Below, piece by piece: positions 1-49,174 of a stretch of DNA of 49,174 bases. Source of the stretch: an uncultured Pelagibacteraceae bacterium. Lineage in GTDB: Bacteria > Pseudomonadota > Alphaproteobacteria > Pelagibacterales > Pelagibacteraceae. The position numbers and the translations under genes are program-made. The notes below the pieces were generated by a model. The model was not told the origin of the DNA, did no database searches, and worked only from the letters and a program-made list of their open reading frames with translations. The DNA is taken from positions 1 through 49,174 of the forward strand of contig CACLQJ010000003.1 in NCBI GenBank assembly GCA_902609065.1. The letters are read 5' to 3'. Every line of letters starts with the position of its first letter. Positions within the stretch are counted from its first letter, which is position 1.

Positions 1-2
1 AA

Positions 3-386
3 AGATATTTTTTTCAAAGAGCAATTACTTGGCAAACAGAACTTGTTACAATGCTTCTGGTTGCTTCAACCTTCATAGGAAGCGCATATGTGTTAAGTGA
101 AAAAGCTCATGTTAGCATGGAATGGATTTATGATTTTTTATCAAAAAAAAATATTTTAAGACTAAAAATTTTTACTTCATTAGTGAGTTTATTATTTTTT
201 TTAATTTTATTCTACTTTGCCTTTTTAATGGTTGAAGAAGCTTTTACAAAAAATTATTCAACCGGAACTGTCTGGGACCCTCCATTATGGATTCCGTATT
301 CATCAATGATGATTGGAGCAGCATTAATGATTTTACAGTATATTGCTGAAATCATTAAACTTACTGATAAAAAGGACTCAAATTAA
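3..386 (+). CDS. TRAP transporter small permease (DctQ family), 5' truncated by window edge
   Basis: The frame is open upstream of the listed ATG (RYFFQRAITWQTELVTMLL...). Hydrophobic small permease whose stop overlaps the start of a DctM-type large permease. Confidence 0.8.
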   Translation, partial: RYFFQRAITWQTELVTMLLVASTFIGSAYVLSEKAHVSMEWIYDFLSKKNILRLKIFTSLVSLLFFLILFYFAFLMVEEAFTKNYSTGTVWDPPLWIPYSSMMIGAALMILQYIAEIIKLTDKKDSN

Positions 387-1717
387 TGGATCCGTTAATA
401 ATTGCTATAATAGTTGCTGTTTTTACATTAATAGTTTTATTTTCAGGAATACCAATTGCTTTTGGCTTATGTTTTGTATCGATAGCTCTTTTAGTTGCCT
501 TTGAAGGTTTGCAGATGCTAGATGTTTTTGCTGAAACTTTTTATGCTGGGCTAAACTCGTTTGTCCTACTCTCAATACCAATGTTTATTTTAATGGGTAT
601 GGCTGTTGCAAATTCTCCAGCAGGAAAAGATTTATATACGGGATTAGATAGGTGGCTTTGGAGATTACCTGGTGGTTTAGTAATTTCAAATATAGGTGCA
701 TGTTCAATTTTTGCTGCCTTGAGTGGATCAAGCCCCGCAACTTGTGCAGCTATAGGAACTATGGGGATACCTGAAATGAGGAAAAGAGGGTATTCAGATC
801 AAATTGCTACTGGAACAATTGCTGCAGGTGGAACGTTAGGAGTATTAATTCCACCCAGTATTGTTTTAATAGTTTATGGAATTGCAACTGGGACATCAAT
901 TGGGAGATTATTTCTGTGTGGCCTTATACCTGGCTTTATGTTGGCTGGCATGTTTGCAATATGGGCTCTTATACATAGTTATTTTATAGATAAAGACTCT
1001 GCAAAAGCGTTGAAGAATAGAACACCGCCCACGTTAAAAGAAAAACTAGAAGTTTTACCTAGAATACTCCCATTCTTGGCAATTATAGCTGGTGTTCTTT
1101 ATGTTTTGTATGGAGGGGTTGCAACACCTTCAGAAGCTTCGGGTGTTGGAGCATTTTTAGTATTTGTATTGATTGCAGTTGTCTATAAAATTTATCAACC
1201 TAAAAAGATCTGGAACATAGTCAAAGTCTCAATGAAAGAAAGTGTAATGATTATGTTCATTATAGCTGCTTCATATCTTTTTGCGTTTACACTTTCTCAG
1301 CTTTATGTGACCCAATCTCTTGCACAAAGCATGGTAGAGCTAAGTTCTAATAAATGGGTTGTATTTATTTTAATAAATATATTTCTTTTAATTGCTGGTT
1401 TTTTTCTTCCTCCAGTTGCCGTAATTGTGATGACTTCAGCAATATTACTGCCTGTTATAACAACATTAGGCTTTGACCCTTATTGGTTTGCAATAGTATT
1501 TACTATCAATATGGAAATTGGATTAATTACGCCTCCAGTCGGATTAAATCTTTATATTATAAAAGGGATTACTCCGGATGTAAGTTTGTCAGAAATTTTA
1601 AAAGGATCTATACCATTTATGATCATAATGGCGTTAGCTATATTAATTTTATGTATTTTTCCTGAGATTGTAACTTGGTTGCCTGATAAAATAATGGGTA
1701 AAGCTCTTGGATACTAA
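386..1717 (+). CDS. TRAP transporter large permease (DctM family)
   Basis: 443 aa, about 12 TM helices, DctM-like motifs (SGSSPATCAAIGTMGIPEMRKRGY, AAGGTLGVLIPPSI, TPPVGLNLYI). Confidence 0.92.
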   Translation: MDPLIIAIIVAVFTLIVLFSGIPIAFGLCFVSIALLVAFEGLQMLDVFAETFYAGLNSFVLLSIPMFILMGMAVANSPAGKDLYTGLDRWLWRLPGGLVISNIGACSIFAALSGSSPATCAAIGTMGIPEMRKRGYSDQIATGTIAAGGTLGVLIPPSIVLIVYGIATGTSIGRLFLCGLIPGFMLAGMFAIWALIHSYFIDKDSAKALKNRTPPTLKEKLEVLPRILPFLAIIAGVLYVLYGGVATPSEASGVGAFLVFVLIAVVYKIYQPKKIWNIVKVSMKESVMIMFIIAASYLFAFTLSQLYVTQSLAQSMVELSSNKWVVFILINIFLLIAGFFLPPVAVIVMTSAILLPVITTLGFDPYWFAIVFTINMEIGLITPPVGLNLYIIKGITPDVSLSEILKGSIPFMIIMALAILILCIFPEIVTWLPDKIMGKALGY

Positions 1718-2711
1718 AAAAAAAATTAATAGAAAAATTTCTGTTGCACCTATGATGGATTGCACAGATAGACATGATAGATTTTTTCTAAGATTAATTA
1801 GTAAAAATGTTATGTTATATTCTGAGATGGTTGCAACCAAGTCAGCCATTTACGGAGACAGAGAAAAAATTCTTGGTTTTAGAAAAGAAGAGAAACCACT
1901 TGCTTTACAGGTTGGTGGTTCTGATAAAAAAGAATTATCTGAAGTTGCAAAAATTTCTGAAGATTTAGGTTATGATGAAATTAATTTAAATTTAGGGTGT
2001 CCAAGTAAAAAAGTTCAAAAAAATTCATTTGGCGCATGTTTGATGAAAGAACCAGAATTAGTTGCTGAATGTATAAATGAAATGTCTAATTCTTGCAAAA
2101 TTCCTGTAACAGCAAAAACTAGAATTGGCTTTGATAATACAGAGGAATTTGATTATTTAAATATGTTTATTAATAAAATCAAAGACTCAGGATGTTACAC
2201 AATTATATTACACGCCAGAAAAGCAATTTTAAAAGGTTTAACTCCTAAACAAAATTTAAATATTCCTAAGTTAAATTATAATATGGTTTATGAAATAAAA
2301 AAATCGAACCCCGATTTAGAAATTATTATAAATGGCGGTATAACAACTACTGAACAAATAGGTAAGCACTTAGATTATTGTGATGGAGTAATGATCGGAA
2401 GAGCCATATATCAAAATCCTTATTTTTTAAAAGACATTGAAAATAATATATTTCTTAATAATGAAGTGTTATCAAGAGAAGATATTGTAAAAAAACTTTT
2501 AGATTATTTAGAGGAAGAAGTTAAAAAAGGAACTAAGGTTAATCATGTAATGAGACACACTGTTGGTCTATATCATGGTCAACCAGGTTCTAAAGAATGG
2601 AAAAGATACTTAAGTGATAATATGATGGCAAGAGATTCTGATTTTCAAAAAGCAAAACACATTATGGATATTGCTCAGAATAATGAAAAAGCAAATCAAG
2701 CGTCAGCTTAA
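1707..2711 (+). CDS. dusA: tRNA-dihydrouridine synthase, DusA type
   Basis: SVAPMMDCTDRHDRFFLRLIS, EMVATKSAIYGD, NLNLGCPS and INGGI motifs typical of DusA. Confidence 0.9.
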   Translation: MDTKKKINRKISVAPMMDCTDRHDRFFLRLISKNVMLYSEMVATKSAIYGDREKILGFRKEEKPLALQVGGSDKKELSEVAKISEDLGYDEINLNLGCPSKKVQKNSFGACLMKEPELVAECINEMSNSCKIPVTAKTRIGFDNTEEFDYLNMFINKIKDSGCYTIILHARKAILKGLTPKQNLNIPKLNYNMVYEIKKSNPDLEIIINGGITTTEQIGKHLDYCDGVMIGRAIYQNPYFLKDIENNIFLNNEVLSREDIVKKLLDYLEEEVKKGTKVNHVMRHTVGLYHGQPGSKEWKRYLSDNMMARDSDFQKAKHIMDIAQNNEKANQASA

Positions 2712-3547
2712 TGGAAAACATAGACACTAATACAATTATAAACTTGCTTACGGTTTTAGCCATTGCTGCAGTAGTTGCTGGTTTTATGGCGGGACTATTA
2801 GGTGTTGGGGGAGGTATTATAATGGTTCCTGCTTTATATTATGCATTTAGTGTTCTTGATTTTGATATTTTAACTAGAATGCATTTATCTGTAGGGACAT
2901 CTCTAGCTATAATTATACCTACTTCAATAATATCAACAAAAACTCATATGGAGTACAAAGCTGTCGATTTTAAGATGGTAAAAAATTTTGGTTTGCTAAT
3001 TGTTTTTGGAGTTTTAGCGGGTACTTTTTTAGCAGTAAATATGAAAACACCGGCATTAATTTTGTTTTTTGCTTTTTTTTCATTCTGTGTTGGATTATTT
3101 TTTATATTTTTTAGAGACAAATTATTGGATAATCCTAAGAAAATTTCTAGAGTTATTAAATATGTTTCAGGTTTATTTATAGGGTTTATATCTGTACCAT
3201 TAGGTATTGGAGGAGGTTCTTTAATGGTTCCATTTTTAAGAACATTCGGATATGACATTAGAACTTCTATCGGCACAGCTGCGGCAGTAGGTTTTTTAAT
3301 TGCATTAACGGGTACTACAACAATGATAATTGGAGGAAATATAATTAATAATGTAAGCTCTCCTTTTTCATTTGGATATATAAATCTTTTAGGATTTATT
3401 GTATTTGTCCCTATCACAATGATAATGGCCAGAATTGGAGCTAAGGTTGTTTATAAAATAAATAAAAAATTATTGAGCAGAATATTTGGCTGTTTTTTAC
3501 TAGTTGTTTCTGCTAGATCTTTCTCCGAATTTTTTAGTATAACATAA
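2711..3547 (+). CDS. TauE/SafE (TSUP) family membrane permease
   Basis: GLLGVGGGIIMVPALYY and a second half-repeat PLGIGGGSLMVPFLR; multiple TM helices. Confidence 0.85.
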   Translation: MENIDTNTIINLLTVLAIAAVVAGFMAGLLGVGGGIIMVPALYYAFSVLDFDILTRMHLSVGTSLAIIIPTSIISTKTHMEYKAVDFKMVKNFGLLIVFGVLAGTFLAVNMKTPALILFFAFFSFCVGLFFIFFRDKLLDNPKKISRVIKYVSGLFIGFISVPLGIGGGSLMVPFLRTFGYDIRTSIGTAAAVGFLIALTGTTTMIIGGNIINNVSSPFSFGYINLLGFIVFVPITMIMARIGAKVVYKINKKLLSRIFGCFLLVVSARSFSEFFSIT

Positions 3548-3561
3548 TTGAAAAGGTTTAT

Positions 3562-4395
3562 TTGTCCTTAATTTTTCTAATAAATGAATATTGGCACTTT
3601 TTTTTATTAATAATTTTTGCAGCTTGTGCGGTAGGTTTCTTTGCTGGCCTTTTCGGTATTGGTGGTGGATTAATTTCAGTACCATGTTTATTTTTTGTGT
3701 TTGAAACACTAAACTTTGATAAAAATTACTTAATGCATTTGACTGTAGGAACAGCATTTACGATAACAATTTTTACTTCTACAGTATCAGTATTGACACA
3801 TAATAAAAATAAGCTTGTAGATTTTAGTGTTGTTAAAACTTTTGGAATTTTCGTTGTTATAGGCGTGTTAGCTGGAACTTTTTTTGCTTCTTTTATGAAA
3901 ACTAAAGAACTTGTTCTATTTTTTTCGATAGTTGTATATTTTTTTGGTGCATACCTAATGATGGCTCAAGAAAAAGTTAAAAAAATTAAAACAAATTTAT
4001 CTATAGCACCCAGGATAATACTAGGGTTAATTTCAGGGTTTATTTCAGCTCCAATGGGTATTACTGGAGCTATGATGAACGTTCCTATACTTAGATATCT
4101 TGGTTATCCTATAAGTAAGTGTATAGGAAGTGCAGCAGCGATAGGATTTTTTATTTCATTCACTGGCTCTATTGGTTTCTTGATTTCAGGCTTTTATTTT
4201 AATGTAGATCTTCCGTTCAGCATTGGTTTCGTTAATGTTCCCGCATTTATTATATTTGTTCCTATAACAACTTTTATGGCTAGGATAGGAGCTAACACAG
4301 TATATAAAATGGATAAATTAAAAGCACAAAGGCTTTTTGGTGTATTTTTATATGTTATAGGAACTATTTTTATATATCGTTTCTTTAAAATTTAA
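3562..4395 (+). CDS. TauE/SafE (TSUP) family membrane permease, paralog of the preceding gene (TTG start)
   Basis: GLFGIGGGLISVPCLFF, co-linear similarity to 2711..3547 and a shared C-terminal motif (IxFVPITxxMARIGAxxVYKxxK). Confidence 0.85.
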   Translation: MSLIFLINEYWHFFLLIIFAACAVGFFAGLFGIGGGLISVPCLFFVFETLNFDKNYLMHLTVGTAFTITIFTSTVSVLTHNKNKLVDFSVVKTFGIFVVIGVLAGTFFASFMKTKELVLFFSIVVYFFGAYLMMAQEKVKKIKTNLSIAPRIILGLISGFISAPMGITGAMMNVPILRYLGYPISKCIGSAAAIGFFISFTGSIGFLISGFYFNVDLPFSIGFVNVPAFIIFVPITTFMARIGANTVYKMDKLKAQRLFGVFLYVIGTIFIYRFFKI

Positions 4396-4411
4396 GTATA
4401 TATTTTAAGAT

Positions 4412-5308
4412 GTGAAAAAGCTTATCCTTATATTATCAGCAATAATCCTATGTTTTAATGCATTTGCTGATGACCTAAAAAGCAATTTAGAGCAAGAATT
4501 TCAAAGTGAATTTTATTCTAAATTAGATGAAATTTCAAAAAATTTAAGTTCAACTTTAGCTGAGAAATTGAGTTCAAATGAAAAAATCAAATATTTAGAT
4601 ATATCTTTAGATTTAAGAGAAAAATTAAAACCTACATATGAAATACAAAGTGTTAGTAAATTAAAAGAAAGTGCTGATAGTGTTTGGTTTAATCAAACAA
4701 ATATTATTCATCATGACAGTGATACCACCATCAACCTAGGAATCGGCAGAAGAGAATTATTTAGAAATGAAACGTTAATGACCGGTTACAATGGCTTTTT
4801 GGATTACCAAATTGATGAAGGGCATTTTAGAAAAGGTTTTGGATTTGAAGCTGTTTCAAGCACTTTAGATTTAATAGGAAATTATTATGATGCAATATCT
4901 GATGAGAAAAAAACAGACGAAGGTACAGAAAGAGCTTTAGATGGATTTGATGTAAAACTAAATTTTCATTTACCTAATAAAAAAAATACCGATTTATTCG
5001 CGCAATTGTTTGAATGGGAAAATCCAGACTCAACTTATAAAGAAAAGGGTGAAAAATTTGGCATGACTACAATGATTGGAAATTTTTCTTTCAAGGCTGG
5101 ATATCTCAACGATAATAAAAATAACGACGGATATTTTGGTAATATAAAACTTATTATCCCGTTGGGAGAAACTAATACAAGCATAAAGGAACAAAAAAGT
5201 AATGCAAAACTATTAAGTATGAGAAATAAATTATATATGCCTGTTCAAAGAGAAAATAAAATAAAAGTAGTTAAAATATCCTCAGGGGTACAGGTCGGAG
5301 GTTTTTAA
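4412..5308 (+). CDS. Inverse-autotransporter-like beta-barrel protein without obvious C-terminal passenger (GTG start)
   Basis: Signal peptide. INLGIGRRELFRNETLMTGYNGFLDYQ...HFRKGFGFEAVSSTLDLIGNYYDAIS resembles the invasin/intimin IAT_beta domain; the protein ends right after the barrel. Confidence 0.65.
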   Translation: MKKLILILSAIILCFNAFADDLKSNLEQEFQSEFYSKLDEISKNLSSTLAEKLSSNEKIKYLDISLDLREKLKPTYEIQSVSKLKESADSVWFNQTNIIHHDSDTTINLGIGRRELFRNETLMTGYNGFLDYQIDEGHFRKGFGFEAVSSTLDLIGNYYDAISDEKKTDEGTERALDGFDVKLNFHLPNKKNTDLFAQLFEWENPDSTYKEKGEKFGMTTMIGNFSFKAGYLNDNKNNDGYFGNIKLIIPLGETNTSIKEQKSNAKLLSMRNKLYMPVQRENKIKVVKISSGVQVGGF

Positions 5309-5311
5309 TTC

Positions 5312-6364
5312 ATGAGTACAAAAAAATTTTTATTATTTTTATCTTTTTCAGTTTTATTTTTCTTTTTAGAAATTAACGCTAATGCTGAAACATGCCATAG
5401 AGATGCCAGTGGTAAAATTGTAGTGGATGACGAATCTGCAGATGGAACTGATGTAGTATCTCATGATGGAACAACCTGGAACAAAGATTATTGTAATGAG
5501 GTTCCATTATTTTATAAAGTAAAAATTTATGAAGCAATGTTTTGTTCTAGCGATCCTTATGTTGATGGCTCAGGAGATACCGGTGCAGATCCAGATTTAA
5601 CCTCTTGTATAAAATTTTTCACTAATGCAGCAGGAAAAGAATTGATAATTCAACCTAACTTAAAATCAGATTTATTCGATGGAAATATTGCATTGCCAAT
5701 TGGATCATTCCCTTATTCAGTTCTAATGGTAGATAATGAATTAGGAATTAAACACTACGAAACTTATGTTGATACAGGAGGCGAAGATGCCGATATTAAT
5801 GGGCACCACACTGTTGCTGATAACACAGCATTTTCTAATGGTAAAACATGTTACACTCACAATAAAACAACTTCATTTACCGGAAAAAATAATGCAACTA
5901 TTCATGGAAAAACTATAATTTCTACTGATCCAGCCAAAAGAAATGCATTGGGATTAGTATGCACGGATAGCTTTGATCCAAATAATCCACCCTCTGATTA
6001 TGATTATACTACCGAAATAATAGACTCTATTGACGGGACCTGCGATGCCTCAAATGATTGTGATACTACTTTTAGACCTTATATAGGTTATCAAGATAGT
6101 AGCCTCATATCTGGCCGGTATGCGGGGGTTCTTGTTCAAGACGATTTACAAACAGTTGGAACTGATAGAAATAATTCAACCAGAATAGCTTATATTATTA
6201 ACTTTAATACTCCAGCAGTAATTGACGAGGATGTTAAAGCTTTCGAAATGTTGTTTAGTACGAGCGAGTCAGTCAGCATTGATTGGGGTGCCGCTAATGA
6301 TGTTACTAGTGCTGTAAAATTAGGAGCTGATCCTTTTCAGGTGAAATACAATTTTACTAGATAA
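5312..6364 (+). CDS. Secreted cysteine-containing protein of unknown function
   Basis: N-terminal signal peptide (FLLFLSFSVLFFFLEINANA), several Cys residues, starts 3 nt after the upstream stop. Confidence 0.7.
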   Translation: MSTKKFLLFLSFSVLFFFLEINANAETCHRDASGKIVVDDESADGTDVVSHDGTTWNKDYCNEVPLFYKVKIYEAMFCSSDPYVDGSGDTGADPDLTSCIKFFTNAAGKELIIQPNLKSDLFDGNIALPIGSFPYSVLMVDNELGIKHYETYVDTGGEDADINGHHTVADNTAFSNGKTCYTHNKTTSFTGKNNATIHGKTIISTDPAKRNALGLVCTDSFDPNNPPSDYDYTTEIIDSIDGTCDASNDCDTTFRPYIGYQDSSLISGRYAGVLVQDDLQTVGTDRNNSTRIAYIINFNTPAVIDEDVKAFEMLFSTSESVSIDWGAANDVTSAVKLGADPFQVKYNFTR

Positions 6365-7805
6365 TTTTTTGATCGTATTCACCGATTTTACCCGTATCCT
6401 GTAAAATCTTATCAATAAAATAAAATATTTTTTTTTTTATTTCATCTGAGGTAGGACTTTCAGTAACAACTACTAGTGATGGTTTATTGGATGATGCTCT
6501 AATTAACCCCCATGATCCATCTTCTAAAGTAAATCTTATACCGTTAACGGTTAATATATCAATTATATTTTGATTGCAGATTTTAAAGTTTTCTTTTTTA
6601 AATTTATGAATTTTTTTAATAACATAGTCTATAACTTTATATTTTTCTTCATCTTTACAAAAAGGACCCATGGTTGGACTTTGATAAGTATTTGGTAATT
6701 TATCTATAAGAATATTTAATTTTTCAGCTTGATTGTCTAATAAATTACATACTTGTATTGCAGAATTTATTCCATCATCAAATCCGTATCCCAATGGTTT
6801 ATTAAAAAAGAAATGTCCACTTTTCTCGAAACCTGCAATTGCATTATCTTCATTTACTTTTCTTTTGATATATGAATGCCCAGTTTTCCAGTAAATTGTT
6901 TCACAATTATTTTTTTTTAATATTTCATCCCGCATAAACAATCCTGTTGATTTTACGTCGACCACAAACTTAGAATTTTTATGCTTATTAGAAATATTCC
7001 TGGCAATTAATAATCCAATTTTATCCGCAAATATTTCATTACCGTTATTATCTATAACTCCAACCCGATCCCCGTCGCCATCAAATCCAAAACCTACATC
7101 TGCCTTATTTTCTTTAACGCATTTTGCTATTTCATGAAGCATTTTCATATCTTCAGGATTAGGATTATATCTTGGAAATGTATAATCTAAATTACAATCC
7201 AATTCAATTACTTCACAACCTATTCCTCTTAATATATCTGGAGCAAATATTCCTGCTGTTCCATTTCCACAAGCTGCAACAACTTTTAATTTTTTTTTTA
7301 ATTTATTTTTTGATAATTCATTAATATAAACTTTATTAAATTCCTTTACTTCCTCGTATTTTCCAGATCCAGTTGTAAACTTTTCATTTAACACAATATC
7401 TTTTAGATCAGCCATTTCATCTTTACAATGTGTTAATCCTTTTTCAATTCCCATTTTTATTCCTGTCCATCCATTTTCATTATGACTAGCTGTTATCATG
7501 GCTACAGCATCTGAATTTAATTTAAATTGAGAAAAATATACCGTTGGTGATAAGCATAATCCTATATCTTTTACGTTACACCCAGTAGACATTAAACCTT
7601 TAACAAAATTTTTTTTAACATTTTCACTGTATGACCTATAATCATGTCCCACTATAACTGTTGGATCTACTATTTTGTGAATCACTTGAGTCCCAAATCC
7701 CTTACCAACTGACTCGATCCCTAATTCGTTGATACTATCTGGAAAGAGCCATCTTGCGTCATATTCTCTAAAACCAAAGGGGTCTATTTTCTTTTTGTTT
7801 TGCAT
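6357..7805 (-). CDS. Phosphomannomutase/phosphoglucomutase
   Basis: Active-site TASHNENGWTGIKMG, metal-binding GFGFDGDGDRVGVID. The ORF extends to 7919, but conserved sequence begins near MQNKKKIDPFGFREYDARW (about 7805). Confidence 0.9.
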   Translation of the reverse strand: MQNKKKIDPFGFREYDARWLFPDSINELGIESVGKGFGTQVIHKIVDPTVIVGHDYRSYSENVKKNFVKGLMSTGCNVKDIGLCLSPTVYFSQFKLNSDAVAMITASHNENGWTGIKMGIEKGLTHCKDEMADLKDIVLNEKFTTGSGKYEEVKEFNKVYINELSKNKLKKKLKVVAACGNGTAGIFAPDILRGIGCEVIELDCNLDYTFPRYNPNPEDMKMLHEIAKCVKENKADVGFGFDGDGDRVGVIDNNGNEIFADKIGLLIARNISNKHKNSKFVVDVKSTGLFMRDEILKKNNCETIYWKTGHSYIKRKVNEDNAIAGFEKSGHFFFNKPLGYGFDDGINSAIQVCNLLDNQAEKLNILIDKLPNTYQSPTMGPFCKDEEKYKVIDYVIKKIHKFKKENFKICNQNIIDILTVNGIRFTLEDGSWGLIRASSNKPSLVVVTESPTSDEIKKKIFYFIDKILQDTGKIGEYDQKII

Positions 7806-7958
7806 GTTGATATTTGTATATTTATTTGATTTTTTTATTGCATATTTTTTTGTGTGTTCTATAAATGTTCTGTTGATTTCTAATTTATATAGTATATTAA
7901 AGAAATCTGCACACAACATATAGTTGTTTTACTTAAAAGAAGAAAAAAAGGGAGTTAA

Positions 7959-9902
7959 ATGAACAAAGTATTGTCTCAGGCGATAAAGAAAGCTGTCTCT
8001 GAATTTACACCTCAAGTTGTAAAGGATAATAAAAATAAGGGACCAGATTTATTCTCATTAAACAATAATACAGAATTATTTCAAAACTCAAAAGGCATCA
8101 CAATTAAAATTGATAGAAGTAGAGATGAAAATTTAACTGACTTTGGAAAGGCTACATTAAGCGATAGATATGTAGGAGAAAATGAATCTTTTCAAGATTT
8201 ATTTGCAAGAGTAGCTAGTCACTATGCAGATGATAACTTACATGCTCAAAGACTTTACAACTATATTAGTAATTTGTGGTTCATGCCCGCAACACCTGTT
8301 TTGTCTAACGGTGGTACAACAAGAGGTTTGCCAATATCTTGTTTCTTAAACGAAGCTAGTGACAGTCTTAATGGTATTTTAGATTTGTGGAGTGAAAATG
8401 TTTGGTTAGCCGCAAGAGGAGGTGGCATTGGAAGTTATTGGGGAAATCTAAGATCTATAGGAGAAAAAATTGGAAGAGTTGGTAAAACTTCAGGAATTAT
8501 TCCTTTTATAAAAGTCATGGATTCTTTAACGATGGCAATTAGCCAAGGTTCGCTTAGAAGAGGGTCTGCAGCTTGTTATTTACCGATAGATCACCCTGAA
8601 ATAGAAGAGTTTATAGAAATGAGAAGACCAACTGGTGGAGATCCAAACAGAAAAGCTTTAAACTTACACCATGGAGTTTTAGTATCAGACGCATTTATGA
8701 GAGCTGTAGAACTTGATGAACAATGGGCTTTAAAAAGTCCTAAAGATGGTGCTGTACAATCAACTATATCTGCAAGAAATCTTTGGATTAGATTACTTAC
8801 TGCAAGAATTGAAACTGGAGAGCCATATATAATTTTTATAGACACAGTAAATAGACAAATACCACAACATCACAAACTCGCTGGTCTAACAGTTAAGACT
8901 TCAAACTTATGTAGCGAGATTACACTTCCAACTGGAATAGATAAAGACGGAAAAGATAGAACTGCAGTTTGTTGTTTATCTTCTTTAAATGTTGAAAAGT
9001 ATGATGAATGGAAAGATGATGATAATTTCATTGGGGATGTCATGAGGTTTTTAGATAATGTAATGACTGATTTTATTGAGAATGCTCCTGAGCAATTTAG
9101 TGATGCTACTTATTCAGCATTAAGGGAGAGGAGTGTAGGTCTTGGTGTTATGGGCCTTCACTCATATTATCAAAAAAAAATGACGCCTATAGAGTCGGTC
9201 ATGAGCAAAGTTTGGAATAAACAAATGTTTGAACACATTCAAAAAAATGTCGACAAGGCGTCAAAAGATTTAGCAGAGGAAAGAGGAGCATGTCCAGATG
9301 CAGCAGACTATGGTATCATGGAGAGATTTTCAAATAAAACAGCTATTGCTCCAACTGCTTCAATCTCAATTATTTGTGGAGGAACTTCTCCGGGAGTAGA
9401 GCCAATTGCAGCTAATAGTTTTACCCATAAAACTCTTTCAGGCTCTTTTAATGTTAGAAATAAATATCTTATGAAATTACTCGATAAATACGAGAGAAAT
9501 GACGATGAAACTTGGTCAAGTATTACAACTAATCAAGGTTCCGTATCTCATTTAGATTTTTTAACACAAGATGAAAAGGATGTATTTAAAACTGCTTTTG
9601 AATTAGATCAAAGATGGCTCGTTGATTTGAGTGCAGATAGAACGCCACATATTTCACAAGCACAGTCTATAAACTTATTTTTACCTGCCGATGTGCACAA
9701 AAGAGATTTACATCAAATCCACTTTCAAGCATGGAAGAAAGGATTGAAGAGTCTTTATTATTGTAGGTCAAAATCGATACAAAGAGCTGAAAATGTTAAT
9801 GATGCAAATTCAACAGACATAACAGCAAATGTATATAAATCTAAACAAACACTAAACAAAGAAGATGAAAACAAATATGAGGAGTGTCTATCATGTCAGT
9901 AA
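7959..9902 (+). CDS. nrdA: Ribonucleoside-diphosphate reductase alpha subunit, short form without N-terminal ATP-cone
   Basis: Catalytic motifs PISCFLN, TSNLCSEITLP, AVCCLSSLN, SLYYCRSKS and C-terminal CLSC pair; 647 aa. Confidence 0.92.
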   Translation: MNKVLSQAIKKAVSEFTPQVVKDNKNKGPDLFSLNNNTELFQNSKGITIKIDRSRDENLTDFGKATLSDRYVGENESFQDLFARVASHYADDNLHAQRLYNYISNLWFMPATPVLSNGGTTRGLPISCFLNEASDSLNGILDLWSENVWLAARGGGIGSYWGNLRSIGEKIGRVGKTSGIIPFIKVMDSLTMAISQGSLRRGSAACYLPIDHPEIEEFIEMRRPTGGDPNRKALNLHHGVLVSDAFMRAVELDEQWALKSPKDGAVQSTISARNLWIRLLTARIETGEPYIIFIDTVNRQIPQHHKLAGLTVKTSNLCSEITLPTGIDKDGKDRTAVCCLSSLNVEKYDEWKDDDNFIGDVMRFLDNVMTDFIENAPEQFSDATYSALRERSVGLGVMGLHSYYQKKMTPIESVMSKVWNKQMFEHIQKNVDKASKDLAEERGACPDAADYGIMERFSNKTAIAPTASISIICGGTSPGVEPIAANSFTHKTLSGSFNVRNKYLMKLLDKYERNDDETWSSITTNQGSVSHLDFLTQDEKDVFKTAFELDQRWLVDLSADRTPHISQAQSINLFLPADVHKRDLHQIHFQAWKKGLKSLYYCRSKSIQRAENVNDANSTDITANVYKSKQTLNKEDENKYEECLSCQ

Positions 9903-10900
9903 CCGAAAAAGTGAATAAAGAAATAATACAACCAAAAAAAATGGGTTTACTAGTTGAAAACCCAGTTTACAAACCATTTAGATATCCATGGTGTTATGAT
10001 GCATGGTTAACACAACAAAGAATACATTGGTTACCAGAAGAAGTTCCACTTGGTGATGATGTTAGAGATTGGCAAAAGAATTTGTCAGGACCAGAAAAAA
10101 ATTTGGTTACACAAATATTTAGATTTTTTACTCAAGCAGATGTTGAGGTAAATAACTGTTACTTAAGACACTATACGTCAGTTTTTAAACCAACAGAGGT
10201 TTTAATGATGATGACAGCATTTGCAGCAATGGAAACAGTTCATGTTGCAGCATATTCACATTTATTAGATACGATTGGAATGCCAGAATCTGAATATTCA
10301 GCATTTATGAAGTATAAAGAGATGAAAGATAAATACGATTACATGCAAGGTTTCAATGTAAACTCTAAAGAAGATATTGCAAAAACAGTTGCAGTATTTA
10401 GCGCGTTTACAGAAGGCTTACAATTGTTTGCAAGTTTTGCAATTCTTTTAAACTTTCCAAGACATAATAAACTTAAAGGAATGGGTCAGATAGTTACTTG
10501 GTCTGTAAGAGATGAAACTCTTCATTGTAATTCGATGATTAGAATTTTTAAGGAGTTCATTAAAGAAAATCCAGAGATATGGACGCCAAAACTTAAAAAA
10601 GAACTTTACGAGGCTTGTAGAACTATTATTGAACATGAAGATGCTTTTATAGATTTAGCTTTTGAAATGGGTCCTATGCAAGGCCTAACTGCCCAAGAAG
10701 TAAAAGATTACATTAGATTTATTGGAAACAGAAGACTAACTCAATTAGGTTTAGAACCAATTTATGACGTTCAAAAAAACCCGTTAACTTGGTTAGATAC
10801 GATGTTAAATGCAGTTGAGCATATGAACTTTTTTGAAGGAAGAGCCACAGAGTATTCAAAAGCTTCCACCCAAGGTAATTGGATAGACGCATTTAGTTGA
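9884..10900 (+). CDS. nrdB: Ribonucleoside-diphosphate reductase beta subunit
   Basis: Metal ligands in QADVEVNN, METVHVAAY (radical Tyr at the expected spacing), FTEGLQLF and VRDETLHC. Confidence 0.93.
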   Translation: MSIMSVTEKVNKEIIQPKKMGLLVENPVYKPFRYPWCYDAWLTQQRIHWLPEEVPLGDDVRDWQKNLSGPEKNLVTQIFRFFTQADVEVNNCYLRHYTSVFKPTEVLMMMTAFAAMETVHVAAYSHLLDTIGMPESEYSAFMKYKEMKDKYDYMQGFNVNSKEDIAKTVAVFSAFTEGLQLFASFAILLNFPRHNKLKGMGQIVTWSVRDETLHCNSMIRIFKEFIKENPEIWTPKLKKELYEACRTIIEHEDAFIDLAFEMGPMQGLTAQEVKDYIRFIGNRRLTQLGLEPIYDVQKNPLTWLDTMLNAVEHMNFFEGRATEYSKASTQGNWIDAFS

Positions 10901-10903
10901 TCT

Positions 10904-11170
10904 GTGATTGTAAGTCCTTGTATCAGTATATGTAAAACTGATCCTGAAACAGGTTATTGTTATGGATGTGCTAGAACTGATGAAGAAAAAATAAAATGGA
11001 AGTCTGATACCACATCGGACGATTGGAAAAATCAAAACCTAAAAGATATACAAATTAGACTTAGCGGGTGGCAGCTCCAAAGCTTTCTAAAATCTTACAA
11101 ATGTAAAGTAGAGGAAGGCATGTCTTTATATAAAAAGGCAATGATAAAAAAAAAAGACTATGTAATTTAG
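10904..11170 (+). CDS. DUF1289-type small cysteine-rich protein (GTG start)
   Basis: VSPCISICKTDPETGYCYGCARTDEEKIKWK matches the CxxxCxxxxxxxxCxGCxRTxxEI pattern. Confidence 0.8.
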   Translation: MIVSPCISICKTDPETGYCYGCARTDEEKIKWKSDTTSDDWKNQNLKDIQIRLSGWQLQSFLKSYKCKVEEGMSLYKKAMIKKKDYVI

Positions 11171-11197
11171 CTAAAATATAGTCATATTTATTTTATT

Positions 11198-11811
11198 ATG
11201 AAATTTGGATTGGTAGTATTAGGTGCTCATATTGGCATTCATATAAAAGATGAAATTTCTAAAATAAATGATAATCCGATATTATTAGTTGAGCCGGTTC
11301 CACATAATATTAATGCAATTAATGAAAATTTAAAGGAATTTAAAAATATTTACTTAGAACCTGTTGCTATCTCTAACGTAAATGAAACAAAAGATTTTTT
11401 CTTTGTGAAAGGGTCTTCAATTAACAAACTAAAAAAAAACATTGGGCTAGTGGCATTGGATCATTTAGTAAAAAACACTTATTGAATCACAGATCCAAAA
11501 GATTTTTAATTGAAGATGAAGATATTGATATGGTCCAAATAAAAACTATCAGATTTGATGATTTAGTTCAAAAATACTCCATTACTGAAATAGATAAAAT
11601 ATTAATTGATATAGAAGGTTCTGAGTATGAAATTTTAAAAGATATAGATTTAAAAAAAATAAAGATAAATAGCATATTGTTTGAATATAAACATTTTGAT
11701 GGTTATTTAAAAACTGGAAATAAACTTGAAGAGATACTTAGAAAATTTGAGGAAAATAATTATAAGACTGCAAAGGTAGATGAAGAGAATATGATTGCAG
11801 TTAAAAATTAG
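11198..11811 (+). pseudogene. FkbM-family methyltransferase, split by one frameshift at an A9 run (11431..11439)
   Basis: ORFs 11198..11485 and 11482..11811 join through the bypassed frame ...WASGIGSFSKKHLLNHRSKRF. The C-part has KILIDIEGSEYEIL. Confidence 0.75.
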
Positions 11812-11812
11812 A

Positions 11813-12938
11813 CTATCTATTTTTTAACTCAGAAACTTTTCTGTGTTTATTTCCATTATAAGCTGCCAAAGGCCTAATAAGTTTATTCGTTGAAAGTTGC
11901 TCGATAATATGAGCTGACCATCCAGTTATTCTTGAAATTACAAAGATGGGTGTAAAAAAATCTGTATCGAATCCCATTAGGTGGTAGGTAGGACCTGTTG
12001 GATAATCAACATTTGGGTAAATGTTTTTTCTATCTATCATAACTTTTTCTACCGTGTCGTAAATTTTTTCAAATTTTTTATCTTTTTTAATTTTTGCCAC
12101 CTTACCAAAGTACTCTCTCATAGTAGGCACTCTTGAATCTCCACTTTTATAAACTCTGTGACCAAATCCCATAACAACATCTTTATTATCTAAAGCTTTA
12201 TTTATCCATTTTGAAGCATTTTCAGGTTTTTTAATTTTATTCATCATATGCATCACTTCTTCATTTGCACCACCATGCAAAGGACCTTTTAAACTTGCTA
12301 TAGCCCCGGTAATTGCTCCATGAATATCTGAAAGACTGCTTGTTATTGTTCTAGCTGTAAATGTTGAAACATTAAAACTATGTTCAGCGTATAAAATTAA
12401 TGAAACGTCAAATGCTTTGACGATATCTTTATTCGGAACTTTGCCAAAACACATGTAAAAAAAGTTTTCAGAAAAAGATAGTTTTTTTTTAGGTTGTATT
12501 ATTTTTTTTCCTTTTCTAGATCTATAAAAAGCAGCTAAAGCAACTGGTGTTTTTGCAAAAATTCTCATTACCTTTCTCATATTTGCTTTTGGTGAATTAT
12601 CTTTTGTTTCTTTGTCTTCTAGACCCATTATACTGACAGCTGTTCTTGCAACATCCATAGGATGAGCTTTTTTTGGAAAATTTTTTTATATCTTGTAGTA
12701 TGGTTTTAGAAAGCTTTCTTTCTTTCTTTTCTTGTTTTTCAAAATTTTTTAATTGTTTTTTATTTGGTAGCTCGCCATTCAATATCAGATAAGCAACCTC
12801 TTCAAATTTACAATTTGCGCAGAGGTCTTGTGCCGCGTAACCTCTATAAGTTAAAGAATTAATCTCAGGCATCACTTTAGATATTGAAGTTTCATCAACA
12901 GTAACTCCCATTAATCCTTTTTTGATATCTGTATTCAT
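11813..12938 (-). pseudogene. prpC: 2-methylcitrate synthase / citrate synthase-like, split by one frameshift near 12675..12687
   Basis: N-part LTYRGYAAQDLC and C-part AHPMDVARTAVS, LKGPLHGGANEEV, GFGHRVYK. Removing one base gives LQDIKKFPKKAHPMDVARTAVS. Confidence 0.8.
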
Positions 12939-13838
12939 TAATCGTGTCCTTCTGTACTAAAATTATAAATTTTTTCGTCTAACGAATTGTATTTTTCGTA
13001 CTCAACTAATTTGTACAATCTTTTTCTTGTTTGCATTTTATCTATTAAATTATTTTGGTGTCCATCATCAAAAATAGCACGTAGTCCATCTTCTACACTT
13101 TTCATGGCTAATCTTTGAGTTGTTACCGGATAAATCACTATATTAAATCCTAAATTTTCTAAAACGTTATAATCTAATATTTTAGATTTTCCAAATTCAG
13201 TCATATTTGCAAGCAAATATACATCTAATGATTTTCTCACAATTTCAAATTCTTTTTCATCTTTTAAAGCCTCTGGAAAAATTATTTCAGCTCCAGCATC
13301 TATGTAAGATTTACACCTATCAATCATTCTATCTAAACCTTCTACAGATTTAGCGTCAGATCTTGCTATAATTTTAAAATTTTTATCTTTCTTAGCTTTT
13401 ACACATTCTTTAATTTTTTAAACCATCTTTTTTTGTGAAATAAGCTCCTTGTTGTCAAGATGACCACATCTTTTTTGATCTATTTGGTCTTCTATATGAA
13501 CAGCAGTGATACCAAATTTTTTCAAAAGTTTTAATAGTTTTTGAGCAATTTCTAAAACCTGTATCTATATCTACAATAGTTGGAAGATTTGTAATTCTTG
13601 CTATTTGTTTTGATCTATTGCTTACGTCTTCAAGAGACGTTAATCCTATGTCTGGAAAACCTAGATCATTTGACATAACACCACCAGAAACATAAACCGC
13701 GTCATATCCAATTTCTTCTATTAACTTTGCTGTTAATGGATTGTATGCTCCAGGCACTCTTAAAATTTTCCCTGATTTTATTTTTTTAACAAAATCTTTC
13801 CTTTTATCCTTCACAGTTTTTTCAACGAAATGCATCAA
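12938..13838 (-). pseudogene. prpB: Methylisocitrate lyase (ICL/PEPM superfamily), two frameshifts (about 13421 and 13552..13557)
   Basis: PGAYNPLTAKLIEEIGYDAVYVSGGVMS, hidden-frame HIEDQIDQKRCGHLDNKELI, then IIARSDAKSVEGLDRMIDRCKSYIDAGAEIIFPE. Confidence 0.8.
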
Positions 13839-15338
13839 AAAATTCCTTTTTTTGAATTATTTTTTAATTTAGATTTTTTTATCTCAATGTTTAATTTTTT
13901 TATTTGTCCAGATTTAATTTTTTTCAAATTTTGAACTATTTTTAAAAATCTTTCACTATCCTTATTGCTAATAATATTTTTTGTTAAAGTTTTGAATTTA
14001 TTGATATAGTTTTTTCTTTTAAAAGGTCTAGAACCATATGGATGCGCATCTGCTCGCTCAAGTTCCTCAATAAATCTTTTACGATTATTCATTGTAATAA
14101 TAACCTTTGCTCCAAAACATTTTTTACTTGGATTTGGATCGTGATACTTTCTTGTCCATTTTTTATCTTCATGAGTTTTTATAGATCTCCAAATTTTTAT
14201 AGTACTTTTTCTTTTAGCTCTTGATTTAGAATATGATTTAACGTGGTGCCAATCTGCATCCTCAAGAGCAACAGCAAAAATGTACATAATAGAGTGATCC
14301 AAAGTTTCTCTGCTAGAATTTGGATCCATTTTTTGAGGATCATTAGCTCCAGTTCCGATTACATAATGTGTATGGTGACTAGTATAAATATCTATTTTTT
14401 TAATATTTTTTAGATTATCAATTTTTTTATTTAATTTTTTTGCAATATCTATTATCGCTTGGGCTTGATATTCCGCGGAATATTCCTTGGTATATGTTTC
14501 GAGAATTGCTTTTTTAGGCTCCCTTTTTTTTTGGGAGAGGGACTTTATATTTAGCTTTTTTTCCATCTAAAATTCTTGCAATAACACTATCTTCACCTTC
14601 ATAAATTGGACTTGGTGCACCTTCACCCCTCATAGCTCTATCTACAGCTTCAATTGCAAGTTTACCAGCATGTGCTGGAGCAAAAGCTTTCCAACTAGAT
14701 ATTTCCCCTTTTCTTGATTGTCGAGTAGATATTGTTGTGTGCAATGCTTGTTGTATTGACTGATAAACGGTTTCTGTATTTAGTTTAAGCATCGTACCGA
14801 TACCCGCCGCTACACTCGGACCTAAATGTGCTATATGATCAACCTTATGTTTGTGTAAGCAAATTCCCTTCACAAGATTTACTTGAACTTCATAAGCAGT
14901 GATTATACCTTTCAATAAATCTAATCCACTTCTATTTTTTTGTTGAGCTACAGCTAAAAGAGCAGGTATATTGTCACCAGGATGACTATAATCAGCAGCT
15001 AAAAATGTATCGTGAAAATCTAGCTCCCTGACCGCTGTGCCATTTGTCCAAGCTGACCATTCACTGTCAAAAAGTTTTTTTGAGCTTACTCCAAATATGG
15101 TTGCTCCATTTTTTCTTGGATGTTTCAAAGCCATTTCTCTAGATGTTACAACTGATTTACGATTTAAGGATGCAACAGCAACAGCGGCGTTATCTATAAT
15201 TCTGTTAATAGCCATCTCTATTGCATTATTATTCAACTTTGCATTATCAGTAGCAATTTCAGCAATTTTCCATGCAAGTTGTTTTTTTTTAGGTAAATAA
15301 ATTTTTGATGGATATACTTTTATGTTGTGAATTATCAA
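13835..15338 (-). pseudogene. prpD: 2-methylcitrate dehydratase (PrpD/MmgE family), frameshift at a 9-nt homopolymer (14524..14532); TTG start
   Basis: N-part [29 protein letters not shown] and C-part KEYSAEYQAQAIID, VALEDADWHH. Dropping one base gives [24 protein letters not shown]. Confidence 0.8.
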
Positions 15339-15371
15339 TTTTACTCCTTGAAAAATATTACTAATAAATAA

Positions 15372-15975
15372 TTATTTATCTAATACAATCAAAATTGCAG
15401 TAATTAAAAGCAAAAATGCTAAAAAATACTCAATTAATACTTTTATTTTATCATTCTTTACTAAATTTTTAATTGCTGAGCCGAATGCAGCCCATGGAGA
15501 AATTGATATAGGGCAAATTATAAGTGCAACAAAGCTAATAAATAGTACTGAAAGTATTAAGCTTCCGTCTTTCGGTAGAAAACTTGAAGCAGCCATGCTA
15601 GAAATTGTCCAAGCTTTTGGATTAACTATTTGAAAAAAGAGCAGCCTCGTGGAATTTTAAAGGTCTAGAACCATCTTCTTTAATTTTGCTAAATGACCCA
15701 ATTATTTTATATCCAAGATACAAAAGATAAATAGCACAAATTATTTTTAAAATATTTTGAAGACCAGGAAAAATTTGGAATATTTTGCCTAAACCAAAAC
15801 AAACTAAAATTAATTGAGTAACATGACCAATAGTAATCCCTGTAATATGAGGTAAAGTTTTATTAAAACCAAACTTTAATCCTGAAGTTAGTACCATCGC
15901 ATTATTTGGCCCAGGTGTTACATACATTACAAAGTAATAACTAACTAGAGCAACCAAAATACTAAAATCAATCAT
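15372..15975 (-). pseudogene. LysE/RhtB-family amino-acid exporter, frameshift at a 6-nt homopolymer (15633..15638)
   Basis: YVTPGPNNAMVLTSGLKFGF, then hidden-frame LFQIVNPKAWTIS joins the second ORF SMAASSFLPKDGS. Confidence 0.8.
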
Positions 15976-16657
15976 CTAAATATTTTTGAACTAAATTTTC
16001 TATCCCTATAAAATCTTTAATTAAATGATTATAATAAATTTGCTCAACTTTTTTTTCTGTATATCCATCTTCGACTAATATCATTGGTACACCTGCAGAT
16101 TTTGCTGCATCTGCATCATTTTCACTATCACCTATCATTATTGTTTTTTTTATATCTCCGTCCATAATTTCAACCATATTAGTTATATGTCTTGGGTCAG
16201 GTTTGCAAAATTCAAACGTGTTACCTCCGGCCACATATTCAAAAAAATCATATATTTTTATTTTTTTTAATAATTCAATTGCTAGATGCTCTTGTTTATT
16301 AGTGCAAACACCCATTGCTATATTATTTGATTTTGCCCAAGATAAAAAGTTACTAACCCCATTTAATAATTTTGTCTCAACCACTAAATTTTTTTCATAA
16401 TATTTAATAAATTCCCTGGTCATATCTTTTTTGATCTTCTCATCTGATATTTTAGACAACTCTTTTCTAGCAGAACCCCATATTGATCTGCCGATCATTA
16501 CTGCAGCTCCTCTACCTACCAAATTCCTTATCTCATCCATACTTCTTGATGAATAACCAAATTTATCCATTACATAGTTATGTGCCTTCATAAGATCTGG
16601 TGCAGTATCAGCCAAAGTTCCATCAAGATCGAATAATATTGTAAATTTTTGTTTCAT
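15968..16657 (-). CDS. gph: HAD-family hydrolase, phosphoglycolate phosphatase-like
   Basis: FDLDGTLADTAPDL, CTNKQ, IMIGDSENDADAAKSAGVPMILV. Confidence 0.88.
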   Translation of the reverse strand: MKQKFTILFDLDGTLADTAPDLMKAHNYVMDKFGYSSRSMDEIRNLVGRGAAVMIGRSIWGSARKELSKISDEKIKKDMTREFIKYYEKNLVVETKLLNGVSNFLSWAKSNNIAMGVCTNKQEHLAIELLKKIKIYDFFEYVAGGNTFEFCKPDPRHITNMVEIMDGDIKKTIMIGDSENDADAAKSAGVPMILVEDGYTEKKVEQIYYNHLIKDFIGIENLVQKYLDD

Positions 16658-16728
16658 ATAAAAAGTATTATTAAGAAATAATTTGTGAATTAAATAACTT
16701 ATTTACTTAACTATAAGCTAAATAGCAA

Positions 16729-17353
16729 ATGAAACAAAATGATTTAAAAAAACAACAAGAAATTTTAAGAAAAAAATTTTTAAAAAAGGGTGTTAAAATG
16801 ATTTCGCCGGAGACAATTTTTTTCTCAAAGGACACCAAGATTGGAAAAAAATGTTACAATCGATCCATATGTTGTAATTGGAAAAAAAGTTTATATAAAA
16901 AATAATGTAAAAATTCATTCTTTTTCTCATATTGAAAATGCAAAGATTGAAAGCAATGTAACAATCGGCCCATATGCAAGACTAAGACCGGGATCCAAAT
17001 TGTTATCTGGGGCAAAAGTTGGAAATTTTGTTGAAGTTAAAAAAAGCGTTATAGGAAAAGGGTCAAAGGTTAGTCATTTATCTTATATTGGGGACTCTAG
17101 CTTAGGATCAAATGTAAATATAGGAGCAGGAACAATTACTTGTAATTATGATGGTAAAAGAAAATACAGAACAAATATTAAAAATGACGTTTTCGTGGGA
17201 TCAAATACATCATTAGTCGCCCCTATCACTTTAGAAAGTAAAAGTATTATTGGAGCAGGGTCTGTTATAACTAAAAGAGTAAAAGCAAAATCGCTTGCAT
17301 TAACAAGGGCAAATCAAGATGAAATTAAAAATTATAAAAGAAAAAAAAAGTAA
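16729..17353 (+). pseudogene. Stand-alone GlmU C-terminal (left-handed beta-helix acetyltransferase) domain, one frameshift at A7 (16845..16851)
   Basis: From ATG 16729 the GlmU-like linker [36 protein letters not shown] reads through if one A is removed, then [11 protein letters not shown]...[21 protein letters not shown]. No uridyltransferase domain upstream. Confidence 0.78.
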
Positions 17354-17355
17354 TT

Positions 17356-19173
17356 ATGTGTGGAATAGTTGGAATAGTAAGTAACAAATCAGTCTCCTCA
17401 AGCATAATAAATGCGTTAAAAAAACTTGAGTATAGAGGTTATGACTCAGCTGGTATATCCACATTAAATAATGGATTTATTGATGAAAAGAAATGCTCTG
17501 GTAGAGTTGAAAATCTAGAAAAAATTTTATTTCAAAATCCTTCAGCAGGTGACCTAGGTATTGGTCATGTTCGTTGGGCTACTCACGGTGTGCCAAATCA
17601 AATTAACGCACATCCTCATTCTACTGATCAGGTTTCAGTTGTTCATAATGGAATAATTGAAAATTCAGATAAATTAAAAAGAGAATATGAAACAAAAGGA
17701 TACGTATTTAAATCCCAAACAGATACAGAAGTTATAACAATAATTCTTACGGATTTTTTAAAAACTGAAAATTTAGTCAATTGCATTTATAAAACTTTAA
17801 ATAAATTAGTAGGAAGTTTTGCATTAGGTGTTATTTTTAAAAAGTATGAGAATTTAGTAGTTGGCGCAAGAAGAGGAAGCCCTTTAGCAGTTGGATATGG
17901 ACATAATGAAAATTTCATAGGATCAGACTCTTATGCTTTAAAATCTATGACAAATAAAATTTCTTATTTAGATGATGGTGATTTTTGTTTTTTATCTAAA
18001 GAGAAGGTTGAATTTTATAATAGCGACAAAAAAAAAACTAATAAACAAGTTTTTGAGTTATCAAATGAAGAAAATTTTGCGGATAAAGGAGACTTTAAGG
18101 ATTTTATGTCAAAAGAAATTGATGAGCAGAATTTAACAACTAAAAAATGTTTAAATGAGTATTTAGACAAATCAAGAAACGAAATTAACATATATAATAT
18201 ACCAATAGGTCCCTCAAAAATTAATAAAATAAGGCTCATTGGATGTGGAACTGCCTACCACTCTTGCCTTATGGCTAAATATTGGATTGAAGAATTTACC
18301 TCAATTGATGTTGAGGCCGATATAGCATCTGAATTTAGGTACAGAAATGTTAAATTATGTAAAGATGATCTATATATCTTTGTTTCTCAATCTGGTGAGA
18401 CAGCAGACACCTACGCTGCTCTCGAAAAGTGTAAAAAAAATAACGTTAAGACATGTGGAATAGTTAATGTTGTCGAAAGCTCTATTGCAAGACTGTCAGA
18501 TTTTGTTTTACCAATTCATGCTGGCCCTGAAATAGGTGTAGCTTCAACCAAAGCATTTACAGGTCAAATGCTAGTTTTACTTTTATTAACCTTAAAAATA
18601 TCAAAAGAACGAAATGATCTAGATTCAAGTGAATATAAAAAATTAATCGATGATATTAAAAAAATACCCGATTTAATTAAAGAGACGTTATTAAAGCAAA
18701 AAGAAATTCAAGAAATCGCGAGAGATTTTATTAATGCTAAAGGTACAATGTATTTAGGTCGTGGATACTCTTATCCAATAGCTATGGAGGGGGCATTAAA
18801 ACTTAAAGAACTTTCTTATATTCATGCAGAAGGGTACGCTGCGGGAGAAATGAAACACGGACCACTAGCATTAATTGAGGATGGTATGCCCATAGTTGTC
18901 CTTGCTCCAAAAGATAGGTATTTTGAAAAAACTATATCCAACACTCAAGAAGTTATAGCTAGAGGTGGCAAAGTTTTAATGATTACAAATGATAAATCAA
19001 AAACTTTAAGTGAGAATATTAGATTTAAATTTGAACTACCTGATTTCCAATCTCATATTAGCGCATTTCTTCTGACTATACCCATTCAATTTTTAGCCTA
19101 TCATGTTGCATTATTAAAGAATTGTGACATCGATAAACCTAGAAATCTCGCCAAATCCGTAACAGTTGAATAA
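17356..19173 (+). CDS. glmS: Glutamine-fructose-6-phosphate aminotransferase
   Basis: MCGIVGIV N-terminus, GHVRWATHG, SQSGETADT, C-terminal NLAKSVTVE. Confidence 0.96.
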   Translation: MCGIVGIVSNKSVSSSIINALKKLEYRGYDSAGISTLNNGFIDEKKCSGRVENLEKILFQNPSAGDLGIGHVRWATHGVPNQINAHPHSTDQVSVVHNGIIENSDKLKREYETKGYVFKSQTDTEVITIILTDFLKTENLVNCIYKTLNKLVGSFALGVIFKKYENLVVGARRGSPLAVGYGHNENFIGSDSYALKSMTNKISYLDDGDFCFLSKEKVEFYNSDKKKTNKQVFELSNEENFADKGDFKDFMSKEIDEQNLTTKKCLNEYLDKSRNEINIYNIPIGPSKINKIRLIGCGTAYHSCLMAKYWIEEFTSIDVEADIASEFRYRNVKLCKDDLYIFVSQSGETADTYAALEKCKKNNVKTCGIVNVVESSIARLSDFVLPIHAGPEIGVASTKAFTGQMLVLLLLTLKISKERNDLDSSEYKKLIDDIKKIPDLIKETLLKQKEIQEIARDFINAKGTMYLGRGYSYPIAMEGALKLKELSYIHAEGYAAGEMKHGPLALIEDGMPIVVLAPKDRYFEKTISNTQEVIARGGKVLMITNDKSKTLSENIRFKFELPDFQSHISAFLLTIPIQFLAYHVALLKNCDIDKPRNLAKSVTVE

Positions 19174-19202
19174 AAGTTAATCTTTGATAAAACAATCTTC
19201 AG

Positions 19203-20588
19203 TTGAATATGAAAAATTGGAAAACAAATAGCTGGAAAAAATATCCTGTAAAACACATTCCTGATTACAAAGATGAAAAGGAACTAAATATGGTTTTAAA
19301 TAAATTAAAATCATCTCCACCCTTAGTCTTTGCAGGTGAAACTCGACATTTAAAAGACCAACTAGCTAGTGTTGTTGATGGAAAAGCTTTCTTACTACAA
19401 GGAGGGGATTGTGCTGAAAGTTTTGCAGAGTTTCATCCAGACAATATTAGAGATACCTTCAAGGTGATTTTGCAAATGTCTTTAGTGTTAACCTATTCAG
19501 CTTCTTTGCCAGTTGTGAAACTTGGAAGAATAGCAGGACAATTTTCAAAACCTAGAAGTGCACCAACAGAAAAACAAGGAAGCATAGAGCTTCCAAGTTA
19601 TTTAGGAGACAACATTAATAGTATAGAGTTTGATGAAAAATCAAGACAACCAGATCCTAAAAGATTATTCAGAGCATACTCTCAATCTGCATCAACTTTA
19701 AATTTGTTAAGGGCTTTCTCTAACGGTGGATTTGCTGATTTAAAAAAAGTTCACTTATGGAATTTAGGATACATAAAAACTAGTCCTCAAGCTAAAAAGT
19801 TTAAAGAATTAGAAGATAAAATTGCAGATGCCTTAGCGTTTATGGAAGCATGTGGTATTACACCTGAATTTAATAGAAGATTGTATACAGTTAACTTTTG
19901 GACTTCACATGAGGCTTTACATTTACCTTTTGAAGAAAGTATGACTAGGGTAGACTCTACCACTGGAGAATATCATGACACATCTGCGCATTTTGTTTGG
20001 ATAGGAGACAGAACAAGACAAATAGATGGTGGACACGTAGAGTTTTGTAGAGGAATTGAAAATCCAATAGGTATAAAATGTGGACCAACCTCAAAAGCTG
20101 ATGAGATAGCTAAAATTTGCGAAAAAATTAACCCCAATAACGAAAAAGGTAAAATTACACTAATATCTAGGTATGGTTATGACAAAGTAGCTAAATTTTT
20201 ACCCAAACTTATAAGAGGTATTAAAAAGGAGGGATTAAATGTAATTTGGTCATGTGATCCAATGCACGGTAATACATTAGTATCTACTACAGGTTTTAAG
20301 ACAAGACCATTTAACAATGTAGTAAATGAAGTTAAGAATGTGTTTGAAGTTCATCAAAGTGAAGGGTCATACGCGGGAGGTCTACACATAGAAATGACTG
20401 GACAGAATGTGACTGAATGTACCGGCGGAGCAAAAAATATATCAGACCAGGACTTATCAAGCAGATACCACACACATTGTGATCCAAGACTAAACGCGGA
20501 TCAAGCGTTGGAATTAGCATTTTTAATTTCAGATGAAATCAAAAAGAATTCAAATTACGCAAAGAATATTATTAAAGCGGCTTCTTAA
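19203..20588 (+). CDS. 3-deoxy-7-phosphoheptulonate synthase, class II (likely ATG at 19209)
   Basis: LLQGGDCAESF, KLGRIAGQFSKPRS, WSCDPMHGN, GGLHIEMTGQNVTECTGG. Confidence 0.95.
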   Translation: MNMKNWKTNSWKKYPVKHIPDYKDEKELNMVLNKLKSSPPLVFAGETRHLKDQLASVVDGKAFLLQGGDCAESFAEFHPDNIRDTFKVILQMSLVLTYSASLPVVKLGRIAGQFSKPRSAPTEKQGSIELPSYLGDNINSIEFDEKSRQPDPKRLFRAYSQSASTLNLLRAFSNGGFADLKKVHLWNLGYIKTSPQAKKFKELEDKIADALAFMEACGITPEFNRRLYTVNFWTSHEALHLPFEESMTRVDSTTGEYHDTSAHFVWIGDRTRQIDGGHVEFCRGIENPIGIKCGPTSKADEIAKICEKINPNNEKGKITLISRYGYDKVAKFLPKLIRGIKKEGLNVIWSCDPMHGNTLVSTTGFKTRPFNNVVNEVKNVFEVHQSEGSYAGGLHIEMTGQNVTECTGGAKNISDQDLSSRYHTHCDPRLNADQALELAFLISDEIKKNSNYAKNIIKAAS

Positions 20589-20661
20589 GCCTAATTTAAA
20601 ATAATAATTAGGTATGACTATTATTCTATACAATATTAATAAAAAGTGACTATATTTTAAC

Positions 20662-22320
20662 ATGGACAAAAAAATCAAAATTGCTCTTGCACAATTAAAT
20701 CCTTTAGTAGGAGATGTTACTGGCAATGTAGATAAATTAATTACTATTAGATCAGGCTTAAATGAAGATGTAGATATTTTAGTTGCTCCAGAGCTATATG
20801 TATCAGGCTATCCAATTGATGACTTAGTTTTAAGAGAAGATTTTTTAACTTTAGTTGAAACAGAAATTAATAAACTTAAGGAAAGTACAAAAGATAAAAA
20901 ATCAGCTATAATTGTTGGCGCACCAAGAAAAGACAATAAAAGCATTAAAAATTCAGTTTTTGTAATAGAAAATGGAGAAATCACCTCAATTAAGGATAAA
21001 TATGAACTTCCGAATACCGGGGTTTTTGATGAACAAAGAATATTTAAGCAGGGACCATTAGAAGATTGCGTAGTTATTAAAGGTGTAAAATTCGGTTTAC
21101 CAATCTGTGAAGATATATGGGAAAAAACTGTTTTAGAAAAATTATCTAAGTCAGGGGCTGAAATAATAATTTCAATTAATGCATCCCCATTTACAGTTTC
21201 TAAAAACGACGAAAGAGAAAAAATTACATCACAGAGAGTAAACGAAACGAAGTTGCCAATAGTATACTTAAACAGAACTGGAGGACAAGATGAACTTATT
21301 TTTGATGGATCATCCTTTGCATTAAATCATGATGGAAAAAAGTTTTACAGCTCCTCAGAATTTAAAGAAGAAACCTCAGAAATTAATTTTCAAAAGACCA
21401 ATGGTAAGTGGTTAGGAAGCGGAAATATAAATGATAGCTCATCATCTTCGGAAAGATTATACAAAGCCTTAGTTCTTGGATTAAGAGATTATGTAAATAA
21501 TAACAAATTTCCTGGTGTTGTTCTTGGATTGTCTGGAGGTGTAGATTCTGCTCTAGTGGCAGCGGTTGCAACGGACGCTTTTGGATCAGAGTTAGTTCAA
21601 GCAATAATGTTACCAAGTCCATTTACAGGTGATGAAAGTTTAAATGATGCCAAAGATGCAGCTAAATTATTGAATATAAAATATTCTAATTTGAAAATAA
21701 GTGAGGCGATGAAAACTGTAGAAAATATTTTAGGCAATTTTAACGGACCAGTTTTTCAACCAGGTATTACAGAGGAAAATATTCAATCTAGATTAAGAGG
21801 TTTGTTATTGATGGCTTTGTCGAATAGATATGGATATATGGTGCTCGCCACTGGCAATAAATCCGAATATGCAGTCGGATACTCCACTTTATATGGTGAT
21901 ATGTGTGGAGGATATGCACCAATAAAAGACGTATGGAAGACAGATGTATTTAAACTTTGTAACTGGAGAAATAATAATTACTCAAATTTATTTAAAGGTC
22001 CAAAAAGTATAGTAATCCCTGAAAATATAATTAAAAAAGCTCCAACAGCTGAATTAAGAGATAATCAAAAAGATACTGATAGCTTACCTGAATATAATAT
22101 TTTAGATGAGATTTTAAAAAGTCTTGTAGAAGACGAAATCTCTGTAGAAAAAATTGTTGCAAAAGGATTTGATAGGCAAGTTGTTGAGAGAACTGCACAA
22201 TTATTAGCTAGATCAGAATATAAAAGATTTCAAGCAGCTCCAGGACCCAAAGTCACAAATAAAGCTTTTGGTAGAGATAGAAGATTTCCGCTTACAAGTG
22301 GATTTAGAAATTGGAACTAA
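20662..22320 (+). CDS. nadE: Glutamine-dependent NAD+ synthetase
   Basis: N-terminal nitrilase domain (LPICEDIWE), LGLSGGVDSALVAAVA, TGNKSEYAVGYSTLYGD. Confidence 0.95.
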   Translation: MDKKIKIALAQLNPLVGDVTGNVDKLITIRSGLNEDVDILVAPELYVSGYPIDDLVLREDFLTLVETEINKLKESTKDKKSAIIVGAPRKDNKSIKNSVFVIENGEITSIKDKYELPNTGVFDEQRIFKQGPLEDCVVIKGVKFGLPICEDIWEKTVLEKLSKSGAEIIISINASPFTVSKNDEREKITSQRVNETKLPIVYLNRTGGQDELIFDGSSFALNHDGKKFYSSSEFKEETSEINFQKTNGKWLGSGNINDSSSSSERLYKALVLGLRDYVNNNKFPGVVLGLSGGVDSALVAAVATDAFGSELVQAIMLPSPFTGDESLNDAKDAAKLLNIKYSNLKISEAMKTVENILGNFNGPVFQPGITEENIQSRLRGLLLMALSNRYGYMVLATGNKSEYAVGYSTLYGDMCGGYAPIKDVWKTDVFKLCNWRNNNYSNLFKGPKSIVIPENIIKKAPTAELRDNQKDTDSLPEYNILDEILKSLVEDEISVEKIVAKGFDRQVVERTAQLLARSEYKRFQAAPGPKVTNKAFGRDRRFPLTSGFRNWN

Positions 22321-23678
22321 TGAATAGAGATATACATTTATCAAATAGTCTTGGAAATAAAAAAGAAAGATTTGAGCCTTTAGATAAAAATAATATTGGA
22401 ATGTATGTTTGTGGACCAACTGTTTATGACGATCCACACATCGGAAACGCAAGACCTATAGTGGTTTTTGATATTTTATTTAAAGTACTTAAGTGCAAAT
22501 ATGGAAAGAAATTTGTGACTTATGTAAGAAATATTACTGACATAGATGATAAAATTATTAATTCATCTAAAGAAAAAAATATTTCAATTTCAAAACTAAC
22601 ACAAAAAATTACAAAAACTTTTCATGATGATTGTGATTATTTAAATTGTGAAAAACCTAATTACGAACCAAAAGCAACTGAAAACATAAATCAAATGATT
22701 GAAATGATTAAAGAATTAATCAGTAAAGACTATGCATACGAAAGCGAAAATCATGTTTATTTTAAAGTTAAAAACTTTAAAGATTATGGAAAGTTATCGA
22801 ATAAAAAACTTGAGGATTTAATTGCGGGTTCTCGTGTAGATATATCAAAGAATAAAAGCGACCCTGAGGACTTTGTTTTATGGAAACCATCTAGCGAGGA
22901 TGAACCATCTTGGCCATCACCGTGGGGAAAGGGAAGACCTGGATGGCATTTAGAATGCTCTGTAATGTCAAAAAAATATTTAGGAGATAACTTTGATATT
23001 CATGGAGGAGGGAGAGATCTAATTTTTCCTCATCACGAAAATGAAATAGCACAGTCAGTATGTGCAAATAACAAAAACTTTGCGAATTATTGGGTTCATA
23101 ACGGATTTATAACTATCTCAAAAGAAAAAATGTCTAAGTCACAGGGAAACACTCTTAAAATAAATAGTTTTAAACACAAATATAATGGCCAGGTTTTAAG
23201 ATTAGCATTAATCAGTTCTCATTATAAACAGCCTTTAGACTGGAACGACAAGCTTATGGACGAATGTTACAGAACTCTAGACAAATGGTATTCCTGTTAT
23301 TTAAAATTAAATAAGAAAGTTTCAATTGATGATGAGGATCTAATGCCTCTATATGATGATTTGAATACACCAGGATATATTTCCGTACTTCATAAACTTT
23401 TTGATAATGCAAAAAGTGGAAATGATCAGGATAAAGAAAAATTTAATGCTGCATGTAATTTTATTGGGCTTTTAAGTCAATCTAAAGAGGATTGGCTATC
23501 ATTTAAAAAAAATAAAATAGAAATTTCAGAAAAAGAAATAATTTCAATGATTGATCAAAGAAACGACGCGAGAGATAATAAAAATTACGATTTAGCTGAT
23601 AAAATTAGAAATGAGCTTTTAGACAAAGGTGTTTTAATTGAAGACAAAGATGGTAAAACAACTTGGAAAATAAAATGA
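22320..23678 (+). CDS. cysS: Cysteinyl-tRNA synthetase
   Basis: YVCGPTVYDDPHIGNAR, WHLECSVMS, FPHHENEIAQS, KMSKSQGN. Confidence 0.95.
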   Translation: MNRDIHLSNSLGNKKERFEPLDKNNIGMYVCGPTVYDDPHIGNARPIVVFDILFKVLKCKYGKKFVTYVRNITDIDDKIINSSKEKNISISKLTQKITKTFHDDCDYLNCEKPNYEPKATENINQMIEMIKELISKDYAYESENHVYFKVKNFKDYGKLSNKKLEDLIAGSRVDISKNKSDPEDFVLWKPSSEDEPSWPSPWGKGRPGWHLECSVMSKKYLGDNFDIHGGGRDLIFPHHENEIAQSVCANNKNFANYWVHNGFITISKEKMSKSQGNTLKINSFKHKYNGQVLRLALISSHYKQPLDWNDKLMDECYRTLDKWYSCYLKLNKKVSIDDEDLMPLYDDLNTPGYISVLHKLFDNAKSGNDQDKEKFNAACNFIGLLSQSKEDWLSFKKNKIEISEKEIISMIDQRNDARDNKNYDLADKIRNELLDKGVLIEDKDGKTTWKIK

Positions 23679-25276
23679 GCAAAGAAAGACTATACATATT
23701 TGATACTACTTTAAGAGATGGTGCACAAACACAAGGAGTGCATTTTTCAATCGACGAGAAAACTAAAATAGCTCACGCACTGGATAATTTAGGTGTTGAT
23801 TATATTGAAGGAGGTTGGCCAGGAGCAAATCCTTCAGATACTGAGTTTTTTCAAAAAGACCTAAATCTTAAAAACTCTACATTCACAGCATTTGGAATGA
23901 CAAAAAAAACAGGAAGAAGTGCTGAAAATGATCCTGGCCTATCTGCAATTTTGAATTCTAATACAAATGCAGTCTGTCTTGTTGGAAAGTCATGGGATTT
24001 TCATGTTGATGTTGCTTTGGGAATTTCTAATGAGGAAAATTTAGATAATATTAAAGAAACAACAAAACATTTTGTTAAAAATAATAAAGAATTTATGTTT
24101 GATGCTGAACATTTTTTTGATGGTTATAAATCTAACTCAAAATATGCTTTAGAATGTATTAAGGCTGCATATGATAATGGAGCAAAATGGATTATTCTAT
24201 GTGATACAAATGGAGGAACTTTGCCTCATGAAGTCAGTGAAATTGTTAAAGATGTAACAAAACATATCCCAGGTAATAATATCGGAATTCATGCACACAA
24301 TGATACTGGAAATGCAGTTGCTAACTCTATTGCGGCAGTAATGTCCGGAGCAAGACAGATTCAAGGTACAATTAATGGACTTGGGGAAAGGTGTGGAAAT
24401 GCTAATCTGATGTCATTAATACCAACTTTTCATTTAAAAAAAGAGTTTTCAGATAAATTTGAAATTAATATTAAAGATAAAAATATTAAACATATTACAC
24501 AATGCTCAAGGTTACTTGATGAAATATTAAATAGAAAACCAAATAAACATTTACCTTATGTGGGTGCAGCAGCATTTTCACACAAAGGTGGATTACATGT
24601 TTCTGCAGTTCAAAAAGATCCCAAAACATACGAACATATTAATCCTGAAGACGTTGGTAATAATAGAAATATTGTTGTTTCAGATCAATCTGGAAGATCG
24701 AACATAATGTCTAGATTAAAAACAATTGGTATAGAAATTTCAGAAGATGACCCAAAAATCAAAAAGCTTTTAGAGGAAGTAAAAGACAGGGAATTTATAG
24801 GTTACAGTTATGATGGTGCAGATGCATCTTTTGAATTATTGGCAAGAAGAATAATTGCAGAAATACCCCGATATATATCAATTAAAGAATACGATGTATC
24901 AGTAACAAAAAATAATTTAGATAAAATAGTATCGAAAGCAAGAGCAAAACTTGAAGTTGATGGAGAAAAAATTGTCTGCGAGGGTGAGGGCAATGGTCCT
25001 GTTCATGCATTAGATAATGCAATTAGAAACAATGTAGATAAATTAGAAAAATATTCAAAATATTTAAAAGATTTAAAACTTGTCGATTACAAAGTTAGAA
25101 TATTAAATACTGGTACTGAAGCCGTCACAAGAGTATCAATTGAAAGCACAGACTCTAAAGGAAAGAACTGGTTTACAATAGGTGTTTCGGCAAATATTAT
25201 TGAAGCATCATTTAGGGCGCTAATAGACAGCTTAGATTATAAATTATTTAAAGATAATGCTCCTGCGAGCAATTAA
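23675..25276 (+). CDS. cimA: Citramalate synthase (CimA-type, 2-isopropylmalate synthase family)
   Basis: YIFDTTLRDGAQTQGVHFS, EGGWPGANPSD, GIHAHNDTGNAVANS, C-terminal regulatory domain. Confidence 0.88.
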   Translation: MSKERLYIFDTTLRDGAQTQGVHFSIDEKTKIAHALDNLGVDYIEGGWPGANPSDTEFFQKDLNLKNSTFTAFGMTKKTGRSAENDPGLSAILNSNTNAVCLVGKSWDFHVDVALGISNEENLDNIKETTKHFVKNNKEFMFDAEHFFDGYKSNSKYALECIKAAYDNGAKWIILCDTNGGTLPHEVSEIVKDVTKHIPGNNIGIHAHNDTGNAVANSIAAVMSGARQIQGTINGLGERCGNANLMSLIPTFHLKKEFSDKFEINIKDKNIKHITQCSRLLDEILNRKPNKHLPYVGAAAFSHKGGLHVSAVQKDPKTYEHINPEDVGNNRNIVVSDQSGRSNIMSRLKTIGIEISEDDPKIKKLLEEVKDREFIGYSYDGADASFELLARRIIAEIPRYISIKEYDVSVTKNNLDKIVSKARAKLEVDGEKIVCEGEGNGPVHALDNAIRNNVDKLEKYSKYLKDLKLVDYKVRILNTGTEAVTRVSIESTDSKGKNWFTIGVSANIIEASFRALIDSLDYKLFKDNAPASN

Positions 25277-25989
25277 TGTCATTTAATAATATTTATTTTA
25301 TTTTAAATAAACCCCAATTATCAGAAAACATAGGCGCTTGTGCAAGAGCTATGAAGAATTTTAATTTTTCTAAGCTAGTTGTCATAAATCCGAAAACCAG
25401 TTTTCCAAATGATAAAATTTATGCAACATCTGTAGGAGCTAAGGATATAATACAACAAGCAAAAGTTTATGATAAGTTTGAAGATAGTCTCTCAAATTTT
25501 GATTATTTGATAGCAACATCTGCAAGATTCAGAAATAAAAATATAAAACATATAAATTTAAGTGAATTGAAAAAAATAAAATTTAATAAAAAAATAGGAT
25601 TTATTTTTGGTTCAGAGGCGTCTGGACTGTCCAATAACGAAATAAGTTATGCAAATTGTACCATGAATATTCCCTCAAACAATAATTTTAAATCGCTAAA
25701 TCTATCACACAGTTTAATTTTGGTATGTCACAATTTATTCAATTTAATAAATAAAAAAAATACTACATATGAAAAATCAAATAAAATTAAAAACGCTTCA
25801 AAAAAACAAATTAAAGTGATGATGGATCTGTGTATTAATAATTTAAATAAAAAGAACTTTTTTACTCCAAAAGAAAAAAAAGCAATTATGTTAGAGAATT
25901 TAAGAAACATTTTTTACAGATCTGATCTTTCTGAAAAAGAAACTCGCATTTTATCGAGTGTATTTGCAACTTTATCTAAAAAAGGTTAA
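25276..25989 (+). CDS. TrmH/SpoU-family RNA 2'-O-methyltransferase (TrmJ-like)
   Basis: NIGACARAMKNFNFSKLVVINP, GFIFGSEASGLSNNEI, SLNLSHSLILVCHNLF. Confidence 0.88.
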   Translation: MSFNNIYFILNKPQLSENIGACARAMKNFNFSKLVVINPKTSFPNDKIYATSVGAKDIIQQAKVYDKFEDSLSNFDYLIATSARFRNKNIKHINLSELKKIKFNKKIGFIFGSEASGLSNNEISYANCTMNIPSNNNFKSLNLSHSLILVCHNLFNLINKKNTTYEKSNKIKNASKKQIKVMMDLCINNLNKKNFFTPKEKKAIMLENLRNIFYRSDLSEKETRILSSVFATLSKKG

Positions 25990-26029
25990 TTGACAAATTT
26001 ATGCTTAAGTTTATAAGACCGATTACTAA

Positions 26030-26647
26030 ATGACAAAAAGATTAAAATCTAAACACAAAGTTGACAGAAGACTCAAAGTTAACTTATGGGGAAGACCAAA
26101 AAGCCCTTTTAATACAAGAGCATATCCTCCTGGCCAACATGGACAAGCAAGGAGCTCCAAACCTTCTGATTTTGGTGTTCAGCTACAAGCAAAACAAAAA
26201 CTTAAATCATATTATGGCAATATGAATGAGAGACAATTTAGAAATGCTTATAAAAAAGCTATAATGAAAAAAGGTGATACTGCCGAAAATCTAATAGGAT
26301 TATTGGAGAGAAGACTTGATGCGGTTATTTACAGATCAAAATTTTCAAATACAATATTTTCATCAAGACAATTAATTAACCATGGTCATATCAAAGTTAA
26401 TGGAAAAAAAGTTAATATATCAAGTTTTCAAGTAAAAGCAGAGGATAGTATTGAAATTAGAGATAAATCAAAACAATTAGCTATCGTGGATATAGCTATG
26501 GCTAATAAAGAGAGAGATGTACCAGAATATTTACAGGTAGATGAAAAAAACAAAAAAGTTAAATTTGTTAGAATTCCAAAATTTGAAGAAGTTCCATACC
26601 CAGTAACAATGGAACCTAATTTAGTTATCGAATATTATTCTAGATAA
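26030..26647 (+). CDS. rpsD: 30S ribosomal protein S4
   Basis: [40 protein letters not shown]-terminal [10 protein letters not shown]. Confidence 0.96.
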
Positions 26648-26650
26648 TCT
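26600..26650 (+). repeat. rpsD 3'-terminal segment; partner of the degenerate copy at 29162..29212
   Basis: CCAGTAACAATGGAACCTAATTTAGTTATCGAATATTATTCTAGATAATCT; 44/51 identical by hand alignment. Confidence 0.85.
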
Positions 26651-26701
26651 AAAATGTGCTATTATTGCACTGTTAATATCAAAATTTTAAAATGAGGTTA
26701 G

Positions 26702-29107
26702 ATGAAAGTCTTATTAAAAAAATTTTTTATATCTACTCTCGTCTTAAATTTTATTATCTTATGTTTGCTAACAAGTTTTAACAAAAGTCTTTATGCAGCT
26801 GACAAATCTCTGTCATTTGATGGTACTGATGATTTTGTAGAAATTGCAGCTAATAACGTTTTAAATCCTACAGGTGATTACACAGTTGCAGCTTGGTTTA
26901 AACAAGAAGGTGAAACATCAGGAACACAAAATTGGCAATCAGTTGTTACTTCTCGACAAAAAAATAGCAATGGTGATGCGCAAGGTTATGTGATGTATTT
27001 AAGAATGTCAGATAGTAAACTTCAATATTGGAAGGGAATACCCGTTGGGAGTTGGGCAGTAATTGCAAGTAATGAACAAAGTACCTGGAAAACTAATGGA
27101 GGGGGGAACCCAGGAACTCCCGGTTGGAATCATTGGGTAATAAGATACAACGGTTCTAATCAAATGGATTTATTTTTAGATGGGGCATTCATACAATCTA
27201 CAACCTCTGAACTAAATTTGAATCGTCAAAACACGACTAGGCCTACAAGAATTGGTGCTGGTGCTACAGAAAACGCTGGTGCTTCATTTTTTTTTAAAGG
27301 GAAAATAGATGATGTTGCTGTTTGGGATGAGGCTCTGACAGATGCAGAAATTTCAGAATTATATAATGGTGGTGAAACACTTTATGCAAAGGAAAATTAT
27401 GGGGATTATTCCTCAAAAGATAATCTAGTAGCATACTATACTATGGATAGCGATAATGGAGCTGGCACAACATTAACTGATGATGAAGGAAATAATGATG
27501 GTAGTTTTGAAGGCGCTCCTTCCTGGAGTGATGATGTTCCGGGTACTCTCCCAACATTATCATCTTCTAATCCCTCAGATGGTCAAACAGATGTCCCTAT
27601 CGATACAAATATAGTTTTAACATTTAGTGAAATTGTTAGAGTTGGAACTGGAAATATAGTTTTACATAAAGCCAGCGATGACTCTGTTGTTGAAACTTTT
27701 GATGTCACAAGTGATGTTAGCGGATCAGAATCTACCCAAATAACTATTAATCCATCAGCAGATTTAGAAAAAGAAGTTGATTATTATGTAAAAATTGCCT
27801 CCACAGCAATTGTTGATTTATCTAATAACTCATATGCTGGTATTAGTGATACAACCACACTTAATTTTACGACAGGATCTTTACCTACAAACCCTCTAGA
27901 TGATAAAGATGTTGTTGGATTGATAGAGGCACAAACAGAGGCGCCAAAAAAAATAGTTACAGGTGTTACGACACCTATATTTAACAGACTTAATTGGATA
28001 AGAAGATATAGTTTGGGTGATGAATTATTGGCCCAAAAAATTAATTTTAATTTCAGTGATCCTAAATTAAATGATCTTTCAAAATTAATTTCACAATCCG
28101 TTGCCACCACTAAACCTAAAAAGAAAATTTCAGACAGCTGGCTCTTTTGGAGTGAAGGAAGTGTTAGTGTTGGAACTGTTGATGCTACATCCAAATCATC
28201 TAAAAAAAATATTGATACTAATGCTGTTACATTGGGAATGGATAAAAAAATTAATAATCAATCAGTACACGGATACACTATTACATATATTCAAGAAGAT
28301 GCTAAAGTAGGAGATAAAGGTACGTCTAGTGATATAGATTCTTATAGTTTTTCATTATACAGAGCATTTAATCAAGGTAGTAATAATTACTTTGAGGGAG
28401 TTCTTGGACTAAGTAAACTAGATATTAAAAATTTAAGAAAAAGCGGAAGTAATACTTTAACTGGGTCTAGAAATGGAAAACAAATTTTTGGCTCATTACA
28501 AGCTATAAAGACTTTTAAAAACAAACAAGCCGAAGTATCTCCTAATTTAAGACTAGATCTTGGTTATACAATATTAGATGAATATAGCGAGAAAGGAACC
28601 AATCCATTAAAATACGACGAACAAACAGTAGAGACTGTTGGATTATATGGTGGGTTTAATTTAAGCAATCAAATATCTAAAGAAGATTACACTATTAGAC
28701 CTTCTTTTGCTTTAGAGCTGGGATATGATTTAAGTCCTAATTCAGATGTTTCTTTAAATTATGTTTCTGATCCTAACACTAAGTTTACAAAATCAATAGA
28801 TCAAGAAGATGATAAAAGTATTAAAGGTAAAGTTGGATTTGATGTGGTTAATGACACTGGACCATCAATGATGTTTTTTTATGAAAGAGTTGAAACTGAA
28901 GATAGTCATAGCGATACTTATTATTTTACAGTAGGTTATGTTACGCATAGAAAAGATGAATTTTCTCTAGGATTAGTCGATCAAACAGCTTCAGCAACTT
29001 ACAAAAAAACAATAAATGGTTTAGATGTTTCATTAAATTCTGAATATGACGTATTAGAGAAATTCCCAGACTATGAAATAAATTTAAATATTGCTAGCAA
29101 GTTTTAG
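26702..29107 (+). CDS. Secreted LamG + Ig-like (Big_5/SbsA-like) surface protein with C-terminal autotransporter-like beta-barrel, copy A
   Basis: Signal peptide; LamG-like LSFDGTDDFVEIAANNVLNPTGDYTVAAWFK...GKIDDVAVWDEALTDAEISELYNGG; Ig-like SSSNPSDGQTDVPIDTNIVLTFSE; barrel ending in SKF. Confidence 0.85.
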   Translation: MKVLLKKFFISTLVLNFIILCLLTSFNKSLYAADKSLSFDGTDDFVEIAANNVLNPTGDYTVAAWFKQEGETSGTQNWQSVVTSRQKNSNGDAQGYVMYLRMSDSKLQYWKGIPVGSWAVIASNEQSTWKTNGGGNPGTPGWNHWVIRYNGSNQMDLFLDGAFIQSTTSELNLNRQNTTRPTRIGAGATENAGASFFFKGKIDDVAVWDEALTDAEISELYNGGETLYAKENYGDYSSKDNLVAYYTMDSDNGAGTTLTDDEGNNDGSFEGAPSWSDDVPGTLPTLSSSNPSDGQTDVPIDTNIVLTFSEIVRVGTGNIVLHKASDDSVVETFDVTSDVSGSESTQITINPSADLEKEVDYYVKIASTAIVDLSNNSYAGISDTTTLNFTTGSLPTNPLDDKDVVGLIEAQTEAPKKIVTGVTTPIFNRLNWIRRYSLGDELLAQKINFNFSDPKLNDLSKLISQSVATTKPKKKISDSWLFWSEGSVSVGTVDATSKSSKKNIDTNAVTLGMDKKINNQSVHGYTITYIQEDAKVGDKGTSSDIDSYSFSLYRAFNQGSNNYFEGVLGLSKLDIKNLRKSGSNTLTGSRNGKQIFGSLQAIKTFKNKQAEVSPNLRLDLGYTILDEYSEKGTNPLKYDEQTVETVGLYGGFNLSNQISKEDYTIRPSFALELGYDLSPNSDVSLNYVSDPNTKFTKSIDQEDDKSIKGKVGFDVVNDTGPSMMFFYERVETEDSHSDTYYFTVGYVTHRKDEFSLGLVDQTASATYKKTINGLDVSLNSEYDVLEKFPDYEINLNIASKF

Positions 29108-29128
29108 TTAGGATTTTTTATAAGAAAT
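29108..29128. repeat. Copy of the grxD 3' end, identical to 31668..31688
   Basis: ttaggattttttataagaaat occurs at both positions (21/21). At 31668 it is the grxD stop plus C-terminal codons on the minus strand. Confidence 0.75.
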
Positions 29129-29161
29129 TTGTTAGAATTAATACTTAAATAATCATCTTAT

Positions 29162-29212
29162 CCAATAACAATTAAACCTAATATAGTCATAGAATATTAA
29201 TCTAGATAATCT
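29162..29212 (+). repeat. Intergenic fossil of the rpsD 3' end
   Basis: CCAATAACAATTAAACCTAATATAGTCATAGAATATTAATCTAGATAATCT; reads PITIKPNIVIEY*SR* against S4 [15 protein letters not shown]. Confidence 0.85.
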
Positions 29213-29259
29213 TTAAAAAACCTTTAATAATGTGTCCTTTATTTTAAGAATAGATATGC

Positions 29260-31671
29260 ATGATTTCTTTTTTATATAAACTGTCCTGTATAAAATTTAA
29301 AAAAATCATAATTTTAATAATATTTTTTTTTACCCCTATAAATAATTTATTAGCTGGAGACTTTTCATTAGAATTTGATGGGACAGACGATTATGTTGAG
29401 GTACCTTTTCATGCAACAATGAATCCTGCAGACGACTTTTCTGTTAATGCTTGGGTAAAAACACAAGACAACACTGATTGGCAATCTACAGTCACATCTA
29501 GAGAAAGAGGCTCAGGCTATATGTTATATCAAAGAAACACAGATCAATGGGCTTTTTGGACTGGAAAAAATAGAGGAAGCGCTTCATGGAATTCAGGTAA
29601 TACCACAACAGATCCTGTATATGGCACATGGCAAATGCAAACAGTTACGTACGATCATTCCGAGACGAAGATGAGACTTTATATTGATGGAGTTGAATTA
29701 AGTTTTCAAAATGCTGATTGTTGTAATTCTGCTGTCGTTGAAAATATAAGTAAACCATTAAGAATAGCAGCGGGCAGGACTAATGATAATCCTCCATTTG
29801 CTGCAGGTGATCCATATTATTTTAAGGGACACATCGACGAAGTAGCAATTTGGAACGTACCATTATCATCTGCTGAGATAACACAGCTATTTAATTCCGG
29901 AGAAACTTTATATGCAGGAGAAAATCATGGTAATTATATATCTGCATCCGGTTTACAAGAATATTGGACTATGGATACAATAGTGAGTGGAGAAAATAAT
30001 GGATCAGGTACAAAATTATATGGAGAATTAAATAATAATGATGGTGATTTTTTAGGAGCACCTACATGGAGCACCGATACCCCAGGTACTTCGCCAACTA
30101 TATCATCCAGATCCCCAGACGATAATGCATCAAATGTAGCCGACGATACCAATATAGTGATAACTTTTAGTGAAACAATAAAATTAAATACTGGAAATAT
30201 TTTTTTAAAAAAATCTAATGATGATAGTATAGTTGAAACATTTGATGTTAGTTCAGATATAACATTGTCAGCTTCTAATCAAATTACAATTAATCCTTCA
30301 TCTAATCTAGAACCAAAAACAGATTATTACATATTTATTGATGCTTCAGCAATTATAGATATTTCAAGAAACCACTTTGACGGAATTGGTGATCCGTTGG
30401 TAAGTGTAGGAGATAAAACTACTTACAATTTTTCAACTGGTACTAGCTCCTCAAATCCATTAGATGATAATGACGTAATAGGATTAATAGAAGCACAAAC
30501 AGATGCTTCAAAAAAAGTAGTAAGTCGTATTACAAATCCTATATTTAACAGACTTAACTGGATAAGAGGCTACAGTTTAGAAGATGATTTAAGGGCTCAA
30601 AAAATTAATTTTGAATTTGATGACCCAAAAATAGCAAGACTTTCCAAATTTATCACTCAATCTGTTAGTTATGACGCCCCGCAAAAAAAAATATTAGATA
30701 GTTGGTCATTTTGGAGTGAAGGAAGTGTGGGAGTTGGATCTGTCAATGCTTCAAATGATGCTTCAAAAAAAGATATCAATACTAATGCTGTAACACTAGG
30801 GATGGATAAAAAAATTGATAAAAAAACAGTGCGCGGTTTCACTTTTACTTATACACAAGAAGATGTTGACGTTGGCAATTTAGGAACATCCTCAGATATA
30901 GATTCTTATAGTTTTTCTTTTTATAGAACAATTAATAAAACTAAAAACCTCTTTTTAGAAAGTGTATTAGGCATAAGCAAACTTAATATAGAAAATACAA
31001 GAATTAGTGGGAGCAATACCTTAAATGGCAATAGAAATGGTAAGCAGGTTTTTGGCTCTTTACAATACATAAATATATTTGAAAAAAATAATTCTGATAT
31101 TTCACCAAATATGAGATTAGATGTTAGTCACACAATTTTAAATGATTATAAAGAAATAGGCACAATGCCACTTAACTTTGATGAACAAACAGTTGAAAAT
31201 ATTGGATTGTATGGTGGTATTAATTTTAAAAATGAAATTCCTAAGAATAATTACATTCTAAGACCTTCAGTAGGACTTGAACTTGGTTTAGATCTAAGTC
31301 CCAGTTCTGATATTTCAATAAATTATGTTTCTGACCCAAATACAAAGTATACAAAATCTATTGATCAAGATGATGAAAAAAGTATTAAAGGTAAAGTTGG
31401 ATTTGATGTGGTTAATGACTCTGGACCATCAATGATGTTTTTTTATGAGAGAGTTGAAACTGAAGATAGTCACAGTGATACCTTATATTTTTTAGTAGGA
31501 TATGTTACGAATAGAAAAGATGAATTTGCTTTAGAATTAGTAGATCATACAGCCACAGTTGCTTACAAACAAAATATAAATGGTTTAGATATTACATTAA
31601 GTTCTGAAAATGATGTATTTAAAGAATATTCTAATTACGAAATAAATTTAAATGTTGCTAGCAAGTTTTAG
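29260..31671 (+). CDS. Secreted LamG + Ig-like surface protein with C-terminal autotransporter-like beta-barrel, copy B
   Basis: Full-length paralog of 26702..29107 with the same domain order and terminal SKF. Confidence 0.85.
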   Translation: MISFLYKLSCIKFKKIIILIIFFFTPINNLLAGDFSLEFDGTDDYVEVPFHATMNPADDFSVNAWVKTQDNTDWQSTVTSRERGSGYMLYQRNTDQWAFWTGKNRGSASWNSGNTTTDPVYGTWQMQTVTYDHSETKMRLYIDGVELSFQNADCCNSAVVENISKPLRIAAGRTNDNPPFAAGDPYYFKGHIDEVAIWNVPLSSAEITQLFNSGETLYAGENHGNYISASGLQEYWTMDTIVSGENNGSGTKLYGELNNNDGDFLGAPTWSTDTPGTSPTISSRSPDDNASNVADDTNIVITFSETIKLNTGNIFLKKSNDDSIVETFDVSSDITLSASNQITINPSSNLEPKTDYYIFIDASAIIDISRNHFDGIGDPLVSVGDKTTYNFSTGTSSSNPLDDNDVIGLIEAQTDASKKVVSRITNPIFNRLNWIRGYSLEDDLRAQKINFEFDDPKIARLSKFITQSVSYDAPQKKILDSWSFWSEGSVGVGSVNASNDASKKDINTNAVTLGMDKKIDKKTVRGFTFTYTQEDVDVGNLGTSSDIDSYSFSFYRTINKTKNLFLESVLGISKLNIENTRISGSNTLNGNRNGKQVFGSLQYINIFEKNNSDISPNMRLDVSHTILNDYKEIGTMPLNFDEQTVENIGLYGGINFKNEIPKNNYILRPSVGLELGLDLSPSSDISINYVSDPNTKYTKSIDQDDEKSIKGKVGFDVVNDSGPSMMFFYERVETEDSHSDTLYFLVGYVTNRKDEFALELVDHTATVAYKQNINGLDITLSSENDVFKEYSNYEINLNVASKF

Positions 31672-32003
31672 GATTTTTTATAAGAAATCTTTTTATCATC
31701 GAAGTGTTTTGCAAGTTCTCCATTAGCATACATTTCTTTAATAATATCACATCCACCTACAAATTCCTTCTTTACGTACAATTGAGGAATAGTAGGCCAT
31801 TCACTATATTCCTTGATACCCTGTCTTAAGTTTTGATCGGCAAGAACATTTACTCCTTTAAATTTAACTTCCATTACTTTTAAAATATTAGCTACTGCCA
31901 TTGAAAATCCACACTCAGGAGCATCAGGTGTTCCTTTCATAAATAAACAAATTTCATTTTCATTTATTTCGTTTGATATTAAATCTTTAGTTTGTTCATC
32001 CAT
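31668..32003 (-). CDS. grxD: Monothiol glutaredoxin (Grx4/GrxD type)
   Basis: LFMKGTPDAPECGFS, WPTIPQLYVKKEFVGGCDI. Confidence 0.93.
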   Translation of the reverse strand: MDEQTKDLISNEINENEICLFMKGTPDAPECGFSMAVANILKVMEVKFKGVNVLADQNLRQGIKEYSEWPTIPQLYVKKEFVGGCDIIKEMYANGELAKHFDDKKISYKKS

Positions 32004-32232
32004 TTTGTTCCTTTGTTGTTAGAGCTAATGCGTGTAATTCGTTTCCCATTTTACCTTGCAGGGAATTATATACCATCTTATGTTGTTGAATTTTAGATTT
32101 TCCTTTAAATTGAGACGAAATGACCGTTGCTGAGTAATGATTACCATCTCCAGCTAAATCTTTTATTTCTACAGAGGCATCTGGAAATGCTTCTTTTATT
32201 AATTTTTCGATTTCATTTAAATCCATTGCCAT
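31996..32232 (-). CDS. BolA-family protein
   Basis: DGNHYSATVISSQFKGKSKIQQHKMVYNSLQGKMGNELHALALTT. Confidence 0.92.
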   Translation of the reverse strand: MAMDLNEIEKLIKEAFPDASVEIKDLAGDGNHYSATVISSQFKGKSKIQQHKMVYNSLQGKMGNELHALALTTKEQNG

Positions 32233-32233
32233 A

Positions 32234-34426
32234 TTAATTAACCATATAACTTTCTAACCATGTTTTATACTTTTTACTTAATTCTTTAATATCAGTATTC
32301 AACTCATCTTTAAATTGTAATTTGTCTTTTATTACTGTGCCAATTTCATCAAAATGGACTGAATTTTCTTTTAACATTTTTTTTACAGTACTTAAATTAC
32401 TCTTTTCAATCTCAATAATATATCTCCCCTGATCTTCAGCAAAAAAATAATTAAATTTATTTAATAGACTTATTTGTGAATTTATTTTCACACCTTTATT
32501 ACCCTTTATACACATTTTTGATAAAGCAATTAAAATTCCTCCTATAGATACGTCATGACAAGACATTACTAAATTTTCATTAATTAATTTTAAAATTGTT
32601 TCTCCATTGTTTTTTTCGTTAAATAAATTTACCTCTGGCGGAGGTCCTTTTTTTTCTAATAAAATTGTTCTTGAAAAAACACTTTGATCTAAATGCCCTT
32701 CAGTTTTACCAATAACCAATACCAAATTATCTTCTTTTTTAAGATCCATTGTTGTCATTTTTTCATAATTTTCTATTAATCCGATACCACCAATTGAAGG
32801 TGTAGGTTTAATTCCTTTATCCTTAGTTTCGTTATAAAAAGATACATTTCCAGATACTACTGGGAAATTAAGATATTTTGCAGCTTCAGAAATTCCACTA
32901 ACACACTCGACAAATTCACCCATATTTTTTTCTTTTTCTGGGTTTCCGAAGTTTAGACAATTTGTGATTGCTATGGGTTTAGATCCTACAGAAATTAAAT
33001 TTCTCCAGCTTTCACAAACAACTTGTTTACCTCCTGTTAATGGATGTGCAAAACAATAAATTGCAGAAGAGTCTACGCATGCAGCGACAGCTTTGTTAGT
33101 TCCATGAACTCTAACAACTCCAGCATCTCCCCCTGGCTTCTGAATAGTATCACCCATAACTGTATGATCGTATTGTTCCCAAATCCATTTTTTGTCACAT
33201 ACATTTGGATTAGATAATATTTTAATTAAGCAATCACTAAAATTAAGGGTTTTAAAAGTCTCTTTAGGATAATCAATTTTTTGAGGAAGTTTAGATTTCT
33301 TCCATTTTCTGTCATACATCGGAGCGTTTTCGGCTAAAAAATCTATTGGTATTTTTGCTACTTCCTTACTATTAAAAATTAATTCAAGGTTCTTTGTATT
33401 TGTAGTTTTGCCTATAACTGCAAAATCTAAATTCCATTTATCAAAGATTTTTTTTGCTTTATCTTCTTTACCATTTTCTAAAATAATTAACATTCTCTCT
33501 TGGCTTTCAGATAGCATTATTTCATAAGGTGTCATTTTTTCTTCTCTACATGGAACTTTGCTGAGATCTAGCTCTATACCAAGATTTCCTTTTGAAGCCA
33601 TTTCTACACTTGAAGAAGTTAACCCTGCAGCACCCATGTCTTGAATTGATATAATAGAGTCTTCTTTCATAAGTTCCAAACATGCTTCAAGTAATAATTT
33701 TTCAGTAAATGGATCACCCACTTGAACTGTTGGTTTTTTTTCCTCTATTTTATCGTCGAAAATTGCTGACGCCATACTAGCGCCATGAATACCATCTCTG
33801 CCAGTTTTTGAACCAACATAAATTACAGGTTTATTCAATCCTGCAGCTTTTGAGTAAAATATTTTTTTTTTATTTACAAGGCCAAGTGTCATTGCATTAA
33901 CTAAAATATTCCCATTATATGACTCATCAAAGTTTGTCTGACCCGCAATTGTTGGAACACCAATACAATTACCATATCCACCTATCCCTTTTACAACTCC
34001 CCTTAATAGAGTTTTAGTTTTTTTATGTTGAGTTGAGCCAAAATGGATAGAATTGAGATTAGCAATAGGTCTAGCACCCATTGTAAATACATCTCTCATA
34101 ATTCCACCTACTCCAGTTGCAGCTCCTTGATAGGGCTCAATAAAAGAGGGGTGATTATGACTTTCAATTTTAAATACTATCGCATCATCATCCCCAATAT
34201 CAATTACTCCTGCATTTTCGCCAGGACCTTGAATTACTTTAGATCCTTTTGTATGTAAATTTTTAAGGTGTTTTCTTGAGGATTTATAAGAACAATGTTC
34301 ATTCCACATTGCAGAAAATATTGCTAACTCTGTTAAATTTGGTTTTCTTTTGAGAAGATCGTTTATTTTTTTAAATTCATCTTTGGTCAATCCATGATCA
34401 ACAGCAATTTGTTCGTTTACTTCCAT
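32234..34426 (-). CDS. purL: Phosphoribosylformylglycinamidine synthase subunit PurL
   Basis: EHCSYKSSRKHL, FKIESHNHPSFIEPYQGAATGVGGIMRD. Confidence 0.96.
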   Translation of the reverse strand: MEVNEQIAVDHGLTKDEFKKINDLLKRKPNLTELAIFSAMWNEHCSYKSSRKHLKNLHTKGSKVIQGPGENAGVIDIGDDDAIVFKIESHNHPSFIEPYQGAATGVGGIMRDVFTMGARPIANLNSIHFGSTQHKKTKTLLRGVVKGIGGYGNCIGVPTIAGQTNFDESYNGNILVNAMTLGLVNKKKIFYSKAAGLNKPVIYVGSKTGRDGIHGASMASAIFDDKIEEKKPTVQVGDPFTEKLLLEACLELMKEDSIISIQDMGAAGLTSSSVEMASKGNLGIELDLSKVPCREEKMTPYEIMLSESQERMLIILENGKEDKAKKIFDKWNLDFAVIGKTTNTKNLELIFNSKEVAKIPIDFLAENAPMYDRKWKKSKLPQKIDYPKETFKTLNFSDCLIKILSNPNVCDKKWIWEQYDHTVMGDTIQKPGGDAGVVRVHGTNKAVAACVDSSAIYCFAHPLTGGKQVVCESWRNLISVGSKPIAITNCLNFGNPEKEKNMGEFVECVSGISEAAKYLNFPVVSGNVSFYNETKDKGIKPTPSIGGIGLIENYEKMTTMDLKKEDNLVLVIGKTEGHLDQSVFSRTILLEKKGPPPEVNLFNEKNNGETILKLINENLVMSCHDVSIGGILIALSKMCIKGNKGVKINSQISLLNKFNYFFAEDQGRYIIEIEKSNLSTVKKMLKENSVHFDEIGTVIKDKLQFKDELNTDIKELSKKYKTWLESYMVN

Positions 34427-35109
34427 TATTTATAATTACTCATTAAATTTTGAAAAAAAATCGAACCATCATCCCCCGAAAGATATTTATCAATCATTCT
34501 TTCTGGATGAGGCATCATACCTAAAACATTTTTATTTTTGTTAAATATTCCAGCAATATTACTAATAGCTCCATTTGGATTTGTTTCATCATTTTCAGAT
34601 CCTTTGCTGTTACAATATGTCAATGCTATTTGACTGTTGTCATTTATAGTTTTTAATTCATCTCCCGAACAAAAATAATTACCTTCATTATGCGCAATAT
34701 GTAATTCTAAAATATCTTTCTTTATATTTTTAAAATATTTATTACTTTTGTCATTTATTTTCACATGAACATTTTTACAAATAAAATTAAGATATTTATT
34801 CTGCTGTAATACCCCTGGTAATAAACCAGTTTCAGTCAATATTTGAAATCCATTGCAAATACCAAGAACGAGACCCCCGGAGTTCGCAAAATCAATAACA
34901 GATTTAATGATTTTTGACTTTCCAGCAATACTTCCACATCTTAGATAGTCACCGTAAGAAAATCCCCCAGGCAAAACTACCAAGTCAGATTTAGGTAAAT
35001 CAATATCATCGTGCCATACCATATGATTTTTAAAACCATATTTCTTAAGTGCAACATCCATATCTCTATCGCAATTAGATCCTGGAAAAATTATTACTGC
35101 GGATTTCAT
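34426..35109 (-). CDS. purQ: Phosphoribosylformylglycinamidine synthase subunit PurQ
   Basis: IFPGSNCDRD, LPGGFSYGDYLRCGSIA, GICNGFQIL, MMPHPER. Confidence 0.95.
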   Translation of the reverse strand: MKSAVIIFPGSNCDRDMDVALKKYGFKNHMVWHDDIDLPKSDLVVLPGGFSYGDYLRCGSIAGKSKIIKSVIDFANSGGLVLGICNGFQILTETGLLPGVLQQNKYLNFICKNVHVKINDKSNKYFKNIKKDILELHIAHNEGNYFCSGDELKTINDNSQIALTYCNSKGSENDETNPNGAISNIAGIFNKNKNVLGMMPHPERMIDKYLSGDDGSIFFQNLMSNYK

Positions 35110-35112
35110 TGA

Positions 35113-35346
35113 CTATAATATTTTATAATCCTCAATAACTAAATTTGCTAAAAGTTTTTTACACATATCATCAACTTTAGATTTAGCTTTAGTCTCGTCT
35201 ATTTCATTCACCTCAATATCAAAATATTTACCTTGCCTAACATCTTTGACATCAGAAAAATTCATGCCATTCAAAGTCTGTTGTATAGCTTTACCTTGTG
35301 GATCTAATACGCCACTCTTAAGAGTTACAATAACCTTTATTTTCAT
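35113..35346 (-). CDS. purS: Phosphoribosylformylglycinamidine synthase subunit PurS
   Basis: VTLKSGVLDPQGKAIQQTLNGM...VRQGKYFDIEV, between purC and purQ. Confidence 0.93.
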   Translation of the reverse strand: MKIKVIVTLKSGVLDPQGKAIQQTLNGMNFSDVKDVRQGKYFDIEVNEIDETKAKSKVDDMCKKLLANLVIEDYKIL

Positions 35347-36131
35347 TTATTTTTTTTTATCTTAACCGCTTTTGGCTTAGGAAATTTAACAGTTCTTATA
35401 TTAGATTCTTCATGAAGAATACCTAGTCTTCTAGCCACATCTTGATAAGCCTGCATTACATTTCCTAAATTTTTTCTAAATCTATCTTTATCTAGTTTTT
35501 TTTCAGAATTTATATCCCACAACCTACATGTATCAGGACTTATTTCGTCAGCTAGAATTATCTCGTTTTTATTACCACTTTTATGTCTTCCAAATTCAAC
35601 TTTAAAATCAACTAGTTTTATCCCTATGCCTCTAAACATGCCAATCATAAAGTCATTTATTCTATGTAAATATTTATCAATTTTTTCTATTTCCTTTTTT
35701 GTGGCCCAATTAAACGTAAATATATGCTCTTTTGATACTAATGGATCCCCAAGTTCATCATTTTTATAACAATATTCAATTAATGGGTTTTCTAAAACTG
35801 TTCCATCTTCAATGCCCAATCTATTTGTTAGTGATCCAGTGGCAATATTTCTTACTATAAATTCTATTGGAACAATTTCCACAGATTTGATTAGTTGTTC
35901 TCTCATATTAATTCTTTTAACTAAATGATTTTTAATTCCTACCTGGCCAAGGTTTTTAAGGATATGCTCAGATATTCTATTATTTAAAATTCCTTTACCA
36001 TCTATCTTTGCTCTTTTTTTATTATTAAATGCCGTAGCATCATCTTTAAAATGTTGAATTACAAAATTTTTTTCATTTGTTGCATATATTATTTTTGCTT
36101 TACCTTCATATAATTTTTTACCTTTTTTCAT
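35343..36131 (-). CDS. purC: SAICAR synthetase
   Basis: KKLYEGKAKIIYAT, FKDDATAFN, EFIVRNIATGSL, SPDTCRLWD. Confidence 0.95.
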   Translation of the reverse strand: MKKGKKLYEGKAKIIYATNEKNFVIQHFKDDATAFNNKKRAKIDGKGILNNRISEHILKNLGQVGIKNHLVKRINMREQLIKSVEIVPIEFIVRNIATGSLTNRLGIEDGTVLENPLIEYCYKNDELGDPLVSKEHIFTFNWATKKEIEKIDKYLHRINDFMIGMFRGIGIKLVDFKVEFGRHKSGNKNEIILADEISPDTCRLWDINSEKKLDKDRFRKNLGNVMQAYQDVARRLGILHEESNIRTVKFPKPKAVKIKKNK

Positions 36132-37423
36132 GATTTAAATACCCTCTTAAATATATAATTAACATTTTTAAAATGTTTTTCGTAAGAAAATATTTTACTA
36201 ATTCTCTTTTCTTCAATTATACTTGTGATTGATTTATCTTTTTTTAAAAGCTCAATTAAATTAATATTATTTGCTAAACTTTTTTTTGCGTGTCCTTGCA
36301 CTAATTTATATGATTTCTCTCTTGACATTCCAGATTTAGTCAGCTCTAGCATTACCTCTTGTGAAAATACCAACCCTTTTGTCAAATTTAAGTTATTAAT
36401 CATTTTTTTTGGATATATAATCATCTTATCTAATAAATTAGATAATCTCACCAGGGCAAAATCTAAAGTAATATTTGCATCTGGACCAATTGCTCTTTCT
36501 ACACTTGAATGTGAAATATCTCTTTCGTGCCATAATGAGATATTTTCTAATGCTGGAATTACATGGCTTCTAACAATCCTTGAAAGTCCAGTTAAATTCT
36601 CTGAAAGAATAGGATTTTTTTTATGAGGCATAGCAGAAGAACCCTTCTGATCCTTAGAAAAGAATTCTTGAAGTTCATAAACTTCACTTCTTTGTAAATG
36701 TCTTATTTCAGTTGCTACTCTCTCAATTGATCCTGCAATAATTCCTAAAGTTGTAAAATAATGAGCATGTCTATCTCTAGGAATAATCTGAGTTGATATA
36801 GGTTCGGGTTTTAATTTTAATTTTTTTGCAACGTAAACCTCAATTTTAGGGCTTATGTTAGCATATGTTCCTACTGCACCAGAGATTGCACATGTAGATA
36901 TATTTTCAACGGCATCTATCATTCTAATTCTATTTCTCTTAAATTCTTCATAAAACGAAGCTAGCTTTAAACCGAACGTTATGGGCTCCGCATGAATTCC
37001 ATGACTTCTTCCAATACATGGGGTCATTTTATATTTTTTCGCTTGTTTTTTTAAAACATTTAAAATTTTATCAATATCTTTAATTAAAATTTTGCCTGAT
37101 TGTAATAGTTGAATATTAAAACTTGTATCCAAAACATCAGATGAAGTCATACCTTGATGCAAATACCTTGCCTTAATACCCGCTTGTTCTGTAATAGAAG
37201 TTAGGAATGCAATGACATCGTGTTTTACTTTGGTCTCTATATCGTGAATTCTTTTAACTTTAATTTTACCTTTTCTTTTAACAATCGAGGCAACACCTTT
37301 TGGTATGATTTTATATTTCTCCATTGCCTCCGCTGCAGCGATTTCAACTTCAAGCCAAATTTTGTATTTATTTTCTTCCGACCAAATATCTTTAAGTTCT
37401 TTTCTAGAATATCTATCAATCAT
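36128..37423 (-). CDS. purB: Adenylosuccinate lyase
   Basis: GMTSSDVLDTS, GRSHGIHAEP, GSSAMPHKKNPILSE. Confidence 0.95.
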   Translation of the reverse strand: MIDRYSRKELKDIWSEENKYKIWLEVEIAAAEAMEKYKIIPKGVASIVKRKGKIKVKRIHDIETKVKHDVIAFLTSITEQAGIKARYLHQGMTSSDVLDTSFNIQLLQSGKILIKDIDKILNVLKKQAKKYKMTPCIGRSHGIHAEPITFGLKLASFYEEFKRNRIRMIDAVENISTCAISGAVGTYANISPKIEVYVAKKLKLKPEPISTQIIPRDRHAHYFTTLGIIAGSIERVATEIRHLQRSEVYELQEFFSKDQKGSSAMPHKKNPILSENLTGLSRIVRSHVIPALENISLWHERDISHSSVERAIGPDANITLDFALVRLSNLLDKMIIYPKKMINNLNLTKGLVFSQEVMLELTKSGMSREKSYKLVQGHAKKSLANNINLIELLKKDKSITSIIEEKRISKIFSYEKHFKNVNYIFKRVFKS

Positions 37424-38193
37424 TAGTTATAAGGAGGCTTTACATAACCTTTAGCAGATTCTGTAAAAATTTCATATCCATTATCTTTTATACCTACAGT
37501 ATGTTCAAATTGTGCAGATAAAGATTTATCTTTTGAAACAGCTGTCCATCCATCATCTAAAATTTTAACATCATACTTTCCAGCATTAATCATTGGTTCT
37601 ATTGTAAAAGTCATTCCCGGTTTAAGCTCTGTTCCAGAATTTTTTTTACCATAATGAAGTATGTTAGGAGGCTCATGAAACTTATCGCCTATTCCATGTC
37701 CACAAAAATCTCTTACTACAGAAAATCCTTTTTCCTCAACATATGTTTGAATTTCATTTCCAATATCACCTAGTTTAATTCCAGGTTTTAATATTTTAAT
37801 TGCTTTCATCAAAGATTCATATGTTGCATTAATTAAGTTCTGAGCTTTGACAGAGATCTTGCCAACAGAGTACATTCTACTTGTATCACCATAGTAGCCG
37901 TTTACTATTGCAGTTACATCAACGTTTAAAATATCACCTTCCTCTAAAACTCTTTCACCGGGTATACCGTGGCAAATTACATGGTTTAAAGATGTACATA
38001 ATGATTTTGAAAAACCTCTGTAGAACAGCGGGGCAGAGTAACCACCATGATCTCTTATGAATTCAAACCCTAATTTGTCAATTTTATCTGTTGAGACTCC
38101 TACTTTAATTTCATCAGTAAGCATATCTAAAGTCTTAGATGCAAGACTTCCAGCAATTTTCATTTTATCAAATTTTTCCTTAAAATCATTCAT
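37423..38193 (-). CDS. map: Type I methionine aminopeptidase
   Basis: SLNHVICHGIPG, LNVDVTAIVNGYYGDTSRMY, GHGIGDKFHEPPNILHYG, FTIEPMIN. Confidence 0.95.
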   Translation of the reverse strand: MNDFKEKFDKMKIAGSLASKTLDMLTDEIKVGVSTDKIDKLGFEFIRDHGGYSAPLFYRGFSKSLCTSLNHVICHGIPGERVLEEGDILNVDVTAIVNGYYGDTSRMYSVGKISVKAQNLINATYESLMKAIKILKPGIKLGDIGNEIQTYVEEKGFSVVRDFCGHGIGDKFHEPPNILHYGKKNSGTELKPGMTFTIEPMINAGKYDVKILDDGWTAVSKDKSLSAQFEHTVGIKDNGYEIFTESAKGYVKPPYN

Positions 38194-38884
38194 CTATAAT
38201 ATTAACTCTTTTATCTATTTTAATTTCTTTAGACCCTACCTTACAATTATAAGCTATAAACTTTACACCTACTTTTTTAGCTTTTATATAATTTTGATAA
38301 TATTCATAATCAATGTCTTTAGCTATCTTAAAATATTTACAATCACTAATTTGTACTAAAAATAATACATAACATTGATAGCCTTTTTTTGAAGCTTCAA
38401 TTAAAGTTTTTATATGTTTGCTACCTCTAGACGTTACAGAGTCAGGAAACTCACTAATATTATTTTTACGAATAAGAGTTACATTCTTTACTTCTATGAA
38501 GTACTTGCTTTTTTTTTTCTCTACTAAAAAATCAAAACGTGTTTCTTTATTAAAAAAGACTTCAGATTTTATTTCATCTAAATCTTTAAATTCAGAAAAA
38601 CTGTTATTTTCTAATCCCTCATTAACCAATTTGTTTGCTAAATGCGTGTTTACACCAATAAGATTGTTTCCTGCCTTTAAAATTTGAAGGGTAAATTTCA
38701 ATTTTCTTTTGGGATCATCATTTTTTAGAACCCATGCATCATTGTTTTCATTTAATAAACCCATCATTGATCCTGTATTCGGACAATGGGCAGTAATATT
38801 ATTTTTATTTACTTTAACATCTACAAAAAACCTTTTATATCTTTTGATAAATTTGCCTTTAATTAAAGCCTTGGTAAATTTCAT
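38186..38884 (-). CDS. sfsA: SfsA-family protein (ORF extends to 38914; likely Met at 38884)
   Basis: RFFVDVKVNKNNITAHCPNTGSMMGL, FIEVKNVTL, FPDSVTSRGSKHI. Confidence 0.9.
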   Translation of the reverse strand: MKFTKALIKGKFIKRYKRFFVDVKVNKNNITAHCPNTGSMMGLLNENNDAWVLKNDDPKRKLKFTLQILKAGNNLIGVNTHLANKLVNEGLENNSFSEFKDLDEIKSEVFFNKETRFDFLVEKKKSKYFIEVKNVTLIRKNNISEFPDSVTSRGSKHIKTLIEASKKGYQCYVLFLVQISDCKYFKIAKDIDYEYYQNYIKAKKVGVKFIAYNCKVGSKEIKIDKRVNIIDE

Positions 38885-38905
38885 GGATAAAAATATATAT
38901 ATAAA

Positions 38906-39658
38906 ATGAGCCAAAATACAAAATTTAATGCTGCAATATTAATTATAGGTAATGAAATTTTATCTGGCAGAACTCAAGATACTAACACAAGCACGCTAGC
39001 AACATGGTTAAATTCCCTCGGTGTTAAAGTAGGTGAGGTAAGAGTAATACCAGACGTGGAGGAGACGATTGTTAGTACTGTAAACTTATTGAGAAAAAAT
39101 TATAATTATGTTTTTACTTCAGGTGGTATTGGACCAACCCATGATGATATTACCTCTGAGTCAGTATCTAAAGCCTTTAACTTGCCTTACGAAAAACACG
39201 AGGAAGGTTACAAAATTTTAGAAGCTTATTATAAACCAGGAGAGTTCAATGATGGCAGACAAAAAATGATTTGGATGCCTAGAGGAGCTAATTTAATTCT
39301 TAATCCTACAAGTGGTGCTCCAGGTTTTTATGTTGAAAATGTTTTTGTCCTTCCAGGCGTACCATCAATTTTAAAATCAATGTTAGGTGGAATAAAAAAT
39401 AAAATTGTAGGTGGTAATCCAATTATAAGTCATACAATTAGCCTTAGAACTTTTGAAAGTCATATTGCTGACTCTCTTACCGATGTACAAAACAAATATC
39501 AGGATGTAGAAATTGGAAGTTATCCATTTTTTCAAGCAGGCAAGCTTGGTGTTTCAATTGTTATGAGGTCTGATGATCAAAACTTAATAAACAAATGTAG
39601 TTTAGACGTGATGAGTTTTGTAAATGATAAAAAAATTGAGGTAGTTGAAAGAGATTAA
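38906..39658 (+). CDS. MoCF-biosynthesis/CinA-like molybdopterin-binding domain protein
   Basis: ILIIGNEILSGRTQDTNTSTLATWLNSLGV, VFTSGGIGPTHDDITSESVSKAF, VFVLPGVPSILKSM. Confidence 0.88.
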   Translation: MSQNTKFNAAILIIGNEILSGRTQDTNTSTLATWLNSLGVKVGEVRVIPDVEETIVSTVNLLRKNYNYVFTSGGIGPTHDDITSESVSKAFNLPYEKHEEGYKILEAYYKPGEFNDGRQKMIWMPRGANLILNPTSGAPGFYVENVFVLPGVPSILKSMLGGIKNKIVGGNPIISHTISLRTFESHIADSLTDVQNKYQDVEIGSYPFFQAGKLGVSIVMRSDDQNLINKCSLDVMSFVNDKKIEVVERD

Positions 39659-40059
39659 TGCTTTATTTTGCATACGGCAGTAATCTTAATCATTTTCAGA
39701 TGAAAAAAAGGTGTAAGGATAGTAAATTTCTTAAAAAATTTAATTTAAAAGACTTTCGATTAACTTTTAGAAGTATATATCGTGCGGCTGATATAGAGCC
39801 AAAAAGAAATTCATTTGTTCCAGGTGCTTTGTTTAAAATTTCTAAAATCGATGAAAAAAAATTAGATTTATACGAAGACTTCCCAGTATTATATGGAAAA
39901 TATTATTTTAATTATAACAATAAAAAAATAATGACATATACGATGATTAATAAATCACCCTTTATGTATCCTAAAGAAAGATACTTAAATACAATTATGC
40001 AAGGTTATAAAGACTGTAATTTAAAAATTGAATATTTAAAAAATGCTTTAAAAAAATAA
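39658..40059 (+). CDS. Gamma-glutamylcyclotransferase-like (AIG2/GGCT fold) protein
   Basis: LYFAYGSNLNHFQMKKRC, VPGALFKISKIDEKKLDLYEDFP. Confidence 0.8.
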   Translation: MLYFAYGSNLNHFQMKKRCKDSKFLKKFNLKDFRLTFRSIYRAADIEPKRNSFVPGALFKISKIDEKKLDLYEDFPVLYGKYYFNYNNKKIMTYTMINKSPFMYPKERYLNTIMQGYKDCNLKIEYLKNALKK

Positions 40060-40061
40060 TT

Positions 40062-42692
40062 TTAGAATTTAGTAGAAACTCCTAAATTCAATTCGTAATT
40101 TGGATCGATACCTACTAAGTCATATTCTGAAGTTAAATTAATATCAAAATAATCTAATTTCCTATTAAATTTAAAATTCGCTAATCCATTTTTTATATTG
40201 GCTTCGTATCCAACATTATCTTCTGGCACATACCCAACCCCTAAAGATAAAGTATCGCTATAACCATTTGTATTTTGATTCCTTTTATAGAGCAATATAA
40301 GTGAAAAACCATTATTTGAAGTTAAGTCAAAACCTAAATTTGTATTCAATAATTTTTCGTTTTTATGATCAATAGATTTTATGAAAACAGTGTTTGGATT
40401 TGAAACATAGTTAAGCTTAACTTCTGATGATGGACTTATATCTAATCCAATTTCTATTCCTCCATTAGGTTTAACAGTAAAGTTTTCGAAATCAATTGTA
40501 TTACTTAATATAAATCCTGAATAAATGTTTGTAGTTTGAACATTTTGTTTTTGAAATGTTAAAGCTGACGTCCCAATTTCACTATATTCATCTAAGCTAG
40601 TGTCACTAAAATCTATTTTTATGTTAGGGCTAAAATTAAAGTTTTCTCCACCTATAATACCAAGATATTTTATTGATCCATAAACCTGTCTTCCGTTCCT
40701 TGATCCTTTTAGCTCTTTAGCCCCATCAACTCTCAAACTTTCTAGATTTAATAAGTTAAATCCAATAACGGTTTCAAAATGTTTATTTAAATCTGTCGGG
40801 TAATTACCATAGATGGAAAAACTCTTTGCATTTGTATCTAATGTGGTGCCAGTTTCACCTACATCAACACCATCTTTGTTAAATCTAAATGCATATCCGA
40901 TTGTAAGATCATTATTTAATAACTTGTCCATACCAAGTGTAACACCATCACTTCTTACTTCTTTTGACGCTGATAATGATGTATCACCAACTCTACCGAT
41001 ACTTACGCTTCCTTCACTCCAGAACAACCATTTACTCAGTTCATCAGAAGTATTTTTTGAATTTTCAATCGACTCATTAGAAACTTGCAATGCATTATTT
41101 AATTTATTTAGTGTTGAATTGGAAAACTTTATTTTTAATTTTTGAACCAATAAATTATTTCCCTTTTTATGTTCTTTTAACCAATATAAACGATTAAAAA
41201 TTGGTGTAGTAATGTGTTGGACCAAATCTTTTGGTGTTTGGGTTTGTGCCTCTATTAAAGCAACAACTTGTTTATTTAGTAATGGATTTGGATTTGATGA
41301 CACAGCAGTTCCTTCGGTTGTAAAGTTCAGCGATGTGCCATCTGTTATTCCTGCATAGTCTTTGCTCGAAGCATCATCAAATGCATCATCTTCTATATTT
41401 AAATAATAGCATGTGCCCTGATCTAATGTTACGTCCGGGTTTATTGTGATAGTTTCACCTCCAGAACCTGAAACTTTACTTCCTCTCACATCTATAGTTT
41501 CAACTGTGGAGTTATCTGAACATTTTTTTATAAAAATATTTCCACCAATTTCTGCATCAACAGCCTCAGAAAAAGTTAAAGTGATATTACTATCAACCTC
41601 AATATCAGTAGCATTATCAGCGGGAGAAGACGATGAAAGTATAGGCGCAACATCAATAACCTGATAAGGCACACTTAAACTATACTCTAGAATAAATTGT
41701 CTATTACTATTATTTATATGTTGACCAGTTGAAACAAAAAATTTTGTTCCGTCGTTGTTAAAACTAATATGTGTTGCAACCCCGGACAGTGATGAATTAC
41801 TTACACCGGCGCTTCTGTATTTAGTTCTTATACCCTCAGTATCATTCCCGTCAAATGCACCTTCGTACGTTATAGTGGAATCTAAATCGTAGGCTGTTGA
41901 AAGTGTGTATTGATGTATATCATCAAGAGCCGATTCTACGACATATAATCTGGTTCCATCATTATTAAAGGCAATTCCATTAATACTATCAAAACTATTT
42001 TCTGTTGGGTGAAAATTTGCATCATTATAAGTTGCAGTCGATATTAAAAAATTTGTAGATAAATCAAACTCATATATTGTATCTGTGTTTAGATTAGTTA
42101 GAAAAACTTTAGATCCATCATCATTAAAAACAATACCACTTGCACTTTGAGCATTATTATCTTCAACATCAGAAACTCCTCCATTATCAATTTGAATACC
42201 TTTAGGATCTATCGCTGTAACACCCCCAGGAACGTTAAATGCTGAGTCTACATCTAGCTGACAAACAGCTAAATGAGTACTTCCACCTCTCTGTAATTTA
42301 TTTGAAATAAATAATCTCGTCCCATCATTGTTAAAAGTTAATCCTTCAGGTTGCTGAAAACTACCATGAGTAGCATTAGATCCAGGTCCACACAAAGTTT
42401 TAACTCTTATATCAAGAGAGGTTGAAGAACCTGTTATTGTCGACAAGTCAAATCCAGTCGATAACTGGTAACGAAAAACTTTATCTATGGCTGAAGTGTT
42501 TACACCGTTACCTTTAGCTTGCGAGGATGATATATGAAGTATTGTACCATCCGAATTCCAAGTATGCCCAGTAAGCTGCCGCGCCTCATGAAATTGTGCT
42601 GATCTAACAAATGTAGCATCTGAAAAAACATTTGAGGATATTGAAATCAGAATTAAAATTTTAGATAAAACTATTAGAAAATTTTTTATCAT
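40062..42692 (-). CDS. Secreted beta-propeller-repeat + Ig-like surface protein with C-terminal autotransporter-like beta-barrel, copy C
   Basis: Signal peptide; repeated (I/L)xFNNDGT(R/K)x(Y/F)(V/I)xx...YxLSTxxDL units; Ig-like SSSPADNATDIEVDSNITLTFSEAV; barrel shared with copies A/B, ending STKF. Confidence 0.85.
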   Translation of the reverse strand: MIKNFLIVLSKILILISISSNVFSDATFVRSAQFHEARQLTGHTWNSDGTILHISSSQAKGNGVNTSAIDKVFRYQLSTGFDLSTITGSSTSLDIRVKTLCGPGSNATHGSFQQPEGLTFNNDGTRLFISNKLQRGGSTHLAVCQLDVDSAFNVPGGVTAIDPKGIQIDNGGVSDVEDNNAQSASGIVFNDDGSKVFLTNLNTDTIYEFDLSTNFLISTATYNDANFHPTENSFDSINGIAFNNDGTRLYVVESALDDIHQYTLSTAYDLDSTITYEGAFDGNDTEGIRTKYRSAGVSNSSLSGVATHISFNNDGTKFFVSTGQHINNSNRQFILEYSLSVPYQVIDVAPILSSSSPADNATDIEVDSNITLTFSEAVDAEIGGNIFIKKCSDNSTVETIDVRGSKVSGSGGETITINPDVTLDQGTCYYLNIEDDAFDDASSKDYAGITDGTSLNFTTEGTAVSSNPNPLLNKQVVALIEAQTQTPKDLVQHITTPIFNRLYWLKEHKKGNNLLVQKLKIKFSNSTLNKLNNALQVSNESIENSKNTSDELSKWLFWSEGSVSIGRVGDTSLSASKEVRSDGVTLGMDKLLNNDLTIGYAFRFNKDGVDVGETGTTLDTNAKSFSIYGNYPTDLNKHFETVIGFNLLNLESLRVDGAKELKGSRNGRQVYGSIKYLGIIGGENFNFSPNIKIDFSDTSLDEYSEIGTSALTFQKQNVQTTNIYSGFILSNTIDFENFTVKPNGGIEIGLDISPSSEVKLNYVSNPNTVFIKSIDHKNEKLLNTNLGFDLTSNNGFSLILLYKRNQNTNGYSDTLSLGVGYVPEDNVGYEANIKNGLANFKFNRKLDYFDINLTSEYDLVGIDPNYELNLGVSTKF

Positions 42693-42779
42693 TTATAAAC
42701 TTTTATAAATTTATATATACAAAATAACTATTTGCATTTAATTAAAACCTATAATTTCTGGTCTTTTTTTAAGGGATGA

Positions 42780-42810
42780 TATAATGTTCATGACTACATT
42801 AAACATTATA
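42780..42810. promoter_or_regulatory. 9-bp perfect inverted repeat TATAATGTT-N13-AACATTATA between divergent genes; left arm contains a -10-like TATAAT
   Basis: Read directly; located between the divergent copy C and the HExxH protein gene, 9 nt before its ATG. Confidence 0.4.
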
Positions 42811-42818
42811 ATAAATTT

Positions 42819-43787
42819 ATGAAAAAGATTTTACTTGTATCAATAATTACTTTATTCAGCACCACCCTTTGTGCTTTAGATGAAAAACCAGGTAGGTTTT
42901 TTGAAGATCAGCCTGATGTAACTGATGATTATCAAATTCATTTTAATTATTTGTTAGCTAAAGATAGTGAGGATAGAGAACTAGATATAAATGGGAAAAT
43001 GGAAAAAATAATCTTAATGATGAATAAATGGATGGAAATTTCTACTAGTAAAAACAAAAAAGGCGACAAGATACCAAGGAAATATAAGTTTGATTATAGA
43101 GCAGATGGAAAGTTAGATATTACTTTTATAAGAATGGATAAAAATTTTAAAGATCTCCATAAATGGGCAAATAACGACATAACACCTTTTTTATACAGAA
43201 AAAAAGGTCAAACAAATAATAAAAAAATTTATTTTAATTTTGCTGATATCAATAGTGTCGACGGTGGAGAGGCGGGAATAGGATTTGGTTCCATTTTTTT
43301 AAGAAGCAAATATGTGAAAACTGATAAGCGAAAAGCTTCAATAGCCCTTCATGAATTACTTCATACTCAAGGAATGGGGACAAATTGTATGCCCTGGATT
43401 AAATCATCAAATCTTAAGAGCCATAGTAGTCATTTAAAAAACAGAGACAAAAGGACAATGTTAAATTCAGTAGATCCTAATAGTCCTAGAATTGGAAAAA
43501 TCTATGCACATAATATAGATATGTGCCCACAATTTATGGACTCAGTTTACCTAACACCAACAAGAGAAGATCCATATGATCCATATAAAATTTTTTGCTT
43601 ATTTGAGCTTGGAAAATATAAACATCCAAATTATTTACACATAATAAATAAATTAAAAGAAGCTGATAGATTTAATTGGAAATTAAAATTTGCGCCAAGT
43701 TGTAAAACAAGAAATTATAATTTAGATGGTCTAGGTTATTATCTCTTTGGTGTTAAGGGGAATATTTTAGAAAAAGTGAAATATTAG
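42819..43787 (+). CDS. Secreted putative zinc metallopeptidase (gluzincin/metzincin-like HExxH)
   Basis: Signal peptide MKKILLVSIITLFSTTLCA; IALHELLHTQGMGTNC. Confidence 0.6.
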   Translation: MKKILLVSIITLFSTTLCALDEKPGRFFEDQPDVTDDYQIHFNYLLAKDSEDRELDINGKMEKIILMMNKWMEISTSKNKKGDKIPRKYKFDYRADGKLDITFIRMDKNFKDLHKWANNDITPFLYRKKGQTNNKKIYFNFADINSVDGGEAGIGFGSIFLRSKYVKTDKRKASIALHELLHTQGMGTNCMPWIKSSNLKSHSSHLKNRDKRTMLNSVDPNSPRIGKIYAHNIDMCPQFMDSVYLTPTREDPYDPYKIFCLFELGKYKHPNYLHIINKLKEADRFNWKLKFAPSCKTRNYNLDGLGYYLFGVKGNILEKVKY

Positions 43788-43820
43788 CTTAAACTAGTGT
43801 TTTTCTATTAATTAACAAAT

Positions 43821-43876
43821 TTACTTGTTTATCTTGTTCAATTATAAATATTAATTGTAAATACTCATGAAAATAA
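43821..43876 (+). repeat. Imperfect direct repeat, upstream copy (partner 46039..46093)
   Basis: ttacttgtttatcttgttcaattataaatattaattgtaaatactcatgaaaataa; includes identical aattataaatatta and ctcatgaaaataa blocks. Confidence 0.85.
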
Positions 43877-43889
43877 AACCCTAAGTGTT

Positions 43890-46013
43890 ATGAAAAAAGT
43901 TTTAATAACCTTATTTTTTAGTCTCATAGTTGCAACTGAAGCATTTGCCATTTTAACATTTAATCAAGAGAAAGTTGTAACGACGCAAACAGATCAAATT
44001 AGAGGGATTAACTTTAAACCAGACGGAACAATAATGTATGTTACTGAGCGGAATGGTACAACAGGTAGCGATATAGGACGTGCGGTTAATATTATACAAT
44101 ATACTTTGACTACACCTTTTGATATTAGTACAGCAATAGAAGCTTCAAATACTAGAGTCGAAGAGGTGGATGGTGTTAATTTAGCATTTTTGCCTCATGC
44201 AATCGAATTCAAACCCGATGGAACACGTTTATTTTTAATTGCGAATACAGGTACCAAAGTTTATCAGTTTGATCTCTCTACACCTTGGGACACATCAACA
44301 ATTACATTCAGTGCTAAATATAACGTCACAGGCGAAGACCAATTAAGAACTTTAACTTTTAAACCCGACGGAAAAAGAATGTATGTATCTGGAAAAGACA
44401 ATCATAAATTAAAAGAATATATTTTAACAAATGCTTGGGATATTACTTCATCAAATGTTTCAGTAGGTGCAGTATCAGCATCTTTAGTAAGTGCTGATAA
44501 TAATATGAGAAATGTTCAATTTAATTCATTAGGAACCGAACTATACGTTGGTGGGAACCAAAATAATAATATGAACAAATTTACTTTAAGTTCAGCTTGG
44601 GATATTAGTACGATCTCTTCTAGTTTTACCGCATATTCTTTAAGTGGTGATCATTCGAATATGAGAGGTTTTATTTTTGCTCAAAAGTTTTCAAGATTAT
44701 ATGTTACAGATGATATTGATGCTGGTGATAATAGAGTTATAGAATATTTAGCTTCGTGTAGTTTCACTTTAAATTGTGAAGACGCAAGTAAAGATGAAAA
44801 TGTCATTTCTTTATTAGAGTCACAGGTCGAACTTTCAAAAAGAGTTATAAAACATAATACATTGCCTATTATGCGACGTATAAAGTGGTTAAGACGTCAC
44901 AAAAATTATGATGATTTGAATAATTTACAAGCGCAAATTAGTTTTTCAGATCAAAGATTAGCTAAATTAGTTGATACAATTAAACCAAATATAAAACGAG
45001 AAAAAAGAAAAAAAGACGATGAGTGGTTTAAATGGAATGAAGGAAGAATTGGAATTGGTAAAACTAATGCAAAATCAGGCTCATTGTCTAGAAACATTCA
45101 TACATCGGGATTTGTTGTTGGTGCCGATAGAAGAAAAGGTGAAGATATCATGCATGGTTATGCATTTCAATTTGGTGTCGAGAACATAGATGTAATTCCC
45201 TCTTTATCTGGCATTTTTGCAAAAACATATAGTTTATCCATGTACGGAACAAGACTAATTGACTCAAATTTTTTAACAAATGCTATAATTGGAATTAATC
45301 ATATAGATCTTAATATAAAGAGAGAGGAAAACACCACTATTCTTGAAGGCAGTAGAAATGGAAATCAGATTTATGGAACTATTAATTTTGGCAAAAGAAT
45401 CAATAAGGAAAATTATAATTTAATACCAAATATCAAATTGGATTTAGGATACACAAGACTGGATGAGTATGAAGAAGAAAACCAATTCGGAACAACAACA
45501 GATACCTTATTATTTAAAAAGCATGAAATAATTAGTGGTTTCGGAACTGTAGGTTTGCTTTTAGACAAAACCGTTAGACACTATGAGGATAGAATAATTA
45601 ATCATACAGGTAAATTTGAATATATAATCGACTTTAGTCCCACATCAGATGCCGATTTTTATTATGTAAATGATCCTAGCACAATGTTCTCAATTAATAT
45701 TGATGAAGAGGCACATCAAAATTTTAGAATAGGTTATGGTTTTGATGTAACTTACGAAAGTGGATGGTCATTAATTGCTAATTTTGAAAGATTTCATGCT
45801 ATAAGTAGTGGATATATAAATGAGATTTATTTTTCAGCTGGTTATGTACCAACAGAAAATATTAAATTCGCAATGGCTTTAAAAAATGATAATGCTTCAC
45901 TAAATTATAATAAAATTATAAGTGGTTTTAATATTAAATTAGGTTCAAATTACAATCTACTCAGTCAAATACCAGAATACGGGGCTACAATAGAAGTGGC
46001 AAGTAAGTTCTGA
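43890..46013 (+). CDS. Secreted beta-propeller-repeat surface protein with C-terminal autotransporter-like beta-barrel, copy D
   Basis: Signal peptide; FKPDGTxxY(V)...QYTLTTPFDISTA repeats; barrel landmarks GSRNGNQIYG, LDLGYTRLDEYEE, YVNDPSTMF, terminal SKF. Confidence 0.83.
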   Translation: MKKVLITLFFSLIVATEAFAILTFNQEKVVTTQTDQIRGINFKPDGTIMYVTERNGTTGSDIGRAVNIIQYTLTTPFDISTAIEASNTRVEEVDGVNLAFLPHAIEFKPDGTRLFLIANTGTKVYQFDLSTPWDTSTITFSAKYNVTGEDQLRTLTFKPDGKRMYVSGKDNHKLKEYILTNAWDITSSNVSVGAVSASLVSADNNMRNVQFNSLGTELYVGGNQNNNMNKFTLSSAWDISTISSSFTAYSLSGDHSNMRGFIFAQKFSRLYVTDDIDAGDNRVIEYLASCSFTLNCEDASKDENVISLLESQVELSKRVIKHNTLPIMRRIKWLRRHKNYDDLNNLQAQISFSDQRLAKLVDTIKPNIKREKRKKDDEWFKWNEGRIGIGKTNAKSGSLSRNIHTSGFVVGADRRKGEDIMHGYAFQFGVENIDVIPSLSGIFAKTYSLSMYGTRLIDSNFLTNAIIGINHIDLNIKREENTTILEGSRNGNQIYGTINFGKRINKENYNLIPNIKLDLGYTRLDEYEEENQFGTTTDTLLFKKHEIISGFGTVGLLLDKTVRHYEDRIINHTGKFEYIIDFSPTSDADFYYVNDPSTMFSINIDEEAHQNFRIGYGFDVTYESGWSLIANFERFHAISSGYINEIYFSAGYVPTENIKFAMALKNDNASLNYNKIISGFNIKLGSNYNLLSQIPEYGATIEVASKF

Positions 46014-46038
46014 TAACTTTTTTAGAAGTAAAAAAATT

Positions 46039-46093
46039 TTACTTATTCCTCTTGTTGAATTATAAATATTAGCATAAACACTCATGAAAATAA
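46039..46093 (+). repeat. Imperfect direct repeat, downstream copy, just upstream of tRNA-Leu (probable tRNA promoter region)
   Basis: ttacttattcctcttgttgaattataaatattagcataaacactcatgaaaataa. Confidence 0.85.
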
Positions 46094-46098
46094 CTCAT

Positions 46099-46184
46099 GC
46101 CCTCGTGGTGAAATTGGTAGACACAAAGGACTTAAAATCCTTGCCCTTTTGGGAGTGCCAGTTCGAGTCTGGCCGAGGGCACCA
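46099..46184 (+). tRNA. tRNA-Leu (anticodon UAA), CCA encoded
   Basis: Acceptor gccctcg/cgagggc, anticodon stem-loop aagga-cttaaaa-tcctt, long variable arm (gcccttttgggagtgc), T-arm gttcgagtc, acca end. Confidence 0.95.
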
Positions 46185-46189
46185 CTAAA

Positions 46190-47071
46190 ATGAAAGTTTT
46201 CGATTGTATCACCTATTACAACGAACCCATGCTTTTTGATTTGAGACTAAATATGCTCAATAACTATGTGGATAAATTTATTGTTATCGAAGCAAAACAT
46301 TCTCATAGTGGAAAAAAAAAGAAACTAAATTTTAATATTGAAGATCATAAACAATTTAAAGATAAAATTATTTACAAAGTTATTGAAAACGAACCAGATG
46401 GTATAATAGAAATTAATCAATCAGATACTCCAATAAATCAAAGTAATCAAAAAAGACACAATAGTTTAAAAAGAATAGAGCAATCTTACGATACTGCAAC
46501 TAAATGTTTGAAAGACGCAAGTCCAGAAGACATATTTACTTTAAATGATAGTGACGAAATACCCAAATATGAAAACTTTGATTTTAAAAACATAAGAAAC
46601 AATATTCTTATTGCCAAGCTTAAACTATGTTATTTTAAGTTTAATTTATATTATGATTTGCATCCATGGTACGGTACGAGAGCATGTAAAATTAAAAATT
46701 TATTAAGTCCAACATGGCTTAAATATCTTAAACCAAAAAAATATCCCTTTTGGCGTTTAGATACTTTTTTTTCGAAAACAAAATATTCAAACATAAAAAT
46801 TATTGATGATGGTGGATGGCATTTTTCAAATTTAAAATCACCTGAGGAAATAGAGGACAAAATGCTTAATTTTGGACATCATAATGAAGTTGAGGATAGT
46901 GGATTGGGTTTAAAAGATATAAAATCTATGATTAATGAAAAAAAAGTAATATTTGCACATAACAGAAAGCCTGATGACCCAAGTGTTAATTTATCAAAAT
47001 TATCTAATCAACAATTGCCCCTATACATCACAAATAATTTGGATAAGTATCAAAGTTGGTTAGATGAATAA
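46190..47071 (+). CDS. Glycosyltransferase family 17-like (MGAT3-like) protein
   Basis: MKVFDCITYYNEPMLFDLRLNMLNNYVDKFIVIEAKHSHSGKKK...DASPEDIFTLNDSDEIP, GGWHFSNL. Confidence 0.85.
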   Translation: MKVFDCITYYNEPMLFDLRLNMLNNYVDKFIVIEAKHSHSGKKKKLNFNIEDHKQFKDKIIYKVIENEPDGIIEINQSDTPINQSNQKRHNSLKRIEQSYDTATKCLKDASPEDIFTLNDSDEIPKYENFDFKNIRNNILIAKLKLCYFKFNLYYDLHPWYGTRACKIKNLLSPTWLKYLKPKKYPFWRLDTFFSKTKYSNIKIIDDGGWHFSNLKSPEEIEDKMLNFGHHNEVEDSGLGLKDIKSMINEKKVIFAHNRKPDDPSVNLSKLSNQQLPLYITNNLDKYQSWLDE

Positions 47072-47075
47072 TTAA

Positions 47076-47837
47076 ATGAAACTTAAAAAAAATAATTATC
47101 AATTAATGTTAGATGATTATCTGGCTTATTTGAAAAAAAAAAATTTTTTTGAAAAAAAAAATCAAATTTTTTATGAAAATACAGTTGAAAAGTTACATAA
47201 TTGGAAAAACACAGATATCAAGAAAATTATAAAATGGTACGAAAATATTAGAAAGATAGATAAAAGCAAAGTTTTCTCTATACATTTGGAAAAATTAAAT
47301 AAGTGGAATTTTAATAAAAAACAAGGAAATATTACACATAAAAGTAAAAAATTTTTTATCGTGGAAGGCAAAAGAGTTTTAAATTCAAAAAGAGAAATAT
47401 CAAGTTGGGATCAACCATTCCTAACTCAAGTTGGTTTTAAAGGAGGTATTATTGGACTAGTGAGGTGTAAAATTAAAAGTTTACCCCATTATTTAATTGA
47501 TGCAAAATTTGAGCCGGGCAATTATAAAGATATTCAATTAAGTCCGTCCCTACAAGGAACCTATTCGAATTTAGATAGAGTTCACCATGGTGAAAGAAAT
47601 AAAGTTTTAAACAAGTTTTTTAAAAAAAATTTTAAAACTATAAAAAAAATGTGGGTAACAGAAGATGGCGGAAGATTATTTAGAAAAAGAAATTTACACT
47701 GGATAATAGAGTATAAAGGAAAACCTTTACTCCCAAGCAAACGATATAAATGGTTAACATTGTGGGAAATAAATAATTTAATCAAACACGGACCTATAGT
47801 AGGACCACATTTAAGAGCAATATTAAGCTTATTATAA
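47076..47837 (+). CDS. NDP-hexose 2,3-dehydratase-like protein, half-length (single repeat)
   Basis: REISSWDQPFLTQVGFKGGIIGLVRC, LIDAKFEPGNYKDIQLSPSLQGTYSN, YKWLTLWEINNLI, HLRAILSLL resemble one repeat of EvaA-type enzymes. Confidence 0.75.
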   Translation: MKLKKNNYQLMLDDYLAYLKKKNFFEKKNQIFYENTVEKLHNWKNTDIKKIIKWYENIRKIDKSKVFSIHLEKLNKWNFNKKQGNITHKSKKFFIVEGKRVLNSKREISSWDQPFLTQVGFKGGIIGLVRCKIKSLPHYLIDAKFEPGNYKDIQLSPSLQGTYSNLDRVHHGERNKVLNKFFKKNFKTIKKMWVTEDGGRLFRKRNLHWIIEYKGKPLLPSKRYKWLTLWEINNLIKHGPIVGPHLRAILSLL

Positions 47838-47839
47838 AA

Positions 47840-48781
47840 ATGAAAACGAAAACTCTTGGAATTATAGGCCCTGGATACCACTTTGAAAAAAATATAATAT
47901 CTGTCTTAAAAAAAAATAATAGTATAAAAATTTCTGGAATTTTAAGAAATAAAAAAAACAACTTCAAAAATTATAAAACTTTGAGTGAATATGATTTTTT
48001 TAAAAAAAAATATGACTTTGTATATATTAGTTGTCCGAACAAACTTCATGAAAAATTTATAATAAAATCGTTAAAGTCAAATTATAATGTAATTTGTGAA
48101 AAACCATTTCTTACTAATGATAAAAAAATTAATGAAATTTTAAATTTATCCAAAAAAAATAAAAAATTAATATTTGAGGCATTTATGCATTTATATCACC
48201 CTGCATATGATAAACTAAAAAAAATCATAAAAGATAAAAAGATAGGAAAATTAAAATATGTTGTTTCAAATTTTAGATTTCCATCTTTGAACAGTAAAAA
48301 TCAAAGATACAAAAAAAATTTAGGAGGAGGTTTTTTTTATGATACAGCAGTTTATTTAATATCATTAGAGAATTACTTATTTAATAATACATCGCTTAAT
48401 AAAAAAAATATTGAACAGTTTAATATCACAAAAAAAATAGACTTAAGAGGTTATTTTGTCATTAAAAGTAAAAATTTTAATAGATTTTACTTTTGGGGAG
48501 AGGGTCAAAATTATACTAATAATATAGAATTATTTACCAAAGACTGCTCAATTTATGTAGATAGATTTTTTAGTAAAATAAAAAATAAACCAACAATCAT
48601 TAAGATATTTGATAAACATAAAGTTAAATCAATTAAGATTGATAAAAAAGTAGATCATTTTAGAAATATGTTTGATGAAATATTAAAAAATTATCACAAA
48701 ACATCGTTTCAAAACTACCATAGGTATAAAATTCATAACCAATTAAAATTGATAAATAAACTAGGTCATATTAAAATTTAA
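47840..48781 (+). CDS. Gfo/Idh/MocA-family oxidoreductase
   Basis: LGIIGPGYHFEKNII, VYISCPNKLHEKFIIKSLKSNYNVICEKPF, LIFEAFMHLYHPAYDKLKKII, GGGFFYDTAVY. Confidence 0.85.
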   Translation: MKTKTLGIIGPGYHFEKNIISVLKKNNSIKISGILRNKKNNFKNYKTLSEYDFFKKKYDFVYISCPNKLHEKFIIKSLKSNYNVICEKPFLTNDKKINEILNLSKKNKKLIFEAFMHLYHPAYDKLKKIIKDKKIGKLKYVVSNFRFPSLNSKNQRYKKNLGGGFFYDTAVYLISLENYLFNNTSLNKKNIEQFNITKKIDLRGYFVIKSKNFNRFYFWGEGQNYTNNIELFTKDCSIYVDRFFSKIKNKPTIIKIFDKHKVKSIKIDKKVDHFRNMFDEILKNYHKTSFQNYHRYKIHNQLKLINKLGHIKI

Positions 48782-48791
48782 TTATTAATTT

Positions 48792-49174
48792 ATGAAAAAA
48801 ATTCAAATAATTTCTGATAATAATAATAAATCTGTCAAAATACGAAATGTAATATCCCGTAAGTTAGTTAAAAATCTGAAACTTAAATACAATATTGTAA
48901 TTGTAATAGGTGGAGATGGCTTTATGCTGCAAACTTTAAAAAAAAACATAAGTAAAAATAAATATTTTTATGGAATTAATTCTGGAAACTACGGTTTTTT
49001 GATGAATAAATTTTCTCCAAAAAATTTAATTAATAAATTAAACAAATTAAAATCAACTTCAATTTCACCTTTAGAAATGAAAGTTAAGAATAAAAATAAT
49101 AAAATAAAAAAGTATTTAGCAATAAACGAAGTTTCAATTTTACGACAAAGTAGACAGGCAGCATCGATATCAAT
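48792..49174 (+). CDS. NAD kinase, 3' truncated by window edge
   Basis: Open frame from ATG 48792: MKKIQIISDNNNKS...YNIVIVIGGDGFMLQTLKK...FYGINSGNYGFLMN; GGDGxML and GxNxGxxGFL motifs. Confidence 0.85.
   Translation, partial: MKKIQIISDNNNKSVKIRNVISRKLVKNLKLKYNIVIVIGGDGFMLQTLKKNISKNKYFYGINSGNYGFLMNKFSPKNLINKLNKLKSTSISPLEMKVKNKNNKIKKYLAINEVSILRQSRQAASIS

Follow-up and report, generated by a model that had tools for sequence, protein, structure and literature searches.

A three-gene SAR11 cassette with a single-domain 2,3-dehydratase probably carries out 2-deoxygenation in a nucleotide-sugar pathway

A three-gene cassette in an uncultured SAR11 bacterium probably encodes the enzymes for 2-deoxygenation in a pathway to a nucleotide sugar. 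The cassette consists of a family 17 glycosyltransferase (GT17), a single-domain NDP-hexose 2,3-dehydratase and a probable Gfo/Idh/MocA 3-ketoreductase, and it is inserted at a site flanked by tRNA-Leu(taa) and nadK. Its dehydratase, which we take on sequence grounds to be un-duplicated and probably homodimeric, looks like the un-duplicated form of the doubled enzymes of antibiotic makers. The stretch of DNA that we analysed (the window) is an entire contig of 49,174 bases, and loci close to it come from uncultured Pelagibacteraceae (SAR11) assemblies; the genome to which it belongs (G000) amounts to 743 kb in 42 contigs and is 62% complete.

The dehydratase has one domain and both catalytic glutamates

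The dehydratase gene (positions 47076–47837, forward strand) encodes 253 amino acids and matches Pfam family PF03559 with an E value of 2.3e-46. By both sequence and fold, the protein is related to EvaA, the dTDP-4-keto-6-deoxyglucose 2,3-dehydratase of Amycolatopsis orientalis (PDB 4j7g and 4j7h). The single PF03559 match covered the whole profile at residues 50–253 and scored 158 bits against a cut-off of 25, in agreement with the initial annotation, which had called the protein a half-length 2,3-dehydratase; the family motifs that it listed are all present (WDQPFLTQ, GIIGL, AKFEPGN, QLSPSLQGTYSN and WLTLWEI). EvaA was also the sole meaningful sequence relative among solved structures. Whereas EvaA has two homologous halves in one chain, the window dehydratase has one domain, and because the same stretch of it matched both halves of 4j7g, the N-half better (80.6 bits, compared with 53.1 bits for the C-half), we regard it as the equivalent of one half.

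EvaA requires E139 and E190, both in pocket A; its other half contains pocket B, which has been described as an inactive leftover of gene duplication (reviewed in PMC8987622). Both glutamates are aligned in the window dehydratase, E139 with E146 (codon 47511–47513, forward strand) and E190 with E196 (codon 47661–47663, forward strand), so the loss of active-site residues that had been raised as a possible objection was not seen. These two residues are invariant in 16 aligned SAR11 single-domain proteins and in 20 of the 20 single-domain proteins (hereafter singles) of our domain alignment.

A three-gene cassette beside tRNA-Leu(taa)

The gene that follows (47840–48781, forward strand; 313 amino acids) starts 2 bp downstream of the dehydratase gene and encodes a probable sugar 3-ketoreductase. 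It belongs, as had been proposed, to the Gfo/Idh/MocA family (PF01408, E value 5e-13; PF22725). Its top named match among solved structures was KijD10 (PDB 3rbv and the mutant entries 3rc7, 3rc9 and 3rcb), at an overall similarity that was low (about 58 bits across residues 57–246). The Lys that was changed in 3rc9 and 3rcb corresponds to K88 of the window reductase, and the Tyr changed in 3rc7 corresponds to Y172. The KijD10-type features, a Rossmann domain (PF01408) and the active-site Lys and Tyr, are thus both present, which argues against a different reductase clade. A Gfo/Idh/MocA gene likewise follows the dehydratase gene in several actinobacterial plasmid clusters (L057, L060 and L065).

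The first gene of the cassette encodes GT17 (46190–47071, forward strand; 293 amino acids; PF04724, E value 1.6e-15) and is conserved in four related loci (L011, L012, L021 and L086), which have the order GT17, dehydratase, reductase and nadK in common with the window. On the left, the cassette is bordered by tRNA-Leu(taa) (46099–46184, forward strand; ARAGORN), which precedes it in all four of the loci scanned (the window, L011, L012 and L021). On the right lies the start of nadK, encoding NAD kinase (48792–49174, forward strand; NF003406, 1.4e-36), which is cut by the contig end. All 10 cassette-free genomes examined have tRNA-Leu(taa) and nadK side by side, with no gene separating them. The interval from tRNA-Leu(taa) to nadK (46184–48792) is an insertion site, empty in these 10 SAR11 genomes and filled in the window and at least four others.

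Because nadK lies directly beside tRNA-Leu(taa) in cassette-free genomes, it is a border gene and the cassette comprises three genes. A part for NAD kinase in the pathway was ruled out on the same observation. The initial pairing of dehydratase with reductase therefore holds in that the two genes adjoin, but the unit is one of three genes, GT17 included. A search for the repeated end of a tRNA integration found no 12-mer of tRNA-Leu(taa) that recurs downstream in the window.

On another contig of the window genome (C7; L028, 3064–4652), a C-methyltransferase gene (PF08484) adjoins a gene for a small cupin-like protein in a polysaccharide region. A pair resembling these two genes follows nadK in L011.

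Proposed pathway and nucleotide-sugar supply

In the pathway that we propose, RmlA and RmlB, whose genes lie outside the window, would produce dTDP-4-keto-6-deoxyglucose, to judge from the activities of their families. The dehydratase would then remove water at C2/C3 to give an unstable 3,4-diketo-2,6-dideoxy sugar, and the adjoining reductase would reduce C3, two steps suggested by the conserved catalytic residues and by the pairing of the genes. A 4-reductase or an aminotransferase may finish the sugar, and a glycosyltransferase, perhaps GT17, may place it on a surface glycan. If this is true, it would point to 2-deoxy sugars in one of the most abundant bacterial groups of the ocean and also in phage genomes.

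The initial annotation had suggested looking outside the window for NDP-4-keto-6-deoxyhexose synthesis genes, and RmlA and RmlB were found there, together with RmlC, on contig C9 of the window genome. All three scored above the NCBIfam cut-offs (RmlA, 363.5 against 360.65 bits; RmlB, 423.3 against 365.1 bits). RmlD-domain matches in this 62% complete genome reached 64.1 bits at best; some of them fell on other members of the SDR group, RmlB included, and no match was linked to the cassette. A strong RmlB match was present in 12 of 12 dehydratase-bearing genomes tested, as against 81 of 149 in a genus sample; with the 11 known carriers removed, the latter figure was 70 of 138 (Fisher p = 5e-4, a rough value, with further carriers possible among the negatives). 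RmlA, RmlB and RmlC occur in about half of related genomes, where they could serve rhamnose alone.

As for the carrier, we favour dTDP first and CDP second from the gene content. The same chemistry on a CDP-linked substrate, with CDP-4-keto-6-deoxyglucose coming from enzymes of the RfbF/RfbG type, is unlikely, although it could account for a cluster in genome G672, in which an RfbF-like gene lies next to a dehydratase 63% identical to that of the window and which includes a CDP-glucose 4,6-dehydratase above the cut-off, and for a partial RfbF-like match in the window genome (190 bits, below the cut-off, at the end of contig C12). However, CDP-glucose 4,6-dehydratase was not found in G000, G037, G150, G151 or G820, all of which have a window-type cassette. 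RmlA and RmlB are present in the window genome, and dTDP sugars are the substrates of the characterised family members named in PMC8987622, which also argues for dTDP.

The G672 cluster itself (L084, 4273–10198) groups a window-type dehydratase and reductase with the RfbF-like gene, the CDP-glucose 4,6-dehydratase and a DegT-like aminotransferase, and would be an unusual CDP-linked use of the PF03559 family.

Half-length dehydratases across SAR11

PF03559 was found in 1 of 399 genomes of a Pseudomonadota sample, namely the window genome itself, which has one such gene, and in 27 of 397 Pelagibacterales genomes. When the 27 were divided by open-frame length, 17 had the single-domain form and 10 had the two-domain form (one with a broken frame). 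A half-length dehydratase of 227–253 amino acids was present in 19 further loci (longest-start reading), and that of L011 extends to 260 amino acids from an earlier TTG.

Several of these genes lie within larger clusters. Three loci (L013, L014 and L015) have a block with a glycosyltransferase, RmlB-like, RmlA, RmlC, RmlD-like, C-methyltransferase, the half-length dehydratase and the reductase, the gene families of which were tested in L014. A fourth locus (L017) has this same gene order as far as the dehydratase, at the contig end, and in L016 the order is RmlB, RmlA, DegT aminotransferase, dehydratase and reductase. Two-domain SAR11 relatives have neighbours of kinds like those of the singles, as judged from ORF sequences. 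Because 17 of the 27 dehydratase-bearing Pelagibacterales genomes have the half form, some of them inside a complete dTDP-deoxysugar block, we conclude that the half length is not a truncation.

Pathways of the dTDP-L-mycarose type lead to 2,6-dideoxy-3-C-methyl sugars. From their gene set, with all the Rml-type genes, the C-methyltransferase, the 2,3-dehydratase and the reductase in a row, we infer that the L013–L015 blocks encode a pathway to a sugar of this kind. By contrast, the window cassette has only the dehydratase and the reductase of that set, and the C-methyltransferase and cupin genes of the window genome sit apart from it, on C7.

Plasmid-encoded family members were two-domain in 10 of 11 proteins. 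The eleventh, from Pseudonocardia alni, was rejected as a comparable single-domain member, as it is a shortened two-domain gene between transposases. Our literature search, which drew mostly on papers available without subscription, found no description of single-domain family members.

Signatures of both halves are united in the singles

We cut 22 two-domain proteins into halves and aligned them with 20 singles. An RE motif (RE..WxQ) at the columns of R106 and E107 of the window dehydratase (codons 47391–47396, forward strand) was present in 22 of 22 C-halves and 20 of 20 singles, and in no aligned N-half; in the N-half of EvaA, an RE directly precedes the W but lies two positions beyond these columns, perhaps by chance. 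The C-halves also keep an acidic residue (E/D) at position 196, followed by E at 197 and by GGR at 198–200. The N-halves, by contrast, keep K144, N149, Q154, S156, T162, S164, H170, G172, K204 and N206 (86–100%), and the C-halves mostly do not. All 20 singles have the RE motif, E(E/D)G(G/A)R and EPG(N/D), plus T162, S164, H170, G172 and K204, with the N-half and C-half sets interleaved along the chain. In comparison with EvaA, the window dehydratase thus combines, in one domain, the catalytic set with the RE and E(E/D)GGR residues typical of C-halves.

This union of N-half and C-half signatures is, at the level of sequence, the pattern of an un-duplicated enzyme, and its simplest reading would be that a complete single domain was duplicated and that complementary loss followed. 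In the tree, which was unrooted and had three groups, the singles formed a clan of their own apart from the N- and C-halves, and AU tests with constrained trees rejected no alternative grouping. Because an unrooted tree of three groups cannot order duplication and loss, we used the signature split in its place. The term ancestral-type, applied to the enzyme at the outset, finds separate support in the signatures united in the singles, although the tree tests alone do not decide it.

The half-length protein might instead be a remnant, a two-domain dehydratase that has lost its C-half and is reduced or inactive as an enzyme. A grouping of the singles with SAR11 N-halves is compatible with the tree tests (p-AU = 0.279), and the average likeness of the singles to N-halves (34% and 31%) exceeds that to C-halves (25% and 24%). 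Yet N-halves have neither RE nor E(E/D)G(G/A)R, both of which are interleaved with N-half residues in the singles, so a remnant would need to have regained C-half features. In addition, the only broken two-domain gene that we saw (L037, genome G682) has a 256-amino-acid ORF with AKxEPGN that lacks both RE and E(E/D)GGR, and it shows what C-half loss leaves. The singles, for their part, are kept in many genomes with their catalytic residues intact, and we consider a remnant quite improbable.

We consider it likely that the un-duplicated enzyme forms a homodimer with a common active site, in which each chain has the residues that are split between N-half and C-half in two-domain enzymes. A more specific model, which we rate as slightly less likely than not, is that the SAR11 and phage singles represent the family in its still un-duplicated state and act as homodimers, with AKxEPGN, TxSN, HxG and K204 coming from one chain and RE (R106 and E107) and E(E/D)GGR from the partner. 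In two-domain enzymes such as EvaA, the C-half might then supply its RE motif (R315 and E316 of EvaA by alignment) to the N-half pocket and be no mere leftover. If true, the singles would show how a key deoxysugar step ran before the duplication known from antibiotic producers, and point mutations could reveal what the second half, supposed to be dead, contributes.

Predicted fold

An AlphaFold2 model of the dehydratase, built from 13 aligned single-domain proteins (mean pLDDT 75.8, pTM 0.71), had four EvaA chains as its top fold matches in the PDB (E values 4.2e-13 to 6.5e-12; TM 0.64–0.65 over the query). NUDT5, GDP-mannose hydrolase and other Nudix hydrolases ranked next, but that the window protein is a Nudix-type nucleotide-sugar hydrolase instead of a dehydratase is extremely improbable, as these matches are far weaker (E value 8e-5 against 4e-13, at about 11% identity), Pfam gives PF03559 and no Nudix hydrolase family, and the gene is paired with a 3-ketoreductase, with a full deoxysugar set alongside in relatives. 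NUDT5-like enzymes are homodimers.

Single-domain dehydratases in phage contigs

When IMG/VR was searched with the alignment of singles, 12 contigs matched (L066–L077). In the seven with ORFs listed, a dehydratase ORF of 242–276 amino acids lies among glycosyltransferase and nucleotide-sugar genes, and C-methyltransferase-like, RmlC-like, DegT-like or reductase genes are found near it. Seven phage-encoded singles have RE, EPGN, T162, H170, G172, EDGGR and K204. Both signature sets are complete in four of the seven; in the remaining three (L069, L073 and L075), residue 164 is D and residue 206 is V.

Two records have genes that support a phage origin, namely a UvsX-like recombinase, a single-strand binding protein and a baseplate wedge in the record behind L067 and a clamp loader in that behind L069; the record behind L076 has an exonuclease match. 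The T4-type major capsid protein (PF07068) was not found in the phage contigs by a search that gave none in a control either, and INPHARED phages gave no match to either the SAR11 or the phage query. Deoxysugar and glycosyltransferase genes have been described in pelagimyophages, in a paper in which the word 'dehydratase' is absent (PMC7029224).

Other features of the window

Elsewhere in the window, methylcitrate-cycle-like ORFs (citrate synthase-like, lyase-like and PrpD-like; 11813–15338) are split over different frames as if by frameshifts, and may be pseudogenes or assembly errors. Large ORFs of 707–876 amino acids that resemble each other lie at 26702–31671, 40062–42692 and 43890–46013. 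The last of these has an autotransporter beta-domain at its end, and its relatives adjoin the GT17–dehydratase–reductase cassette in L012.
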